From NCBI GenBank assembly GCA_016183065.1, contig JACPFF010000019.1:62001-126000 (forward strand): a stretch of DNA of 64,000 nt, given 5' to 3'. Source of the DNA: Deltaproteobacteria bacterium (GTDB taxonomy: Bacteria > UBA10199 > GCA-002796325 > JACPFF01). Within the stretch, counting starts at the first letter, position 1, and every line of letters starts with the position of its first letter. Made by a program: the position numbers and the translations under genes. Shown here piece after piece: positions 1-64,000 of the stretch. The notes beneath the pieces are model-generated. The model saw only the letters and a program-made list of their open reading frames with translations, was not told the origin of the DNA and ran no database searches.

Positions 1-1
1 G

Positions 2-2053
2 CATCCGGACGACGAGCGCTATCAGGGCCTCGTGGGGAAGTCTCTTCAGTTGCCTCTGGTGGGGCGCACCATTCCGGTCATTGCCGATCATCGCGTGGAT
101 CGTACCTTTGGGACGGGCGCAGTGAAAGTGACCCCGGCGCATGACCTGAACGACTTCCATCTGGGGAGTGACCATCATCTCGAACGGATCAATATTTTCA
201 CCCCAGATGCGGCCATCAATGAGGCGGGAGGACGTTTTGCCGGACTCGATCGCTATGCGGCGCGCACAGCCGTGCTCGAGGCCCTGGAGCAGGAGGGGGC
301 TCTGGTGCAGACGGAGCTGCATCAACACGCGGTCGGGCACTGTTACCGCTGCAAGACCGTGGTGGAACCCTATTTGTCGCTCCAGTGGTTTGTCAAAACA
401 GCGCCGCTCGCAGAGCGCGCGATCCAGGCGGTCCGTCAGGGGAAGACCAGGTTTTTTCCGCGCCAATGGGAGCGGACCTTTTTTGACTGGCTCGAGCGGA
501 TTCAACCGTGGTGTATTTCACGCCAGATCTGGTGGGGACATCGGATCCCCGCCTGGTATTGTCCCAACGGCACCGCCGCCAATGGTGCGAAGCAGGACGG
601 GGGCGAGGCAATAACCGGGGGACGGTGCCCGCCCATTGTCTCGAGAGATGCCCCGAAGAGTTGCCCGACGTGCGGCTCCACGGCCCTGACGCAAGATGAC
701 GACGTGCTCGACACGTGGTTTTCCTCCGCCCTGTGGCCATTTACCACCTTTGGATGGCCCGACCAGACCATGGCGCTCAAGACCTTCTATCCCACGACCG
801 TGCTGGTGACGGGGTTTGATATTATTTTTTTCTGGGTGGCGCGTATGATGATGCTGGGGCTCCGCTTCATGGGCGATGTCCCTTTTCATCATGTCTATAT
901 TCATGCGCTGGTGCGGGATCCGCTCGGGCAAAAGATGAGCAAATCAAAGGGGAATGTGATCGATCCGCTCGAGATGATGGATCGCTACGGGACCGATGCC
1001 TTTCGTTTCACACTGGCGGCCATGGCGGCCCAGGGGCGCGATGTCAAATTGCATGAGGAGCAGATCGGGGGGTACCGGAACTTCTGCAACAAACTGTGGA
1101 ATGCCGCGCGGTTCATGGACATGCAGTTTGGGGCAGAACGCCTCGATCGCGATCATTCCCCGGACAAAGCGGACTACAGTCTGGCGGATCGCTGGATCCA
1201 GTATCAATACCAGCGGGTCGTCTATATCGTCACACGGGCGATCGATGCGTACGAATTCGATGTCGCGGCCCGTACGTTGTATCAATTTGTGTGGCACGAA
1301 TTCTGCGATTGGTACCTCGAGGCGGTGAAGCCGGTGTTGCCGCAGACGGGGAGTGGGGAACGCCGCGCGGCGCTGCATACGCTCTGGCACACTTTTGAGG
1401 GGACACTGCGGTTGCTCCATCCATTCATGCCATTTATTACCGAGGAGTTGTGGCAACATTTGCAGCGGTTGTGCGGTGGGGAGGCGAGTGTTGATGCAGA
1501 AGGGGAGGCCCGAGAACCGAAGCGGAGCATCGTCGTGGCGCCCTGGCCTACGGCGGCAAAGCGGCCGGTGGCCAATCGGGATGTGAAGGCCTTTGATCTG
1601 TTGCGCAATGTCATCTCGGGCATCCGGATGATTCGCAGCCAGCACCAGGTGGCACCGGCGGCCCGTGTGACGGCCATTCTCCGCACGGAAGATACGGTTG
1701 TGCAGAAAATGCTCGGCGTACAGAGTCACTACATCCGTTCGCTGGCCAAACTCGACCGCTTTGAACTCCGTATCACGCGCCTGCGAGAGCCGGGAACAGC
1801 GGTGACGGTGGTGGATCATTGCGAAGTGGCGGTTCCGTTGGCGGGGGTCATCGATTTTGCCGCGGAGCAGGAGCGCCTTTCCCGCGCCATTGCCAAGGCG
1901 GCGGGGGCGATCGAGACACTGGAAAAGAAGTTGGCCAATGCCCATTTTGTCGAGCGTGCGCCCGAAGAGGTCGTCGAGGCCGATCGGCAACGATTGGCGC
2001 AAACGGAGGCGGAGCTCCATAAATTGCAAGATGCCGCCACGCATTTACTATAG
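2..2053 (+). CDS. valS: Valyl-tRNA synthetase, 3' part (5' end outside the window)
   Basis: Class I aminoacyl-tRNA synthetase that charges tRNA-Val in the cytoplasm. The reading frame is open from the first bases of the window, so roughly the first quarter of the protein, including the HIGH motif, is missing. The visible 683 residues begin inside the CP1 editing domain (GTGAVKVTPAHD). A cysteine-bearing insertion follows (CPTCG), then DDDVLDTWFSS, then the ATP-binding KMSKS loop at about nt 932-946 (KMSKSKGNVIDP). The anticodon-binding helical domain comes next, and the protein ends in the C-terminal coiled-coil arm typical of ValRS (FVERAPEEVVEADR). A long hairpin follows the stop codon and may end the transcript. 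Confidence 0.97.
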   Translation, partial: HPDDERYQGLVGKSLQLPLVGRTIPVIADHRVDRTFGTGAVKVTPAHDLNDFHLGSDHHLERINIFTPDAAINEAGGRFAGLDRYAARTAVLEALEQEGALVQTELHQHAVGHCYRCKTVVEPYLSLQWFVKTAPLAERAIQAVRQGKTRFFPRQWERTFFDWLERIQPWCISRQIWWGHRIPAWYCPNGTAANGAKQDGGEAITGGRCPPIVSRDAPKSCPTCGSTALTQDDDVLDTWFSSALWPFTTFGWPDQTMALKTFYPTTVLVTGFDIIFFWVARMMMLGLRFMGDVPFHHVYIHALVRDPLGQKMSKSKGNVIDPLEMMDRYGTDAFRFTLAAMAAQGRDVKLHEEQIGGYRNFCNKLWNAARFMDMQFGAERLDRDHSPDKADYSLADRWIQYQYQRVVYIVTRAIDAYEFDVAARTLYQFVWHEFCDWYLEAVKPVLPQTGSGERRAALHTLWHTFEGTLRLLHPFMPFITEELWQHLQRLCGGEASVDAEGEAREPKRSIVVAPWPTAAKRPVANRDVKAFDLLRNVISGIRMIRSQHQVAPAARVTAILRTEDTVVQKMLGVQSHYIRSLAKLDRFELRITRLREPGTAVTVVDHCEVAVPLAGVIDFAAEQERLSRAIAKAAGAIETLEKKLANAHFVERAPEEVVEADRQRLAQTEAELHKLQDAATHLL

Positions 2054-2056
2054 GGA

Positions 2057-2159
2057 CTTATGGCATCTGTGTGCACCATCGCTCAAGGGTCGGCACGTCC
2101 TGTGATGGTCCCGGTGCCACCCGCCCATATAGAGCGATGGTGCACACAGATGCCATAAG
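2057..2159. repeat. 103-bp long-arm palindrome between valS and nadC
   Basis: Two perfectly complementary 27-nt arms (2057-2083 and 2133-2159; left arm begins CTTATGGCATCTG) flank a 49-nt centre. The centre contains a second partial complementarity (GGGTCGGCAC against GTGCCACCC). The outer ends also pair beyond one mismatch (GGG before the left arm, CCCC after the right arm). The RNA would fold into a very long hairpin. It could serve as a terminator for valS, but no T-run follows, so a MITE-like or REP-like element is equally possible. Confidence 0.85.
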
Positions 2160-2215
2160 CCCCCTCACACGTGCTGTGCAAGGATTTCCCGCCTTCCGGC
2201 GGTCGGAGAGACGGC

Positions 2216-3073
2216 ATGGATACGGATTGCGAGTACTCGTTGATTGATGTGGCATTACGCGAAGATCTTGGTGACGGGGATATCACCTGCGCGGCCGTTA
2301 TTCCGGAAGCGTGTTGTGCGATGGGTCGGCTGGTCGCAAAAGAGGCGTGCGTCATTGCGGGATTGCATCAGGCCTTTCTGGTCTTCAGCCACCTTGATCC
2401 GACCGTCACCTGGCGTCCCCACGTGCGTGATGGTGCGCATGTGGCGCCGGGGATGTGGTTGGCCGAAGTGGTGGGGAAGGGAAGGGCGATTGTGCAGGGG
2501 GAACGCGTTGCGCTCAATCTCCTGCAACATCTCTCGGCGGTTGCGACGCTCACGCAGCGCTTTGTGGCTGCGGTTGCTGGCACCGGGATTACGGTTCTCG
2601 ATACGCGCAAGACCTTACCGGGACTACGGACCCTGCAAAAGGCGGCGGTTGTGGCCGGTGGGGGAAAAAATCACCGGATGGGCCTCTATGACCGCTACCT
2701 GATCAAATCGAATCACGTGGCGCCCCACCGGACATTGCGCGCAGCACTGGCCTATTTTTGCCGGCATCGTGACCGTGCCATTCCATTGGAGGTCGAGGTG
2801 CGTACCGTTGACGAGATCGATGCAGCCATTGACGTACGTGCGGAGTGGATTCTGCTCGATAACTTTCTCCCCCACGACGTCGCCGTGGCCGTGGCGCGCA
2901 TCAATGGCCGTGCAAAGATCGAGATCTCGGGCGGCATCACGCTGCACAATATCCGGGACTATGCCGTCCCCGGTGTTGATGCTATCTCCATCGGGGCCCT
3001 GACCCATTCGGCCCGCGCCATCGATCTCCATTTGCAGGTGGAGGGGCTTCCGCAGACGGCTGAAGTCCGCTGA
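2216..3073 (+). CDS. nadC: Nicotinate-nucleotide pyrophosphorylase (carboxylating)
   Basis: Quinolinate phosphoribosyltransferase: converts quinolinate and PRPP to nicotinate mononucleotide, CO2 and PPi in de novo NAD synthesis. It has 285 residues, the usual family length. Diagnostic stretches are LREDLGDGDIT near the N-terminus, the active-site segment DTRKTLPGLR followed by KNHRMGLYDRYLIKSNH, and the C-terminal ISGGI phosphate-binding loop with SIGALTHS. The start at 2216 was preferred over an upstream in-frame GTG (2171) because a GGAGAG Shine-Dalgarno-like sequence lies just before it. nadA and nadB are not in this window. Confidence 0.96.
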   Translation: MDTDCEYSLIDVALREDLGDGDITCAAVIPEACCAMGRLVAKEACVIAGLHQAFLVFSHLDPTVTWRPHVRDGAHVAPGMWLAEVVGKGRAIVQGERVALNLLQHLSAVATLTQRFVAAVAGTGITVLDTRKTLPGLRTLQKAAVVAGGGKNHRMGLYDRYLIKSNHVAPHRTLRAALAYFCRHRDRAIPLEVEVRTVDEIDAAIDVRAEWILLDNFLPHDVAVAVARINGRAKIEISGGITLHNIRDYAVPGVDAISIGALTHSARAIDLHLQVEGLPQTAEVR

Positions 3074-3120
3074 TGCTCATGAGTATTGACTTTGCCGTGA
3101 ACACGCGCTAACGGGTCGGT

Positions 3121-4833
3121 ATGTCGCAGAGAATGCCCGGTGTGCTCTTCGTGGTCCTGTTCAGTCTCTTGACCTCTCAGACATTTGCGGCAACACGGTC
3201 GGTCTCGACCTCGGGTATCAACGCTGGTGATTGCCTCTCTACGCCGTGTCGCTCCATCCAGTATGCCATCGACCACGCCGCACCGGGCGACACAGTCGCC
3301 ATTGCCCCGGGACTCTATACAGAAACCCTCCTCATCACGTCCGCCGTGACGCTCCTGGGTACGGATACCGAGCAGGTGGTTGTGCAGGCACGGGGCTTGG
3401 GTCCCCAAGACGGCACGCATGTCATGACCATCGATGTGCCGGACGGGACCGTGACGATCGAGGGGATGACCATTCGCCACGGCGATGTGGGGATCATCGG
3501 CACGGGGAATATCAGCGTGCGGAATGCGATTTTCTATCACAATGGCTACGATGGCGCACCGTATCCCTCCGGGCTTTCACAAGAAGACGTCGCGCTCTTC
3601 TATGCCGCACACGCCACCAACGGGGGGGCAATCCAGATCGCAGGCGGTGCTGGCGGGGAGTTGAGCGATAACCTCATCTACGAGAACGATGGTGCCATTC
3701 AGGTGACCGATACCGATGCCATCCATATCCACGACAATATCCTTCGGGACAATATCGGGAGCGGGATCGATGTGGGGAGTTCAACCAACGACGGGACCAA
3801 GGGGAATACGGAGGCGGTCATTGAACGCAATACCGTGCTCGATCACTTTGACCATGGAATACGTGTGGTGGGCGGCAAAGCGGTGACGATCGCGCACAAT
3901 ACGATCGAGGGGAACTGGAGCGCCGGTATTCTCTTGCGACATCCGGCCCAGGTCACCGTCACGAACAATGCGTGCGACCAGAACAACCTTTCGGCATTTA
4001 CGGGCCGCGGCGTTCTCGGCGATGCCTGGGGGACCCTCGCGACCGAAGGGAGCGCGGGCGCAAAGCCGGCAAGTTTTGCGGTCAAGCTGATGGACAATAT
4101 CTTTGCGGGGAGCGGGAAAGGCCGCAATGTATCGATGACGGCCGTCCACCTGGCCGCGGATCTTCCCACGGTTGAACTGCGCGGGAACCTCTTTCTTGGC
4201 TACGAGGAGGCCGTCGTCGTGACGGCGCAGGCGGACACGACGAGCCTGCATTACAATGATTTTGTCGGGGGAAAAATCGCGGTGCGCAATGACGATCTGG
4301 AGGGGAGTGTCAGTGCCGAGCGCAACTGGTGGGGTTGCGCAGGAGGGAGCGGCACGAGCGGGTGCGATGGCGTGGTCGGCAGCGCGGAGATGAGCGCGCC
4401 ATTGCAGACTCCGTACCCGGCCAAGGTCAAGTTGCAACCGACGACGGTCCATCTGGACATCGATGCGGATCAACAGTATGCCGTCACCGGCACCTTATTG
4501 AACGGCAATATCGTCGATGTGACACCGGAGTGCCTCCTCGAGAGTCTGGATCCGACCATTGCCGCGCTGACAGCCCAGACCGTGGTGACCGGTGTCGCCG
4601 ATGGCGCGACCGCGCTTCTGGCCTCCTGCTTCGATGGTGCGCAGGTGGCCGTGGGGAGCCTCACGGTGGGTAACGTCCTCCAAGGCACGGTCTCAGCGGC
4701 GGGAAGTAGCGATATTGAGTCCCCGACGGACGGTGCAAATCCTGCCACGGCCACAAGCGCGAGCGGTTTTGATTTTGGCGGTGCAGGATTTTGCGCGGTA
4801 CTTCCCTGGCACGTCCGCTCACGACGGTTTTAG
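3121..4833 (+). CDS. Secreted right-handed parallel beta-helix repeat protein
   Basis: A 570-residue exported protein. The N-terminus is a clear Sec signal peptide (MSQRMPGVLFVVLFSLLTSQ, cleavage probably after TFA). The next residues (AGDCLSTPCRSIQYAIDHAAPGDTVAIAPGLYTE) are the usual opening of a pectate-lyase-like or NosD-like beta-helix. Many imperfect PbH1 turns follow, with repeating patterns such as IHDNILRDN, IERNTVLDH, IAHNTIEGN and VTNNACDQN. From about residue 430 a beta-rich Ig-like stretch takes over. No catalytic residues of a known lyase can be assigned. The role is likely extracellular or periplasmic carbohydrate binding or a structural one, which is inference from the fold only. 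Confidence 0.85.
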   Translation: MSQRMPGVLFVVLFSLLTSQTFAATRSVSTSGINAGDCLSTPCRSIQYAIDHAAPGDTVAIAPGLYTETLLITSAVTLLGTDTEQVVVQARGLGPQDGTHVMTIDVPDGTVTIEGMTIRHGDVGIIGTGNISVRNAIFYHNGYDGAPYPSGLSQEDVALFYAAHATNGGAIQIAGGAGGELSDNLIYENDGAIQVTDTDAIHIHDNILRDNIGSGIDVGSSTNDGTKGNTEAVIERNTVLDHFDHGIRVVGGKAVTIAHNTIEGNWSAGILLRHPAQVTVTNNACDQNNLSAFTGRGVLGDAWGTLATEGSAGAKPASFAVKLMDNIFAGSGKGRNVSMTAVHLAADLPTVELRGNLFLGYEEAVVVTAQADTTSLHYNDFVGGKIAVRNDDLEGSVSAERNWWGCAGGSGTSGCDGVVGSAEMSAPLQTPYPAKVKLQPTTVHLDIDADQQYAVTGTLLNGNIVDVTPECLLESLDPTIAALTAQTVVTGVADGATALLASCFDGAQVAVGSLTVGNVLQGTVSAAGSSDIESPTDGANPATATSASGFDFGGAGFCAVLPWHVRSRRF

Positions 4834-4958
4834 CAGCCTGTTGAAAAAGGCCCATCTGCGTCGTTGGACTGCCACCCCGCGATCCTCACGTACGGGTGAG
4901 TACGCTCCGGTCGCGGGGTGGCAGTCCGCCTCGCATCTGGGCCTTTTTGAACAGGCTG
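4834..4958. repeat. Long palindromic repeat (CAGCCTGTT...AACAGGCTG)
   Basis: The arms start CAGCCTGTTGAAAAAGGCCC (from 4834) and finish with the near-perfect complement at 4958. Pairing extends about 50 nt per arm with a few mismatches (inner part CTGCCACCCCGCGA / TCGCGGGGTGGCAG). A T-run follows at 4970-4976, so the element could act as a bidirectional terminator between the convergent beta-helix gene and ispG. Short related fragments (AGCAACCTGTTAG at 4977, AGCAGCCTGTTAA at 14781-14793) suggest a dispersed family. Confidence 0.85.
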
Positions 4959-4974
4959 TCCGAACAGAGTTTTT

Positions 4975-6204
4975 TTAGCAACCTGTTAGGAGAGGCGCAT
5001 AGTGCGAGTGGACATATTCTTCGAGCATCTGCGTAAACTGTGGCACGATCTCGTTCCCTTCGAGGGTCGTCACCTTTTCCCCATCCACAAAGACCGGGGC
5101 TTTTGGGGATTCACCGCTCCCCGGGAGACTAATCCCGATATTGGCGTTTTTGCTTTCCCCGGGTCCGTTGACGATACAGCCCATGACCGCCACCTGCAAG
5201 GCCTCAACGCCACTGGCGGTGGTGCGCCATTCGGGCATCCGCCGCCGGATATACTGCTCGATATCTTGTGCCATCTGTTGAAAAAATGTGGAGGTCGTCC
5301 GTCCACACCCCGGACAGGAGGTGACCTGCGGGGTAAAATGCCGCAGCCCCATGGTCTGCAAGATCTGCTGGGCCACGAGCACCTCGTGCGTCCGACTGCT
5401 GCCGGGTTCCGGCGTCAGCGACACGCGAATCGTATCGCCAATCCCTTCCTGCAACAAAACCCCGAGTGCCGTGCTTGACGCGACAATCCCCCGCGCCCCC
5501 ATCCCGGCCTCGGTCAGACCCAGATGCAGGGCATAGTCGCACGTCGTGGCCAGTCGTCGATAGACCGCAATCAGATCCTGCACGTGCGAGAGTTTCGCGC
5601 TCAGAATAATGCGATCGTGCGGAAGGCCGAGCCGCTCGGCAAAGGCGGCAGATTCGAGGGCACTCATGAGCATGGCCTCGTGGAGGATCTCCTGCGTGGA
5701 ACGCGGCGTCAGCTGCCGGGCATTGTCATCCATCAGCCGCATGGAGATCGCCGGATCGAGCGATCCCCAATTGACGCCGATGCGCACCGGTTTGTTGTGA
5801 CGCGCCGCCGCTTCAATGATGGTCGCAAAGTTGGCGTCGTGCCGTTCGCCAAAGCCGCAGTTGCCGGGATTGATGCGGTATTTGTCCAGGGCTGCGGCAC
5901 ACGCGGGGTATTCGGTCAGAAGCGTATGGCCATTGTAGTGAAAGTCGCCGATGATCGGCGTGGTGTAGCCATTGTTCCGGAGCTGTTCCACAATGGCCGG
6001 GACGGCCGCGGCGGATGCTTTGACATTGACGGTGATCCGGACGAGTTCGGATCCGGCGTCCGCCAGGGCCTGAATCTGTGCCACGGTGGCCGCCACGTCG
6101 GCAGTGTCCGTATTGGTCATCGACTGGACCACCACAGGCGCATCGCCCCCGATCGTGACCCCGCCAACCAGGGTGGCCGTACTCTTCCGGCGTGGTTGTT
6201 GCAT
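4975..6204 (-). CDS. ispG: 4-hydroxy-3-methylbut-2-enyl-diphosphate synthase
   Basis: Penultimate enzyme of the MEP isoprenoid pathway; reductively opens MEcPP to HMBPP with a [4Fe-4S] cluster. It is 409 residues, the standard bacterial form without the plant/chlamydial insert. The N-terminus ([21 protein letters not shown]) is diagnostic. The cluster cysteines are in [11 protein letters not shown] and [10 protein letters not shown], and HYNGH and INPGNCG mark the TIM barrel. The ATG at 6204 was chosen over the GTG at 6222 because GAGGA lies at the right distance before the ATG. The gene diverges from hemW with 60 bp between starts. Confidence 0.96.
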
Positions 6205-6264
6205 CGCGCCGTCCTCTAGCACCCGGCTTGCAGGGCGTCAACCGATGCACTATCCACGGGCCTT

Positions 6265-7401
6265 GTGAGTCAACCGACCGTCGCTTTGTACATCCACATC
6301 CCTTTTTGCCTCCATCGGTGCAGCTACTGTGATTTTTTCACCATGGGGGTGGGGCGGTCGCCGATTCCTGCGACGACCTATTGTGATCGGCTGATCGACG
6401 AATTGCGGGCGGTCGTGGCGGAACATCATCTAAAACCGAATGATATTGCATCGATTTTCTTTGGTGGAGGGACGCCGACGATGCTGCCGGCAGATGCGTT
6501 TGCCCGGCTTCTGGATGGGATCGCCGATACGGTTTCACTCCCTGGCGGGATGGAAATTACCTGCGAGGCCAATCCCGAGACACTCGATGCGCCCTATCTC
6601 TCCCGATTGCGTCAGACCGGGGTAAATCGCCTCTCCATGGGGGTGCAATCTTTTCGCCCCGAGGCACTCACGTTTCTCGACCGCATCCATTCATCGAAGC
6701 AAGTGGTCGACGCCGTCGGATGGGCGCGGAATGCCGGTTTCCATAATCTCAATCTCGATCTGATGTTTGGACTTCCCCAGCAGAGTACCGCCATGCTGGA
6801 AGCGGATCTTGCCGCGGCACTCGAGCTCGCCGTCCCGCATCTCTCGGCGTATCAGTTGACCGTGGAGGCCGGGACACCCCTGGCCTTGCGGGTCCGTCGT
6901 GGTGCCGTGGTCCTGCCGCCGGAGGAGCGTCTCCTCCGGTTCTGGCATATCGTGCGGGAGCGTCTCGCGCAGGCCGGCTATTCCGCCTATGAGGTCTCGA
7001 ATTATGCCCGGCCGGGCCACGAGTGTCGGCACAACCTCCATTACTGGAACGGTGGGGAATATCTCGGTCTGGGGCCTGGAGCAGTCTCCCGCATCGGGGC
7101 GCACCGGTGGCGCCGCCGTCGGCACGTGCAGCGCTATCTGGACGGCGAGTTAGCCGTGGATGAGACCGAAACGCTTATGCCCGCGCAATTGGCCCTCGAA
7201 TATTGCCTCCTGGCCCTCCGTACCGAGCAGGGGCTCTCGCTGGAGGCCTTCGCCCAGCGTGCCGGGGAGCGCTTTGACGCCCTCTATCCTGGCATACGGG
7301 CACAATGGATCGCGCATGGCTGGGCCCTTGATGGTCCCAGGCTCCGGATGACGGTGTCCGGACTGGCCATTCTCGACACACTCCTCGCCGATCTATTATA
7401 G
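6265..7401 (+). CDS. hemW: HemW-type radical SAM haem chaperone (coproporphyrinogen oxidase-like)
   Basis: Radical SAM protein of 378 residues. The cluster motif CxxxCxxC is visible at C15, C19 and C22 (IPFCLHRCSYCDFF), followed by FGGGTPT and the SAM-binding segment ITCEANPETL. The HNLHYW motif and GLGPGAVS are typical of HemW, and the longer N-terminal region of true HemN is absent. HemW is known as a haem-trafficking chaperone rather than a coproporphyrinogen dehydrogenase. The start codon is GTG. Downstream is a GC-rich dispersed repeat, with no clear co-transcribed partner. Confidence 0.92.
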   Translation: MSQPTVALYIHIPFCLHRCSYCDFFTMGVGRSPIPATTYCDRLIDELRAVVAEHHLKPNDIASIFFGGGTPTMLPADAFARLLDGIADTVSLPGGMEITCEANPETLDAPYLSRLRQTGVNRLSMGVQSFRPEALTFLDRIHSSKQVVDAVGWARNAGFHNLNLDLMFGLPQQSTAMLEADLAAALELAVPHLSAYQLTVEAGTPLALRVRRGAVVLPPEERLLRFWHIVRERLAQAGYSAYEVSNYARPGHECRHNLHYWNGGEYLGLGPGAVSRIGAHRWRRRRHVQRYLDGELAVDETETLMPAQLALEYCLLALRTEQGLSLEAFAQRAGERFDALYPGIRAQWIAHGWALDGPRLRMTVSGLAILDTLLADLL

Positions 7402-7690
7402 GGGCTCACGTCGCCCCCTCCAACGGCAAAGCCGCTGGAGCCTCCCCCTCTCGCGCGCGGTGCGCGCTGGGGGACTTCCTCGTCCACCCGCTTCGCGGGT
7501 CCCCGGACTCGGTCGTCGCCACTGCCCCCTCCAGCGGCAAAGCCGGGTCAAGGCCCAGCTGTGCTGGGCCGCGAAGCACAGTCGAAGACTGTGCGGAGTG
7601 TGATGGAGCCTCCCCCTCTCGCGCGCGGTGCGCGCTGGGGAACGTCTCCCGCGGGCGACGTGAGCCCCTCCAATAGAAGACGTGAGCTCC
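7402..7690. repeat. GC-rich dispersed repeat, copy 1 (fills the hemW-hrcA gap)
   Basis: This non-coding stretch is made of small hairpins: GCGCGCGGTGCGCGC occurs twice (near 7450 and 7620), as do CCCGCTTCGCGGG and GGCCCAGCTGTGCTGGGCC. Reverse-complemented, its core (GACGACCGAGTCCGGGGACC and a CCCGCGAAGCGGG hairpin) matches the elements at 16220-16350 and 18515-18722. The segment CCTCCCCCTCTCGCGCGC appears twice inside this copy, so it looks like an internally duplicated or nested element. No convincing gene is seen here. Confidence 0.85.
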
Positions 7691-7772
7691 TGTAAGGGAA
7701 TATGACATCCGCGATTGTCATTTGACTTTACCACATGTGATTGCTAGCGTAGGCTAAAATTCGGTAGAACTC

Positions 7773-8825
7773 ATGAATAATGCTATGTTTTTTGATCTGA
7801 CAGAACGTGAGGCCCTCGTTTTTTCCCACCTCGTGACCAATTACCTGCAGACGGCACAGCCCGTCGGATCGCAGACGGTCGCGCAAGGTTTGGGCCAGTG
7901 CCATCGGGGATACTCGCCGGCCACGGTGCGCCATATTATGGCAGATCTGGAAACTGCGGGTTTCCTGATGCATCCACACACCTCCGCAGGGCGTGTGCCG
8001 ACCGCCACGGGATTGCGCTATTACATCGATTGTCTGGTGGAGACTACCCCATTGACCGATGAAGAACAACGGGCCATCGCGTCGCGGTATGCCGAGACCG
8101 CACCGGACATTGAGGCGGTCATTCAGGAGACGTCGCGGATTCTTGCACGGTTGTCACGATATGTCGGTTTGGTCGTCGCCCCGGTACGCAATGAACTCCT
8201 CTTTCGGCATATCGAATTTCTTCGGCTCTCGCCCCGACGGTTGCTCGGGATCTTCGTGACCTGTGAGGGGGTCACGCAAAACCGTGTGATCGACGTGGAG
8301 CGCGAGTTTACCGCCGCCGATCTCGAACGGATCAATACGTATTGCAACTCGGCATTTGCCAATTTGACGCTCGAAGAGGCGAGATGCCGGGCCCGCCAGG
8401 AATGTGCCGCCGTGCAGGCGGCCATGCAGGACATGCCGCAGGAGGCCATGCGACTCTCGGCAGTGGTGCTGGGGACCGCGCAGTCTGCGGACGTGGTGGT
8501 CGATGGCGAGGCGAGCCTCCTGGGTCAGCCGGAATTTGCGCTGGCAGCGCGGGCGAAGCTGTTGCTCGAGGCCCTGGAGGAAAAAAAACAGCTCGTCGAG
8601 CTAATCGAGCGGAGTATCGACAACGAAGGGGTACAGGTGTTTATTGGCGCGGAGAGCGGAGTCGATGCCTTCTCGGACTGCAGCGTGATTGTCTCTCCCT
8701 ATCGCCGGGGCGAGCGCATTTTGGGGACGCTCGGCGTGATCGGTCCGGCGCGGATGGCCTATGGCCGCGTCATTCCGATCGTGCAATGTGCGGCAGAACA
8801 TGTCAGTCGTATTCTCAATGGGTAG
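7773..8825 (+). CDS. hrcA: Heat-inducible transcription repressor HrcA
   Basis: Repressor of class I heat-shock genes; normally binds CIRCE inverted repeats and senses GroEL availability. It has 350 residues with an N-terminal winged helix and the family signature YSPATVRHIMADLE...PHTSAGRVPT. The C-terminal domain contains FIGAE and VIVSPYRRG...GTLGVIGPARMAYGRVIP, as expected. An in-frame ATG at 7785 (MFFDLTER) is an alternative start; neither has a strong ribosome site. grpE follows 12 nt after the stop. I did not find a CIRCE element (TTAGCACTC-N9-GAGTGCTAA) in front of it. Confidence 0.96.
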   Translation: MNNAMFFDLTEREALVFSHLVTNYLQTAQPVGSQTVAQGLGQCHRGYSPATVRHIMADLETAGFLMHPHTSAGRVPTATGLRYYIDCLVETTPLTDEEQRAIASRYAETAPDIEAVIQETSRILARLSRYVGLVVAPVRNELLFRHIEFLRLSPRRLLGIFVTCEGVTQNRVIDVEREFTAADLERINTYCNSAFANLTLEEARCRARQECAAVQAAMQDMPQEAMRLSAVVLGTAQSADVVVDGEASLLGQPEFALAARAKLLLEALEEKKQLVELIERSIDNEGVQVFIGAESGVDAFSDCSVIVSPYRRGERILGTLGVIGPARMAYGRVIPIVQCAAEHVSRILNG

Positions 8826-8837
8826 GAGTCTGGCACC

Positions 8838-9473
8838 ATGATGGTCGAACGAACAAAAGTCGATGAACTGCGCGAGGCACTCGAGCAACGCAAGACCCGC
8901 GAGGAACGGCAGCCAGAGCCTGTACCCGAGCCGACAATGCCGGAGGACGAACGGCCGCAGATGATGGTCGAGGTTTCAGCCAGTGCCGATGACCGCATGG
9001 CACAATTGGAAGAAGAGGTCCGGTGTGCGCAGTCCGAGGCGGCTGCGCATCATGAGCGATTGCTGCGGACCCTGGCCGAGCTGGAGAATTATCGCAAGCG
9101 CGCCGAGCGGGAAAAAAGCGAGGCCATTACCTTTGCCAATGAGCGGTTGTTGAAAGAGTTCATGGTGGTGCTCGACCATCTCGATGAGGCGTTATCGCAT
9201 GTCCCCCCGCAAAACGAGTGTTCAGACGTCCTGTTGGCGTTTGTGGAAGGGATGTCGTTGACCTTCCGTCAGTGTCTGACGATCTTGCAGAAATACGGCT
9301 TTGAAGAGGTTCCGGCCGAGGCCGGCACGGTGTTTGATCCGTCCATTCATGAGGCGGTGAGCCAGGTCGATACGGAGGATGTCAAAAGCGGATGCATTGC
9401 CATGCGACAACGACGGGGATATGCGTTGCATGGGCGATTGCTGCGCGCGGCCTTGGTGGTCGTGGCGAAATAG
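8838..9473 (+). CDS. grpE: Nucleotide exchange factor GrpE
   Basis: Co-chaperone that releases ADP from DnaK. It is 211 residues: an acidic, disordered N-terminus, a long helix from about residue 55 (MAQLEEEVRCAQSEAAAHHERLLRTL), then the conserved ELENYRKRAEREK and the beta-domain (GFEEVPAEAGTVFDPSIHEAV ... GYALHGRLLRAALVVVAK). AGGAG lies about 9 nt before the ATG. It is coupled to hrcA, but the usual dnaK-dnaJ do not follow, so the operon is cut after grpE in this genome. Confidence 0.96.
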   Translation: MMVERTKVDELREALEQRKTREERQPEPVPEPTMPEDERPQMMVEVSASADDRMAQLEEEVRCAQSEAAAHHERLLRTLAELENYRKRAEREKSEAITFANERLLKEFMVVLDHLDEALSHVPPQNECSDVLLAFVEGMSLTFRQCLTILQKYGFEEVPAEAGTVFDPSIHEAVSQVDTEDVKSGCIAMRQRRGYALHGRLLRAALVVVAK

Positions 9474-9492
9474 CAGGGTGTGTGGGGGAATT

Positions 9493-10923
9493 ATGTGGCA
9501 CGGACGGTTGGGGAAGCGGGGAGTGATCTGCTTTCTGTTGGGCGGGGTGCTGTGGACAGGGTGTGCCGGCGGACCCTTTGGCAGCAGGGGCGCGGGCGGC
9601 CCGAAAGTACGCGGTGGCGCGCCATTGCGCATCGGCGTGATTCTGCCATTGTCCGGCCGGTATGGCGTCTTCGGTCGGGCCACCCTCAATGGGATTGAGT
9701 GCGCGGCAGGGAAGACCGAGCCGTGTGAATCCCCGTATCCCGTGGAATTGATCACCAGGGACTCGGGCGAGAGTGTGGACCGGGCGGTTGAGGCAGTGCG
9801 CGAACTCGCGCAGGAAAAGGTCGCGGCGATTCTCGGCCCGCTCATGGCAAATACTGTGGAAGCCGCGGCGCGGGAGGCAGAGCAGCTCGGTATTCCCCTG
9901 GTGAGTCTCAGTCGGCTGAAGCGCGTTGTCGATATTGGTCCGCACATTTACAGTATCGGCATGGACGAGCAGTCGCAGGTGGAAGCCTTGGTTCGATATG
10001 CGACGGAACAGTCGAAACTGACGACGTTTGCCATTGTCTATCCGACCAACAACTATGGCCGGGCCTTTCGCGACCTCTTCCGCGATGCCGTGACACGTGT
10101 TGGCGGATCGGTCGCCGTGGAGCGCGGGTATACCGCAAATCTTGAGCAGATTATCGAGGCCCGCAAGCGCGCAGAGCAAGCGCCGGTGCCGACCGAAGGG
10201 GAGTCCCAACGACGATTTGAACTCTCCAAAACAGGGGAAGTGGTCGAGATTGCCGGGGCATCCACACCGTTGCCACCACTGAAAAAAATCGACAATGTAC
10301 AGGCAGTCTTTATCCCGGATTCGTATCGGACACTTACGACGATGCTCCACACTTATGGGAGCGACCTCTTTGGCAATGCGATGCTGCTGGGCTTAAGCCG
10401 ATGGAACCACCACGGCATCCTTGCCGGTGGGAGTCGCGTCCAGGGTGCGGTCTTTGTCGATGGATTTTTCAAGGAAAGCGCCGATATCGATACCCAGCGG
10501 TTCGTCACGGCATTCGCTCAGGCCTATCATGTCGAACCGACGATCCTCGAGGGACAGGCCTACGATGCCACGCAGTTGGTCTTGAAGGCCGCCCGCCGCG
10601 GTGGTCAGTCGGCGGCGGTTGTGCAGCGGGGGCTGCAGAAGTTGGGGAGTTATCGCGGCGTGACCGGGCGGCTTACGGTGAAATCGTCGGGGGAGATCGC
10701 GCGAGAGTTGTTCCTCCTGACCGTTGCGGATGGTCGCATTGCGGAGATTCCGCATCGGGGCGCCAAATCGCACCGAAACGCCATGCAAGGTCCGGCGGCA
10801 GATCATGCCGTGTCATCCTCCCATGTCTCACGGGACAGAGTCGATGAAAAATATGACCGCGGGGGATCGGCGGAGCGTCCGATCGAGACCAAAGTATGGG
10901 ACAAGTATGCCGATCACTTGTGA
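9493..10923 (+). CDS. Periplasmic-binding-protein-like lipoprotein (PBP activator / LivJ-type fold)
   Basis: A 476-residue lipoprotein. The signal peptide ends in a lipobox (GVLWTGC, Cys near residue 22). The mature part is a type I periplasmic binding fold of the Peripla_BP_6 / LpoA-like class: IGVILPLSGRYGVFGRATLNGIE, then AAILGPLMANTVEAAAREAEQLGIPLVSLSR, FAIVYPTNNYGRAFRDLF, and EGQAYDATQLVLKAARRGG. The start at 9493 was chosen because GGGGGAA precedes it and it starts the signal peptide; the frame is open further upstream inside grpE. Its end overlaps thiL. Likely roles are activating a peptidoglycan synthase or binding a small ligand; the sequence does not decide. Confidence 0.82.
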   Translation: MWHGRLGKRGVICFLLGGVLWTGCAGGPFGSRGAGGPKVRGGAPLRIGVILPLSGRYGVFGRATLNGIECAAGKTEPCESPYPVELITRDSGESVDRAVEAVRELAQEKVAAILGPLMANTVEAAAREAEQLGIPLVSLSRLKRVVDIGPHIYSIGMDEQSQVEALVRYATEQSKLTTFAIVYPTNNYGRAFRDLFRDAVTRVGGSVAVERGYTANLEQIIEARKRAEQAPVPTEGESQRRFELSKTGEVVEIAGASTPLPPLKKIDNVQAVFIPDSYRTLTTMLHTYGSDLFGNAMLLGLSRWNHHGILAGGSRVQGAVFVDGFFKESADIDTQRFVTAFAQAYHVEPTILEGQAYDATQLVLKAARRGGQSAAVVQRGLQKLGSYRGVTGRLTVKSSGEIARELFLLTVADGRIAEIPHRGAKSHRNAMQGPAADHAVSSSHVSRDRVDEKYDRGGSAERPIETKVWDKYADHL

Positions 10924-11941
10924 CGCCGCTGTCGCATCGGGGCATGGCACGCTCAATGAGTTTACCCTCATCGAGCGTCTTGTGGGCCATGTACCGCGGA
11001 AGGCGGAAGGCCTGACCTGGGGCGTCGGTGATGACTGCGCGGTCTTGACTGCCGGTGGGCGTCGCGATTGGCTCGTCAGCACCGAATGCCATGTAGAAGG
11101 GGTCCATTTTCATGCCGCATGGATGTCATGGCGGCAGATCGGACAGCGCGCGGTCCTGGCCACGGTGAGCGATGTCGCGGCCATGGGGGGACGGCCGCGG
11201 TTCCTGAACATCGGGGTGGGGATTCCCGACCATGTTTCTGTACGGGCGGTCGAGGAGTGCTATGCCGGGATCCAGGCCGCCGCCGAAGCTTTGGGGATGG
11301 TCATTATCGGGGGAGATACGACGACAGCGCCCGCGGCCTTGCATCTGTCGATGACGGTGATCGGCGAAGTCACCCATGGCCGTGCGTTGTATCGTCGTGG
11401 CGCGCGTCCGGGAGATTTTCTCTACGTCACCGGTTCGTTGGGCGCCTCCGCACTCGGTCTCCAGTTGTTGCAGGAGGGAAAAACGCCTGCCGATCATCCC
11501 GCAATTGTGCGCCATAGAGAACCTCCACAACGGATCGAGGTGGCACAGTGGTTGGCATCGACCGGATGCGTGACCGCCATGATTGATATCAGCGATGGTC
11601 TGCTGGCCGATGCCGAGCATGTGGCTGCGGCGAGCCATGTCGGCATGGTGATCGAAGGGATGCGGATTCCGTGCGCGGAATGCCTGAATGGGATGGAGTA
11701 TCCCGATCCGCTCCACATGGCCGTGACGAGTGGCGAGGAATATGAGCTCCTCTTTACGGTCTCGGGCCAGCGGGCCCCGGCCTTTCACCATCTGGCGAAC
11801 GGTGTCCGACGGACCCTGGGCGTCCCCCTGACGCGGATCGGCACGGTGCATCAGGGCCACGATGTCGCACTGCGCGATGCATCGGGAAAGCCCGTGACGT
11901 GTGCGCACGCAGGCTATGAACATCAGTTTACGGCTTCATAG
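10907..11941 (+). CDS. thiL: Thiamine-monophosphate kinase
   Basis: Phosphorylates thiamine monophosphate to thiamine pyrophosphate with ATP. It is 344 residues from the ATG at 10907. PurM/ThiL-superfamily motifs are present: GVGDDCAVL (Mg/ATP loop), LATVSDVAAMGGRPRFL, IIGGDTT, YVTGSLGASALGLQLL and IDISDGLLADAEHV, with EEYELLFTV near the C-terminus. The start is uncertain: the frame is open upstream and an ATG at 10844 is possible. The chosen start gives an overlap of 17 nt with the preceding lipoprotein gene, which suggests translational coupling. Confidence 0.94.
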   Translation: MPITCDAAVASGHGTLNEFTLIERLVGHVPRKAEGLTWGVGDDCAVLTAGGRRDWLVSTECHVEGVHFHAAWMSWRQIGQRAVLATVSDVAAMGGRPRFLNIGVGIPDHVSVRAVEECYAGIQAAAEALGMVIIGGDTTTAPAALHLSMTVIGEVTHGRALYRRGARPGDFLYVTGSLGASALGLQLLQEGKTPADHPAIVRHREPPQRIEVAQWLASTGCVTAMIDISDGLLADAEHVAAASHVGMVIEGMRIPCAECLNGMEYPDPLHMAVTSGEEYELLFTVSGQRAPAFHHLANGVRRTLGVPLTRIGTVHQGHDVALRDASGKPVTCAHAGYEHQFTAS

Positions 11942-11949
11942 GCGTTCGT

Positions 11950-12957
11950 ATGGCACAACTGCCGCTATTGTTGATCGCGCTCCTGGTGTTGCTCCTCGCC
12001 TCGGCGTTTTTTTCGTGCGCGGAGACCGCGTTTTTTTCCCTCAATCGCATCGAGCTCGGACGGCTTCGCCTCGCACGGAATTACGCGAGCGCGCGCCTGG
12101 TCCGATTGTTGAGTCGTCCGCGCGATACCCTGATCGGACTCTTGCTCGGCAATGAGGTCGCCAACTGCGCCATTGCCATCCTCTTCGCCAATATCGTGAC
12201 CATCTTTATCGACTCCTCGCTGACCGCGACTGTTGTGAGCGTGGCGCTCGCAACGCCTATCGTGCTGCTGGTCGGAGAGGTGCTGCCGAAAAATCTTGCG
12301 GTCGGTTTTGCCTCGCGCATTTCCCCGGTTCTTGTGATCCCGGTCACCGCATTTCTGTGGTTCACGACCCCGGTCCGCTGGGTCCTGATGCATATTGCCG
12401 ACGGCGGTGTCCGGCTCTTTGGCGGGGATCCTCGGCAGGTCCGGGCCATGATCTTTGAGGAAGAATTCCGGCAGCTCGTCAATCTGGGACAGGAGAGCGG
12501 CGCGTTGTCGACCTCGGAACGCGAGTGGATTCACGGCATCTTTTCCTTCACGGACATGAAAGTGGCGTCCATTATGACGCCGGCGGAAAAGGTCTTTTGT
12601 ATTCCTCTCGGGTGGCCATTGGAGAAGATCCTCGAGGAGATGCGACAGACGCAGTTTTCCCGCGTCCCGGTCTTTCATGAACATCTGCACGATATCATCG
12701 GACTCCTCTACATGCGGGACTTGATCTCGCTCCATCGTCGGAAAGCCCGCGGGTTGGCCGTTGAGCTGGAAGAGGTGATCCGCCCGGTGTTGTTTGTCAC
12801 CGGCGAGACCGATGTGGCTGAGCTGCTGCGCGAGTTGCAGCGGACGAAAATCCATATGGCGATCGTGCGGAATCATACGCAGGAAATGGTCGGCGTCGTT
12901 ACGCTCGATGACCTTCTCGATGCCTTTATCGGGGAGCGAAGCGAGGGACACCCATGA
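11950..12957 (+). CDS. CNNM/CorC-type transporter with CBS domains (first of a pair)
   Basis: Inner-membrane protein of 335 residues of the CNNM (DUF21) family. The N-terminal hydrophobic region starts directly (LPLLLIALLVLLLASAFFSCAETAFFSLNRIEL) and contains further helices ending around residue 150. A conserved linker follows (EEEFRQLVNLGQESGALSTSEREWIHGIFSFTDMKVASIMTP), then a CBS pair with IPLGWPLEKILEEMRQTQFSRVPVF and a second half ending VVTLDDLLDAFIGE. There is no C-terminal CorC_HlyC domain, unlike the next gene. Family members are linked to Mg2+ or Co2+ export; the substrate is not determinable here. ATGA overlap with the next gene. Confidence 0.9.
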   Translation: MAQLPLLLIALLVLLLASAFFSCAETAFFSLNRIELGRLRLARNYASARLVRLLSRPRDTLIGLLLGNEVANCAIAILFANIVTIFIDSSLTATVVSVALATPIVLLVGEVLPKNLAVGFASRISPVLVIPVTAFLWFTTPVRWVLMHIADGGVRLFGGDPRQVRAMIFEEEFRQLVNLGQESGALSTSEREWIHGIFSFTDMKVASIMTPAEKVFCIPLGWPLEKILEEMRQTQFSRVPVFHEHLHDIIGLLYMRDLISLHRRKARGLAVELEEVIRPVLFVTGETDVAELLRELQRTKIHMAIVRNHTQEMVGVVTLDDLLDAFIGERSEGHP

Positions 12958-14210
12958 CCGCGATTCACTGGGATGCCGCGTTGATCACGGTCATCATGAC
13001 GATACTCCTCGCACTCCTTGTTGAGGGGTTCTTTTCCGGCTCGGAACTGGCACTGGTTTCCTGTGACCGGTTGCGGCTCCGCTATCGCAGCCGGCACGGG
13101 AGTCGGGGAGCACGTCTGGCCGAGGAGTTGCTCAATCATCCCGCAAAGCTCTTCAGTATCACCCTCTTCGGGACCAATCTGTCGACCATCACGGCCTCCA
13201 CCGTGACGACGTTTTATCTGGTCAACGAATATGGACCGGCGTATGGACCGTTGGCCGTGTTGCTCTCCCCGGTTATTCTGCTCTTTGCGGAGATCATCCC
13301 CAAAAGCGTGTACCATCACCATGCGGATCAATTGGTGGATCGCGTTGCGCCGTTTCTCATACTTTTTGGCACGGTGTTCGCGCCATTGGTTCTCGGTATC
13401 CAGCTGGTGACTGACCGGCTTCTAGGCGGTGTTCGTCGTGCGGTTGGGGCGGAGCGGCGCATCTCACGGGAGGAGTTGACAACCATTCTCCAGGGAGAGG
13501 AAACTCGGGGGACTGATATCAAGCCTGCGGAACGGACCCTTGTTGCGAGGATCTTGCGGCTCTCGGAGCTGACCGCGAAAAATATCATGGTGCCGCTCAT
13601 TGAATTGGAACCGATCCCGATGACGATGACGCGCGATGCGGCCATTCACATCTTCGATGTGAAAGGGATCACGCGCATTCCCGTCTATGGCACCCGGATC
13701 TATGATATTGTCGGCGTGATCGAGGCCGCGGATGTGCTCTATGCCGAGACCGGCCAGGCGATAAGCGCACTGAGCCATCCACCCGTGTATATTCCCGAAG
13801 AAATGCGTCTCAACGAACTCTTCCGCATCTTGCGGGAACGTCGCGAAGAAGTGGCCGTTGTGGTCGATGAATACGGGGCGGCCGTCGGTGTCGTTACCCG
13901 TGAGGAGATCATGGAGGAGGTTGTCGGTGAATTGCGGGACGAATTTGAACTGGACGAGCAACTCTATCGGCGTGTGGGAGCGAGTGCGTATTACGTCAAT
14001 GCCCGGATGGAAATCGAGACGGCGGCGCGTGAACTGGGATTGGCTATACCAACGGGTGATTACGAGACGCTGGCCGGCATGCTCTTGCAATATTTTGGGC
14101 ATATTCCCACGATCGGTGAGCAGGTGACGATTCACGGATGGCAATATGAAGTGCGTCAGGCGACGGAACGGGCGATTGTCGAGGTCGCTGTGAAACGAGT
14201 GAAGCATTGA
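12954..14210 (+). CDS. CNNM/CorC-type transporter with CBS and CorC_HlyC domains (second of a pair)
   Basis: A 418-residue paralogue of the preceding gene, starting inside its stop codon (ATGA). It has the DUF21 membrane region (LLALLVEGFFSGSELALVSCDRLRLRYRS), then the CBS pair (ITRIPVYGTRIYDIVGVIEAADVL ... EVAVVVDEYGAAVGVVTREEIMEEVVGE). It ends in the CorC_HlyC domain (YYVNARMEIETAARELGLAIP...ETLAGMLLQYFGHIPTIGEQ). The overlap and different domain ends suggest the two proteins form a heteromeric transporter. That partnership is inference. Confidence 0.92.
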   Translation: MTAIHWDAALITVIMTILLALLVEGFFSGSELALVSCDRLRLRYRSRHGSRGARLAEELLNHPAKLFSITLFGTNLSTITASTVTTFYLVNEYGPAYGPLAVLLSPVILLFAEIIPKSVYHHHADQLVDRVAPFLILFGTVFAPLVLGIQLVTDRLLGGVRRAVGAERRISREELTTILQGEETRGTDIKPAERTLVARILRLSELTAKNIMVPLIELEPIPMTMTRDAAIHIFDVKGITRIPVYGTRIYDIVGVIEAADVLYAETGQAISALSHPPVYIPEEMRLNELFRILRERREEVAVVVDEYGAAVGVVTREEIMEEVVGELRDEFELDEQLYRRVGASAYYVNARMEIETAARELGLAIPTGDYETLAGMLLQYFGHIPTIGEQVTIHGWQYEVRQATERAIVEVAVKRVKH

Positions 14211-14228
14211 CATGAAAGGGAGGGCGTT

Positions 14229-14783
14229 ATGGTGCATCAACCTCAATCACCCCCACTCCCCCTGGGGGCCACTGCTCCAAACTTTACCCTGCAGGGAACG
14301 GACGGCAAGGAATATGCGCTTCCGCGGCATCGCGGGGCCAAGGGGACGCTGGTCGCCTTTGCGTGCAACCATTGTCCCTATGTGAAGGCCTATGACGCGC
14401 ACATAGCCGCGTTGGCCGGGGAATTTGGGCCAAAAGGGATCGCGTGGTTTGTCATCAATGCCAACAATGCCAAAGACTATCCGGACGACAATTTTGAAAA
14501 AATGAAGGAAAAGGCCGAGACGCTCCATCTGCTCTATCCCTATCTTCGCGATGAGACGCAGCGTGTGGCACTCGACTTTGGCGCCGGCTGCACTCCCGAA
14601 TTTTTCCTCTTCGATGCACACCTCACACTCGTCTATACGGGGCGTCTCGATGACAATATGGAATCGCCGGAGGCGGTCAGGGAGCACTATCTGCGCGACG
14701 CCTGTCAGGCCGTACTGGCCGGCAAGGCTCCGCGGACCGAGAAAACGCACCCGATCGGATGTTCGATCAAATGGACGCGCTAG
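14229..14783 (+). CDS. Thioredoxin-fold protein (AhpC/TSA-like, redoxin family)
   Basis: A 184-residue cytoplasmic thioredoxin-fold protein. The N-terminal part reads PLGATAPNFTLQGTDGKEYALPRHRG. The characteristic segment FACNHCPYVKAYDAHIAALAGEF holds a CxxC pair (C-N-H-C) in the position of a thioredoxin active site. TPEFFLFDAHLTLVYTGRLDDN carries the cis-Pro TP. This group (peroxiredoxin-like, often annotated as thioredoxin family protein) usually has an unknown substrate. A strong ribosome site (AAAGGGAGG) precedes the ATG. It may be co-transcribed with the two transporter genes 18 nt upstream. Confidence 0.88.
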   Translation: MVHQPQSPPLPLGATAPNFTLQGTDGKEYALPRHRGAKGTLVAFACNHCPYVKAYDAHIAALAGEFGPKGIAWFVINANNAKDYPDDNFEKMKEKAETLHLLYPYLRDETQRVALDFGAGCTPEFFLFDAHLTLVYTGRLDDNMESPEAVREHYLRDACQAVLAGKAPRTEKTHPIGCSIKWTR

Positions 14784-14790
14784 CAGCCTG

Positions 14791-15516
14791 TTAATCGCGA
14801 CTGTTGCCGAAGAGACCGGTGCGGAGGAGTAAATAGAGGAGGTTGAGGACCGCGGCAGCGGCTGCCGCCACATAGGTCCACGCCGCGGCATTGAGCACGG
14901 CGGCGACACCGCGCTGGTCGCCCGCGCCGACAATGCCATACGACATGAGCCATTGTTTTGCCCGGGCCGAGGCATCGAATTCTACCGGCAGGGTGACGAG
15001 CTGAAAGAGGACCGCCACGCCAAACAAGACAATCCCCAATTTGACCAGCGCAAAGGTTTGAATAATAAGACCAAGGAAGATGAAGAGATAGGACAATTGA
15101 CTCCCGAAATTCGCCATTGGGACGAGGGCGTTGCGAAATCGCAATGGCGCATAGGCCGTGGCATGTTGCACGGCATGTCCAACTTCATGTGCCGCAATGG
15201 CTTGGGCGGCAATGGATGCCGTCTGATAGACGTGGGGCGATAGGCGTACGACTTTTTCGCGCGGATCATAGTGATCCGACAGGATGCCATCTCCGCCCAG
15301 TAGACTGCGTCGCGCGCCGATCGACTCCACCCGGACATCGGTGATTCCTTGTTGCTGCAGGATCTGTTCGGCAATTTGGCCCCCGGTATATCGACTCTGC
15401 GAGGCAATCTGGCTGTAGTGCTTGTAGGTCCCCTTGACTCGTAACGTGGCCCATCCTGAAAAGGCCAATGTCACCAACATCATGAGCAGATACAAGGGGT
15501 CAAAATAGAAAAACAT
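14791..15516 (-). CDS. Neutral zinc metallopeptidase of the YugP family
   Basis: Membrane-bound zinc protease of 241 residues. The N-terminal membrane segment FFYFDPLYLLMMLVTLAFSGWATLRV is followed by GGQIAEQILQQQGITDVRVE. The zinc motif is HEVGH in AIAAHEVGHAVQHATAY. Hydrophobic helices near the C-terminus (LSYLFIFLGLIIQTFALVKLGIVLF, YVAAAAAAVLNLLYLLL) also match the family. The start at 15516 was chosen because AGGAGG precedes it; the frame is open for another 18 codons upstream. The cellular substrate is unknown. Confidence 0.92.
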   Translation of the reverse strand: MFFYFDPLYLLMMLVTLAFSGWATLRVKGTYKHYSQIASQSRYTGGQIAEQILQQQGITDVRVESIGARRSLLGGDGILSDHYDPREKVVRLSPHVYQTASIAAQAIAAHEVGHAVQHATAYAPLRFRNALVPMANFGSQLSYLFIFLGLIIQTFALVKLGIVLFGVAVLFQLVTLPVEFDASARAKQWLMSYGIVGAGDQRGVAAVLNAAAWTYVAAAAAAVLNLLYLLLRTGLFGNSRD

Positions 15517-15586
15517 CGAACATTCCTCCTGTTGGATGATGAAGGTGCCGAAATATGTGGGGACCCTCACACGAATGTCAATGGGA

Positions 15587-16132
15587 TTAATTCAGATAGC
15601 GCGCCGGAATGGAGCCGGTGCCCGCGCAATGCGGGCATTTGTCTTTCAGGCCAAAGGCCCGAAAAATGGTTCGCGCGTACGATTCCTGCTCAAAATCGTG
15701 AAATTCATAGCGCAGATGGGCCAATTCGTGGGCGAGGGTCATCAAAATCTGCCGTTGTGCAAGGACTGCATGCCGACGTCTTGTCCGTGCACCACTCCGT
15801 GAGACGACAATCCGATGTGTACAGAGAGTGATCACCCGGGTCTCAACGGCGCAGGTCCCCAAGACGTGCATTTCTCGGTTGACGGGCGGTCGATAGGAGC
15901 GGATCTGCCGCGGAAGCATGAGCGACGGCATCTGTTTTTTGGCGCGTCGGAGATATTTCTCTATCCATTTCAGTTTGGTCGAAATAATTGTCGGGACTCT
16001 GATTGTCGGGACCCTGATGGATTCGACCACGAGCCGTCGACGAGTCGTCGGCTGACGAGCGGTCTGTCGACGGGGCGAACGACGCAACGACTGCGGTCGC
16101 TTCGTGGGGTGGCGCGATCGGTATTTTGGCAT
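15587..16132 (-). CDS. SprT-like zinc metallopeptidase
   Basis: A protein of up to 181 residues whose C-terminal half holds a zinc-protease motif, HELAH in LMTLAHELAHLRYEFHDFEQES, followed by a Cys pair (CPHCAGTG) near the end. This arrangement resembles SprT-like or related small metallopeptidases. The first 50 residues are basic and low in complexity with a direct repeat (RVPTIRVPTI), so the true start may be further in (for example near MPSLMLPRQIRSY). A good promoter sits immediately in front of the first ATG, which makes the annotated start effectively leaderless. Confidence 0.75.
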   Translation of the reverse strand: MPKYRSRHPTKRPQSLRRSPRRQTARQPTTRRRLVVESIRVPTIRVPTIISTKLKWIEKYLRRAKKQMPSLMLPRQIRSYRPPVNREMHVLGTCAVETRVITLCTHRIVVSRSGARTRRRHAVLAQRQILMTLAHELAHLRYEFHDFEQESYARTIFRAFGLKDKCPHCAGTGSIPARYLN

Positions 16133-16140
16133 ACAATACT

Positions 16141-16170
16141 ATTAAATCAGAAAAACACCAGCAATGTCAA
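16141..16170 (-). promoter_or_regulatory. Sigma-70-like promoter of the SprT-like gene
   Basis: Read on the minus strand: TTGACA, an 18-nt spacer, then TTTAAT. Only 8 nt separate the -10 box from the first ATG at 16132, so transcription would start almost at that codon. Either the mRNA is leaderless or translation begins at a later start. Confidence 0.6.
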
Positions 16171-16214
16171 TTGGTTGCAGAAGTGCCCCGATTCGTGAGC
16201 GATTTCGCTCTCTT

Positions 16215-16352
16215 TTACAGCCGTAGGGCCCCACGGCCCAGCCGCACCGCGGCGCTCAAGGGGGACGACCGAGGCCGGGGACCCAGCGCAGCGGGTGGAC
16301 GAGGAAGAAGTACCCGGAGGCGGAGCCGGAGGGTACGTGAGCCCCTACAATC
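16215..16352. repeat. GC-rich dispersed repeat, copy 2
   Basis: Shares GACGACCGAGGCCGGGGACC, the GTGGACGAGGAAG stretch, and the final ACCCGGAGGCGGAGCCGG / GGGTACGTGAGCCCCT with copy 3 at 18515-18722. The opposite orientation is seen in copy 1 at 7402-7690. The element ends next to the 3' end of the neighbouring gene, as in the other copies. Confidence 0.8.
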
Positions 16353-16854
16353 GTGGGGTGATCAATCTATGCCAGAATCGGAGCAGATGCTCAAAGAACG
16401 ACGGCATAGGGGAGACGTCAATGGTGATCTCTTGGGCGAGGGAGAGGTTCGAGGGGAGGTGATCTCTCCCCGGCGTCAGGGAGGGAGTCCCGGATTCGTC
16501 GCGCACAAAGAATCGTAACTGGCCGGCGTGCGGTTCTTTGAACGAAATCGTGCGCGAATAGCGGCCATCGCCCGCGACCTTATCGCCCAGTGTCCCATCG
16601 TCCACGAGCGTCCAGCGGTGCTCGATCACCTTGTCCTGCAGACGATATTGATACAGTGCGAGCGATGGGGGGCGGTCGCGGGTTGTGGCCACACGCGCGG
16701 TAAACACGATCATTTGATCCTGCCACCGGTAGAGAATCGATGGCGTGGCATCCACGGAGAGAATGGCCTTTGGGTTCACCGCCATTGCGGCATGGGGGGC
16801 ACCGTGGAGACTGAAGAGGAGAGAGGCCACCATGGCAGAGAGACGGCAGTTCAT
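16345..16854 (-). CDS. Exported protein with a choice-of-anchor X-like domain
   Basis: A 169-residue exported protein. The N-terminus MNCRLSAMVASLLFSLHGAP with cleavage near AMA fits a signal peptide. The body is beta-rich; DDGTLGDKVAGDGRYSRTI matches the DGTxGDxxAGDGxYS pattern of choice-of-anchor X and similar extracellular Ig-like modules. The start at 16854 is favoured because its ATG overlaps the TGA of the aldehyde dehydrogenase gene (ATGA), implying coupled translation. The function is not known. Confidence 0.72.
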   Translation of the reverse strand: MNCRLSAMVASLLFSLHGAPHAAMAVNPKAILSVDATPSILYRWQDQMIVFTARVATTRDRPPSLALYQYRLQDKVIEHRWTLVDDGTLGDKVAGDGRYSRTISFKEPHAGQLRFFVRDESGTPSLTPGRDHLPSNLSLAQEITIDVSPMPSFFEHLLRFWHRLITPRL

Positions 16855-18230
16855 GCACCGATCCATACGGTTTTGATATTGGTGAATTCATGGAGGCCGA
16901 TGTCACTCAATTCCCGACCATATCCAGACTCCTTGACACCGCCAAACGGCAGACGTGGATCGGATTTGACGATTTCATTGATGAACACCGCACCTGCCTC
17001 GAGAGATCGCGCAATGACTTCTCCCCGCGTGACGTCGCGGGTCCAGATGCTGGCCCCAAGGCCATAGGGCGTCAGATTGGCCAGGCGGATCCCCTCGGCC
17101 ATCGAGGTCATGGGTGTCACCAAAGCGACCGGTCCAAAGACCTCTTCAGAAAAAATCGGCAGTGTTTCCGTGACATCGCTCAAGACGGTCGGTGCATAAA
17201 AAAAACCGGACGTCCCCATACGATGACCTCCCGTCAGGACGGTTGCCCCTGCGCGCGTCGCTCCACGGACTTGCGCGTCGAGGTGCACCACCAGATCGCC
17301 ACGGGCCAACGGCCCAATATCGGTGTCCGGAAGCCTGGGATCTCCCACGCGCAGTGTCACAACTGCTGCCACATAGGCATCGAGAAAGGCCTGATACCGC
17401 GTCTCCGCCACAAGAAATCGTTTTGCCGCGATGCAACTCTGTCCCGCATTCTGCATGCGGGCGCGAACAGCCATCGGGACCACCTGAGCCAGATCTGCGT
17501 CATCGAGCACGAGAAAGGGATCGGAGCCGCCCAGTTCAAAGACGCACTTTTTGAGTGTCTGGGCCGCGGCCATCGCCACATGCTTTCCCACCGCGGTGCT
17601 CCCCGTCAGAGAGAGTCCGCGAATCGTGCAATCGGCAATCATCCGCTCGAGCAATGCGCGCGAGGGGAAGAGCGATTGAAAGGTCCCCGGCGGATAGTTT
17701 GCTTTGAGGAAGAGGGCGTCGATCATCCTGGCGCATTGCGGGACATTGGACGCATGTTTGAGGAGCACGGTATTTCCCGCACAGAGTGTCGGGACGGCCC
17801 AGCGAAAGACCTGCCAAAAGGGGAAATTCCAGGGCATGATTCCGAGCACAATACCGAGGGGTTCATAACAGATCATGCTCCGTGTGGCATCGCTGGTGAC
17901 GCGGACCGGTTGCAGAAAATCGGCAGCATGCTCCGCGTAATAACGGCAGAGCCATGCACATTTCTCAATCTCGGCTGTGGCCTCACGGACCGGTTTCCCC
18001 ATTTCCAATGTCATGAGGGCGGCAAGAGCCGACTGTTGTTCGATCAGCAGCTGTGCCAGTCGTGACAAGGGCGCGACCCGCTCACGTGGCGGTGTTTCGC
18101 GCCAAGTTTGGAAGGCCCGCGAGGCCCTTCTCATCGTCGCCGCAATCTTATCTGCCGAGTGAAAGGGGAATTCAGCGACCCGTCCCCCTGTCGTGGGATC
18201 GATAGTCTGATAGGGGCTTTCTTGCACCAT
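16851..18230 (-). CDS. NAD(P)-dependent aldehyde dehydrogenase, succinate-semialdehyde type
   Basis: A 459-residue aldehyde dehydrogenase. ALDH landmarks: PWNFPFWQVFRWAVPTLCAGN, LTGSTAVGKHVA, the catalytic Glu in FELGGSDPFLVLDDADL, the catalytic Cys in NAGQSCIAAKRF, and FGPVALV. The N-terminus (YQTIDPTTGGRVAEFP) and the ELSDIGLHEFTNIKTVW ending resemble succinate-semialdehyde dehydrogenases of the GabD/Sad kind. The start at 18230 was chosen because GGGAGAGG precedes it; the reading frame stays open upstream through the repeat, which is not protein-like. It oxidises an aldehyde to the acid; the exact substrate is inferred. Confidence 0.92.
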   Translation of the reverse strand: MVQESPYQTIDPTTGGRVAEFPFHSADKIAATMRRASRAFQTWRETPPRERVAPLSRLAQLLIEQQSALAALMTLEMGKPVREATAEIEKCAWLCRYYAEHAADFLQPVRVTSDATRSMICYEPLGIVLGIMPWNFPFWQVFRWAVPTLCAGNTVLLKHASNVPQCARMIDALFLKANYPPGTFQSLFPSRALLERMIADCTIRGLSLTGSTAVGKHVAMAAAQTLKKCVFELGGSDPFLVLDDADLAQVVPMAVRARMQNAGQSCIAAKRFLVAETRYQAFLDAYVAAVVTLRVGDPRLPDTDIGPLARGDLVVHLDAQVRGATRAGATVLTGGHRMGTSGFFYAPTVLSDVTETLPIFSEEVFGPVALVTPMTSMAEGIRLANLTPYGLGASIWTRDVTRGEVIARSLEAGAVFINEIVKSDPRLPFGGVKESGYGRELSDIGLHEFTNIKTVWIGA

Positions 18231-18329
18231 AGGCCTCTCCCGGGCGCCGAACTCCACCACACGTCGCGTCTGTCCGTCAAGGACCCGTTCGGGATTGCCC
18301 TCCATGGGTGATGATGTTAACTCCCGCAG

Positions 18330-18518
18330 ATGTGGCGATGGATTTTGATTGTCATCGGTGTGTGGTTGCTCCGTTCCATACTTCGTCGAGTATGCTTCGG
18401 ATCGACACGACACCGGCAACCCGAGTTGCGCACCCCGACAAAGAAACCGCCGGACAATGCCATTGAGGTCCCCTTCGAGGTCATTGATCGCGACGATCGC
18501 TCCCCGCCATCTCCATGA
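18330..18518 (+). CDS. Small putative single-pass membrane protein
   Basis: A 62-residue frame with one hydrophobic helix (MWRWILIVIGVWLLRSILRR), then a polar tail with an acidic motif (NAIEVPFEVIDRDD). Small membrane proteins of this layout occur in many Gram-negative genomes. It diverges from the aldehyde dehydrogenase gene. There is no clear ribosome site and no recognised family, so it stays tentative. Confidence 0.42.
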   Translation: MWRWILIVIGVWLLRSILRRVCFGSTRHRQPELRTPTKKPPDNAIEVPFEVIDRDDRSPPSP

Positions 18519-18722
18519 GGGGGCCGGGAACCCAGCGAAGCTGGGTTCCCGGCCGTGGAGCCACGGGCTCACGCCCCAGCGCGCACCGCGCGCGCGAGGG
18601 GGGGCCCAACGGGCTTTGCCCGTTGGGGGGTCAGTGCGACGACCGAGTCCGGGGACCCGCGAAGCGGGTGGACGAGGAAGTACCCGGAGGCGGAGCCGGA
18701 GGGTACGTGAGCCCCTCAAATA
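18515..18722. repeat. GC-rich dispersed repeat, copy 3
   Basis: The longest clean copy: a hairpin GGGAACCCAGCG / GCTGGGTTCCC, then CCCCAGCGCGCACCGCGCGC, a CCCAACGGG / CCCGTTGGG hairpin, GACGACCGAGTCCGGGGACC, CCCGCGAAGCGGG, and ACCCGGAGGCGGAGCCGG. It matches copy 1 in reverse complement and copy 2 directly. It lies between the small membrane protein gene and the 3' end of cydB, which it just reaches. Confidence 0.85.
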
Positions 18723-19726
18723 GTATATCGATGACTTTTAAAGAGATGGAAAAGATACCAGAGGGACGGCAACAGAAGGAGCATCCCCACGGTCAGTCCG
18801 ATGATCATGAGCCAGAGGACATTCGCCGGTGAGGCTGCATTGTAGATCGTGAGGCCGGGAGCAATGAGGTAGGGATATTGTGCGGCTCCCCATCCGACAA
18901 TCACACTGATGACCGCCAGAATGGCCGTGGCCGTGGCGAGCGTCGTCCGGCAACGCCATAGGGCCAACAGTGACGCGGCACCACTGGCCATCGAAAGAGC
19001 GACCAACGGCCAGGAACGTGTCAGAAATGCCGTCCACATATGTGGAACCTCGGTGTAGATCAGCACGAGGCCGGTCATGGCCAAGAGACCCATCCAGATC
19101 CCGGTCGTCAATGCCCGCTGCTGCCAGAGGTGCAGCAGCGATGTGCGATGGGCCATTGCGGCCTCGCGCGTGAGATAGACCGCGGCAAGATACGCGCAGA
19201 CGCCGACGAAAAAGAAGGCCGAAAAAATGGCGAGAGGTGAGAGCCACGTGGTGAGATAATTCCCGTGAAAGTCCCCGCGCTCGTCAATAGCGAGCGTTGC
19301 GGACATCCCGGCTCCAAATGCTGCACCGAGAAAAAATGGGGCCGCTGCAGAGGCCAGGGCAAAGACCGCGCCCCAAAATGCCTGCTGGCGTACGCCACCC
19401 ACGCCATTGATGTGAAAGGCGAATCCCACACCGCGAAAGAGAATGCCGGCAAGGGCCAAGAGGAGTGGGAGCCAGAGGGCCCGACAGAGTCCCGCGAAGA
19501 CCGGAGGAAAAGCGGTCCAGAGGAGGATGAGGACAAAAATGAGCCACACGTGATTGGCCTCCCAGACGGGACCGATGGCGCCAAAGAGAAACCGCCGTTC
19601 GTCATCGGGGGACTGGAAGGCACTGTTGAGTTCCCAGATGCCGGCGCCGAAATCGGCACCGCCCAACAGGACGTAGAGCACGGCGCCAATGGCGAGGATT
19701 CCAAAGACAATCAGTTCAGGCGGCAT
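18716..19726 (-). CDS. cydB: Cytochrome bd-type quinol oxidase subunit II
   Basis: Membrane subunit II of the high-affinity bd terminal oxidase, 336 residues with about eight or nine hydrophobic helices. The N-terminus (LIVFGILAIGAVLYVLLGGADFGAGIWEL) is the standard CydB signature, and FGAIGPVWEANHVWLIF follows. A ribosome site (AGGAG) precedes the ATG at 19726, which lies inside the 3' end of cydA (11-nt overlap). The end falls in the edge of a dispersed repeat. Confidence 0.95.
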   Translation of the reverse strand: MPPELIVFGILAIGAVLYVLLGGADFGAGIWELNSAFQSPDDERRFLFGAIGPVWEANHVWLIFVLILLWTAFPPVFAGLCRALWLPLLLALAGILFRGVGFAFHINGVGGVRQQAFWGAVFALASAAAPFFLGAAFGAGMSATLAIDERGDFHGNYLTTWLSPLAIFSAFFFVGVCAYLAAVYLTREAAMAHRTSLLHLWQQRALTTGIWMGLLAMTGLVLIYTEVPHMWTAFLTRSWPLVALSMASGAASLLALWRCRTTLATATAILAVISVIVGWGAAQYPYLIAPGLTIYNAASPANVLWLMIIGLTVGMLLLLPSLWYLFHLFKSHRYTI

Positions 19727-21047
19727 GACTAGTCTCCTGAGCGCCGCGGTGCGGCTGGGCCACGTGCCGGAGTGCCCATATGGTGCAGAGGGATAATCCC
19801 GCATAAATGGCGCACGTGGTCCAAAAAAGTGGTACGATGCCGGGAGCGTCAGTCACGGCATCGGCGGTGCGCATGATGCCATAGACGATCCACGGCTGTC
19901 GGCCGACTTCCGTGACGATCCATCCGGTTTCGATGCCGACAAACCCGGCGATCCCCGACAGAATGATGCCAAGATAAAAGAGGCGACACGTTGGCCATGT
20001 ACGCCGGCGCCACCAATGCCAGGTGCTCCACAGGGTCATCAGGAGCATCAGGGTACCGCTGGCCACCATGATCTGAAAGGCATAATGCACCACAGCCACC
20101 GGCGGATGGAGTTCTGGGGGAAAGGCATTCAAGCCCTGCACTGTGGCCGCACGATCGCCATAGGCGAGCCAAGAGAGCATGCCCGGAACTTCAATGGCAT
20201 AGCGGGTTGCGCCAGCGACTGTGTCTGGGATACCGCCAAGGCGAAGTGGCGCGCCCATTTCCGTGACAAACTGGCCCTCCATGGCCGCCAATTTGATCGG
20301 TTGTCGCGCGGCCACACTTTTTGCGGCCCAATCACCGACCACAAATTGGATCGGCGTGGCCACCATGCCAACGACCAGCGCAATCCCCATCCCCGTGCGC
20401 ACATAACGGGTACGCAGCCCGCGCAAGAATGCGGTGGCATAGACCGCAGCAACCCCGAAACCGCTGGCCATGTACGCCGCAACGATCATGTGCGCGGTCT
20501 GCGGACCGGTGGCCGGGTTGAGCATGGCGGCGATCGGATCTGGATGGAATGCCGCACCCCCGATCCATTCGAATCCCTGGGGGGCATTCATCCAGGCATT
20601 GGCCGTGACCACAAACCAGGCCGAGGCAAAGCCGGCCACGGCAATGGGGATCGCGGTCATGCCATGGACTTTTGGTGTCAGTCGATCCCACGAGTAGAGA
20701 TAGATCCCCGTAAAAATCGCCTCGAGAAAAAATGCAAAGGCCTCGAGCGTGAATGGGAGGCCAATGACCGAGCCAAACGTCCCCATAAAACCCGGCCATA
20801 ACAATCCGAGTTCAAAGGCGAGCACGGTGCCCGAAACGGCCCCCACGGCAAAGAGCATGGCAAAGGCCTTGGCCCACTGTTTGGCGAGCTGTCGCCATAC
20901 GAGCTCGCCGGTCGTGGCATACCGCCACTCGGCAATGACCAGGAGCAATGGGAGCCCGATCCCAAAACAGGCAAAGACAATATGGAACCCGAGCGTGATC
21001 GCCATCTGCCAGCGGGCAATGAGGAGCGACGAAAGGGCAAGGAACAT
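19716..21047 (-). CDS. cydA: Cytochrome bd-type quinol oxidase subunit I
   Basis: Catalytic subunit of the bd oxidase, which oxidises quinol and reduces O2 to water without pumping protons. 443 residues. Diagnostic stretches: SSLLIARWQMAITLGFHIVFACFGIGLPLLL (haem ligand region), the quinol-oxidising loop region, and GRQPWIVYGIMRTADAV. The Q-loop looks short, as in the cyanide-insensitive (CIO) subgroup; that subgroup assignment is by eye. A GAGGGG ribosome site precedes the ATG. It lies downstream of the CBS-protein and cytochrome c genes on the same strand. Confidence 0.95.
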   Translation of the reverse strand: MFLALSSLLIARWQMAITLGFHIVFACFGIGLPLLLVIAEWRYATTGELVWRQLAKQWAKAFAMLFAVGAVSGTVLAFELGLLWPGFMGTFGSVIGLPFTLEAFAFFLEAIFTGIYLYSWDRLTPKVHGMTAIPIAVAGFASAWFVVTANAWMNAPQGFEWIGGAAFHPDPIAAMLNPATGPQTAHMIVAAYMASGFGVAAVYATAFLRGLRTRYVRTGMGIALVVGMVATPIQFVVGDWAAKSVAARQPIKLAAMEGQFVTEMGAPLRLGGIPDTVAGATRYAIEVPGMLSWLAYGDRAATVQGLNAFPPELHPPVAVVHYAFQIMVASGTLMLLMTLWSTWHWWRRRTWPTCRLFYLGIILSGIAGFVGIETGWIVTEVGRQPWIVYGIMRTADAVTDAPGIVPLFWTTCAIYAGLSLCTIWALRHVAQPHRGAQETSHAA

Positions 21048-21067
21048 GGGAAACCCCTCTCCCGGGC

Positions 21068-21108
21068 GTCATTCCCGCGCTCGCGGGAATCCGACGACCA
21101 TCCAGGGA
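21068..21108. repeat. REP-like palindrome between the CBS gene and cydA
   Basis: Contains the palindrome ATTCCCGCG-CT-CGCGGGAAT (21071-21090) within GTCATTCCCGCG...GGGAATCC, a repeat type common in many proteobacterial intergenic regions. It sits in the 65-nt space inside the putative operon and may modulate mRNA stability of cydA. Confidence 0.75.
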
Positions 21109-21112
21109 TCAT

Positions 21113-21544
21113 TTATGAGGCGATATAATTCTTGAGCATCGTGACGTCAAAGTGACACTCGGAAATACTTTCGCCCATCAGATCGCGCATCGACACCATG
21201 CCCAGCGGTTTGCCGTCTTTGACAATGGGGAGATGCCGGCAATTGGCCTCGCGCATCTTGGCAAGTCCTGTTTGGTAGGTGTCATCGGGATTGCAGACCA
21301 TGATCTTCCGCGTCATCACTTCCCCCACGGTCAGATCACACAGATTGCACCGCGTGGCCACGCCTTTTCGCACAATGTCGCGTTCGGAAACAATGCCGTG
21401 GAGGGTGCCTTTTTTATCGACCACCATGAGGGCGCCGATGTCATGCTCGAACATCATCTGCGCCGCCTCTTGCACCGTCAGTGTCTCGCTGACGGCATAG
21501 ATCTTTTTTGTGCCATGAATCTCGCTGACTGTGCGCATGGTCAT
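21113..21544 (-). CDS. CBS-domain protein
   Basis: A 143-residue protein made of a single CBS pair: YAVSETLTVQEAAQMMFEHDIGALMVVDKKGTLHGIVSERDIV and MVCNPDDTYQTGLAKMREANCRHLPIVKDGKPLGMVSMRDLM. Such stand-alone pairs bind adenosyl ligands and act as sensors. A strong ribosome site (AAGGAGG) is present. It lies between the multihaem cytochrome and cydAB genes with short gaps, so a regulatory role in that respiratory unit is suggested by position only. Confidence 0.92.
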   Translation of the reverse strand: MTMRTVSEIHGTKKIYAVSETLTVQEAAQMMFEHDIGALMVVDKKGTLHGIVSERDIVRKGVATRCNLCDLTVGEVMTRKIMVCNPDDTYQTGLAKMREANCRHLPIVKDGKPLGMVSMRDLMGESISECHFDVTMLKNYIAS

Positions 21545-21591
21545 GGGAACCTCCTTACGCCACTGCTGTATCGCATCGGGTGTCGAGTCGT

Positions 21592-23943
21592 CTAGCGCAA
21601 CGTCGCATTCGGGTAGTCGGCCGAAAAACCATTGCCCCCGTTGAGTTGGCTGATCGAGGCGTAGGTCTTTTGCAACACCTGGATGGCAAAGGCGGCATTG
21701 TGCACGCCGAGGCTGCCATCTTTTGAAATGACGTTGTGATTATAGACGGCCCGCCGGACATCGATAGTGCTGGCGTTCATCTTGGTCTGATTCGAGAAGC
21801 TGAGATGTCCGACGGTAATGACGCCATCGGCATCCGCAGTGGTTCCACCGGAAATATTGGTCGAATCCGTGGAGAGGATTTTGGTCGAAAGGGCCAGGAG
21901 GAGGCCTTTGATCTCGTCCTGAATGCCTTCCACACTCCCATCGCCGTCATAATCGGCGCGGGCCGTGCGGTTGAAGGTTGTCAGTCCCGGATGACAGGCC
22001 GTGCAGGCAGAGAGAAATTGGGTGCCGCCATTCGCGAGTCTCCAGGTATGTCCGCCAACAAGACGATAGCCGGTCTCCTCGGCGGTTGGGGTCGTCCCCA
22101 TATGGCATGTCACACATTTGTTGTTCTCATCCGATTGGGTGACGTCGCCCGTTCCACGCTTCAGCGTGAAGTAGGAACTCGTGTGGAAGGAATTTTCGGT
22201 GAGGGTGACATTGTATGCACTATCCGAAAATGCCGTGACGACACCAACACCCTCCAGGACAAAGGCCTGTGGATTGCCATGGACCTGGCGGAAATATTGT
22301 GTTGCGACCTGGTCGACGGTCTCGCACACGGCGTCAGCCGTGCCATCGCCATTGGTATCGCAATCCTCCTCCCCCTCCACATAGAACCCATCATGACAGG
22401 TATAACAGACGGCAGCGGCGCCGGCATCGACTTGGGTCCCCGCGTCATCTTTCAACGTGACCACTCCTTTCAGGCGGAGTTGCGTCGAGTCATTCCCGCT
22501 GATCGCGGTGGAGCCGCTGACCGTATCGCCGGCCTGGCTGTGGGGATCGTGACAGGCGACACAGGTGACGAGGAAGTCGTGCGTCTCCTGTGCCGTGACC
22601 GTGGCGCCCGCGGCGTGTTGGATGAAACCTCCGGTCGAATGACAGCGCGCGCAGGCCGCACCCCACCATGAGGAGAGTTGATAACGCCCGGCTGTGGTGA
22701 CACCGGTCGAATTGTGTGCGGAAATTTTCCATTCGGCTTCCTGAGGATGACACTTGCCGCAGACGCCGGCATTCCAGGTCTGGTAGGCGATCCGGGAGTC
22801 GATCGTGATCCCCATATGGGCCTTCCCGGGTCCATGACAGTTTTCACACTGGATATTCGTGAGCGGCGTGAGTGTCGGATTGTTCTCGGTAAATGCCGGC
22901 CAGGTAGTGCCGGTCGACGGGAAGGCATATCCTGCTTCGTCGACGAGATCATCAAATCCTGCATTGGTCGCCGCGCTCTCGGTATTGAATCCCACGGTGT
23001 GGCACTCCCAGCAATACGGCTCCGGCGCCTTTGCAGCGTACGAACCGATCGCCTGTTCAAACTGCACGGCATGACCGGTCTCCTCCCATGTCAATTCATT
23101 ATCGACATGGCAGTTCCCGCATTGACCGATCGAGGAGTCCGCGGATGCGTCGGCAATAGTTCCCACGCCAACATAATTCGCGGCATTGATGGTCAATGTG
23201 CCGCTTTGTCCGCTCGAGGGCGAGACATAGGCCACGGTATACGTACCGGCGATATCGGGTACAAAAGACGGAATCTGGCGGGCAGAGGTGGTGGTACTGC
23301 TATCGGTGAATGTTGCCGTAGAGGTACTCGGTTGTGTCAATGTCCACGACCAATCTGTGACCGTGGAGCTCGTGGTATTCGTATTCGCCTTCAGCGACGG
23401 GCCGGAGAGATAGACCTTCTCTCCCACGCCGACATTGGGGATCCCGCTACTCGTCTTGACTTCGGCGCCGTTGTCGAACAGGTGTACTGTATAGGTCCCG
23501 ACGTCTCCGTTGCCGTCGGCATCGGTGACGGTCAACCGAAATTCGAGCTGGGCGTCGTTGCGCGAGATGCCGAGCACCTGCCAGCGATACTCGTCGCTGG
23601 CGTGGAGGATGGCGGTCATGGCCGGGATGTCGAAGATGAGGGTGTCACCCGATCTGCCCGAGGTGATGGTGACCGGTACGCCGGAAATCTGTTCCCAGGC
23701 GTAACTGGCGACCGGTGCACCTTCGACCGTTGCACTCGTCGCACCAGAAATACCGACACCCGTATCGCCAAAGTCGGCATAATAGGCCGTCCCGCCCCGA
23801 TAGGAGAAGGCGGTCAGTCCATCAGCGGCCGTGATCGTTGCAGTAGGTGTGGTCACGGTCGTCGAACCGGTATTGCTGGATCCGCAGGCCGCGAACATGA
23901 TCGCTATGATGAAAGACGTGAGGCAGGAGAGAGACGATCTCAT
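21592..23943 (-). CDS. Nine-haem c-type cytochrome lipoprotein
   Basis: A 783-residue exported lipoprotein with a lipobox (IAIMFAACGSS). The first 270 residues are Ig/PKD-like beta domains (YAWEQISGVPVTITSGRSGDTL; WSWTLTQPSTSTATF). From about residue 275 to 650 there are nine CxxCH haem sites: CGNCH, CWECH, CENCH, CGKCH, CARCH, CVACH, CYTCH, CVTCH and CTACH. The C-terminal tail resembles cytochromes that report on a haem-pocket helix (VYNHNVISKDGSLGVHNAAFA). The start at 23943 gives a proper lipoprotein signal; the frame is open upstream. Likely a periplasmic or outer-surface electron carrier; partners may be the bd oxidase next door (inference). Confidence 0.93.
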   Translation of the reverse strand: MRSSLSCLTSFIIAIMFAACGSSNTGSTTVTTPTATITAADGLTAFSYRGGTAYYADFGDTGVGISGATSATVEGAPVASYAWEQISGVPVTITSGRSGDTLIFDIPAMTAILHASDEYRWQVLGISRNDAQLEFRLTVTDADGNGDVGTYTVHLFDNGAEVKTSSGIPNVGVGEKVYLSGPSLKANTNTTSSTVTDWSWTLTQPSTSTATFTDSSTTTSARQIPSFVPDIAGTYTVAYVSPSSGQSGTLTINAANYVGVGTIADASADSSIGQCGNCHVDNELTWEETGHAVQFEQAIGSYAAKAPEPYCWECHTVGFNTESAATNAGFDDLVDEAGYAFPSTGTTWPAFTENNPTLTPLTNIQCENCHGPGKAHMGITIDSRIAYQTWNAGVCGKCHPQEAEWKISAHNSTGVTTAGRYQLSSWWGAACARCHSTGGFIQHAAGATVTAQETHDFLVTCVACHDPHSQAGDTVSGSTAISGNDSTQLRLKGVVTLKDDAGTQVDAGAAAVCYTCHDGFYVEGEEDCDTNGDGTADAVCETVDQVATQYFRQVHGNPQAFVLEGVGVVTAFSDSAYNVTLTENSFHTSSYFTLKRGTGDVTQSDENNKCVTCHMGTTPTAEETGYRLVGGHTWRLANGGTQFLSACTACHPGLTTFNRTARADYDGDGSVEGIQDEIKGLLLALSTKILSTDSTNISGGTTADADGVITVGHLSFSNQTKMNASTIDVRRAVYNHNVISKDGSLGVHNAAFAIQVLQKTYASISQLNGGNGFSADYPNATLR

Positions 23944-24104
23944 GGGTGACCTCGGATGCGGATGACAATTTGTGAAGAAATCCCGGCGAGTATCGTACTC
24001 CGATCCCGTGACCTGCCCCATGATAAACATCATATGCCCGCAGGTCTTCAGGATTGTGATATCCGCGCTTCCCTGGTAGTCTCTGTGGTGCACCAGGACT
24101 CCAT
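23944..24104. other. Divergent intergenic region between the cytochrome and phoB genes
   Basis: 161 bp that must hold promoters for both directions. A TTGTGATATCC stretch near 24053 resembles half of the Pho-box unit seen before pstS, but a full box is not evident. An AGGA ribosome site precedes phoB. Confidence 0.5.
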
Positions 24105-24803
24105 ATGAATCTCTTGATTATTGAAGATGATCGCGACATCGCCGAACTCATAGCCTATAATTGTGCCCAGGAAAAAATGGCCACAGAGACCTGTCACAGT
24201 GGAGCAGAGGGCCTTGTGAAGGCGCGGCGCATGGTGCCCAGTGTGATCATTTTGGACCTCATGCTCCCCGATATCGGCGGACTGGAGGTATGTCGTGCCC
24301 TCAAGGCCGATGCCAAGACGGCCATGGTCCCGATTGTCATGCTGACGGCAAAGGGATCAGAGGTCGACCGGGTCGTCGGGTTTGAAGTCGGTGCCGATGA
24401 TTATGTGACGAAACCTTTCAGCCCGCGGGAGCTGATTTTGCGCATCAAGGCAATTATGCGGCGCCGAACAGAAGGGGAGACACACGACGCGGAGTGCCTC
24501 CAGACCTTCGGTATATTGGAGGTCGATCCGGCGCGGGTCCTCGTGCGGGTGCGTGGAAAAACCGCCCGTCTGACGGCGATCGAATTCAAGCTCCTCCACT
24601 ATCTGTTGACGCATCAGGGACGGGTTACCACGCGGGACCGTCTCCTGGATCACGTGTGGGGATACGATGCCGCGCTCAACACGCGCACCGTCGATGTGCA
24701 TATCAATCGACTCCGGGAAAAATTGGGAAAGGCCGGCGAGTATATCGAAACGGTCCGCGGGATGGGGTATCGTTTTGTCGAAGAGATCACCAAGCGGTCA
24801 TAA
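24105..24803 (+). CDS. phoB: Phosphate regulon response regulator PhoB
   Basis: OmpR-class response regulator of 232 residues. The receiver has the acidic pair in IEDDRDIAEL, the phospho-acceptor Asp in VIILDLMLPDIGG, Thr in MLTAKG and Lys in TKPFSPREL. The winged-helix effector domain (FKLLHYLLTHQGRVTTRDRLLDHVWG ... TVDVHINRLREKLG ... VRGMGYRF) is intact. It is the first gene of a continuous plus-strand set with phoR, pstSCAB and phoU, so it is the regulator activated under phosphate limitation. Confidence 0.95.
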   Translation: MNLLIIEDDRDIAELIAYNCAQEKMATETCHSGAEGLVKARRMVPSVIILDLMLPDIGGLEVCRALKADAKTAMVPIVMLTAKGSEVDRVVGFEVGADDYVTKPFSPRELILRIKAIMRRRTEGETHDAECLQTFGILEVDPARVLVRVRGKTARLTAIEFKLLHYLLTHQGRVTTRDRLLDHVWGYDAALNTRTVDVHINRLREKLGKAGEYIETVRGMGYRFVEEITKRS

Positions 24804-24854
24804 GGATCTGTCCGGGAATCCCTGTCCTGTTTTGGCGCTCAGATTGGGGTCAAA

Positions 24855-26645
24855 ATGAAGAGGGATTCCCGACCAAACCCTAAAGAATCGCGAATTCGAT
24901 CACGTCTCGTGTGGCGGCTCTTTGCCGCATTGTCTTGCCTCCTCCTCCTGAGCGTTTTTGCGATCGATCTCTATCTCACGCCGATCCTCAAACAGGTGCT
25001 GCTGCAGATTGCCGGGGATGCGCTGGCAGACAGAGCCTATCTGTTGCGCGAACATCTGGCGGTCCTGCCGGAACGCACATGGACCCCGGAGCGGATCGAT
25101 GCCCTGGCAGACCGCATTGCCGCGGAGATCGAGGCGCGCGTGACCATTCTTGACGCCACAGGGCGCGTGCTCGGCGACTCCACACTGGATGGAGCCGCGT
25201 TGCAGCAGGTGGAGAACCATCTCTATCGGCCCGAGGTGCAGGCGGCATTGGTGGACACCTACGGGCGCAGCACCCGCTATTCCTTTACCGTCAAAGAGGA
25301 GATGATGTACGTGGCGACCAGGGCCGGACAGGGATTTGTGCGTGTGGCGCTGCCGCTACAGGAGATGGCCTTCCTCAGGCGGCGCGTGCTGACGGGGCTC
25401 GTGGGAGCGACAGGACTGGCGCTTGTTGCGGCCGGCTTTCTGGCCTGGCTCATTGCCCGAGCCTTCACCCGCTCGTGGCGCGAAATGGCAGATGTGGCAC
25501 GGCAAATTGCCGGCGGCGATCTGACGAGGCGGCTGACCATTGGTCGGTCCGACGAATTCGGGACATTGGCCCGCTCCATCAATGAAATGGGCGAAAACCT
25601 CCAGCAACATTTTTTTGCCATCACCCATGAACGGAACCAACTCTTGGCCATTCTGGAAGGGATGACCGAGGGGGTTCTCGTGGCGGACGCCGAGGGGAAA
25701 ATTCTTCTCGTGAATCCTCCCCTCACGGCGATGCTCGGCATCACGGGCGCCTGCGTTGGTGCGACGTTGCTGGAATGTGTGAGAAATCCCGAGATGCATG
25801 CGGCCATCAATAACGTCCTGCAGCATGGGGTCAGCGATCATCGTGAGGTGTTCTTGCGCGAGACCGGCGAGAAACGATCGCTCATGATGCATTCGCGGCC
25901 GCTCGATTTTGACGGGCGGCACGGCGTGGTCGCACTCTTCTATGACATGACGCGGATTCGACGGCTGGAAGACGGGCGGAAAGAATTTGTGGCCAATGTC
26001 TCCCATGAGTTGAAGACCCCCTTGACGAGCATTCGTGGCTATACAGAGACACTGCGGGGGGGGGCGTTGGCCGACCCGGCAGTGGCACAGACCTTTATTG
26101 AGAAAATCGAGAAGCACGCCATCCAACTGCAGGCCTTGGTCGAGGATGTGTTGCAACTCGCCGAAAGCGAGTCGGGACGGATGGAACTGCACAAGACGGC
26201 ACAGCCGCTCGCGCCGGCGATTGAAGCGGTGCGCGCCGATGTCGCGGATTTTCTCGCGGAGAAGCAACTGGCGTTTTCCTCCCCGATGGCCGGCGACCAC
26301 ACCGTGATGGCCGATCCGCATGCCCTGAAACAGATTCTGGCAAATCTCATCGAGAATGCGATGCAATACACGCCGACGGGGGGAGCGATTACCGTCACCG
26401 CTGTGCAGCAGGCGCATGCGTGCGCGATCACCGTTGCCGATACGGGGATCGGCATCCCCGAAAGAGATCTTCCGCATATCTTTGAGCGATTTTACCGGGT
26501 CGATCGGGCGCGCTCCCGCGATGTGGGCGGGACCGGACTGGGCCTGGCGATTGTCAAGCATCTCGTCCATGCGCATGGCGGCGAGATCACGGTGGCCAGT
26601 CGTCCCGGCGAGGGATCGCAATTTACCGTCACCCTGCCGCGGTGA
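24855..26645 (+). CDS. phoR: Phosphate regulon sensor histidine kinase PhoR
   Basis: Membrane histidine kinase of 596 residues. Order: TM1 (residues ~17-40), an extracytoplasmic segment of about 130 residues, TM2 (TGLVGATGLALVAAGFLAWLIA), HAMP (MADVARQIAGGDLTRRL...DEFGTLARSINEM), PAS (LAILEGMTEGVLVADAEGKILLVNP), HisKA with the phospho-accepting His384 (NVSHELKTPLTSIRGY), and HATPase_c (NLIENAMQYTP, DTGIGIPERDLPHIFERFYRVD, GGTGLGLAIV). The extracytoplasmic loop is longer than in E. coli PhoR and like Gram-positive or deltaproteobacterial forms. It controls PhoB together with PhoU and the Pst transporter. Confidence 0.94.
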   Translation: MKRDSRPNPKESRIRSRLVWRLFAALSCLLLLSVFAIDLYLTPILKQVLLQIAGDALADRAYLLREHLAVLPERTWTPERIDALADRIAAEIEARVTILDATGRVLGDSTLDGAALQQVENHLYRPEVQAALVDTYGRSTRYSFTVKEEMMYVATRAGQGFVRVALPLQEMAFLRRRVLTGLVGATGLALVAAGFLAWLIARAFTRSWREMADVARQIAGGDLTRRLTIGRSDEFGTLARSINEMGENLQQHFFAITHERNQLLAILEGMTEGVLVADAEGKILLVNPPLTAMLGITGACVGATLLECVRNPEMHAAINNVLQHGVSDHREVFLRETGEKRSLMMHSRPLDFDGRHGVVALFYDMTRIRRLEDGRKEFVANVSHELKTPLTSIRGYTETLRGGALADPAVAQTFIEKIEKHAIQLQALVEDVLQLAESESGRMELHKTAQPLAPAIEAVRADVADFLAEKQLAFSSPMAGDHTVMADPHALKQILANLIENAMQYTPTGGAITVTAVQQAHACAITVADTGIGIPERDLPHIFERFYRVDRARSRDVGGTGLGLAIVKHLVHAHGGEITVASRPGEGSQFTVTLPR

Positions 26646-26708
26646 CCTTGTCCGCCGCCGCTTTTACCCAAATCCCGACTTTGATATTCATCCGCGTGTG
26701 CATTTCCA

Positions 26709-26731
26709 GCTGAAGCTGGGTCTTCAGCTGC
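26709..26731 (+). terminator. Hairpin after phoR
   Basis: AGCTGAAG and CTTCAGCT form a perfect 8-bp stem with a 7-nt loop. No long T-run follows, so it is a weak or factor-assisted terminator, or a stability element, between phoR and pstS. Confidence 0.4.
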
Positions 26732-26739
26732 TCTTCTGA

Positions 26740-26768
26740 TTGTGATCCGTTTGTGATGTAGATGTTAC
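26740..26768 (+). promoter_or_regulatory. Putative Pho box (three 7-bp units, 11-bp period) before pstS
   Basis: TTGTGAT - 4 nt - TTGTGAT - 4 nt - ATGTTAC. The 7+4 spacing is exactly that of PhoB direct-repeat sites (consensus CTGTCAT units). It lies 76 nt upstream of the pstS start codon with a possible -10 (TACAGA) downstream. It implies a separate PhoB-dependent promoter for the transporter genes. Confidence 0.7.
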
Positions 26769-26843
26769 ATCGGAACGCTACAGACATCCCTGCGGTGTTG
26801 CACCACCGATCCGCAGGCCGACCGTTACAGGAGAGGAGAGAGC

Positions 26844-27884
26844 ATGCGCGGACGTTTGAAAGGACTGATGGGACCGCTCTGTGCGGTATTGACGATCATG
26901 GTGCCTGGCATCTCCCGGGCCGCGGAAACCCTGCTGATCAATGGGGCCGGGGCGACGTTTCCCTATCCGCTCTATTCCAAATGGTTTTATACCTATCATC
27001 AGCAAGTGCCTTCGCTCCAATTCAACTATCAATCGATCGGCAGTGGGGGAGGGATCCGTCAGATGACCGCCGGCACCGTCGATTTTGGCGCCTCGGATGC
27101 GCCCATGTCGGACAGTGAACTGGCCGCGGTCTCGCAGCCGGTCCTCCATATTCCCACGATCCTCGGGAGTGTTGTGCTGGCCTATCATCAGCCGAAGATT
27201 GCCGGCGAATTGCATCTCTCCGGGCCGGTGGTTGCCGAAATTTTCTTGGGAAAGATCACCAAATGGAATGACCAAAAACTGCAGGCGCTCAATCCTGGCA
27301 TGACATTGCCGGATCAGGCCATTTTTGTGGTACACCGCGCTGACGGGAGTGGCACGACCTATATTTTTACCGATTATCTCTCCCATGTCAGTCCGGTCTG
27401 GAAGACGGCAGTCGGGACGGAGAAGGCGGTCAACTGGCCCGTGGGCCTGGGGGGGAAGGGAAACGAAGGGGTCTCGGCATTGGTGAAACAGACGCCGGGC
27501 GCCATCGGCTACGTCGAGTTGAGTTATGCCATCCAGAATAAAATGCCGATGGCCTCGCTGCAAAATAGATCGGGCCGGTTTATCACGCCCTCCATTGCGT
27601 CGGTGACGGCCGCCGCAGCCGGCGTCAAGATGCCGGCAGATTATCGGGTCTCACTCGTCGATCCCGACGGAGCCGATGCCTATCCGATGAGCGCCTTCAC
27701 CTATCTCCTGGTCTATCAGCAACAAAAAGATGCGCGGCGCGGAAAGACGATCATCGATTTCCTCACATGGGCCATTCATGAAGGGCAGACCATGGCCGCG
27801 CCGCTCCACTACGCGCCGCTTCCCACAACCCTCATCAAACAACTCGAGGCCACGATTGCCGGCATCACGCTTCCGAAGGGATAA
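26844..27884 (+). CDS. pstS: Phosphate ABC transporter, periplasmic binding protein PstS
   Basis: High-affinity phosphate-binding protein, 346 residues. A Sec signal peptide (LCAVLTIMVPGISRA) is present without a lipobox, so it should be soluble in the periplasm. Canonical binding segments are GAGATFPYPLYSKWF, SIGSGGGIRQMTAGTVDFGASDAP and HRADGSGTTYIFTDYLS. The gene starts the pstSCAB-phoU run; GGAGAGGAGAG precedes the ATG. Confidence 0.96.
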   Translation: MRGRLKGLMGPLCAVLTIMVPGISRAAETLLINGAGATFPYPLYSKWFYTYHQQVPSLQFNYQSIGSGGGIRQMTAGTVDFGASDAPMSDSELAAVSQPVLHIPTILGSVVLAYHQPKIAGELHLSGPVVAEIFLGKITKWNDQKLQALNPGMTLPDQAIFVVHRADGSGTTYIFTDYLSHVSPVWKTAVGTEKAVNWPVGLGGKGNEGVSALVKQTPGAIGYVELSYAIQNKMPMASLQNRSGRFITPSIASVTAAAAGVKMPADYRVSLVDPDGADAYPMSAFTYLLVYQQQKDARRGKTIIDFLTWAIHEGQTMAAPLHYAPLPTTLIKQLEATIAGITLPKG

Positions 27885-27893
27885 CGGCCCACC

Positions 27894-28802
27894 ATGTCTG
27901 CTGATCGGATCCTGAAATGGGTGACCGCATCCTTCGCCATGATCGTGGTCGTCCTGTTGTGCGGTATTGGCATCATGTTGCTCGTGAAGTCATGGCCCGC
28001 GATTCATACCTTTACCTGGCACTTTCCGCTGACGCGCCTGTGGGACCCGGTCCAGGGGGCCTTCGGCGCCTTGCCATTCATATATGGCACAGTGGTGTCT
28101 TCACTCCTTGCCTTGATGATGGCGCTCCCACTGGGTCTCGGCATTGCCATTTTCCTCGTGGAGTTGTGTCCCGATCGACTGAAGGGGACGATTGCCTTTC
28201 TCGTGGAACTGCTGGCCGCGATCCCCTCGGTTATCTACGGCCTTTGGGGGATTTTTTTCCTCGTCCCGTGGTTGCGCGAGACGATCGAACCATGGTGCAT
28301 TGAACATCTGGGAGTGGTTCCGCTCTTTGAGGGGCCTCCCTATGGCATCGGCATGTGTGCTGCAGGGCTTGTGCTGGCCATCATGATCCTCCCCATTATC
28401 GCGTCGATCTCCCGGGATGTCCTGGAAACGGTCCCCAACGATCAACGGGAGGCCGCGCTGGCCCTTGGCGCGACGCGATGGGAGATGATTCGCACGGCCG
28501 TGCTCCCGTATGGTCGATCTGGGCTGTTTGGCGCCTGTTTTTTGGGACTGGGCCGCGCTTTGGGGGAGACCATGGCCGTGACCATGGTGATCGGGAATCG
28601 GCCGGAGATCTCGACGTCACTTTTTCACCCCGCAGCGACCATGGCCTCCGTCGTCGCCAATGAGTTCACCGAGGCCACGGGAGAACTCTATCTCTCTGCC
28701 CTCTTTGGGATCGGATTAGTCTTGCTCTCCATCACGTTTCTGGTCAATCTGGGGGCACGGTGGTTGGTGCTGTCGATCGGCCGTCTGCCGCAGGGGACGT
28801 AA
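27894..28802 (+). CDS. pstC: Phosphate ABC transporter permease PstC
   Basis: Inner-membrane permease of 302 residues with six predicted helices. The conserved FIYGTVVSSLLALMMALPLGLGIAIFL opens the MetI-like domain, and the EAA loop is LGATRWEMIRTAVLPYGRSGLFGACFLGLGRALGETMAV. It starts 9 nt after pstS and 3 nt before pstA, and pairs with PstA to form the channel. Confidence 0.95.
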   Translation: MSADRILKWVTASFAMIVVVLLCGIGIMLLVKSWPAIHTFTWHFPLTRLWDPVQGAFGALPFIYGTVVSSLLALMMALPLGLGIAIFLVELCPDRLKGTIAFLVELLAAIPSVIYGLWGIFFLVPWLRETIEPWCIEHLGVVPLFEGPPYGIGMCAAGLVLAIMILPIIASISRDVLETVPNDQREAALALGATRWEMIRTAVLPYGRSGLFGACFLGLGRALGETMAVTMVIGNRPEISTSLFHPAATMASVVANEFTEATGELYLSALFGIGLVLLSITFLVNLGARWLVLSIGRLPQGT

Positions 28803-28805
28803 ACG

Positions 28806-29657
28806 ATGCAATGGCGTTATCACATGCGAAAAATCATCGACTGGAGCATGAGCGGCGCCGCCATGATGGCGACACTCTGCGGCCTGATCCCCCTGATCCT
28901 GATTTCGATGCATCTCCTCCGCCGGGGTATAAGCTCGATCAACCTCGATTTCTTTACCCACATGCCGCAGCCGGTCGGTGAGCCTGGTGGCGGGATGGCC
29001 AATGCCATCATCGGCACATGTCTGATGGTCGGGATTGCCACGGCGATTGCGTTGCCCATTGGACTGCTAGGAGGACTCTATCTCTCGGAGTTTGGCGAGC
29101 GGCGGACCGGGGCTGCCGTCCGTTTTGCCGCCGACATGCTGAACGGTATCCCCTCCATCGTGATCGGGATTTTTGTCTACGGGTTCGTTGTCGTGCCACT
29201 CGGCCATTTTTCGGCGATGGCTGGTGGGATCGCCCTCAGTATCATCATGATGCCGATGATCTTGCGCAATACCGAGGAGATGCTGCGCCTCGTCCCCCAC
29301 GCCTTGCGGGAGGCCGCGCTCGCTCTCGGCATTCCGTACTGGAAGACGCTGCTCCGCGTGGTGTTGGTGACGGCCCGGCGGGGCATTGTCACCGGGATTT
29401 TGCTGGCGTTGGCCCGCATTGCCGGAGAGACCGCACCGCTGCTCTTTACCGCCCTCGGCAACCAGTTCTGGAGTCTCCGTCTCGATCAACCAATGGCCGC
29501 ACTGCCGCTGCAGATTTTTACCTATGCAATCAGTCCCTTTGAAGAATGGCAGCAGCAGGCCTGGTCCGGGGCATTGGTGCTGATCGGCATTGTGGTGATT
29601 TTGAGCCTCCTCTCTCGATGGATGGTGCGCGTCCCACAGGTAAAGACGGATGGATGA
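28806..29657 (+). CDS. pstA: Phosphate ABC transporter permease PstA
   Basis: Second permease subunit, 283 residues. Characteristic stretches: [53 protein letters not shown], and the EAA loop [46 protein letters not shown]. An in-frame ATG at 28824 is a possible alternative start. The stop overlaps the start of pstB by 8 nt. Confidence 0.95.
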
Positions 29658-30411
29658 TCACGGACAAAAACTGTCGACGCAGCATCTGCAGGCGTGGTTT
29701 GGCGCGCACCTCGCGCTCAAGGAGGTCTCGATTGACATTCCGGGGAACCGTGTAACCGCCATCATCGGTCCGTCGGGCTGTGGAAAGTCGACGCTCATTC
29801 GTTGCATGAATCGCATGCACGAAACCATTCCATCGGCCCGGGCGGCCGGCGCCGTGTTGCTGGATGGCCGCTCGATCTATCAACAGGATCCGGTGCAATT
29901 ACGCCGCCAAGTGGGGATGATCTTTCAAAAGCCGAACCCCTTTCCGACGATGTCCATCATCGACAACGTCACGGCCGGCCTCCGGCTCAACGGACTTCGG
30001 GATCGGCGGCGACTCGAGGAGATTGCAGCCCAATGCCTGCAGAAGGCCGCCCTCTGGGAGGAAGTGAAAGACAAACTGCGGTATCCGGGGGCGGGACTGT
30101 CGGGGGGCCAGCAGCAGCGCCTCTGTATTGCGCGGGCCCTGGCAGTGAATCCGGAGGTGTTGTTGATGGACGAGCCCTGTTCAGCGCTCGATCCGATTTC
30201 GACGTCAAAAATCGAGGAATTGATCCATGAGTTGCGGGCCCATTACACGATCGTCCTCGTGACACATAATATGCAGCAGGCCGCGCGGGCGTCCGACCAG
30301 ACCGCGTTTATGTATATGGGACGCCTTGTTGAATGCGGGGAGACTCGTCAGGTCTTTACGACACCAAAGGCACAACAGACAGAAGACTACATTACGGGGA
30401 GATTTGGATAA
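29650..30411 (+). CDS. pstB: Phosphate ABC transporter ATPase PstB
   Basis: ABC ATPase of 253 residues. Walker A is GPSGCGKST, the Q-loop sits in [10 protein letters not shown], the signature is [15 protein letters not shown], Walker B is [13 protein letters not shown], and the H-loop is LVTHNMQQA. The NRMHETIP insertion after Walker A is typical of PstB. The TAA stop shares its last base with the phoU ATG (TAATG), indicating translational coupling. Confidence 0.96.
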
Positions 30412-31076
30412 TGCCACATATTGATCAACAATTTGAGGGGGAGTTGCAACACCTGAAGCAGGAGATCTTGCGCGCGGGGAGCCTGGTCGAGGGGATGATT
30501 GCGCGTACCATCCAGGCCCTGGTGGAGCGCGAGGCCGCCGTTGCACGGGACGTCATTGCGCAAGATCCGTCTGTGGATCAGCTCCAGGTCGAGATCGACA
30601 CCTTTTGCCTGCAACTGCTGGCGTTGCGCCAACCGACTGCCTCCGACCTGCGGTTCATCACGATCGGCATGCGCATTACGACGGACTTGGAGCGGATCGG
30701 TGATCTGGCCGTGAATATCTGCGAGCAGGTCATTCACTTGCAGCGGGATCCGCTCCTCAAGCCGTCGGCGGTGCTGCCCAAAATGGCCATGGCCGCACAA
30801 GAGATGCTCAAGCGGGCGCTCGACGCCTTTGTCCACCGCGATGTTTCGCGGGCCCAGGGGGTCTGCACCACCGATGACATTGTCGATCGCTTCTGCACGG
30901 AGCATTATGCCGAGCAGGTCAGCGGCATGCAGGCGGATCCCGGCACCATTGAGGCAGGGATGCGGTACATCCTCGTGGCGCTCCACTGTGAACGGGTCGC
31001 GGATCACGCCACAAATATTGCCGAAGAGGTCATCTTCATGTTGCAGGGAAAAGACATTCGGCACGGACGCGTCTGA
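30411..31076 (+). CDS. phoU: Phosphate signalling regulator PhoU
   Basis: Negative regulator that links Pst to PhoR. 221 residues, two PhoU three-helix bundles: AGSLVEGMIARTIQALVERE ... LRFITIGMRITTDLERIGDLAVNICEQV in the first, and MRYILVALHCERVADHATNIAEEVIFM in the second. The metal-binding ExxxDxxxD-type patterns of the family are seen as ERIGD and ERVADHATN. The start at 30411 directly follows pstB; the frame is open upstream but that part is inside pstB. Confidence 0.95.
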   Translation: MPHIDQQFEGELQHLKQEILRAGSLVEGMIARTIQALVEREAAVARDVIAQDPSVDQLQVEIDTFCLQLLALRQPTASDLRFITIGMRITTDLERIGDLAVNICEQVIHLQRDPLLKPSAVLPKMAMAAQEMLKRALDAFVHRDVSRAQGVCTTDDIVDRFCTEHYAEQVSGMQADPGTIEAGMRYILVALHCERVADHATNIAEEVIFMLQGKDIRHGRV

Positions 31077-31084
31077 ACGCGGAT

Positions 31085-31801
31085 CTACGAACTCTCCCCG
31101 GAATCGACGCGACAGCCGGCAATCCCCATGGTCCCTTCATCGTAGAGCGTCGTGTCCCCCCGGTACGATTCCCAGTTGGCCATGACGCTCGAGAGCGCGG
31201 CTTCGTAGGTTGCTGCCGCAGCGGGATCGAGATACTGCATCGGACAATAGGATCTCTGCTCGGAGGTGTTGAGCAGATTGAATTCAAAATACGCCGGTGA
31301 GGCCACTCCGATGACCTGGTCGGCCGTGACCGTATCACCGACGCTGATGGAGAGATCATCCACGTGATCGAGCACGGCGACCCACACGGAATTCGCATTG
31401 GGGGCAATGCGGACCTCGAAATCGCCGCTCACAGCTTGCTGGTCGTCGATGGCCTTGACGATGCCGTCAATGGTCGCGCGAACGGGATACGATGTTGGAT
31501 CATTGTCGTGAATGCGAAAGGTCAGGTGATAAAAGGGGTCGGTCGTCGCGTCTGCCGATTCGGTACCACCGAATTCGATAAAGAGTTTGTATCGATTTCC
31601 TTCGACGGCGAGGACCGCCGTATTATTGTTTTCCACCGGATCCCACGCGCTCGCATCGATCCCCAAATTATAGACCACCGGTGCGGTCGTATCGGTCGCT
31701 CCCGACCCACCGGATCCCGATCCGCCGCTGCTGCACCCTGCAAGCATGGACACCAGCATCAGAAAACTGCCAGACGTGATCTGTCGGACGATTTTTTTCA
31801 T
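31085..31801 (-). CDS. Lipoprotein with a degenerate M23/LytM-like domain
   Basis: A 238-residue lipoprotein (lipobox VSMLAGC, then a Gly/Ser-rich linker). The mature part follows the layout of an M23 (LytM) domain: PVRATIDGIVKAI (as in PVxAxxDGxV), then VWVAVLDHVDDLSISVGDTVTADQVIGVAS (as in YxHLSxIxVKVGDxVxAGQxIG), and AYFEFNLLN where an HxHFEI strand is expected. The zinc-binding HxxxD and HxH residues are missing, so it is likely a non-catalytic binder or regulator. Convergent with phoU with an 8-bp gap. The start at 31801 was set by the signal peptide. Confidence 0.72.
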   Translation of the reverse strand: MKKIVRQITSGSFLMLVSMLAGCSSGGSGSGGSGATDTTAPVVYNLGIDASAWDPVENNNTAVLAVEGNRYKLFIEFGGTESADATTDPFYHLTFRIHDNDPTSYPVRATIDGIVKAIDDQQAVSGDFEVRIAPNANSVWVAVLDHVDDLSISVGDTVTADQVIGVASPAYFEFNLLNTSEQRSYCPMQYLDPAAAATYEAALSSVMANWESYRGDTTLYDEGTMGIAGCRVDSGESS

Positions 31802-31834
31802 GGAACGCCTTGTATGCACCGCTATGAGATACAA

Positions 31835-31860
31835 ACGGCCCGTCGACATTGGCGGGCCGT
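31835..31860 (-). terminator. Putative terminator of tmRNA
   Basis: On the minus strand the 8-bp inverted repeat ACGGCCCG / CGGGCCGT with a 10-nt loop lies 12 nt after the tmRNA 3' end. It is followed by TTGTATC, a short U-rich tail. It also precedes the lipoprotein gene on the same strand. Confidence 0.55.
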
Positions 31861-31871
31861 ATTGCATACTG

Positions 31872-32231
31872 TGGAGCCGGGGAGAATCGCACTCCCGTCC
31901 GAAAAGCTTTTACCATCCCCTCTACGTGCGTAGTCTATGCCTTGCATCTCGTGCAGTCCACAGCCCATAGACGGGCCGTTTGGGCCGCACCAGCCGCTGG
32001 TGATTTCCTCGCTCTGCACGCCAGTGGCACCCGCGCAAAGACAGCCTCCTGTCGACGCTCCATTTCCCTAGGAGACATCGGGAAGGGAACGCGCACAGCG
32101 GGTGTTTAGGCCGCTAATGCAAAATGCTGACTCTCGTCGGCATTTATAGGTTTGTGCATCAGTTTTACGACGTGATAACAGGTCGGCACGCCAGGATGAC
32201 TCCGGTCTCTCCGTCGAACCTGATCGGCCCC
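31872..32231 (-). ncRNA. ssrA: tmRNA (transfer-messenger RNA)
   Basis: One-piece tmRNA of about 360 nt; rescues ribosomes stalled on mRNAs without stop codons. The 5' end GGGGCCGATCAGGTTCGACG is the classic start. Its first seven bases pair with CGGCTCC at the 3' end and include a G3-U70 wobble, the alanine identity element. The tag frame (32141 down to 32106) encodes ADESQHFALAA followed by TAA. The T-arm is GGGAG-TGCGATT-CTCCC, with G instead of U at the position equal to 55. CCA is not encoded in full (ACAG follows the acceptor stem). smpB lies just upstream. Confidence 0.95.
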
Positions 32232-32255
32232 ATGTCAAAGAACGCCCGCCAACAC

Positions 32256-32284
32256 CGTATAGATGGGATCTGGCCGATTGGCAA
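32256..32284 (-). promoter_or_regulatory. Promoter of the tmRNA gene
   Basis: Minus strand: TTGCCA, 17 nt, TATACG. The -10 box lies 24 nt from the mature 5' end, so the primary transcript would carry a short leader removed by RNase P. This fits a tmRNA gene transcribed independently of smpB. Confidence 0.6.
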
Positions 32285-32359
32285 GCGATTGCGGTCCCCT
32301 GTTTCACCTCGTAGTTTTTCGCATCCGAATGGCCGTGGCTCGTCGCCAGCCCGAGGAGT

Positions 32360-32818
32360 CTACCGCTTCATCGCCCGGCGCATGGCACGTTCGGCCTCCC
32401 GTTTTTTTGTGGTCTCGCGTTTGTCGTGTTGGGCCTTGCCGCGCGCCAAGGCCAGCTCGCATTTCGCGAGGCCGCGGGGGGTAAAATAGAGTTTGGTGGG
32501 AATCACCGTCAGGCCGCGCTCTTTCATCTTGCCGATCAGTCGGGCCAGTTCACGTGCATGCAGCAGGAGTTTTCGACTCCGCAATGGTTCATGGTTGTTT
32601 GCTGCCGCGGGCGGATAGAGACTGATATGGCAATGGAGCAGCCACAAGGCGTCGCGACGGAAAATGGCGTAGGCATCGCCGAGGTTGGCTCGTCCCGCTC
32701 GGAGGGATTTGACCTCGCTTCCGGTCAGCACCATGCCGGCTTCAAAAAATTCCAACAGGTGATAATGGAATTTCGCCTTGCGATTGAGGATGGCGACTGT
32801 CTCTCTTTTTGGTGTCAT
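32360..32818 (-). CDS. smpB: SsrA-binding protein SmpB
   Basis: Small RNA-binding protein that delivers tmRNA to stalled ribosomes. 152 residues: VAILNRKAKFHYHLLEFFEAGMVLTGSEVKSLRAGRANLGDAYA is the conserved OB-fold start, KLLLHARELARLIGKMKERGLTVIPTKLYF follows, and the basic tail (KRETTKKREAERAMRRAMKR) inserts into the mRNA channel. The start at 32818 was chosen because the protein then begins at MTPKRE; the longer frame overlaps the upstream gene. tmRNA is the next gene downstream, about 130 nt away. Confidence 0.96.
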   Translation of the reverse strand: MTPKRETVAILNRKAKFHYHLLEFFEAGMVLTGSEVKSLRAGRANLGDAYAIFRRDALWLLHCHISLYPPAAANNHEPLRSRKLLLHARELARLIGKMKERGLTVIPTKLYFTPRGLAKCELALARGKAQHDKRETTKKREAERAMRRAMKR

Positions 32819-32838
32819 AGTAATGTGCGTACCGTGCA

Positions 32839-33444
32839 CTACATCAGGCCGCCACTGACAATCAGTTTGCTTGCCTGATCGATGGTGAGTGTCGTGGCAA
32901 TGACATCGGCCTCGGGGATCATCAGCAAAAATCCCGAGGTGGGATTGGGTGCCGTGGGCATGAAGACCCGCAGGTAGCGGGTGGTGGTCCCATCTGTTTT
33001 GGTGATGGTCGATTCGCCGGTGACAAAGGCATAGGCAAGACTGCCAGGGTGCGGGTAGGGGACGAGGACGACCTGCGAGGCACGGGCCGTGGCCTCACCG
33101 GAGACGAGCTGTATCAACCGCTTCAAGCCGGGATAGACGCCGCGGGCCACGGGAATCCGCCCAAGGAGTCGTTCTCCCATCACGACCACGCGCTTTGCCA
33201 GATAGGTACGGAGCGAGATACCGATGATCAGGACGATCAACAGTGTCGCGACGAGTCCGAGGCCGGGAATGTCATAGCCGATCAGGCGATGCGGATGGTA
33301 GGCCGCCGGAATGAGTCCCAGGAAGAAATCCTGGCTCCACACGACGAGCATTTTCAGGATCCAGATCGTACCGATCAGCGGGAGGAGGGTGACCAGGCCG
33401 GTCAGGAACGATTGACGCAGATGTTTGCGCAGCGACTTAAGCAT
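32839..33444 (-). CDS. DUF502 family membrane protein
   Basis: A 201-residue inner-membrane protein of the DUF502 family. Two hydrophobic helices are near the N-terminus (FLTGLVTLLPLIGTIWILKMLVVW and GLGLVATLLIVLIIGISLRTYLA). The conserved cytoplasmic part includes GERLLGRIPVARGVYPGLKRLIQLV, VVLVPYPHPGSLAYAFVTGE, VFMPTAPNPTSGFLLMIPE and ASKLIVSGGLM. The ATG lies inside the last codons of the amidohydrolase gene (8-nt overlap), so the two are co-translated. The function is unknown. Confidence 0.9.
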   Translation of the reverse strand: MLKSLRKHLRQSFLTGLVTLLPLIGTIWILKMLVVWSQDFFLGLIPAAYHPHRLIGYDIPGLGLVATLLIVLIIGISLRTYLAKRVVVMGERLLGRIPVARGVYPGLKRLIQLVSGEATARASQVVLVPYPHPGSLAYAFVTGESTITKTDGTTTRYLRVFMPTAPNPTSGFLLMIPEADVIATTLTIDQASKLIVSGGLM

Positions 33445-34720
33445 GGGCGATCGATTGCCCCCCGACAACGACCTCGGTGATCTGCTGCGGAGAGGTCTGA
33501 CGGATGAGCGATGCCACGAGCATGTCGGTCGTGGTCTCTGCCGGGGCGTCCACCAGGAGGTAGTCCGCGTATTTGCCCGGCGTCAGGCTCCCGACGTCCT
33601 GCGCCCGGTCCAGGGCAGTGGCCCCGCCGAGCGTGGCCATGGTCAATGCGATCGCGGGTGTCACGCCTGACACATGGAGCGCTGCGCGCATTTCATCCCA
33701 GAGGTCTCCTGCTGATGGGCCAAATCGGGCTTCCGTGCCGAGGGCAACGGGGATCTCCTGTTGCCGCAGCTTCCCATACGGGAAAGTCCCCAATTGGAAT
33801 GTGGAGACCGCCTGCGGTGAAAAAATCACGGGGCAGCGGCGTTCCTGGACCAGTGGCAGATCAGTGTGACTGAGTTGTACCGCGCCGACGAGTGTCGGCG
33901 CCGTCTCCAAAAAACCGATCTCCTCGAGATACCGCAGCGGTGTTTGCTGAAAGGCCGGCGGGAGATCGTGGCCGGCCGCAGGTCCCCACCCGAGCAGCGG
34001 AAAAATCTCTGTGCCGATCGGTCCCGTGGCATTGAAGAAAAATTCCATCTCGTCGATCGATTCGGCCACGTGAATTTGCACCGGGAGGCGTTCGGTCCGG
34101 GCATGTTGACTGATGATCTGCAGCAGGTTCCGCGACAATAAATAGGGGGCAAGCGGTGCCAGTCCCACACGAAGGCGGGCATGCGCCTCGCGGTATTGAT
34201 CTGCCAGTGCCAGTGCGCTTTCGAAACGGTCCTGGGAAAGCATCGGGGGATTGCTTCCGAAAAGTTCGAGGAACACCGTCACGCGGAGCGCCGAGGATTT
34301 TGCCAGCTCCAGGGCGCCTTCGTAACTGCTCAAGGCCCCCACGGTGGTGATGCCGAAGTGTTGGAGTCTGGCGAAGGCATTGCGGATGCCTGACACGGTG
34401 CGCTCCAGTGGTTCCGTCCCGCGATAGAGCAGGGATTCCCGCAACCATCGTGTATGCAGCGATGCTCCACTCTCCTGCATTGCCGCGTGCGGCGGGAGGG
34501 CGGGGGCAAATTGGGTCAGGTCAATATGGAAATGCGGATTCACGAGGCCGGCCATGAGGACGCGACCGGCATGATGCGCGGCAGTGGCCTTTGGATGCTG
34601 GCGCTCGAGATCGGCGCGTGTGCCAACGGCCACAATGCGATCGGCGTCGATGACGATGCCGCCATTTGCCATCGGTTCACGATCGACGGGAAGGCACCAA
34701 GTGGCCGTGATCAATTGCAT
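33437..34720 (-). CDS. Amidohydrolase-superfamily deaminase/hydrolase
   Basis: A 427-residue metal-dependent hydrolase of the chlorohydrolase/cytosine-deaminase branch. The N- and C-terminal beta-sandwich pieces are seen (GGIVIDADRIVAVG; LTPGKYADYLLVD). Metal-ligand positions: HxH in NPHFHIDL, His in VQIHVAESIDE, His in VQLSHTD. The last acidic ligand is in GTEARFGPS, where the family usually has Asp (GTD), so Glu here is unusual. Related enzymes deaminate guanine, adenosine derivatives or aminofutalosine; the substrate cannot be fixed from sequence. The start at 34720 was chosen by homology to family N-termini. Confidence 0.83.
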   Translation of the reverse strand: MQLITATWCLPVDREPMANGGIVIDADRIVAVGTRADLERQHPKATAAHHAGRVLMAGLVNPHFHIDLTQFAPALPPHAAMQESGASLHTRWLRESLLYRGTEPLERTVSGIRNAFARLQHFGITTVGALSSYEGALELAKSSALRVTVFLELFGSNPPMLSQDRFESALALADQYREAHARLRVGLAPLAPYLLSRNLLQIISQHARTERLPVQIHVAESIDEMEFFFNATGPIGTEIFPLLGWGPAAGHDLPPAFQQTPLRYLEEIGFLETAPTLVGAVQLSHTDLPLVQERRCPVIFSPQAVSTFQLGTFPYGKLRQQEIPVALGTEARFGPSAGDLWDEMRAALHVSGVTPAIALTMATLGGATALDRAQDVGSLTPGKYADYLLVDAPAETTTDMLVASLIRQTSPQQITEVVVGGQSIAHA

Positions 34721-34821
34721 GGGTCGCAGCGTAGCAAATGCAGGGAGGAAAGTCACGTATGGAGATTCTCACGGGCAAGTCCGTGGGAATTTCCCCAGCG
34801 AGCCCCGCGAACGTGAGGCGG

Positions 34822-35667
34822 CTATCCGAGCGGGACATTGTCGATCAGGCGTGCCGGGCCGATCTGCACGGCCACGCAGAGCCGGGCTGGTCGATCGAGG
34901 GTCGTGACCGGGGCCAGGGTCTCCGGGTCGACGACCGAAATGTAATCGATTTGCGTGATCTGTGCAGATGCCAGCGTTGCGCGGACCTGTGCCACGATGG
35001 CCTCTGGCGGGTCGTCCGCTGTTGCCATGGCTTGTGCCGCAAAAAGGGCCCTGGGAATGGCGCGGGCCTGCGCGCGCTGTGCTGCCGAGAGATACCGATT
35101 GCGCGAGCTCAGTGCGAGCCCATCGGTCTCGCGGACCGTGGGGATGCCGACAATCTCGATCGGAATCATCAAATCGGCAACCATCCGCCGGATGATCTGG
35201 AGCTGCTGAAAGTCCTTTTCGCCAAAATACGCCCGATGCGGTTGGACGATCTGGAACAGCTTGCACACAATCGTGGCCACCCCGCGAAAATGGTGCGGTC
35301 GAAACGGTCCGCAGAGGTGGTCGGTGAGCCTATCCACCGTGACAAATGTGCGGTACGTCTCCGGATAGATCGTGTCGGCCTGCGGCATGAAGATCGCATC
35401 AACGCCACAGGCCTCTGCCATGACCTGGTCCGCAGTCAACGTCCGTGGATAGCACGCATAGTCTTCGGTGGGACCAAACTGTGTGGGATTGACGAAGAGG
35501 CTCAAGACCAACCGGCTTCCCTGGCGGCGGGCCTCGCGCAACAGATGGGCGTGGCCGTCATGCAATGCACCCATGGTGGGGACAAAGGCGATACATTCGC
35601 CGGCAACACGCCAGCCTTCAGCAAGCTGCTGCATGGCCATCGGAGAAAGTACAGACGTAGGGGCCAC
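34822..35667 (-). CDS. panC: Pantothenate synthetase
   Basis: Joins pantoate and beta-alanine with ATP to give pantothenate. 281 residues. The nucleotide-binding HxGH-type motif is in FVPTMGALHDGHAHLLREAR. VLSLFVNPTQFGPTEDYACYPRTL, YFGEKDFQQLQIIRRMVADL and ALSSRNRYLSAAQR are all diagnostic. It directly follows panB (ATG immediately after the panB stop). Confidence 0.96.
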   Translation of the reverse strand: MAPTSVLSPMAMQQLAEGWRVAGECIAFVPTMGALHDGHAHLLREARRQGSRLVLSLFVNPTQFGPTEDYACYPRTLTADQVMAEACGVDAIFMPQADTIYPETYRTFVTVDRLTDHLCGPFRPHHFRGVATIVCKLFQIVQPHRAYFGEKDFQQLQIIRRMVADLMIPIEIVGIPTVRETDGLALSSRNRYLSAAQRAQARAIPRALFAAQAMATADDPPEAIVAQVRATLASAQITQIDYISVVDPETLAPVTTLDRPARLCVAVQIGPARLIDNVPLG

Positions 35668-36507
35668 TTAGCTCTCCGCACAGATGCGGGGACGCGTCGT
35701 CTGGTGGGCGGCATGCGCTTCTGTTGGAAAGTGACCGCTTTTGACCTCGGCCGCATAGCGTCCTGCCGCGTCGCGAATGATGGGCGCTAGCGAGGCATAA
35801 GGTTTCACGAATCGTGGGGAAAAATTCGGATTCATGCCGAGCAGGTCGTAGAGAACAAGGACTTGCCCGTCGCAATGCGGACCCGCACCGATACCAATGG
35901 TCGGGATCGTGACTCGGGCCGTAATGGCCGCCGCGGCTTCGCTGGTGATTCCCTCCAAGACGATCGCATAGGCCCCCGCGGCCTCGAGCGCCTCTCCCTC
36001 GGCGATCAGTGCGGCTTGCGTATCGGGTGTCCGTCCCTGGATTTTGTATCCCCCCATCTGAAGGACAGTCTGCGGCCGCAGTCCGATGTGCGCCATGACC
36101 GGGATGCCCGCCTGTGTCATGGCCATCACCGTCGGGACGATGGCATGCCCCCCCTCGAGCTTGACCGCCTCCGCCTTCCCTTCTTTCAACAAGCGTCCAG
36201 CATTGCGCAAGGCCTCCACCGTACTGCTTTGGTAACTCATGAACGGCATATCCGTGACGACATGCGCCGCTGGCGCAGTGCGCGTCACACATTGCGTATG
36301 ATAGAGGACATGCTCTAGCGTGACGGGTAATGTCGTGGCTTCCCCCTGAATGACCATGCCGAGCGAATCGCCAATGAGGAGGATCTCGATCCCCGCCGCA
36401 TCGAGCAGATGGGCAAACGTGGCATCATAGCAGGTGAGCATCGTGATTCTCTCACCGGACGTCTTTTTGGCCCGTAACCCGGGAATGGTGATTTTTGAGG
36501 CGCTCAT
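35668..36507 (-). CDS. panB: 3-methyl-2-oxobutanoate hydroxymethyltransferase
   Basis: First committed step of pantothenate synthesis; adds a hydroxymethyl group from methylene-THF to ketoisovalerate. 279 residues, TIM barrel. Signature stretches are MLTCYDATFAHLLDAAGIEILLIGDSLGMVIQG, DMPFMSYQ, VKLEGG, MAHIGLRPQ and TIGIGAGPHCDGQVLVLYDLLG. The start overlaps the stop of the kinase gene (ATGA), and panC follows without a gap. Confidence 0.97.
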   Translation of the reverse strand: MSASKITIPGLRAKKTSGERITMLTCYDATFAHLLDAAGIEILLIGDSLGMVIQGEATTLPVTLEHVLYHTQCVTRTAPAAHVVTDMPFMSYQSSTVEALRNAGRLLKEGKAEAVKLEGGHAIVPTVMAMTQAGIPVMAHIGLRPQTVLQMGGYKIQGRTPDTQAALIAEGEALEAAGAYAIVLEGITSEAAAAITARVTIPTIGIGAGPHCDGQVLVLYDLLGMNPNFSPRFVKPYASLAPIIRDAAGRYAAEVKSGHFPTEAHAAHQTTRPRICAES

Positions 36508-37160
36508 GAGCCGGTATCCCCGATGTAATGATAATGGGCTGTTCCCTGCCCATGCTCCAAGATGGCATTCCGCAGGTTTTCCCAGTCGGTCGGATTTTTC
36601 ACGAAATCGAGATCTGTGGCATTCACCACCAGCAAAGGGCTCGTTGTATAGGTAAAGAAAAATCGGTTGTACGCCTCTGCGAGCTGCTCCAGATATTCCT
36701 CGGAGATATTCCGCTCCGCGGGCATTTTTCGTTGTTTGGTCCGTTGTTTCATCACCTCGGTCGAGGCCTGCAGATAGACGACCAGATCCGGCTTGGGGAG
36801 TCGTGTATCGAGCAGATTAAAGACCGTATCATACAGGACCAGCTCGTCCTCACCGAGATTGAGCTGGGCAAAAATCCGGTCCTTGGCAAAGGTGTAGTCA
36901 CAAATGGTGATCGTGTGGAACAGGTCCTGTTGTTGGAGTTCGATTTGCTGCTGATAACGATTCAGGAGGAAGAAGAGTTGGGTCTTGAACGCATTTCGGC
37001 GTCGATCTTTGTAGAAATCGGCCAGAAAGGGGTTTTTTTCCACAGGCTCCAACACGGCCCGTCCGCCGAGGTCTTGGGCGAGCATGCGTACCAACGTGGT
37101 CTTCCCGACCCCGATGGCCCCGTCGACGGCGATGTAGCGATGCGGCGTGGTCAACGCCAT
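36504..37160 (-). CDS. Deoxynucleoside kinase
   Basis: A dNK-family kinase of 218 residues that phosphorylates deoxynucleosides with ATP. The P-loop is GAIGVGKTTL. LEPVEKNPFLADFYKD, RYQQQIELQQQDLFH, the DRS/DRI-like CDYTFAKDRIFA, PDLVVYLQAS and the lid MKQRTKQRKMPAERNISEEYLEQLAEAYNRFF are all present. Genes of this type are commonly found beside folK or panB in Gram-negative bacteria. It is first in a run with panB and panC. Confidence 0.92.
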   Translation of the reverse strand: MALTTPHRYIAVDGAIGVGKTTLVRMLAQDLGGRAVLEPVEKNPFLADFYKDRRRNAFKTQLFFLLNRYQQQIELQQQDLFHTITICDYTFAKDRIFAQLNLGEDELVLYDTVFNLLDTRLPKPDLVVYLQASTEVMKQRTKQRKMPAERNISEEYLEQLAEAYNRFFFTYTTSPLLVVNATDLDFVKNPTDWENLRNAILEHGQGTAHYHYIGDTGS

Positions 37161-37285
37161 AGTGCCGAAGCTATAGCAAGGGATGTCGGCCCTGTGAAGT
37201 GCGAAAATCCTGGCGATTTTCGGGTCAAGTCTTTCTGTTCTTCCATCGCTTTACCTTGGCATGCCACTGCGGTATCTCTCACCGC

Positions 37286-37879
37286 ATGATTGGGGGCGCA
37301 ACCGATCCATGGCTCTGGGAACTTGTGATACTCCCGGTGCTGATTTTTGTCGCGCGACTGGGCGACGTCACCCTGGCCACGGTGCGGATTATCTATCTCT
37401 CCAAGGGGATCAAGCGCGTCGCCTCATTGCTCGGATTTTTTGAAATGCTCATCTGGCTTCTGGCCATCGGTCAGGTGATGCAGCATCTGACGAGTGGCAT
37501 CCACTATGTGGCATATGCGGCCGGTTTTGCCTGCGGCAATTATCTCGGGATGATGATTGAGGATCGTCTGGCCGTTGGAAGGGTCATCTTTCGCATTATC
37601 ACGCGGCACTGCGCCGACGAATTGCTGACCCATTTGCGGCGCGAGGGATATGGCGTCACCGTCGTCGATGCCATGGGGGCCGCCGGGCCTGTGAAAATCC
37701 TGTTTACGGTCCTCGATCGGCAACATGTCGATAATGTGATCCTCATGATCGAACAATACAATCCGCGGGCGTTCTATTCCATTGAAGACGTCCGAACCGC
37801 GAGCGAAGGGACATTTCGTGTCCCGCTCTCCATCCGGTCCCGTTTTCCACGCCGTCTCCGCCGCCGCATGGCCAAATAG
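37286..37879 (+). CDS. DUF2179/UPF0316-family membrane protein
   Basis: A 197-residue membrane protein. Three hydrophobic helices (WELVILPVLIFVARLGDVTLATVRIIYL, VASLLGFFEMLIWLLAIGQVM, GIHYVAYAAGFACGNYLGMMI) match the DUF5698 N-terminal module. A cytoplasmic DUF2179 domain follows (LLTHLRREGYGVTVVDAMGAAGPVKILFTVLDRQHVDNVILMIEQYNPRAFYSIEDV), which in related proteins binds nucleotides. The start at 37286 was chosen because the earlier in-frame region is not family-like. The function is unknown. Confidence 0.9.
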   Translation: MIGGATDPWLWELVILPVLIFVARLGDVTLATVRIIYLSKGIKRVASLLGFFEMLIWLLAIGQVMQHLTSGIHYVAYAAGFACGNYLGMMIEDRLAVGRVIFRIITRHCADELLTHLRREGYGVTVVDAMGAAGPVKILFTVLDRQHVDNVILMIEQYNPRAFYSIEDVRTASEGTFRVPLSIRSRFPRRLRRRMAK

Positions 37880-37882
37880 CGG

Positions 37883-38701
37883 TCACGTGGTCTCTATCCC
37901 GCGCGGTACAGACCGGGCAAGCGCTGCGCATTCATGGACAGTGAGCGTTTCCGGTCGGCGTGTGGGATCGATCCCCGCAGCCAGGAGCGCAGCAGGAGGG
38001 ATGATGTTGCGAAGCATTTTCCGGCGCTTCATGAAGAGTGCCCGCACGACGGAGCGAAAATGTCCGGCATTCTCGATACGCACGGGGGGCGGCGACGGGA
38101 AGGTGAGGCGGATCGTCGAGGAGATCACGCGCGGCGCGGGCCGAAACGATCCCGGGCGGATGTCAAAGAGCGTCGTGACTGCCGCCACGGCCTGGACGCC
38201 GACGGTCAGCGCTCCATAGGCCTTTGTCCCGGGCCGCGCGGTCAGCCGCTCAGCGACCTCCCGCTGCATTGTGAGAATGGCGCGATCAATGTGCATGCGA
38301 TGTGCGATCAACCAGAAGAGAATGGGCGAGGTGATATTGTAGGGGATGTTCCCCACCACGATCACGGGCGGAGGGAGGAGATGGATGTCCCACGCAAATT
38401 GCAGGATATCGCCCGGCAGAATGGTGACGTGAGCCATGCGGGCACAGCGCGTCTGCAACGTGGCCGCAAGTTGACGGTCGGCCTCAATGGCGACCAGACG
38501 GGTCGCATGCGTCGCCAGCGGCTCGGTTAATGTGCCGGGCCCCGGACCGATCTCGAGGATCGTTGTCCCCGGCTCGATCTTCACGGCGGCGATAATTTTT
38601 TTGATCACCCCGGTATTGACGAGAAAATGCTGGCCGAGCGATTTTTTGGGTCGGCTGTGGGCGGCGTCAGTTCGGGAGGCATGCAGTGAAGACGAGGTCA
38701 T
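37883..38701 (-). CDS. rsmA: 16S rRNA (adenine(1518)-N6/adenine(1519)-N6)-dimethyltransferase
   Basis: Dimethylates two adjacent adenines in helix 45 of 16S rRNA. 272 residues. KKSLGQHFLVN is the family N-terminus, ILEIGPGPGTLTEPLA is the SAM-binding loop, and NIPYNITSPILF is the catalytic NxPY motif. The tail is shared with the KsgA family (FRSVVRALFMKRRKMLRNII). The ATG overlaps the tsaD stop (ATGA). Confidence 0.95.
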   Translation of the reverse strand: MTSSSLHASRTDAAHSRPKKSLGQHFLVNTGVIKKIIAAVKIEPGTTILEIGPGPGTLTEPLATHATRLVAIEADRQLAATLQTRCARMAHVTILPGDILQFAWDIHLLPPPVIVVGNIPYNITSPILFWLIAHRMHIDRAILTMQREVAERLTARPGTKAYGALTVGVQAVAAVTTLFDIRPGSFRPAPRVISSTIRLTFPSPPPVRIENAGHFRSVVRALFMKRRKMLRNIIPPAALLAAGIDPTRRPETLTVHECAALARSVPRGIETT

Positions 38702-39729
38702 GTGCCAGACCCGAGTTCGGCAACGGCTGTGGCGTTGAGAGCGAGGTCGTCCTTCTCTCCGCGCCACGCGCGTTGCATGCCGGCCCAGGCAATCATGACG
38801 GCGTTGTCCGTACAATAGCGCATCCGGGGAATGAAACAGCGCAGTCCTTCTTTGCGGGCCAGCGTATCGAGACGCGCCCGCAGCCCACGATTAGCAGCCA
38901 CGCCGCCGGCCACGACGATCCGGTCGCATTGCAGGTCGTGCGCGGCCACCGCCAGTCGGTCCACCAACTCTTCGATAATGCGATACTGAAAGGCCGCAGC
39001 GTAATCTTCCACGCGGATCGATGATAACCCGGATTGCGGGCGTGCCAACTGTTGCGCAAGGGCCGTTTTAAGGCCGCTAAAACTCAGGTCGTATGCTCCC
39101 ACTTCAAATGGCGATCCCTTTCTCCTCAATTTTGGTCGGGGGAAACGGAGACGCGTACGGTCGCCGGTCGCGGCGAGGCGATCGATGAGGGGACCGCCAG
39201 GATAGCCGAGTTGGAGCAATTTGGCACCCTTGTCAAAGGCCTCTCCAGCGGCATCATCGCGTGTGGCGCCCAGCAGCCGGTATTGACCAACCTGCTCCAC
39301 GAAATAGAGACTGGTGTGACCGCCGGAAACGACCAACCCGATGAACGGCGGGGTCAGGTCCGGATGTTCCAACATGGCCACGAGGAGATGCCCTTCGAGA
39401 TGATTGACGCCGATCAGCGGCCGGTTGTGTGCAAACGCGATACCTTTGGCATAGGCAAGGCCTACGAGCAGCGCGCCGATGAGCCCGGGCGCCACGGTCA
39501 CTGCGATACCGTCCAGGTCGGTCCAGGTGACCTGTGCCCCCGACATGGCCTCCGTGACCATGGTGGGGAGGACCTCCAAATGGCGCCGTGACGCGAGTTC
39601 CGGGACAATCCCGCCGAAGGCCGCGTGCAAATCGTCCTGCGAGGCGATCAGGTCTGCGCGGACCTGACGGTTTTCCAGCACGGCGACCGCGGTTTCATCG
39701 CACGATGTCTCAATGCCCAGGAGTAACAT
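38698..39729 (-). CDS. tsaD: tRNA N6-adenosine threonylcarbamoyltransferase TsaD
   Basis: Transfers threonylcarbamoyl to A37 of ANN-decoding tRNAs. 343 residues. The start LLGIETSCDETAVAVL, the metal-binding HxxxH in VNHLEGHLLVAML, VSGGHTSLY, DDAAGEAFDKGAKLL, and VAGGVAANRGLR all identify TsaD. It is the third gene of a pal-cpoB-tsaD-rsmA order on the minus strand. Confidence 0.97.
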   Translation of the reverse strand: MLLLGIETSCDETAVAVLENRQVRADLIASQDDLHAAFGGIVPELASRRHLEVLPTMVTEAMSGAQVTWTDLDGIAVTVAPGLIGALLVGLAYAKGIAFAHNRPLIGVNHLEGHLLVAMLEHPDLTPPFIGLVVSGGHTSLYFVEQVGQYRLLGATRDDAAGEAFDKGAKLLQLGYPGGPLIDRLAATGDRTRLRFPRPKLRRKGSPFEVGAYDLSFSGLKTALAQQLARPQSGLSSIRVEDYAAAFQYRIIEELVDRLAVAAHDLQCDRIVVAGGVAANRGLRARLDTLARKEGLRCFIPRMRYCTDNAVMIAWAGMQRAWRGEKDDLALNATAVAELGSGT

Positions 39730-39738
39730 GTAGGCACA

Positions 39739-40536
39739 TTACCGCGTCAATCGCTCCGCGGTTGTGGAAAAGTTCTGATCCATGGCCTGGAGCTGCGAGG
39801 TGGCGCGTCGCGCCTCTTTGGTGTCGGGTCGCTCAGCGACCACCTTTTCCAACGCCCGGCGTGCCTCATCGAGGAGACCGAGTTCGGTGAGCGCATTCGC
39901 GCGCTTCAGCATTGCGACGCCCCGTTTGTCACTCGCCGGATACTTGACGATCAAGGTGTCATACTCGGCGACCGCCTGTTGATAGTTGCCGGTCGCAAAA
40001 TGACACTCGGCGATCCAATATTGCGCGCGATCTGCAAAGCGATGGGTCGCGGCACGCTGCAAAAATTGCTGGAATTGCGAAATTGCCTCGCCATATTGGC
40101 GATCACGTACGGCATTGAGCGCCGTTTGATAGAGCCCCTCCTCGGTATCGGGTGCCGGTGCCGTGGTGGCGGGGAGCGTTGCGTCCTGCGGGACTGTCGG
40201 TTGTGTGTCCAATGCGCCGACCCGTTGCAGACGTTCTTCCACGGTGCGTAATCGCGCCTCAAATTCGTCGATATATTTGCGAAATTGTTCGAGGAGGATC
40301 TGCTGCTGCTGCGAGATGGCATCGACCGTCCCCTGGAAGCCGTTCCAATCGGCCCGAATTGCATCGACGGCAGTCATTTTTTGGGCCACCTCCACCCCTT
40401 GCTGTCGCCACGCCTCTTCAAGATTTGTCAGACGCTCCCGCAGGGCCTGCACATCCGGATCCGCTGCCGCAACGGCGGCCTGGCAGGGCATCGTCATGGC
40501 GATTGCTGAAATCATTAATAATTTCAATAACTTCAT
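39739..40536 (-). CDS. cpoB: Cell division coordinator CpoB (YbgF)
   Basis: Periplasmic partner of the Tol-Pal system, 265 residues. A signal peptide (LLMISAIAMTMPCQAAVA) is followed by a coiled coil (residues ~30-110, LRERLTNLEEAWRQQGVEVAQ). The C-terminal TPR repeats are standard: LYQTALNAVRDRQYGEAISQFQQFL, ADRAQYWIAECHFATGNYQQAVAEYDTLIVKYPASDKRGVAMLKRANALTELG. pal lies upstream on the same strand, separated by a hairpin. Confidence 0.92.
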   Translation of the reverse strand: MKLLKLLMISAIAMTMPCQAAVAAADPDVQALRERLTNLEEAWRQQGVEVAQKMTAVDAIRADWNGFQGTVDAISQQQQILLEQFRKYIDEFEARLRTVEERLQRVGALDTQPTVPQDATLPATTAPAPDTEEGLYQTALNAVRDRQYGEAISQFQQFLQRAATHRFADRAQYWIAECHFATGNYQQAVAEYDTLIVKYPASDKRGVAMLKRANALTELGLLDEARRALEKVVAERPDTKEARRATSQLQAMDQNFSTTAERLTR

Positions 40537-40563
40537 TGCCTCATCTCCTTTCGAACGCCCCAG

Positions 40564-40603
40564 AAAGAAAAACCACCGGCAGGATACTCCCCCCGGTGGT
40601 CTT
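40564..40603 (-). terminator. Rho-independent-type hairpin between pal and cpoB
   Basis: Minus strand: ACCACCGG - 13-nt loop - CCGGTGGT, followed by TTTTTCTTT. Strong stem plus T-rich tail directly after pal. It should end or attenuate the pal transcript before cpoB. Confidence 0.8.
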
Positions 40604-40627
40604 TCGCAAGCATCGTCCCTGTGGTGC

Positions 40628-41041
40628 TTAGCGGGCTACAAATTCAGCACGCCGATTCTTCCACCAGCAGCCTTCATCATGTTGCGTGCAGAGTGGACGC
40701 TCTTCCCCGTAGCTGATCGTCGAGATTTTAGCGCCACTCACGCCAAGGTGTTGCAGATAGGCCTTGGCCGACTTCGCACGTCGATCGCCGAGCGCGATGT
40801 TATATTCCGTGCTGCCACGCTCGTCGCAATGCCCTTCGACGACCACTGAGGCACTCGGATGGCTCTGCGCCCATGCGGCATTCTTCTGCATCTCATCCTG
40901 ATAGTCGGCCTTGACGTCCGATCGATCAAAATCGAAATGAATCCGATTCAGGGTTCCGCGTGCCTGCTGTTGGCAGCCCATGACAAAGCCGCCAATAGCC
41001 AACGCCGCGAGTCCCAACATTACCCGTCTTGATGACCTCAT
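40628..41041 (-). CDS. pal: Peptidoglycan-associated lipoprotein Pal
   Basis: Outer-membrane lipoprotein, 137 residues. The lipobox is GGFVMGC. The OmpA_C domain includes IHFDFDRSDVKADYQ, VVVEGHCDERGSTEYNIALGDRRAKSAKAYL and ISYGEERPLC, with the conserved Asp and Arg for binding meso-DAP of peptidoglycan. A strong ribosome site (AAAGGAGGG) precedes it. tolQRAB are not in this window, so pal-cpoB are separated from them or they lie elsewhere. Confidence 0.96.
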   Translation of the reverse strand: MRSSRRVMLGLAALAIGGFVMGCQQQARGTLNRIHFDFDRSDVKADYQDEMQKNAAWAQSHPSASVVVEGHCDERGSTEYNIALGDRRAKSAKAYLQHLGVSGAKISTISYGEERPLCTQHDEGCWWKNRRAEFVAR

Positions 41042-41190
41042 GAGCTTCCCTCCTTTGGGTTAAACAGTTGAATGTCGGTTTCACGTATTACGCTAGGAGG
41101 ACCATTCGCGAAAATGCGTCAAACACTCCCCCCCTGCAATGGGGCGCAGCGTATTGGAAATTGGGGTTGATAGTCAAGGGTTTTCATGGG

Positions 41191-41571
41191 ATGGCGCAAT
41201 CAATGTTCGTCGTGATTGTGGATGCATCGCCGCTGGCGCGCAATCTCTACCGCCTCCTGTTGCAGCAGGTTGACGCGGGGGTGCGCATTGTCGACCTCCA
41301 ATCGATGGAGCAGCTTGCCGCGTTTGACGACGAAGAGGAACAGTTTGCGCTCGCGATTATTGACGCGCAATCGCTCGAGGGATATGGGGCCAATTATCGG
41401 GCGCTCTGGACCGATGTGACGCGTTGGGCGTCGCTCCAGAAGATCATCGTGATACCGCCGGGCGCGGCTCATGGTCCTCATCCATGGGACGATCTGCCAA
41501 CGGCCAGTCTGCTGCGGCGGCCGTTTCGCGAAGAGGCATTTCTCTCGTTGGTGCAGGGGTCGTTGTCATGA
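41191..41571 (+). CDS. Receiver-like domain protein
   Basis: A 126-residue stand-alone domain with CheY-like layout: FVVIVDASPLARNLYRLLLQQ (one acidic residue in place of the usual pair), a central Asp in LAIIDAQSLEG, and LLRRPFREEAFLSLV where the usual Lys-Pro is Arg-Pro. So it is probably a variant receiver. The start is uncertain (ATG at 41203 also possible, and the frame extends upstream). It diverges from pal and lies upstream of the PilZ gene. Confidence 0.7.
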   Translation: MAQSMFVVIVDASPLARNLYRLLLQQVDAGVRIVDLQSMEQLAAFDDEEEQFALAIIDAQSLEGYGANYRALWTDVTRWASLQKIIVIPPGAAHGPHPWDDLPTASLLRRPFREEAFLSLVQGSLS

Positions 41572-41602
41572 TGGCATCCGGTGACCGTGTGGAGTACAAT
41601 AT

Positions 41603-41655
41603 AGTATTTCAACATGTAATGAGTACAAATGTGCTCATTACATGTTAGAAATACT
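41603..41655. promoter_or_regulatory. AT-rich palindrome between the receiver-like gene and the PilZ gene
   Basis: Arms AACATGTAATGAG and CTCATTACATGTT (13 bp perfect) around a 10-nt centre, with outer sequence AGTATTTC / GAAATACT also complementary apart from a single-base bulge. It stands out from the GC-rich surroundings. It may be an operator or a terminator for the upstream gene; no T-run follows. Confidence 0.6.
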
Positions 41656-41705
41656 TATGGTACCGTAAGACGCATGTACTCAGGAAAAGGCAACGCACCA
41701 TATTT

Positions 41706-42086
41706 ATGGCAAGGCCACGTAAACGTTTACCACTCCTCGATCAGGTCGCGCGCGAGGGCCATCAGCGCCTGTTTGAACGGCGACAGACGATCTTCTCCGT
41801 CTGGTTGGAGGATGAGCATGGCGATCCGCTGATGGAACTGTCGGCGGACAATCTGAGTGTCAGCGGTCTTTTTTTGCGCACGCGGATCTCCATGCGCGTC
41901 GGTGCCCGCCTCCTGCTCCGTTTTCAGGTGCCGAACCAAACCGCGCCGATTCGTGTCGTGGGCGAGGTCGTGCGTGTTGCACGTGAGGAAGACCCGGCAC
42001 AAGCGCTCGGCCTCGGCGTCCGGTTCATCGAGCTCGAGGCCGCCGTCCGTCGGGCGATTGAACAATGGATTCATGCGATCTGCTAG
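41706..42086 (+). CDS. PilZ-domain protein
   Basis: A 126-residue PilZ domain. The N-terminal RxxxR-type region (EGHQRLFERRQ) and NLSVSGLFLRT (the D/NxSxxG motif) suggest binding of cyclic di-GMP. The rest follows the six-strand barrel (GARLLLRFQVPNQTAPIRVVGEVVRVAREE ... LGLGVRFIELEAAVRRAIEQWI). It resembles the TIGR02266 group common in deltaproteobacteria. Confidence 0.88.
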   Translation: MARPRKRLPLLDQVAREGHQRLFERRQTIFSVWLEDEHGDPLMELSADNLSVSGLFLRTRISMRVGARLLLRFQVPNQTAPIRVVGEVVRVAREEDPAQALGLGVRFIELEAAVRRAIEQWIHAIC

Positions 42087-42117
42087 CAGTGTGCACGGTC
42101 CCCGAGTGCGGCATCCG

Positions 42118-43212
42118 CTATTCATGATGATACAGATGGGCGAGGCGTGTCAGATCCTCGAGATTCGTGATTTCATGGGCCTCGGCGGGCATCAGCCAGA
42201 GCGGAATGGCCTCGGCAATGTTGGCGCATAGTTGATCGCGACAGGCCAGGTCCGCACGCCGTTGGGCGGCCAGCTGCACTCCAAGCGCGACCACATGGTG
42301 TTCAATCGGCGATGTGGGCGCGGGAATTGATGCCGGAAGGGGGAAGTCCGGCGTCACACGATTGAGTATGATCCCGCCAACATGCATGCCGAGCGAGTCG
42401 GCGCTGTGGAGAAACGCGCGGGCATCCAATAATTGTTCGGTATTTGGAGTGGTCACCAGGACGATCTGCGAACGCGGATCGCGCAAGAGGAGATCGACGG
42501 CCGCGGCACGTTCCCGAAATCCGTCGAACAGGCTGACCGCACTCACGATGAGCGCGGAAATTTCACGCAACAAATCGACACCGGTGATTTTGCCGAAAAA
42601 CTTCAACAACGTGTCGCTGCTGTGTGCCAGCAACCGTGCGCCGATCTTGCCCGCAAAGGCCGCCGGCTTGACAAAGAGCTGGAGCATGCTTCCGGTGAGG
42701 GCATTGACCATCCGTTGTGGTGCGCGAAAAAAATCGAGCGCCTGATGGGTCGGTGGCGTATCGAGAATGATGAGTTCATAGGGATGGGCCGTTTCGGTCA
42801 ATTCATAGAGACGCTCCATCGCCATATATTCCTGCGAGCCCGTAATCGTGCCGGCGAGCTGTTGATAGAGGGGATTGCCAAGAATGGCCTCTGCGCTCTC
42901 CGCGGAAGGGGCGTATTGACGGACCACACGGTCAAACGTTCGTTTGACGTCGAGCATGGCGCAATCGAGCGAGCCGCCCTCCTTGGCGGCGCTGTCGGGA
43001 GGTCGTGGCCATACGGGATGGACCGCGTCGTCAAAGGCCTCGAGCCCGAGGGCATTGGCGAGTCGTCGTGCCGGATCGATGGTGAGGACAAGGACGCGCC
43101 GGCCCGCGTGGGCGGCGGCGAGTCCCAGCACGACCGCCATCGTCGTTTTCCCCACGCCACCGGTGCCGCAGGTGAGGAGGATCTGCGCGGATGTCAGCGG
43201 ATGGCCACTCAT
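42118..43212 (-). CDS. ArsA/Get3-family ATPase (second of a tandem pair)
   Basis: A 364-residue P-loop ATPase. The deviant Walker A is CGTGGVGKTTMAVVLGLAAAHAGRRVLVLTIDPARRLANALG. EYMAMERLYEL and LIILDTPPTHQALDFFRAPQRMV (switch II) match the ArsA family seen in Gram-negative delta-proteobacteria, which has no linked arsenic genes. It starts in the stop codon of the other ATPase gene (ATGA). The pair probably works as a heterodimer; the cargo is unknown. Confidence 0.9.
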   Translation of the reverse strand: MSGHPLTSAQILLTCGTGGVGKTTMAVVLGLAAAHAGRRVLVLTIDPARRLANALGLEAFDDAVHPVWPRPPDSAAKEGGSLDCAMLDVKRTFDRVVRQYAPSAESAEAILGNPLYQQLAGTITGSQEYMAMERLYELTETAHPYELIILDTPPTHQALDFFRAPQRMVNALTGSMLQLFVKPAAFAGKIGARLLAHSSDTLLKFFGKITGVDLLREISALIVSAVSLFDGFRERAAAVDLLLRDPRSQIVLVTTPNTEQLLDARAFLHSADSLGMHVGGIILNRVTPDFPLPASIPAPTSPIEHHVVALGVQLAAQRRADLACRDQLCANIAEAIPLWLMPAEAHEITNLEDLTRLAHLYHHE

Positions 43213-44108
43213 TGCCAGGCCTCCATGGCCTGCGCCATGGCACCGGCAAGCCCGGTCGACGATGGCGGCAATTCCGGCAGGAAACGGAGCTGGTCGCCAA
43301 AGGCGGCGGCGAGGGTCTGCTCTTGCTGGTGCTGTCGCGCTTCATGACGGAGCGCAAAGGTTGCCGCATCGAGATAGGGCCGCCATTCTGGATCGGTGGC
43401 GTGGGCCTGTCGGAACGTCCCCCACTCGTTGTGCACTGCCGCCGGAATAACCGGGGGACGCCGTCGATTGGCCACCACAGGGCCGAGTGCCATCTGGACG
43501 GAAGTGCGCAGGGCCTGTGCAATGTCGAGTGTCTCCCTGACCGGGAGTTCTTCGCAGAGCGTGACGATCAGGGCCCGGGTCTGTGCACGATCGTGCAGGG
43601 TGGAACGGATGGCCATTCCATGTTCATATAGGGGACCCCGCGGCACCGCATCCGTGACGACCCAGGGGGCCCGGAGAAATCCCAGGCCATGGCCGGTGGC
43701 CGGAAGATCGACCAGAATCCGGTCCCAGCGGGATGTTTGCGTCATGGACCAGATTTTGCCAAGACACATCAGGGCATTGATGCCGGGAGTTGCATCGAGA
43801 AAATAGTGGACAAACCGGTTGTCAAACAGTGTGCGATAGAGTGCGTGGGATCCGAGTCGCCCGGTGGCATATTCGGTAAATGCATCATGGGCATTGATCG
43901 ACGCGACCGTGAGGTGTGGCGCCACGGCGATTCCTTCGTACGAAAGCGGCGTCTGATGAAAATACACCCCAAAGTCTTGCGTTTCGATTTCGACGAGGAG
44001 CACCTCTTCGGCGCAGCGTGCCCGCCAAAGTGCCGCCGCCGCGGCAACGACCGTCTTCCCCACGCCCCCCTTGCCAAGGATGAAAATGAGGCGGGCATCA
44101 GGAAACAT
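43209..44108 (-). CDS. ArsA/Get3-family ATPase (first of a tandem pair)
   Basis: A 299-residue P-loop ATPase. Walker A is FILGKGGVGKTVVAAAAALW. ILVDLPATGHGLGFLRAPWVV is the switch II region, and QALRTSVQMALGPVVANRRRPP follows. Shorter than its neighbour and missing the longer C-terminal part. It starts 2 nt after the PhaR-like gene stop, so all three genes are one transcription unit. Confidence 0.88.
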   Translation of the reverse strand: MFPDARLIFILGKGGVGKTVVAAAAALWRARCAEEVLLVEIETQDFGVYFHQTPLSYEGIAVAPHLTVASINAHDAFTEYATGRLGSHALYRTLFDNRFVHYFLDATPGINALMCLGKIWSMTQTSRWDRILVDLPATGHGLGFLRAPWVVTDAVPRGPLYEHGMAIRSTLHDRAQTRALIVTLCEELPVRETLDIAQALRTSVQMALGPVVANRRRPPVIPAAVHNEWGTFRQAHATDPEWRPYLDAATFALRHEARQHQQEQTLAAAFGDQLRFLPELPPSSTGLAGAMAQAMEAWQ

Positions 44109-44110
44109 GG

Positions 44111-44650
44111 TTATTCTTTTTCGCGCGCATGGAGACGACGCTCGAGATCTTCTATGCGCTGCTGCAGCTGTCGGATGTCGGACTGTACAGTCGGGATATT
44201 CGACACGTTTTTCACGGTCGGACGCACCTTGGTGTCGACAAACTTCCTGATAATGGAGAGCAGGTCGTCGCGGGCCTCGTGCGAGATCTTTCCCTTGCGT
44301 ACCAGGCCGTCCACCGCTTCGCTGACTTCATCGCGCACGTGCTCCAGCTCGCGCACGCCCGACTCGAAGGCCTTATGCGCAAAGCCCCGGAGGGTTTCGC
44401 CACCACTGCGAATGATATTGGTGAGGGTCGCCAGCGGGAGGACATTCTTCTGCCGTTTCTCTTCCTCGAAAATAATCTGGGAGAGCGTGACGCTCGTCAG
44501 ATCTTCCTTGGTGGCATTGTCGACCACATGCACGTCTTCGCCCTGTTTGACCAATTCGGCAATATCTTCCAGAGTGACATAACAACTGTCGACGGTATCG
44601 TAGAGCTTGCGATTCTGGTACCGCTTGATGGTGCGTATCCCCTTCGTCAT
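44111..44650 (-). CDS. PHA-synthesis-regulator-type (PhaR-like) DNA-binding protein
   Basis: A 179-residue protein. The N-terminal domain matches the PHB/PHA accumulation regulator DNA-binding domain (IKRYQNRKLYDTVDSCYVTLEDIAELVKQGEDVHVVDNATKEDLTSVTLSQIIFEEEKRQ). From residue ~80 on it is a phasin-like amphipathic helical region ending in a coiled coil (VQSDIRQLQQRIEDLERRLHA). No PHA synthase is in the window, so the target may not be PHA. It leads into the two ArsA-like genes. Confidence 0.9.
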   Translation of the reverse strand: MTKGIRTIKRYQNRKLYDTVDSCYVTLEDIAELVKQGEDVHVVDNATKEDLTSVTLSQIIFEEEKRQKNVLPLATLTNIIRSGGETLRGFAHKAFESGVRELEHVRDEVSEAVDGLVRKGKISHEARDDLLSIIRKFVDTKVRPTVKNVSNIPTVQSDIRQLQQRIEDLERRLHAREKE

Positions 44651-44660
44651 ACCGGTCCCC

Positions 44661-44978
44661 TTATCTCTTTCGCGAATGCTGTCGTTGTGGTTTTACAGTG
44701 CGCCTGCGGGTCGACCTTGCGGAGGGTGTCGTGTCGTGATCGGCGCCGTTCCCCGCATTTGTCCACTGGCGCAAGGTCTGCTGCAAATTCTGCAAGACCG
44801 ATGGCAAATAGGGATACTGGTCCGCGAGTCCTGTCGTCGCAGCAGTCCCTTGCAGGGTGCCGAACGCGGCCTCCACCGCCGAGACGAGTGCGCGTCCCGC
44901 GGCCTGGAGATGGTACCGGATCTCCGGCGAGCTCCAGAGCGTCATCAGCAGTCCCTGTCGTGTCGATGGTGCGTCCAT
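44661..44978 (-). CDS. Small helical protein upstream of the PhaR-like gene
   Basis: A 105-residue protein with no family I recognise. The first 70 residues are helical (LLMTLWSSPEIRYHLQAAGRALVSAVEAAF ... YPYLPSVLQNLQQTLRQW); the tail is basic (ARSTRRRTVKPQRQHSRKR). It precedes the PhaR-like gene by 10 nt on the same strand, so it probably belongs to that unit. A phasin-like partner role is only a guess. Confidence 0.62.
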   Translation of the reverse strand: MDAPSTRQGLLMTLWSSPEIRYHLQAAGRALVSAVEAAFGTLQGTAATTGLADQYPYLPSVLQNLQQTLRQWTNAGNGADHDTTPSARSTRRRTVKPQRQHSRKR

Positions 44979-45132
44979 AACCTGCGAATACGATGTCCTT
45001 CATGACTATACACGATGACACCGGCAATACTCCCCAGAATGAGCCACTCTGCAAGTCCTAAGTTATTCCATAATTCCGCGATCGTCGGCATGGCGCCCCA
45101 TTAGTACTGGAAAGGGGTGGGGATCGCAATCG

Positions 45133-45642
45133 CTATGTCACCTGTGCCGCGCGTTGTGGCCGCGCGCCGGGCATGCTCCGGGGCGTGTGCGACAGTGTCG
45201 GCGCACGATGACTGAAGACATTGACTCGCAGCGCGCTGTCGTCCGTCAGATGAAAATAGAGCAAAACACCCGAGACATAGACAAAAAACCCCTGCACGAT
45301 TGCCAATCCCCACAGGAGTACGGGAGGGAGACCTCCCCAGAGGAGTGCTGTTGCCATTGCGAGCGAGTAACTGCCCAGGACGTTGATGCGGCGAAAGTGG
45401 TTTTCGATGCCGAGCGGTCTTGTGCCGCCGCGCTGATGGGGAAGGCGCCGATACCAGCGGACCGAGCCGAAAAAACGGAGGACCAGATAGGTCACGACCA
45501 GCGCAAGCGGGCCACTCATTTCGAGGGCAGTCCAGGTCGTGGCACTGCCGCGCGTGCGGAAAAAACCGGCGAGTCCAACGACACTCGCCATCTCCAGAAA
45601 GAGGGGAAATGGGCTGCAGTAGTGAAAGAAAAAACGGAGCAT
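45133..45642 (-). CDS. Membrane protein of unknown function
   Basis: A 169-residue protein with at least four hydrophobic helices (FPLFLEMASVVGLAGFF; GPLALVVTYLVLRFFG; SYSLAMATALLWGGLPPVLLWGL; IVQGFFVYVSGVLLYF) and a polar, low-complexity tail. No family recognised. It lies 14 nt downstream of the phosphodiesterase-family gene and may be co-transcribed with it. Confidence 0.7.
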   Translation of the reverse strand: MLRFFFHYCSPFPLFLEMASVVGLAGFFRTRGSATTWTALEMSGPLALVVTYLVLRFFGSVRWYRRLPHQRGGTRPLGIENHFRRINVLGSYSLAMATALLWGGLPPVLLWGLAIVQGFFVYVSGVLLYFHLTDDSALRVNVFSHRAPTLSHTPRSMPGARPQRAAQVT

Positions 45643-45656
45643 AGCACTGGAACATA

Positions 45657-47225
45657 CTAAAAGAGCGGGGTACCGTCAATGCAGTGGCGGCAGACGCCAA
45701 GCCCGAACCATTGCAACATGGTCGGATAGAGATCGGTGACCTGTCCCACGGAGCGCGTGCCCACGGGAATGGAGGGCCCCCGGATCAGCAGGGGGATCTG
45801 CATGTCGATCGCGCGGTGGGTCCCATGCGTCGCGGCCTTCCGGGCATAAAATCCCCACGGGAGTTTGGCGATCACCACCATGTCCCCGGCCCGGCCATCG
45901 TCAAAGATCTGGCCGAGTTGCGGAACGGCCCCCGGCGTGTCTGTGCGGGCCAGCGCCGCGTTCCATTGGGCCACCGTAAGTGGCCGCCCGTGACGATACG
46001 CGCGCAGATGACGGTGCCGTGCAAATTGCAGCGGATCGCCGCTGATCGCGCGATAGCGATAGTATGATCGGCCGTGGCGCCGTTCGTGCGTGACAACCGC
46101 TTCCGCAGTGGACGTTACCAGCCGGACCCGGTCATGATCGCGTACGAGCACAAGGTCGGTCGGCGGGGCCTCGGTCAGCAGTGAGACGAGATCGAGCCGG
46201 AAGGTGCCGGTCACCGGATAATTGCGTAGCGTGGGGTAATCGATAGGGACGGCCCATCCCTGTGGCGCCTTGACAGTGACTGTCGCCACGGAGACGCCGC
46301 GCTCGCCGATATAGACACGGGCATCACGTCTCGGATGATTGCCCACGGTCGGTAATCCGTGGGCCTCGAAGAGTGCCTCGATGTCGAACACGCCGTCGAT
46401 GTCATGCATGCCATGGTCGCTGGTGACGATCAGATAGGTCTTTTCAAGGATCCGGCGGCGCCGGAGGAGGTCGATGAAGTCGCCGAGAAAGGCATCGAAC
46501 TGGATCAGATTGCGGCGGATGCGGATATGCTGCGGTCCGTATTTGTGTCCCAGGAGATCCGTGCCGAAGAGGGCCACGAGACTGAAGCGCGGCAGCGCGT
46601 CATCGTGACCGTGGAAGAGGTCGAGGAGATCGCGATACGCATGATGGTCGATCTGTTCATACCGCTTGTCGATCAAGAGCGACCAGAGGGGCACGAGAGG
46701 ACTTTTGGGGCGACGCACCGTGGCATTGCGGAAATACGGGGAAAAGACCGCAGCCGTTGGATAGCCGGCCAGGTCATCAAAGAGCGTACCGCCGGACGAC
46801 TGTGTGGTTGCGCGGATGTCACCGAGATAAGAATTGCGAAAATCCCGGTTGAGCGTGAGCGCCCCCGTGAGATTGAGAAAATTATGGACCTCGACATGGA
46901 CGCGATCGAACCATTGCAGATACGGAATGCCGGCATGGCCCGGAAAGAGGCCGGAGATCATTGTTTGGTAGGCTGACATGGTTGCAGACGGAAAGATGGT
47001 CAGCGCCTGCGTAAAGCGGGTCCCCTCATCCACCAGATATTTTTTCGTATTCGGCAATATGCCGGCATCAATCAGCTGATAGAGCATGTCCGGACGACAA
47101 CCGTCCAGTACGAGCAGGACGACGTAGACGTCCCGGATGGGTGTGGGAGACGCCGGCGTCGCCAGCCCTGTGATGGCCCATCCTCCCACGACCAGTGCGC
47201 ACATGGCAGAGATCCATCGTCGCAT
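45657..47225 (-). CDS. Exported alkaline-phosphatase-superfamily protein (type I phosphodiesterase/nucleotide pyrophosphatase-like)
   Basis: A 522-residue exported enzyme. The signal peptide is MRRWISAMCALVVGGWAITG. Metal-site motifs of the superfamily: VLLVLDGCRPDM (first Asp), the nucleophile region FPSATMSAYQTMISGLFPGHAGIPY, VALFGTDLLGHKYGP, and VTSDHGMHDIDG (Asp-His pair). The C-terminal half is GRAGDMVVIAKLPWGFYARKAATHGT...PLLIRGPSIPVGTRSVGQVTDLYPTMLQWFG, as in sulfatase-like or iPGM-like folds. The start at 47225 was chosen because the signal peptide begins there. Substrate unknown: a phosphodiester or phosphonate is likely. Confidence 0.88.
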   Translation of the reverse strand: MRRWISAMCALVVGGWAITGLATPASPTPIRDVYVVLLVLDGCRPDMLYQLIDAGILPNTKKYLVDEGTRFTQALTIFPSATMSAYQTMISGLFPGHAGIPYLQWFDRVHVEVHNFLNLTGALTLNRDFRNSYLGDIRATTQSSGGTLFDDLAGYPTAAVFSPYFRNATVRRPKSPLVPLWSLLIDKRYEQIDHHAYRDLLDLFHGHDDALPRFSLVALFGTDLLGHKYGPQHIRIRRNLIQFDAFLGDFIDLLRRRRILEKTYLIVTSDHGMHDIDGVFDIEALFEAHGLPTVGNHPRRDARVYIGERGVSVATVTVKAPQGWAVPIDYPTLRNYPVTGTFRLDLVSLLTEAPPTDLVLVRDHDRVRLVTSTAEAVVTHERRHGRSYYRYRAISGDPLQFARHRHLRAYRHGRPLTVAQWNAALARTDTPGAVPQLGQIFDDGRAGDMVVIAKLPWGFYARKAATHGTHRAIDMQIPLLIRGPSIPVGTRSVGQVTDLYPTMLQWFGLGVCRHCIDGTPLF

Positions 47226-47610
47226 GGGCGCGGTGTAACGAAAAACAGGACGTGTGTCCACTGTGAGCGCCGTGTCTGCAGCCGCATCAGGCGATATCGT
47301 GGGATGGCCGGAGGATCGCCTTTTTCTTGATCGGCGTGCGCAAACCCAAATAGGCGCGTTTTTCAGAGGGTCCTATCGGCAGTGGCAAGAAAAAGTGAGA
47401 TCCGCGAAGGGATGGACCCCGGAAGGGGATTTTGCCAACAGCTAGCCGGTTGGGGTATCGATACCCCGCTGAGAACCGATTCCGAGAGAGTGTTGCCTCA
47501 CTCATGCAGGCGTGGTACGTAATTACCGCAGTAAATTTCATGAGTTACTTCCAATTTACCATGTAGGAGCTGACCAACCTTGGCACGCAATATGCAGTTA
47601 TACGCCGTTT
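47226..47610. other. Intergenic region with a perfect 16-bp palindrome
   Basis: 385 bp between the divergent phosphodiesterase-family gene and the giant protein gene. It holds GGGGTATCGATACCCC (47452-47467), a perfect palindrome that could be an operator. A plausible promoter for the giant gene is TTGCCT-17 nt-TACGTA near 47494-47522. No convincing small gene is seen. Confidence 0.5.
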
Positions 47611-50600
47611 ATGGGTGGCCCTCCGACAAAAGTGGGTGGCGCGACTTCTCACTTATCTTCAGCAAAGGCGACGCCGGTTGGGCGTACCACGGCCTCGAGC
47701 CCTGTCGTTTCCGCGTCCAAGGTATCATTAAATGCCCGTCATGATCCACACGACACCAGCTGCCATGCCTCGGAGGCGCCGCTCTGTCGGGAAGCACGGC
47801 GGCGGGCACAACGGCCTCGCTCAATGACACAATGGCAGGCGTCGGCCACTCAGGTTTCATCGAAGGGGCCACCGCAGATACCCGTCTCTGGCACTCCTGA
47901 AGTCTGGGATCGTCCTATTGCGATCGCGGAATTGGACCGCTGCATCGCCATGTTCGATCAAGGGGAATGTTCCCCGCTCGATCCCGACGGGGAGGTCCTC
48001 GTCACGTTGCGAGCTATGCAACATCAACTGACGATCGAAACAGATCCCGACGAAATTGCCCGACTGATTGAGCGTACTGCCGTGGTGAAAGAGGGCCTTG
48101 AACAGTGGCATACGCTCGAGGCGCAGTTGGAAGCGTCGTTGCAAGATAGCGCGCGCGTGCAATCGATACGTCGTGCCTATGCCCAACAATTGCGCTCGGG
48201 CGACGTGCCTCAACTACGGGAGGTATTGCGTCGTGGAACACGTCTGCTCGCCGATCTTCACCTGATGACTCGTGCAGAGGCTGCGCACAAGCTCTTGGTC
48301 GCGGCCAGTAATGACATGGTGCAGTCCGATACCGTGCCGCTCCAGGTCGAATATTCGCCTGAGAGTGGTCTCATCATGGGGGAGAGCTATCTGGGCGACA
48401 ACGCCACGTTGTCACCAGCACGGCTCAACCGGAATGCATTGACGCGGACCTATCGGATGTTGGCGAACAGCGATGATCCAGCACATCGGGCACTGGCGAC
48501 GTCGTTGCGTGCCGCAGTCGGATATTTTCGTAGTCGAGAGGCCATCGGATTATTGGACGCCCAATCGGCAGAGCGCCGAACTCTTCGCGCAGCGCTTCAG
48601 CGACATCTGCGGACGATTGAGCAGGCGCTCCCGTATATTGAGCAGAAAGAGGTGGCAGAGGCCCCTGCCGACGTGGTGCCGTCCGCCACCGCAAAAGATT
48701 CCCTGGCCATGCAGCACGCCCTGCTGCGCGATCGCGCGCAGCAACTCTACGCCGCACTGAATACGCTCAAAAAGGAATTGGCTGTGCAAGGGGCCGGATG
48801 GAACCTTGGTCAGGGAGATGCCAACATCAGTCTCGCGTTAGTCGATCAGCTCATTTCCGAGACCCGCGGGTTGTTACAGGGTGTGCATTGCCAAGGGATA
48901 TGGGTGCCAGGCCTTGAGAGCCGCACCGTAAGTCCCGATGTATTAATCCAGCATGCCTCACGCTTTGCGCACTTAGTGGAATCGCGGGGATATGCCACGG
49001 CCCGGCATCGTCTAGAGGAACTCGGCTACTATATGGGCATCCGCGACATGATCTACGAAGGGACGATTTTGGCCCCGTTGGGGCTTGTGGGTGCTGCTGT
49101 GGCGCGGGCTCGGGCCCTTACGTGGGTGGCCAAAATGGGGCTTGAAGGGACACGGGCCGGTGGTGCCATAGTATTGCTCGCAGAGTCCTCAGGCCTCACC
49201 ATTGGATCGCTTGTCGGTGAACAGGCCTTTGTCCTCGGTGAGCCACTCCCCGCTGGGCTGTGGGAGACAACAGAATATCTGGCCAAGCGGGTCCTCCTCG
49301 GCATGGGCATGCTCAAGACCTTTCATACGGTGATGGGGGCGCTGGGGCCTCGTATCCAACAGGTGGCCATGCGGACCGCCATTGCCACGCTGCGGCGCCG
49401 CGGCATCTCCTTGCAACACCTCTTGACAAACGAAGGCCAAGCCTTGCTGGCCCGGGAGTTGCAAACCAGTTTCCGCATTGCCTTGCAAAATGTGGGGATC
49501 CGTATGGCAGGGAGTTATGCAGGATTCACGGGGTGGGATTTTGTGGCGGTCAATATTGAACAGGGACTTGATGGACAATTTGCCCCGGACGCGGCGGCGG
49601 CACAGGTCTGCAGTGTGAAGGCGCTGGTGCATCGGGCGGTCATGGTTCCTGCCTTTGAACTGTATGGGGGCATCACACAGATGCGCCAGGCACGACAGCT
49701 GACCACGGCGTGGAACCAATATCTTGCCGAGCACACAGACGTTGCGAGTGAATATCGGCGCGTACAAACGGATGTGACAGATGCGGCGGAGGCGTTTGGT
49801 GCGCTGCTGCGCGACACCAAAGGCGGCATGGACGCGGACCCGGCGCACGTGAAGGCATGCAAAGATCGGATGCGTCAGACCTTGCGTCAAGCGTTGACCT
49901 TTTACGAGTCCTTGCCGGAGACATTTCGTGGGGAGGCAACCACAATTCGCGAGCGGTTGCACCGCGCGGAGTACGTGGAAGGCGAGATTGCCAAGATCGT
50001 GACAGTCATCGGTCCGCACAATGTACACGGCGTGATCGAATATGCCGCAGGCCGTTTCACCTACGATGTCACACGCGAGGCCCAACTGATCACAGCGCTC
50101 GAACAGAGCGGCGCCCGTGTGACGCAGGGGCGCGACGGGATACTTATCGTGAATGACGCGATCTATTTAGCCCCCAATGTGGTGCACGAAGGACCTATTG
50201 TCCGCGCACGGCGCGAAATGGAAGCCATTCAACGCGTACTCCCAGTGGCGATCGCCACGCCATTCAGTCGTGGAGTGCCGGCAGACTCTGCGGGCGGACG
50301 CCAAGCGCACACGCCAGGTACGGGTCGCCGCACGCGATCCTCGGTGAGTGGCGTGAAGCAACCGACCGCTCGCATTGTACGTCGTGACGAGGTCGCATCG
50401 CCGGGAATAACGGAGTCTACGCGCCGTGAACCAGCGGAGGCCGGCGGTGGAGGTCATGGCGCCGATGCGCTCCAGCATCTGCATGCGAGGCTGTGGGATT
50501 GGGCGCGTCTGCATGGCGACGAGGCGGATTACCGTACCGAGTTCGTCCAATTGCGGCGAGAGATTGAGCACTTGCAGCAAGACGGGGTGGGTGACCCACA

Positions 50601-52260
50601 GCATATCCGGAGTCGATTGGATATTTTATCCGATGAATTGGGTTGCGAGCCACCGGTTACTTCACCCCCCGCAGCGGAGGCCGCACAGCCTGTCGAACCA
50701 GCACGCGCAGATCCTCGGGATCCACGCACGGCCGAACCGCGATCCATTGTCGATGCGATTGAAGCGGCCGAGGCGGGGCTCTGCGAGCTCATCGGGGGGA
50801 CCTTGTTCATTGTGGTGGAGGCCGGCAAGGTGATCACCGTGGCGGACCTCCTCCAGACGGTCCCGTTACAGGGGCTTCGGCGTATCGAAATTGAATTGCC
50901 CGAGGGGGAGGCCATTACAGCCGACACGACGTTGCGGATGCAATCGTTCCAGGATGCCGGCATTGATGTCGTGGTACGGGGTGGAGAGGCCGTACCGCCT
51001 TCAGTCGCTGTGGCCACAGCATCCGTAGCGGATCATGATGCACAGAACGTGACGGCTGCTGTGCCAGTGCCGACTGTCGAGCCCAAGGGACAAGGGCATG
51101 TGCCTTCGCATGGTGAAGATCCGGCCTCGGCACCGGACCGTCAGGTTGCGGTGACCATCCCGCAGCCGACTGCAGCAGCGGCTGAGAAGCGGGCACGGGC
51201 CATTTTTCGCGATCAGCCAAAGATCCTCCAAGTGATAGTGTGGCGCAGTAATGGTCGGAAGAGTCTCTTTACACGGGACGCCCCGCGATCCGGTGTGGCG
51301 GAGACCGGCGAGGCTTCCAAGCCGGCCGCCGTGCAGTTACAGTCCACCGTCACAGCGGCTCTACGTCCATCACGCAACGCCTCTGTCTGGCCGGAGAAAA
51401 TTCGTTCGGCAATGTGCAATGCGTTGGGTTCTCTGTCGGGACGCGAATGGAATCCGCAACAACTGGAACAGTCGGAACGCAGTGAAGATGCGCGTTTGGT
51501 CCGCAATTCGCTCATCGCCGAAGGCGATCTCCTTGCGCTGGCCGGGCGGCGCACTGCCGATGGCCGCCGCACGGTGGAAGGCCGCAATACCCTCAAGCTG
51601 CTCGCTCTCTTTGCGACCTCGAAGACGCCGGCCACGGCGTGGATGTGGGTGCGGGCCTTGGCGAACATGGCGCGGCGGACGGGGCAAGCCCATGTCTTTG
51701 ATGCGATCGTCTCTGAGACCCTGGAGCTCTATCGTCGTGCCCGAGCCAATGGTGTAGCGCTGCGCGGCAGCGTGGTGGAATCGGTGGCAAAGACGCATGA
51801 GACCGTGGTGCGGGATTTGAAATATCCCCCACACAAAGTCAGCGAGATGCGACAAAGCGCGCAAGGCGAATTGGCCGTGGTACGGGGACTCCTTGCACAT
51901 AGTAACCATGTTGCCGTGGTCGATGTATTGCCACGGTCGGGGACGGGACATAATACGACTCCTGATTTGCGGATCGTCTTTCGTGGAGCGTCCCCGTGGA
52001 CAGAGCTTTGGGATGTCAAAACGTCAAGAGTTGGTCATCACCGGATTGATTATGGCCAATTTGCGAGTGGGCTTTACGCCAACATCGATGGCTCTCGCGT
52101 GATACTGTTGGGCGGGGGATTGTCCACAGAAGTGATTGGCGAGATACGTCAGCCGCGTCGCGGGTTTCGTATTCATCATTTCCCAGATCTTGCACCGTCG
52201 CCAGCGGACTTTCGGCGCATTGCTACCCCGACACCAGCGCGGGAGGGAGGATCCCGATAG
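47611..52260 (+). CDS. Giant multidomain protein with C-terminal PD-(D/E)XK nuclease-like domain
   Basis: A 1549-residue protein of no family I recognise. Visible parts: a low-complexity N-terminus (~100 residues, no signal peptide); helical segments to about 450; a hydrophobic helical block at ~490-640 (GTILAPLGLVGAAVARARAL; GGAIVLLAESSGLTIGSLVG); further helical parts to ~880; a Pro/Arg-rich linker; a small alpha/beta piece (FIVVEAGKVITVADLLQTVP); another linker; a helical stretch. The end has the spacing of a PD-(D/E)XK fold: E1420 (QGELAVVRG), PD with D1452 (TTPDLRIVF), and D1468-x-K1470 (WDVKT). Start 47611 (ATG) preferred over GTG 47512; no clear ribosome site. Resembles a polymorphic-toxin layout; that is inference. 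Confidence 0.75.
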   Translation: MGGPPTKVGGATSHLSSAKATPVGRTTASSPVVSASKVSLNARHDPHDTSCHASEAPLCREARRRAQRPRSMTQWQASATQVSSKGPPQIPVSGTPEVWDRPIAIAELDRCIAMFDQGECSPLDPDGEVLVTLRAMQHQLTIETDPDEIARLIERTAVVKEGLEQWHTLEAQLEASLQDSARVQSIRRAYAQQLRSGDVPQLREVLRRGTRLLADLHLMTRAEAAHKLLVAASNDMVQSDTVPLQVEYSPESGLIMGESYLGDNATLSPARLNRNALTRTYRMLANSDDPAHRALATSLRAAVGYFRSREAIGLLDAQSAERRTLRAALQRHLRTIEQALPYIEQKEVAEAPADVVPSATAKDSLAMQHALLRDRAQQLYAALNTLKKELAVQGAGWNLGQGDANISLALVDQLISETRGLLQGVHCQGIWVPGLESRTVSPDVLIQHASRFAHLVESRGYATARHRLEELGYYMGIRDMIYEGTILAPLGLVGAAVARARALTWVAKMGLEGTRAGGAIVLLAESSGLTIGSLVGEQAFVLGEPLPAGLWETTEYLAKRVLLGMGMLKTFHTVMGALGPRIQQVAMRTAIATLRRRGISLQHLLTNEGQALLARELQTSFRIALQNVGIRMAGSYAGFTGWDFVAVNIEQGLDGQFAPDAAAAQVCSVKALVHRAVMVPAFELYGGITQMRQARQLTTAWNQYLAEHTDVASEYRRVQTDVTDAAEAFGALLRDTKGGMDADPAHVKACKDRMRQTLRQALTFYESLPETFRGEATTIRERLHRAEYVEGEIAKIVTVIGPHNVHGVIEYAAGRFTYDVTREAQLITALEQSGARVTQGRDGILIVNDAIYLAPNVVHEGPIVRARREMEAIQRVLPVAIATPFSRGVPADSAGGRQAHTPGTGRRTRSSVSGVKQPTARIVRRDEVASPGITESTRREPAEAGGGGHGADALQHLHARLWDWARLHGDEADYRTEFVQLRREIEHLQQDGVGDPQHIRSRLDILSDELGCEPPVTSPPAAEAAQPVEPARADPRDPRTAEPRSIVDAIEAAEAGLCELIGGTLFIVVEAGKVITVADLLQTVPLQGLRRIEIELPEGEAITADTTLRMQSFQDAGIDVVVRGGEAVPPSVAVATASVADHDAQNVTAAVPVPTVEPKGQGHVPSHGEDPASAPDRQVAVTIPQPTAAAAEKRARAIFRDQPKILQVIVWRSNGRKSLFTRDAPRSGVAETGEASKPAAVQLQSTVTAALRPSRNASVWPEKIRSAMCNALGSLSGREWNPQQLEQSERSEDARLVRNSLIAEGDLLALAGRRTADGRRTVEGRNTLKLLALFATSKTPATAWMWVRALANMARRTGQAHVFDAIVSETLELYRRARANGVALRGSVVESVAKTHETVVRDLKYPPHKVSEMRQSAQGELAVVRGLLAHSNHVAVVDVLPRSGTGHNTTPDLRIVFRGASPWTELWDVKTSRVGHHRIDYGQFASGLYANIDGSRVILLGGGLSTEVIGEIRQPRRGFRIHHFPDLAPSPADFRRIATPTPAREGGSR

Positions 52261-52888
52261 CCCCCGCGAGCGCGAGCTGATAGGCCGGGAATGCCGCGCC
52301 ACCGCTGAACATGCGTACACGATAGAGCGGTTGGCCTTCGAGAAATGGGAAGAGTCTTGCCATCTCTAACGAATCACCAAAAATGTGTTCATAGGTCTGA
52401 CTTAGTGTGTAGGCGGTAGTAGTGACTGTCGCTGGTTCCACCAACTCACTTCGTTCCTCAGTAAAAAATGTTGCAAAGGATGTGGTGAGTGGTGAGGGGA
52501 GCACCCCGAGATCGTCGAGGAAGGCCAAATATTGCTTTGCTGAGGCATCTGCGGGGAGATCATAGAGGGCGTAGGGTAGGGGGGTCGAACGGGCAGCAAG
52601 GGTCGCCATGAGTGTATCGTGTATCGCCGATGTCCATGGTCCGCGGAGTTTGTGCACTTCGGTTTGCACCCGCCGGACAACGCCGTCGAGAACCTGCTCT
52701 CGCGTCATCGTGACGCCATGGATCACAGTTCGGGCCGTGCGCTCTGCAGCAAGTGCATGCTGTTCCGAGGAGGGTTTCACCGAAGGCATCCGTTGCGTGG
52801 GCAACGGGCGCTGTCGCGGTGATGTCCAGACGGAGCGCAAACGTGATGTTGTGTGATGCGATCCACTCCCTGGCCGTCTTGCGCGCAT
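52223..52888 (-). CDS. Uncharacterised protein overlapping the giant gene tail to tail
   Basis: A 221-residue protein of unknown function. The first 50 residues are basic and disordered (MRARRPGSGSHHTTSRLRS). The rest is helical (TMTREQVLDGVVRRVQTEVHKLRGPWTSAIHDTLMATLA; YALYDLPADASAKQYLAFLDDLG) with a hydrophobic C-terminus (GGAAFPAYQLALAGAIGILPPAL). AGGAGA precedes the ATG. Its last 38 nt overlap the end of the giant gene on the other strand. The convergent arrangement argues against a classic toxin-immunity operon. Confidence 0.75.
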   Translation of the reverse strand: MRARRPGSGSHHTTSRLRSVWTSPRQRPLPTQRMPSVKPSSEQHALAAERTARTVIHGVTMTREQVLDGVVRRVQTEVHKLRGPWTSAIHDTLMATLAARSTPLPYALYDLPADASAKQYLAFLDDLGVLPSPLTTSFATFFTEERSELVEPATVTTTAYTLSQTYEHIFGDSLEMARLFPFLEGQPLYRVRMFSGGAAFPAYQLALAGAIGILPPALVSG

Positions 52889-52967
52889 GATCTCTCCTGT
52901 TGTTCTCTCATCGGCACCCAGCGGTAAACGTTGCGTCCACTCATTGCCCTGTCGGTGACAACATGTA

Positions 52968-53174
52968 GTGGATCATGAACTGATTCGTAAAGCGTTCGTC
53001 TCGCCCACTCTTCGTATTCTGCGAGAACACGGAAATCAGGAGGCCCGCGTTTATCGGAGTAGCGGTGCCCGGAACCTTACGTTAACACGTGGTCGTCATG
53101 GCACGATCGATATCACATCTCGTTCGAGCGCTATCCGTGTGTTGCTGCAGGGCATCCGTCGTAAGGTGATGTGA
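52968..53174 (+). CDS. Possible small protein upstream of the helical 537-residue gene
   Basis: A 68-residue frame starting at GTG, ending 3 nt before the ATG of the next gene. The composition is plausible (VSPTLRILREHGNQEARVYRSSGARNLTLTRGRHGTIDITSRSSAIRVLLQGI). No family and no clear ribosome site. It may instead be the leader of the next gene. Confidence 0.3.
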   Translation: MDHELIRKAFVSPTLRILREHGNQEARVYRSSGARNLTLTRGRHGTIDITSRSSAIRVLLQGIRRKVM

Positions 53175-53176
53175 CT

Positions 53177-54790
53177 ATGGCGACTGCATCGACAGCGTTG
53201 GCAAAACTTCCTGCAACGGCCGCACCGTATGGGAAGCGACCCTTAACGCCGCTCTATCCCGGTGCGCCGGCCGCACCGGTGTATCCGGTGGCCTATGGCC
53301 ACAAGGCAAAAGGATGGATGGCACTGCACATCGGGACGGCCGGGCTCTCACGGGTGATCCTGCAGCGGGCGGCCAGGCGATTTGGTCTCGCCTTTCAAGA
53401 GGTTGCTCAGGCCATCATGACCGACGAGACCCGGTTACGGTCCCTCTACGGGCGGTGGCAGATCTGTCAGCGCCGGAATACTGAGATTTTCCACGCACGC
53501 GAGACGGTCGTGTGGAACGACCGTCGTGAGAGAGAGTGTGCGGGCCTTCTTGTGCGCCTCGAAGAGCTCGAAGACGTGTTCATGCAACTCTGGGACCGCT
53601 GTCAACAGGCACGCCTCGTTGCGGGCGCTGCCCACCTGGCAAATCTCGCCCCATGCGCCAGAGCGCGGGAGATGTTGGCCCTTGGGGCTTTTCTGATGAC
53701 TCGCACCACCTCCGCGGCCTGTACCATTGCGTGGCTTGAAGAAGCCGTGGGTGATTGTGAGCGGACCCTCGAAGAGCTCGAGTCCTTCCTCCGGTGTCAA
53801 ACCGCACCACTCGAGGCGTTGGTGCCGTGGAAAGAGTATCAGACATTGGCACTCCGCTGTCATACCCTCCGCGTGACCCCGACGTTGTTGGGGACGTGCC
53901 TCGACCCGACCGATCCAGCACTCGGCGCGCTGCAACGGGCCGACCCCGAGGCGCTCTTGGAGCGCTGCACCGTGGCACGCCGTCATCTGGAGCACTGCGA
54001 CGCCCTGTTGGAGCGTATCGCCCAGGCCCAGGTCCTGTGCGACCGGTCTGCGTCGCGGTTGCTGGCCTATACAGGACATCCGGGCTTCACCCCCCTGCAG
54101 GATGACGTGGCGCAGGCGATCGCCGGATTTCAATCGCTGCTCGACCAGGGAAGAGGGGATCGGCAGCAGATGGAGGTTGTCCTACACCAGCTGACGGCCA
54201 GACTCACGCTCTTTCACAACGCCTGCGATGCCCACACGGCACTGCAACGGCGATGGTATGACCTGGTGCACCTGCGGATACCACCCCTCTCCCCGCGCTG
54301 GACCGAGGTCGAAAAGGATGTCGGCGCATTGTTGCCAACCTACAGTCCAGATTGTCCGCAGATCCAGGCGCTCAAGCAGGCCATGAACACCGCGCGCACG
54401 GCCTATGAACAGCTGCAGGCCGCAGCCCAGCATGCCGAGCAGCAGCTCGCCCAGCGCGGTTGGACCCTCGCTGCCCAACATCTCGACGACGCCGATCGTC
54501 TCTTCCGCATCTGGAGTGACACCATGCCGCGGACGCTGGCCAACCATTTGCGATCTATGCGGGGCAATGTCGTAAGGGCCATGGATCGGTATTCTGCTCA
54601 TCTGAAGTATCCAGGATCGTTTGGAATGCACAACGGCCTTATCAGGTTGTCAGTATTTGTTGGCAAACGGACCTTTTATGCGCGGGCAGATCAGATGGCG
54701 CTCTACGCGCGGGAGGGTCGCTATGACCTTGCCACGAAATTGGCGGATTGGGTTGATGAGATGATGGTGACAACATGGGTTTCAGATTAG
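53177..54790 (+). CDS. Large helical protein of unknown function
   Basis: A 537-residue soluble protein, nearly all alpha-helical, rich in Ala, Leu, Arg and with many Cys and His residues. The N-terminal 50 residues are Pro/Ala-rich (GAPAAPVYPVAYG). Long helices include RERECAGLLVRLEELEDVFMQLWDRCQQARLVAG and LKQAMNTARTAYEQLQAAAQHAEQQLAQRGW. No signal peptide or membrane span, no recognised domain. Its start follows AAGGTG at a good distance; a GTG at 53171 in frame is also possible. The next gene starts 38 nt after its stop, so the two are probably co-transcribed. Confidence 0.75.
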   Translation: MATASTALAKLPATAAPYGKRPLTPLYPGAPAAPVYPVAYGHKAKGWMALHIGTAGLSRVILQRAARRFGLAFQEVAQAIMTDETRLRSLYGRWQICQRRNTEIFHARETVVWNDRRERECAGLLVRLEELEDVFMQLWDRCQQARLVAGAAHLANLAPCARAREMLALGAFLMTRTTSAACTIAWLEEAVGDCERTLEELESFLRCQTAPLEALVPWKEYQTLALRCHTLRVTPTLLGTCLDPTDPALGALQRADPEALLERCTVARRHLEHCDALLERIAQAQVLCDRSASRLLAYTGHPGFTPLQDDVAQAIAGFQSLLDQGRGDRQQMEVVLHQLTARLTLFHNACDAHTALQRRWYDLVHLRIPPLSPRWTEVEKDVGALLPTYSPDCPQIQALKQAMNTARTAYEQLQAAAQHAEQQLAQRGWTLAAQHLDDADRLFRIWSDTMPRTLANHLRSMRGNVVRAMDRYSAHLKYPGSFGMHNGLIRLSVFVGKRTFYARADQMALYAREGRYDLATKLADWVDEMMVTTWVSD

Positions 54791-54828
54791 AGAGAGGCCG
54801 ACGCCGATGCAGGGGTGAGGAGGGTGCA

Positions 54829-55941
54829 ATGAAGACGGAGTTAGTGCACAATGGGCCACCGAGAGGGGTTGCAGCCCGGGAGATGGGGCGCCACGTCGCC
54901 CGGTTGGGTGTCTCCACGGCCGCAGTGGCCGCACAGCCAGGACTGCTCACCGAGTTTGTCCGGAGCGAGCCGAAGGTGCTGGCGGCCTTGCGTCAGGATC
55001 GACAACTGGCGGGGATCGGTGACTGTCACACGGAGGCGGAGCTCGAATTGCGTCTCGCCGAGCTGGTCGGGAGGGGGCCCCCGAGTCTGTGGCAATGGTT
55101 GGACGAGGAGGAAGGGATTGCCGAACCAGTTTTCATGTCCTCCGCCTTTCTTGGCCTGATGATCGCCGTAGTTACAGATTCGCCTATTCCCCTAGTCATA
55201 GGGTTGGGATGGTTGCCTACACTGCTCGGTATAGTCAAAGCGGGGCAGTGGTTGTGGTTCAAACGCAGTATCAACGTGCAGCTGAGCCGGGTCGTCTCCG
55301 CATACAACACCCTTGACAACGCCCTTGAGGCGCTCGCCGAGCCGGCCGAGCTCTCCGAGCTCTTTGTCCGTCATCCGACCATTGGCGATGGCTTCTTGAT
55401 CGACTTCCTCCCCCGTACGCTCGCCGGTGGTCTCACGGCGTTGCGCGCCAGAGAGACCTCGTTGGCGCTCTCGCTCGCGCAACTCGAGGCCGATGCCGAG
55501 CGGATTCCCAGCCTGCGCGTTTCAGAAGAGCTCCGCACCGAGGCCCAGAGGGAGAATGCACTGGCCCATGATACCACGACCGCCATTCTCGCCGACATTC
55601 GCGCCGAGGGTATTGCTCCGGTCGAGCGCTTGATCGCCGAGCTGCCGCGTATCCAGGTTGCGTGGGGCACGCTGCGCGACGAGATCCTTGCCGAGGCCAG
55701 CGATACCAGTCTGGCCAAGGCCATGATCGAGCGCGCCCTCGCGGCCAGCGGTCGCGCTCTCGACAGTGTGGAGCTCCTGGAGGCGACCCGGCAGCGTTTC
55801 CGGGATCGCGTCGACGAATTCGTCACGGTAATGGATACGGCTGCGGCCATGGTGTACGGCCATCAGCGCCTCCTTGCCGAGGCCGATACCGTCTCCGCGA
55901 CCTTGACCCGGGCCCTCTCCCCGACCACGAGCGCCGACTGA
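54829..55941 (+). CDS. Membrane-anchored helical protein of unknown function
   Basis: A 370-residue protein. Residues ~1-100 are helical and soluble, then two adjacent hydrophobic stretches at ~100-140 (VFMSSAFLGLMIAVVTDSPIPLVIGLGWLPTLLGIV) form a membrane hairpin, and a long coiled-coil-rich region follows to the C-terminus (LAGGLTALRARETSLALSLAQLEADAERI; LRTEAQRENALAHDTTTAILADI). The strong ribosome site GAGGAGGG precedes the chosen ATG, which rules out the earlier ATG at 54775. It shares the layout of a membrane-tethered coiled-coil protein; family unknown. Confidence 0.75.
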   Translation: MKTELVHNGPPRGVAAREMGRHVARLGVSTAAVAAQPGLLTEFVRSEPKVLAALRQDRQLAGIGDCHTEAELELRLAELVGRGPPSLWQWLDEEEGIAEPVFMSSAFLGLMIAVVTDSPIPLVIGLGWLPTLLGIVKAGQWLWFKRSINVQLSRVVSAYNTLDNALEALAEPAELSELFVRHPTIGDGFLIDFLPRTLAGGLTALRARETSLALSLAQLEADAERIPSLRVSEELRTEAQRENALAHDTTTAILADIRAEGIAPVERLIAELPRIQVAWGTLRDEILAEASDTSLAKAMIERALAASGRALDSVELLEATRQRFRDRVDEFVTVMDTAAAMVYGHQRLLAEADTVSATLTRALSPTTSAD

Positions 55942-57090
55942 TCAGCGGTCCCCGCCGTCAGTCATCTCCAGCCGTGTACGATGTGCCGCACGGATTGTTG
56001 CGAGCCATTGCTCCATCGTGGCCAGGGGATGCGCGGCCGGCATGAACGGATCGAGGAACCTCCCCTGCACGTCGTAGGTCAGGAGGTCGAGGTCGGCACG
56101 TCCGGTGAAGAGCACGGGGAGGATGGTGGCGTTGGTGGCGGCCGCGATATTCGCGAAGCCGGGATAGAGTGGCGCCAAGACATCGCGACCCACGGAATCA
56201 GGCCCATCCGCGGCGAGAAAGAAGATGCCGTCCGCCTCGCGCCGAAGGAACTCAACACTCCGCGCGATCGCCTCCCGCCCGTTGAGGACGCGCCCGCGCG
56301 ACTGCCGACCCGCACGTTCGAGCCCGATCATGTGCCGGGTAAAGTGGGGGTCCGTGTTCCACTCCGGGAAATAATGTGTCAACGAATTCGTATTGGCGAG
56401 GAACATCCACGGGCGGTCGGGAAACGCCGCAGTGACGATCTGCATGAGTGAAAAATCGTCGACAAATGGAAACGGATGATTGCAGGCCACCACCAACCGC
56501 CCTGTCGCGGGAATCTCCCCGGTCCCTGTGTACTCGACGCTCGAGGCAAAATAGCGCAGTCCCATGGTGAAGAACGTCAGTAAGCGGTCGTCCGTCTGGG
56601 CCAGCTCCTGGCGAACCATATCGATGATGATGTCAATCTTGCGGTATGTGCGAATCCGAAGATCCGCAAAGGCCTCGGCGGACATCCGTGTGAGCAAGCC
56701 GGAGACGAATCCTCCTTCGATCACGTCTTGCACCATGGTTGCGTACGGCGAAGCCCCGTCCGCCGGGGTCTGCAGCGTGGACGCCACCATCGCCTTGTAC
56801 CGGTCGAGCGTTGTCGGCATCGGTGCGAGGCCATGCTCGGCCATCGCTTCCCGCAGTCTCTCGTGGCTTTCTTCTGCATGCGATGACTGCTCGTGAAAAT
56901 GGCGAAAGGCCCACAAGACCGGATCCGCTGTGACCAGACGTTGTGGCGGTTGGCTGTATGGATCACGCACGGTGAGTGCGCGCCGGAAGGACGCGGTATC
57001 GCCACGATACGACGTATCCCACTCGATCGCCCGGAGAAAGGCCGGGACCTTGCGGGGGCCACCAAAGAGTGCGGAGATCATGCGTGCCAT
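55942..57090 (-). CDS. PlsC-like acyltransferase
   Basis: A 382-residue protein with a C-terminal lysophospholipid-acyltransferase-like domain. Motif I is CNHPFPFVDDFSLMQIV, with five residues between His and Asp as in NHPFGGLDG-type acyltransferases; GIFFLAADGPDSVG corresponds to the FPEG-type region, and TNATILPVLFTGRADL is the last conserved strand. The N-terminal half (helical, with DRYKAMVASTLQTPADG) has no match I can name. The gene's end lies 1 nt from the convergent coiled-coil protein gene. The start is uncertain (ATG at 57081 or 57177 are alternatives). Confidence 0.72.
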   Translation of the reverse strand: MARMISALFGGPRKVPAFLRAIEWDTSYRGDTASFRRALTVRDPYSQPPQRLVTADPVLWAFRHFHEQSSHAEESHERLREAMAEHGLAPMPTTLDRYKAMVASTLQTPADGASPYATMVQDVIEGGFVSGLLTRMSAEAFADLRIRTYRKIDIIIDMVRQELAQTDDRLLTFFTMGLRYFASSVEYTGTGEIPATGRLVVACNHPFPFVDDFSLMQIVTAAFPDRPWMFLANTNSLTHYFPEWNTDPHFTRHMIGLERAGRQSRGRVLNGREAIARSVEFLRREADGIFFLAADGPDSVGRDVLAPLYPGFANIAAATNATILPVLFTGRADLDLLTYDVQGRFLDPFMPAAHPLATMEQWLATIRAAHRTRLEMTDGGDR

Positions 57091-57280
57091 CGAGGATCGA
57101 CACTGACAGCCCGGCGCGGTGGCAGCAAGCGTTCCGCGATGTCGACCCGCGATTTCCGTGTTCTGGTGGTATACGGCCATTCTCCACCATATGCGTAATG
57201 TGCGAGTTGTGCCAACGACTCCCGGAGGCCTCAATTGGACCGGTGGCTCATCGCTCCTCCCCACCCATACGGGAGGGACA

Positions 57281-57802
57281 TCACATTGTGAGTTGATGCC
57301 GTAGCAATGAGACGATCTCTGCGACGACTTTTTCTGCAGCCTGGTCCGTGGTCCCCGCAAAAATCGTCCCGCCCGAGGATTTGCCTTCGACGTGAAATTC
57401 TCCCACCGACCCCCGGGTCCGGGCATCGGTAAGCTGCACCGTGATCACGATCTTTGATCGCCCTGCCAGGCCGCCAAACAAGATCCGTGCGGTTTTGCTC
57501 ACACGGCGCACCTGGCCGATATTCCCCTGGAGAAGCAGCGCCGAGGATTTCGCATTGGCGTCGTGCGACAGAAAGACTTCACGAAATAACTGGGCTCTTT
57601 TGAGGTGGATGACAAGCGCCTCGGCCAGGTGTTCCGCTTCGCGGGCATACTTTTCTTCGCTTGCTGTTACGGACACCGCGACCGTGGGATATTGTTTTGA
57701 GGTCACGTGCATCGGCGATGCCGAGACGACCCGACCACTCGAGGCACACCCACTGGCCAGCCATAGTACGCCGCAGATCAGTACCATCACACGCTTTGTC
57801 AT
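57281..57802 (-). CDS. DUF4410-like lipoprotein
   Basis: A 173-residue lipoprotein. The lipobox is LWLASGC. The body has the pattern of DUF4410-type proteins: PTVAVSVTASEEKYAREAEHLAEALVIHLKRAQLFREV, ILFGGLAGRSKIVITVQLTDARTRGSVGEF, and TIFAGTTDQAAEKVVAEIVSLL. The GAGGGACCT before the ATG is a good ribosome site. Role unknown. Confidence 0.8.
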   Translation of the reverse strand: MTKRVMVLICGVLWLASGCASSGRVVSASPMHVTSKQYPTVAVSVTASEEKYAREAEHLAEALVIHLKRAQLFREVFLSHDANAKSSALLLQGNIGQVRRVSKTARILFGGLAGRSKIVITVQLTDARTRGSVGEFHVEGKSSGGTIFAGTTDQAAEKVVAEIVSLLRHQLTM

Positions 57803-57890
57803 AGGTCCCTCTTTGTGCGCGATGCTCACGCATTGCAATGACCGCTATCGAGGGTCACGCTCCGCCGTCCCCGCTCTCTCTGGCGGCCGT

Positions 57891-58745
57891 TTACTCACAG
57901 CGATCTGTTGCCAACACCGCCTGCAATTCGTCATACGAATAGTTCACCCCGTCTACTGCCACGGTGCCGATCACCTGCCATTCGTCGTCGTTAAATGGTT
58001 CCGGCGTGAAGATATCGACCGATTTCTCGAAATGCAATCCCAGGTCGTACCCCACCTGATGCGATGCCTCGCCACGGACGAAATCCAACAACAGGTCAGC
58101 GTCCTGCGCGGTATTGCACACTGCATCGATGGTGACATGGGCCTGTGTCCCTTCGATCGCATTGGCGCGCAGCGTCGTGGTGCAGCCAAACACCCCACTG
58201 ATCGTGTTGTGCTCTCCACACTCTGCATCCGTGAACTGATACTCGAGGAAGGTCAGCGTGGCCTCGACGGTCCCCGCAAATGTGGTGTTCGAAGACTCCG
58301 TCTGATGAATCGAGATCAACACCGTGAGTGTTCCTCCCAGCGGACCCGCCGCATCGCCGACACATTCAGCGTCGTTGGCATCGATCAGCTGGCACTGAAT
58401 ACCGGAGGTGCCGGCTTTCCCCACCACAACGCCCGCGGGGAAAAAGAGCGGCAGCCCCAATCCCGGACTCACAGGGAGTGCCTCTTTACCGGTGGTTATT
58501 TGCGTATTCCCATCGGATGACTTGGAGGTCTCCAAGTTGGATGACTGAGAGATCCCCAAGGCCATATCCGATCCCGCCAATGCCCAGGCCGCTTGGTTGA
58601 CCTCCTCTGCCGAGCCGGATGACGCGTTGGTACTGAACAGCCCCAGTGGCTGGGATCCACTCCCACTCCCTCCCCCACAGCCACCCATTCCGATCAGTCC
58701 GATGAGGACCAGGGGAATAGACCAACGATACTGTGATACCTTCAT
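57891..58745 (-). CDS. Lipoprotein of unknown function
   Basis: A 284-residue lipoprotein (lipobox LIGMGGC, then Gly/Ser-rich linker). The body is a beta-rich domain (TLTVLISIHQTESSNTTFAGTVEATLTFLEYQFTDAECGEHN) with several Cys residues that may form disulfides, consistent with an extracytoplasmic location. No family recognised. It lies downstream of the large lipoprotein on the same strand. Confidence 0.75.
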   Translation of the reverse strand: MKVSQYRWSIPLVLIGLIGMGGCGGGSGSGSQPLGLFSTNASSGSAEEVNQAAWALAGSDMALGISQSSNLETSKSSDGNTQITTGKEALPVSPGLGLPLFFPAGVVVGKAGTSGIQCQLIDANDAECVGDAAGPLGGTLTVLISIHQTESSNTTFAGTVEATLTFLEYQFTDAECGEHNTISGVFGCTTTLRANAIEGTQAHVTIDAVCNTAQDADLLLDFVRGEASHQVGYDLGLHFEKSVDIFTPEPFNDDEWQVIGTVAVDGVNYSYDELQAVLATDRCE

Positions 58746-58883
58746 AGAACCTCCCTTGGTGGACAATACGACGGTCAAACCACATTGTGAACGCGGAGCT
58801 ACTCATACCTCCGTAAGTTACTCAAGCCCTTCATGGGACTGTCTCATAGATTCCGTATTCTCGGAGTCAACAGCACCACACGC

Positions 58884-61800
58884 CTACGAACCGCCCGGCC
58901 AGTACGGGTGCAAATAGGCGCTGGCCGTGCCCAATATGGTCAATGCGTTGTCGTTCGTCATATCGATCTGACCCATCTGAAAGCCGTTACCGGACTGCTG
59001 ACCAGAGAGATACCCGGAGAAAAAGAGCTGCTGATCTCTCCGGACGTAAAAATCCTCTATCGCCATGTCGTAATCCCCCAGGAGGTCGATGGTCACCTGC
59101 GATCCACTCAAGGGTCTGCGAAAGAGCCCATGTTTTCCGGTGGCATCCGTCCCCGCGAGATAGACCTCTGTGCCGACGATGCGAAAGAAGGAGAGTGTCT
59201 TGAGGGGGAGATCGATCAATTGGGCCGAGGTGTCCTTCAGCTCCACGAGCGCTCGCGGCCATGGCTGGTCGGACATCCACCACGGTGCATTGGCCAGCCA
59301 CAGCGGGGGCGGGACGGTGGGCACGCCGATATCGAGGGTATAGTTGTGTCCCTGCGGTCCCGGCTGGATGTTGATGGCACGTCCCCAGTGGAGATGGCCT
59401 TGGTTGTCAAACAGTCCATCCTTCAATCCATCCTTCGCAGTCATGAGCGGGTGCGGTGTGCCGAAGCCTTGTGCGTCGAAGGTGCTGATGAAAAGCCCCT
59501 GACCGGCGGAAGAGGGGAAGACGACATGTTGCTGATCCACGACGTGAAAGGGGAGATCCCATCGTCCGAATTCGGGCACCACGAGCTCCACCCACGCGCC
59601 ATCGGGTTGGACATAGCGCAGGACCGGCCACGCCCCGGCATCGGGATCCGCCAGATCGAACCCTGAGGCGAGCAGTGAGCCATTCTCCAGGGTGTGAAAA
59701 CGGAATGGGCGGAAGGATCCGAGCGGATAGGTCGTGACCGCGTGGGTCGTTCGGTCCCAACGCCGGATCTCGGCCTGGGGATGCAGGGTGCCATGGACGT
59801 TCACGCCAGGCAGATCGGCGCCGCACGAGCCATCTGCCGGGATCCAGCGATAATAGATATTCCCCTCGACATCGAACTGGATCGGCGCGCGCCGCAGCCA
59901 TGGTGTCGACCCCCAATCATCCGGCAGCAAACCGAATGGCGTGAGTGTGGGGTCGATACATTCGACATGCTGGAGCCCGTCGGTGAGTACGAAAAATTCA
60001 CAGGTGCCATCGGCATAGGGAATAGGGAGTGCGGTGTGAAAGGCCACCGCCCCGGTCGGATGGGTCGCGACATGGGAAGTCCAGGAATATGCGGAGACCA
60101 GTTGCAGGCCCAACATCGGCCAGATGACCGTATCGAGGTGTGCACTCAGGTCAATGAGTGTGGCATCATCGTCTTCAACATTAATAAGATAATGATCGGG
60201 ACCTTTCGACTCTTCGACAGCATACTCCGCCAGACAGCCTACATTGGGTCCCGTGCTCTCGACCGGCGCGGGTGGGATGGCGGCATTGGCCTCCGGCCAG
60301 ACCGGATAGATGTGAGGAAGTGCCTTCGGTGAGCTTGCCACGGGGCTGACCTGATAGGCCTTTTGTGGATCGATGCGACCAATCCCATCCGTGCTAGCAA
60401 AAAAGAGATGATTGCCGACCGGGAGGAGATCCTTCACCTCAGTGTTGGTCTCGCCGAGCAAGTCAAGGCCATTGGCTGGTGCCGAGAGGTCCGCGCGAAA
60501 GAGCCCGAACATACCAGCCTCACTCTTGCCCACCACATAGAGCTCTTCCCCGATGAGGCGATAAAAGTTGACTGTGCTCGCCGCCGTGTCGATCGGTGTC
60601 GGTGGGGCTGGGAGCACCTGCAAGAGTCCGAGTGGATAGACGAAGTCGAAGGACTCGAACCACGGTGGCAGCGTGTATGACGAGAACAGTTTTTTTGCCA
60701 GCGGAGATAATGGTTTCCAGGCCACGTGGGTCTCCTGTGCATAGACGGCCCCATTGGGCCCCTGCTCGACATTGACCACATAATGGGCGTGGGGCATGTT
60801 CGCCATCAACACCTCGGGCGTGCCAAAGCCGGTCGGTCCAAACGAGACCCGATACAAGGTCGCCAGGCCCTCCGGCTCTGCGGAGACCGCAGTGAAGTGG
60901 AGGCTGTTGTCGGAGATGACATTGAGCGGACCCGCGACCGACTCGCCATTCGTCATCGTGAGTTGATGCCCATCGCCATTGGGCGCCACATAGCGGAGCA
61001 CCAACGGGACCTTGCTTGTGCCGGTGGGGTTGTTCATCGGTGCGTCATCCCCCAGCACCAGGAGCGCGCCATCATCCAGGACGTGGAACCGATAGGGACG
61101 GAGCGTTCCCAGCGGATAGGTCGTGACCACGTGGGTCGTTCGGTCCCAGCGCCGGACCTCGGCCTTGGGATGCACGCCCTCCGTCTGTTCACAATACGCG
61201 CCCCACGCGCCCATCTCTTCTGGCACCCATCGATAGTAAAAATTCCCTGAGGCATCGAACTGGAGCGCGGTCCGGTGCAGCGAGGGGGGGAGACCCCAAC
61301 CATGCGGCAACTGGCCGAAGCCAATGGCCGTGGGATCGACACAGTGAAGTGTCTGCAACGAGTTCTCGAGGAGAAAGAGCTGACAGCCCATCCCCTGAAA
61401 CGGAATCCGCTTGGAGAGGAAAAAGGCGACCCCGCCCAAGGGGTGGGTGGCCACGATGGCGGGACGCAAGATGGCGCTGTAGGACGGTGCACCCAAGGGC
61501 CAGAGCAGTTCCATCAGGTGTTGTTCCAGATCGATGACGAGGTCACCTCCCCCTCGCGCGCCAATCAGATATTTCTGGGCAGACTGATTTTTGGGATCGA
61601 TGTCGGCGCAGTCGTCAGAACTTGTCGGCACTGTCCCAGACTCGAAGAAATTCCCATAATCGAAAGGATCGCCGAGTGGTGGCGTGGATGATGGTCCATC
61701 TGGTTCGCCCGGGCTCGCCGCTGGCAGGATATCCGGGCTGTCCGCGATTCCCTCTTCGAGGATCGGGTTCCCCGTCGAGGTTCCACCCCCATCGTGCAAA

Positions 61801-61955
61801 TCTTGGAGCGGATCCGGGGGAGCCTGTTCCGACCCATCGTCGCCATCGAATTCCGGTGGGAGTGCGTCGTTGGGGCCGACGTCTTGCGGTCCCCCGCAGG
61901 CCATCACGCAACAGGCCATCACGCAGATCGGCAAGGTGAAGAGACGTGGTCTCAT
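58884..61955 (-). CDS. Large lipoprotein with an internal duplication
   Basis: A 1023-residue lipoprotein (lipobox VMACCVMAC). After an acidic Pro-rich linker there are two homologous ~400-residue halves, each starting with DLEQHLMELLWPL or DLSAHLDTVIWPM. Both share ATHPxGxVAFxxxxxIP, a FFVLTDGLQHVECIDPT-like stretch, then FDxxGNxYYRW, EIRRWDRTTHxVTTYPLGxxRPxRFHxLxxGxLL. The pattern is a beta-propeller or YVTN-like repeat. Two Cys in each half (for example GMGCQLFLL / GTCEFFVL) may be paired. The start overlaps the stop of the TIGR02147 gene (ATGA). Confidence 0.85.
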   Translation of the reverse strand: MRPRLFTLPICVMACCVMACGGPQDVGPNDALPPEFDGDDGSEQAPPDPLQDLHDGGGTSTGNPILEEGIADSPDILPAASPGEPDGPSSTPPLGDPFDYGNFFESGTVPTSSDDCADIDPKNQSAQKYLIGARGGGDLVIDLEQHLMELLWPLGAPSYSAILRPAIVATHPLGGVAFFLSKRIPFQGMGCQLFLLENSLQTLHCVDPTAIGFGQLPHGWGLPPSLHRTALQFDASGNFYYRWVPEEMGAWGAYCEQTEGVHPKAEVRRWDRTTHVVTTYPLGTLRPYRFHVLDDGALLVLGDDAPMNNPTGTSKVPLVLRYVAPNGDGHQLTMTNGESVAGPLNVISDNSLHFTAVSAEPEGLATLYRVSFGPTGFGTPEVLMANMPHAHYVVNVEQGPNGAVYAQETHVAWKPLSPLAKKLFSSYTLPPWFESFDFVYPLGLLQVLPAPPTPIDTAASTVNFYRLIGEELYVVGKSEAGMFGLFRADLSAPANGLDLLGETNTEVKDLLPVGNHLFFASTDGIGRIDPQKAYQVSPVASSPKALPHIYPVWPEANAAIPPAPVESTGPNVGCLAEYAVEESKGPDHYLINVEDDDATLIDLSAHLDTVIWPMLGLQLVSAYSWTSHVATHPTGAVAFHTALPIPYADGTCEFFVLTDGLQHVECIDPTLTPFGLLPDDWGSTPWLRRAPIQFDVEGNIYYRWIPADGSCGADLPGVNVHGTLHPQAEIRRWDRTTHAVTTYPLGSFRPFRFHTLENGSLLASGFDLADPDAGAWPVLRYVQPDGAWVELVVPEFGRWDLPFHVVDQQHVVFPSSAGQGLFISTFDAQGFGTPHPLMTAKDGLKDGLFDNQGHLHWGRAINIQPGPQGHNYTLDIGVPTVPPPLWLANAPWWMSDQPWPRALVELKDTSAQLIDLPLKTLSFFRIVGTEVYLAGTDATGKHGLFRRPLSGSQVTIDLLGDYDMAIEDFYVRRDQQLFFSGYLSGQQSGNGFQMGQIDMTNDNALTILGTASAYLHPYWPGGS

Positions 61956-62794
61956 CGATTCAGCCCCTGCACGACGGGAAAGAGTTGAAAATTAAGCTGA
62001 TACACATGCGACGGCCCGCCATTCACGCCGTGATGGAGCAAGGCCAGGACCTCCTCGTGAAAGGTATGAATCTTCCGCTTGATGAGTCGAAACTCCTCCG
62101 AAGAGAGGGACATGGTCAGGCTCGAGACCTCGCGATGCCGGGCCGAGGTCTGCATACTGGCCTGGCCGAGGCGGATCATATCGCGATGAAATGCCGCGAC
62201 GGCCAGCGAGCAGACCTCACGGCTCGTTGTGAGCGTCTTCTCCGTCTGGATATAACGCCCGGGACCGTGTTGCTGAATGAGTCCGAGTCTTTCCAGGACG
62301 GCCAGCGCCCGGCCTGCCTCCGGAGCACGAATGGCAGGGTGTAATCTCGTGGCGATCCATGCGGGATCGGGTTGAAAATCGGGTAAAGCCACCATCTCGC
62401 GGACCACAGGATAATACCACCGCGAAAAATATTCGAACTGTTCCTGGCTCAACTGCCGCGCGGTGCAATATTCGCGGTAGGCCAGTAACGCCTCCAACGC
62501 CCGGACCCGTTCGTCGACATCTGTGGTCTGGCCAAAACGGACTAACTCCTCGAAAAATTTGGACTGGCGCGGGGTCAATCGCATGGAGCGGGCCAGGCGC
62601 CTGGCCGCGTCGGGGCTTAAGTTCCGCTTCCCCGTGATCACCAGTGAGATAAAATTGGAGGACGAAAAATCCGCGCGCCGTGCCCAATAGCGATAGGAAA
62701 ATTTCTGCGGTGCCGCTTCCTTGCAGGCCAGGTAATAGTCCTTGAGCAGCTGTCGATAGTCCTCGTAGGAATAGACCGGCAACGAGCACTTCAT
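61952..62794 (-). CDS. TIGR02147 (DUF4423) family protein, probable regulator
   Basis: A 280-residue protein of the TIGR02147 family, abundant in Bdellovibrio and Fibrobacter relatives. The N-terminus YSYEDYRQLLKDYYLACKEAAPQKFSYRYWARRADFSSSNFISLVITGKRNLSPDAARRLARSMRLTPRQSKFFEELV is a helix-turn-helix-type region. The DUF4423 part follows (FSRWYYPVVREMVALPDF, LGLIQQHGPGRYIQTEKTL, DMIRLGQASMQTSARHREVSSLTMSLS). It is translationally coupled to the lipoprotein gene, so the lipoprotein may be its target or partner (inference). The start at 62794 is the ATG before this conserved start. Confidence 0.9.
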   Translation of the reverse strand: MKCSLPVYSYEDYRQLLKDYYLACKEAAPQKFSYRYWARRADFSSSNFISLVITGKRNLSPDAARRLARSMRLTPRQSKFFEELVRFGQTTDVDERVRALEALLAYREYCTARQLSQEQFEYFSRWYYPVVREMVALPDFQPDPAWIATRLHPAIRAPEAGRALAVLERLGLIQQHGPGRYIQTEKTLTTSREVCSLAVAAFHRDMIRLGQASMQTSARHREVSSLTMSLSSEEFRLIKRKIHTFHEEVLALLHHGVNGGPSHVYQLNFQLFPVVQGLNR

Positions 62795-63034
62795 AGTCGC
62801 ACCCCGCGAATCTTTGGGCAGTAGTGACGGTTCTTTCGGCGCATAACGCTTGATGCCCTCCCTTGTCAAGGGAACGTCGCTGCAGGCGCTTGAGGCGTTC
62901 TCATTGATTGATAGACCTCGGCCGTCCACACGTGAAATGTTGCCAAACTCTTAATCACGATAATTCCATATGATTCGACTAGTTGAGTATTTTTTCTTGT
63001 CAATCGTCCTTGGGGGCGCTATCGAGCTTCTGTG
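62795..63034. other. AT-rich divergent promoter region
   Basis: 240 bp. The part at 62940-63000 is notably AT-rich (GTATTTTTTCTTGTCAA) in a GC-rich genome and probably contains promoters for both the TIGR02147 gene and the AAA+ gene. I could not assign boxes with confidence. Confidence 0.45.
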
Positions 63035-64000
63035 ATGATGAGGATGGGGAATCTCGCACTCCAAGATGAAGTCGTGACACCAACGCCGGTGGCCATTGCG
63101 CAGGTGGGTGCACTCCTTGTCCCGTTTGTCGGCGTGTCGAAATGGACGAAGAGCACGTGGGAGAGACTCGGGATCCTCGCCATGGATGAGCAGCCACTCG
63201 CCTTTGTCGGAGAGAGCGGCAGCGGGAAGACGTATCTGGCGCGGCACGCCCATTGGCGCAGCCCCAGGGCCAGTGGCCCATTGCACATCATCAATCTCCG
63301 CGCCATGCCGGTCGAGATCATGGAAGCCGAGCTCTTTGGCTATTCGCGCAGCGGACTCCTTGGCGGGAGTGAGTCTCCGATCGGCGCTGTCGAGCGGGCC
63401 TCGGGCGGGAGTCTTATTGTGCAGGGGATCGAGCGACTCCCTGCCACCGGGCAGGAACGCCTCCTTGCGTGGCTCCTTGACAGTCGTGTATCGCCCGTTG
63501 GCAGCGAGGAGGTCCGGAACGTGAACACGCGGGCGGTGCTCGAGATGCGGGGACGGGAGTTGGTGCCACGGCGGGGGGCATCGCTCATTGCCCCACTCTA
63601 TGCCCTCATTGAAAAACAGGTTATCGTGGTGGCGCCGTTACACGAACGTCGCGACGACATTCTCCCCCTGGTCGATTTCTTCCTCCAAACCTATGCCGAT
63701 GCATGGGGTATGCCACTTCCCGAACTGACGGGCGAGGTCGCGCGCCTGTTGAAGCGTGCGCCGTGGGAGGAGAACGTCCGGACGCTCATGCGCGTCACCG
63801 CGCAGATGTTGCAGGAGGCAAAGGTCGGTCCGATCACCCCCCATCACCTTCCGCCAGCCTTGTTGGGCCGGTCGACCGAGGCCGCGGCCGTCGGGATTGA
63901 AGCCACGGCCCTCGAGGGGCTTGTCGAGGAAAAATTGCACCGTTTTTTTGACCGGCTCAGCGGCTACGAGGTACAAGAGCTCCACGATGCGGTCATGTCC
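63035..64000 (+). CDS. Sigma-54-activator-like AAA+ protein, degenerate, 3' end outside the window
   Basis: The frame is open to the window end (322 codons seen). A short N-terminus is followed at once by an AAA+ domain like that of NtrC-type activators: Walker A GESGSGKT at residues ~63-70, then ELFGYSRSGLLGGSESPIGAVERASGGSLIVQGIERLP, where NtrC proteins have GAFTGA and LFLDEI. So the sigma-54-contacting GAFTGA loop and the acidic Walker B residues are replaced. HERRDDILPLVDFFLQ and WEENVRTLMRVTAQML match later conserved parts. No receiver or PAS domain. Start among ATG 63035, 63038, 63044 or GTG 63032 is uncertain. Confidence 0.82.
   Translation, partial: MMRMGNLALQDEVVTPTPVAIAQVGALLVPFVGVSKWTKSTWERLGILAMDEQPLAFVGESGSGKTYLARHAHWRSPRASGPLHIINLRAMPVEIMEAELFGYSRSGLLGGSESPIGAVERASGGSLIVQGIERLPATGQERLLAWLLDSRVSPVGSEEVRNVNTRAVLEMRGRELVPRRGASLIAPLYALIEKQVIVVAPLHERRDDILPLVDFFLQTYADAWGMPLPELTGEVARLLKRAPWEENVRTLMRVTAQMLQEAKVGPITPHHLPPALLGRSTEAAAVGIEATALEGLVEEKLHRFFDRLSGYEVQELHDAVMS

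Follow-up and report, generated by a model that had tools for sequence, protein, structure and literature searches.

A nine-haem lipoprotein cytochrome with a predicted OcwA-like haem fold, encoded beside a CBS protein and cytochrome bd oxidase in a deltaproteobacterial genome

Gene layout and intergenic signals

Four genes follow one another on the minus strand of the window, the whole 64-kb stretch of DNA analysed. These encode a nine-haem cytochrome lipoprotein of 783 residues (21592-23943), a stand-alone CBS protein of 143 residues with two CBS domains (21113-21544), subunit I of a cytochrome bd quinol oxidase (cydA, 443 residues; 19716-21047), and subunit II of the same oxidase (cydB, 336 residues; 18716-19726). 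Gaps of 47 nt (21545-21591) and 65 nt (21048-21112) separate the first three genes, and the two cyd reading frames share 11 nt; the open reading frame positions confirm the coordinates, strand, gaps and overlap given in a preliminary description of this DNA. Family assignments were supported by Pfam E-values of 1e-134 for CydA, 4e-59 for CydB, 4e-29 for the CBS protein and 5e-13 for Cytochrome_C7 in the cytochrome. The four genes show no compositional break, since their GC3 (0.68-0.70) matches that of the surrounding genes measured (0.64-0.74). Upstream of the cytochrome, a divergent intergenic region (23944-24104) leads to a gene for a PhoB-type regulator.

The closest solved chains to CydA were 9r2g and 5doq, and alignment against both revealed conservation of the His, Met and GRQPW sites, which we take to be the ligand and quinol-oxidase positions. 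Together with the CydA and CydB family matches, this signature identifies the pair as a cytochrome bd quinol oxidase; with the signature kept, CydA needs no cytochrome donor, and electrons are therefore not expected to pass directly from the cytochrome to CydAB. Judged by its family, the CBS protein is probably a sensor of adenosyl ligands.

A good Shine-Dalgarno sequence (AAGGAGG) lies within the 47-nt gap upstream of the CBS gene. Neither gap was found to contain a strong intrinsic terminator, and no terminator-like hairpin was listed in 21545-21591. Nine terminator-like sites were detected, compared with 4.5 in shuffled sequences, of which one falls in the gap between the CBS gene and cydA, a weak site of six pairs, three of them G-C, that abuts the cydA start (21063-21048). 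No minus-strand promoter was listed in either gap, and plus-strand promoter-like sites numbered two, compared with 2.6 in shuffles. The gap between the CBS gene and cydA also holds a perfect inverted repeat, ATTCCCGC-4nt-GCGGGAAT (21071-21090), which is possibly an operator or a hairpin; its folding is no better than that of shuffles (z -1.0), and no T-run follows it. Identity as a dispersed repeat was rejected because the exact arrangement occurs once in the 1.97-Mb genome. Finally, an FNR-like core (TGAT-N4-ATCA, 24021-24032) precedes the cytochrome start by some 80 nt, a motif found in the window at chance frequency (two found, 1.55 expected), and a single Crp/Fnr-family regulator was found in the genome, with clustered N-terminal cysteines. 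Co-transcription of the four genes is possible.

The cytochrome and its predicted fold

Nine CXXCH motifs were counted in the cytochrome (residues 275, 311, 366, 395, 431, 461, 513, 610 and 647), compared with a mean of 0.015 in shuffled versions of the sequence, and a signal peptide with a FAAC lipobox, judged by eye, places the lipid-bearing cysteine at Cys20, in keeping with its earlier identification as a nine-haem lipoprotein. Ig/PKD-like N-terminal domains had also been proposed, and the predicted model indeed contains a PKD domain at approximately residues 30-157 (best Z 9.8 over 92 residues) followed by a second, Ig-like domain at approximately 158-256. These domains swamped an initial fold search with the whole protein, and the haem domain (approximately 262-783) was consequently modelled alone (pLDDT 82.5, pTM 0.86).

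This structure prediction, which the preliminary description had called for, assigns the haem domain to the OcwA/OmhA/NrfA fold. OcwA (6i5b) was the sole Foldseek match with E<=0.001, and VIA-align superposed the model on OcwA with a Z of 14.7 over 332 residues (4.0 A, 26% identity), identity ranging from 16 to 26% across the structural alignments with this protein. A comparable score (Z 14.8 over 340 residues) was obtained for the undecahaem cytochrome 6qvm, presumably OmhA, followed by Z of about 13 for NrfA and octahaem nitrite reductases and 7.6 for MccA. Profile searches against the PDB were consistent with this assignment, recovering OcwA with an E-value of 2.4e-11 and including its C-terminal S-x-G-V-H-N helix; the alignment to 6i5b comprises six stretches, with haem 2 paired by eye from order and spacing.

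Closer examination of the histidines pointed to differences in haem ligation. In OcwA, two haems are described as open, each with a distal His-His motif (PMC6703420). The whole cytochrome examined here lacks an HH dipeptide, and OcwA-type distal His-His pockets are therefore not present, such that its substrate chemistry may differ from that of OcwA; it also contains no CXXCK motif. Eight extra histidines are conserved (291, 376, 410, 468, 555, 587, 632 and 748), which could ligate eight of the nine haems and leave at most one open. Among these, H555, located between motifs 7 and 8, is retained in 56 of 57 homologues; four of the 80 homologue loci (L167, L199, L205 and L206) had no usable open reading frame and were left out of the alignment. 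A T9SS surface-sorting tail was found on one of five homologues scanned. In the phylogenetic tree, the window sequence clusters with order-level relatives G003 and G004 (SH-aLRT 99).

Gene neighbourhoods in relatives and elsewhere in the genome

Besides the source genome, nine of 45 other genomes of the class encode the cytochrome. The conserved linkage that would have been expected of a functional unit did not emerge from comparison of neighbours: neither cydAB nor this CBS gene was found near the cytochrome in any of these nine genomes, nor at any of 80 further homologue loci in a genome-wide scan, and cyd linkage was absent from all 14 kin loci, drawn from 13 genomes. Conversely, none of 11 class loci with cydA matches (10 with a match at 1e-5) had this CBS gene or the cytochrome nearby, and in the single same-family genome the CBS homologue adjoins a phosphomannomutase-like gene. 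Across the class genomes and 80 loci compared, the cytochrome-CBS-cydAB order occurs in the source genome's assembly alone. None of the papers searched combined cydAB, a CBS domain, a multihaem cytochrome and an operon, and no mention of OcwA was found in passages of PMC11475568 and PMC7399161. The preliminary view of a probable extracellular-electron cytochrome with codirectional bd oxidase and CBS genes across short gaps is retained, and the functional coupling of these proteins that it proposed is unsupported, given the lack of linkage elsewhere and a CydA that needs no donor.

In relatives, the cytochrome keeps different company. A small multihaem cytochrome adjoins it in all nine other class genomes, and a barrel-like protein is encoded on the same contig in eight, with three of the nine clusters cut by contig ends; one cluster continues with genes for a tetrahaem cytochrome, an Fe-S protein and NrfD. 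This arrangement resembles a porin-cytochrome conduit with a putative barrel; the barrel-like proteins gave no convincing match in profile comparisons with Pfam and the PDB, and a simple alternation test returned z values of 1.1 to 3.5, suggestive at most given a value of 2.3 for the cytochrome itself.

At the window locus, a barrel and a periplasmic multihaem cytochrome are not encoded beside the outer cytochrome, as a porin-cytochrome conduit would have them. No second multihaem open reading frame was found in the 64-kb window, and barrel profiles A1 and A5 had no match on contig C24. The genome is 88.8% complete, and a cognate barrel could therefore be missing from the assembly. A second putative conduit was identified in the same genome (L129:5333-12887, contig C27), with a barrel-like protein encoded at L129:8240-9514; linkage gives no support to its serving the window cytochrome.

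Interpretation and comparison with known systems

We consider it probable that the cytochrome acts as a terminal reductase at the cell surface, that its conduit partners have no genes at this locus, and that it came to lie next to cydAB within this lineage. As an OcwA/OmhA-type lipoprotein, it would be anchored at the outer membrane, presumably at the cell surface, where its two Ig-like domains may serve as a spacer or docking arm and its nine-haem wire could pass electrons to an outside acceptor, perhaps a mineral, a shuttle or an oxyanion. In relatives, it would form the external part of a conduit resembling the porin-cytochrome kind, to which the tetrahaem, Fe-S and NrfD proteins of one cluster could deliver electrons taken from quinol. 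In the source genome, these partners are absent from the locus, where the cytochrome gene instead precedes the CBS gene and cydAB, and electrons may arrive via the separate conduit on contig C27. Because the bd oxidase takes its electrons directly from inner-membrane quinol, oxidase and cytochrome would represent alternative sinks for electrons from one quinol pool rather than a single wire. Should the four genes be co-transcribed, the benefit may be joint expression at low oxygen, with the CBS protein possibly sensing adenylate state.

In a true functional operon, surface reductase and high-affinity quinol oxidase would be expressed together as an oxygen-responsive, CBS-tuned module for switching from oxygen to an outside acceptor and back. 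Such an operon would account for the shared strand, the short gaps with their one weak terminator-like site, the cydA/cydB overlap, and the occurrence of a single Crp/Fnr-family regulator alongside an FNR-like core upstream of the cytochrome. We regard this as rather unlikely, however, given that the linkage is absent from the class genomes, homologue loci and cydA loci surveyed, that the FNR-like core is no more frequent than chance, and that the unique palindrome in the CBS-cydA gap might act as a control site of its own. The gene order is known from one assembly, and might reflect a metagenome bin fusing two unrelated stretches; an error of this kind is very improbable in view of the 169-kb contig, the uniform GC and GC3 across the cytochrome, CBS, cyd and pst genes, and the lack of listed long direct repeats at the two gaps such as could promote misassembly.

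Regarding the cytochrome itself, its fold similarity to NrfA and octahaem nitrite reductases would also suit an enzyme of that family acting at the surface on a soluble substrate (nitrite, hydroxylamine, sulfite or similar) rather than on a mineral or electrode. OcwA itself reportedly also reduces oxyanions, and the near-invariant H555 appears to sit where OcwA has one His-His pair. The missing CXXCK motif and His-His pocket, the extra histidines that could leave at most one open haem, and the conduit-like context in relatives nevertheless make such a role unlikely. Descent from MtrC/OmcA-type surface decahaem cytochromes through loss of one haem is suggested by a match of residues 273-442 to Pfam PF22113 (MtrC/MtrF domains II/IV; 46.4 bits against a cut-off of 30) but is highly improbable: the haem-domain model matches OcwA/NrfA, the structural alignments contain no MtrC row (an absence that is not decisive), no NCBIfam OmcA/MtrC match was found, and OcwA is itself described as unrelated to MtrC (PMC6703420).

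Taken alone, the adjacency to cydAB is an oddity confined to one genome; of greater interest is that an OcwA-fold cytochrome may form the external part of a porin-type conduit. The known surface reductases OcwA and OmhA belong to Gram-positive bacteria and work independently of a porin. The relatives place this fold in diderm bacteria, within porin-type clusters. Two histories of extracellular electron transfer that had stood apart would thereby be joined, and nitrite-reductase-like proteins would be connected with outer-membrane wires. More tentatively, this uncultured diderm class might have evolved a conduit apart from Mtr/Omc, with an Ig-armed nonahaem or octahaem lipoprotein of OcwA/NrfA fold outside and channel families that lack Pfam or PDB matches, one branch having moved the outer subunit to cydAB such that surface and oxygen reduction are co-expressed.

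Among known systems, OcwA of Thermincola potens shares with the cytochrome nine CXXCH motifs in the same order, a similar predicted fold throughout the haem domain, the S-x-G-V-H-N C-terminal helix bundle, and a proposed role as terminal reductase at the surface; the present protein differs in its lipid anchor, in the PKD and Ig-like domains at its N-terminus, in lacking His-His pockets, and in having relatives with conduit-like neighbours. OmhA of Carboxydothermus ferrireducens, a surface cytochrome of Fe(III) reduction, adopts the same fold but carries eleven haems in a monoderm host. The fold is also common to NrfA, octahaem nitrite reductases and MccA, whereas the cytochrome is a lipoprotein without CXXCK for which nitrite or sulfite reduction is not indicated. 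Clusters in relatives parallel Pcc/Mtr porin-cytochrome conduits in combining a barrel-like protein, a small multihaem cytochrome and an outer multihaem lipoprotein; they differ in the predicted OcwA/NrfA fold of the outer cytochrome and in barrel-like families without a convincing Pfam or PDB counterpart, and the window locus differs further in having neither barrel nor small cytochrome. CydAB, with both subunits full length and the quinol-oxidase signature present, is ordinary except for its upstream neighbours.

Gene order and possible control of the cydAB locus

The window covers bases 62001-126000 of a 169-kb contig in the 1.97-Mb draft genome (completeness 88.8%). Within it, four minus-strand genes and both gaps between them were recovered at the positions given in the preliminary description: a cytochrome gene (21592-23943), a CBS gene (21113-21544), cydA (19716-21047) and cydB (18716-19726), separated by 47 nt (21545-21591) and 65 nt (21048-21112), with cydA and cydB overlapping by 11 nt. 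Genes for a PhoB-type regulator and a PhoR-type kinase, along with pst genes, are found upstream of the cytochrome in the opposite orientation. The region downstream of cydB contains a GC-rich repeat-like stretch and an aldehyde dehydrogenase gene. The latter is flanked by the copies of a 54-nt direct repeat (91%; 16301-16354 and 18671-18724), the second of which runs into the end of cydB; comparable GC-rich palindromic stretches were seen near 7436 and 7604.

An operon is favoured by the shared strand, the short gaps, a Shine-Dalgarno sequence ahead of the CBS gene and the finding of no strong terminator, and from these sequence features co-transcription of the four genes appears possible. 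A single weak terminator-like site immediately adjoins the start of cydA, and a perfect 8-bp inverted repeat (21071-21090), unique in the genome and located 23 nt before the cydA start, could represent an operator or separate control site. An FNR-like core (TGAT-N4-ATCA; 24021-24032) precedes the cytochrome gene, such sites being present at chance level. The genome also encodes one Crp/Fnr-family regulator with clustered N-terminal cysteines (L220:973-1743).

Compared among relatives, the order of cytochrome, CBS gene and cydAB is not conserved. A wider contig scan identified at least 479 relatives of the cytochrome; the best 80 of these loci come from Chloroflexi, KSB1, Verrucomicrobia and other records, including one labelled Thaumarchaeota, and four are contigs of the class genomes described below. 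Searching the DNA covered at these 80 loci (3.4 to 22 kb each, short for some) at E<=1e-4 revealed no cydA, cydB or CBS gene in any of them. Matches to cydA were found in 15 of 59 relatives searched, the closest (60-62%) in four genomes of one class family, and both the cytochrome and the CBS gene were absent from the 11 loci examined around such matches, ten of which contain cydA at the 1e-5 level. Relatives of the CBS protein are generic; one from the same family (genome G001, in two pieces of 44% and 60%) adjoins a gene resembling phosphomannomutase, as named by eye.

CydA aligned over its length with chains of a bd menaquinol oxidase (9r2g) and a Bd-type oxidase (5doq), with conservation of GRQPW and of the His and Met positions. 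Given the roles of these positions, the bd oxidase is predicted to draw directly on quinol, and a cytochrome c donor is not implied. The gene arrangement behind the proposal of one operon with a coupled electron path was correct; the proposed coupling is weak, and a functional link of the cytochrome with cydAB is unproven. Published accounts show cydAB to be commonplace in Desulfuromonas and Geobacter, where it is tied to trace oxygen (PMC8235581, PMC2996986).

Relatives of the cytochrome and putative porin-type clusters

The cytochrome was detected in 10 of 46 class genomes at E<=1e-30, this genome among them, and its context is conduit-like in all nine others, with a small cytochrome upstream in each; in eight of them the contig also bears a barrel-like gene. 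In G003, G004 and G006 (where the copy runs off the contig), the genes preceding the cytochrome encode a barrel-like protein (about 440 residues) and a 4-haem protein. In G008, G010, G026, G028 (where the gene is divided between two contig ends) and G043, they encode a member of a different barrel-like family together with an 8-9-haem protein. In G001 a 9-haem protein adjoins the cytochrome, and the barrel gene sits at the end of a different contig. The G004 cluster continues with a tetrahaem, a 4Fe-4S protein and an NrfD protein, plausibly forming a quinol-to-outside chain. Weak matches in four further genomes (G041, G044, G051, G052) have different contexts. Also observed were two tandem, divergent copies of an octahaem form of the cytochrome in G010 (L052:8568-14827), and apparent cytochrome c maturation genes, ccm-like by eye, adjoining the second barrel-like family in G001 (L218:606-8616). 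A T9SS type A sorting domain (E 1e-10) at the C-terminal end of a KSB1 homologue (L151:9860-12595), found in one of five homologues scanned with NCBIfam, speaks for a cell-surface location.

Elsewhere in the genome, contig C27 carries a distinct, complete-looking putative conduit cluster (L129:5333-12887) comprising a 16-haem lipoprotein, a barrel-like protein, a 7-haem protein, a 114-aa 2-haem lipoprotein and a 15-haem lipoprotein. The barrel profile A1 matched 22 and the small-cytochrome profile A2 26 of 60 genomes searched, this one included; a profile search for the second barrel family (A5) gave no match here. Based on the C27 cluster, the organism is probably capable of extracellular electron transfer, and the cytochrome beside cydAB may serve as an extra outlet of that conduit.

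Fold and haem ligands of the cytochrome

The cytochrome was confirmed as a nine-haem lipoprotein, with nine CXXCH motifs (0.015 expected in the shuffled protein) and a lipobox with Cys20 among the 783 residues counted from the ATG at 23943. Its proposed Ig/PKD-like N-terminal domains were also borne out in a full-length AlphaFold2 model (57-row alignment, mean pLDDT 88, pTM 0.87) by a PKD match at residues ~30-157 (Z 9.8, 92 residues) and a predicted Ig-like domain at ~158-256.

Of 57 homologues, 55 to 57 retain each of eight non-motif histidines (291, 376, 410, 468, 555, 587, 632 and 748), which suggests that as many as eight haems are bis-His ligated. The one left over, lacking a conserved partner, is probably haem 2. 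An octahaem sister clade has lost both haem 2 cysteines and retained the haem 2 histidine (H315 in 57/57).

The haem domain was also modelled separately (522 residues, pLDDT 82.5, pTM 0.86). OcwA, the surface cytochrome of Thermincola potens (6i5b), was its sole Foldseek match below E 0.001. In a second structural comparison, for which Z values as high as about 13 may be commonplace among helical models, the Carboxydothermus ferrireducens undecahaem 6qvm (Z 14.8 over 340 residues) and OcwA (Z 14.7 over 332 residues) tied at the top, followed by NrfA and octahaem nitrite reductases (Z about 11 to 13), MccA (7.6) and the remainder below 4. A profile search against the PDB independently agreed on OcwA (E 2.4e-11), aligning six stretches including a C-terminal helix with S-x-G-V-H-N. 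The same search listed PDB chain 6r2q_A, whose aligned stretch belongs to a multihaem cytochrome; its molecule name, cystathionine beta-synthase, is probably a wrong label.

The main lead is the occurrence of OcwA-fold cytochromes within putative porin-type clusters, which lie outside the 18716-23943 locus. OcwA itself is described as a nonahaem fold with two open haems and kinship to NrfA, c554 and MccA (PMC6703420), and OcwA/OmhA as related to octahaem sulfur-compound reductases (PMC10376724).
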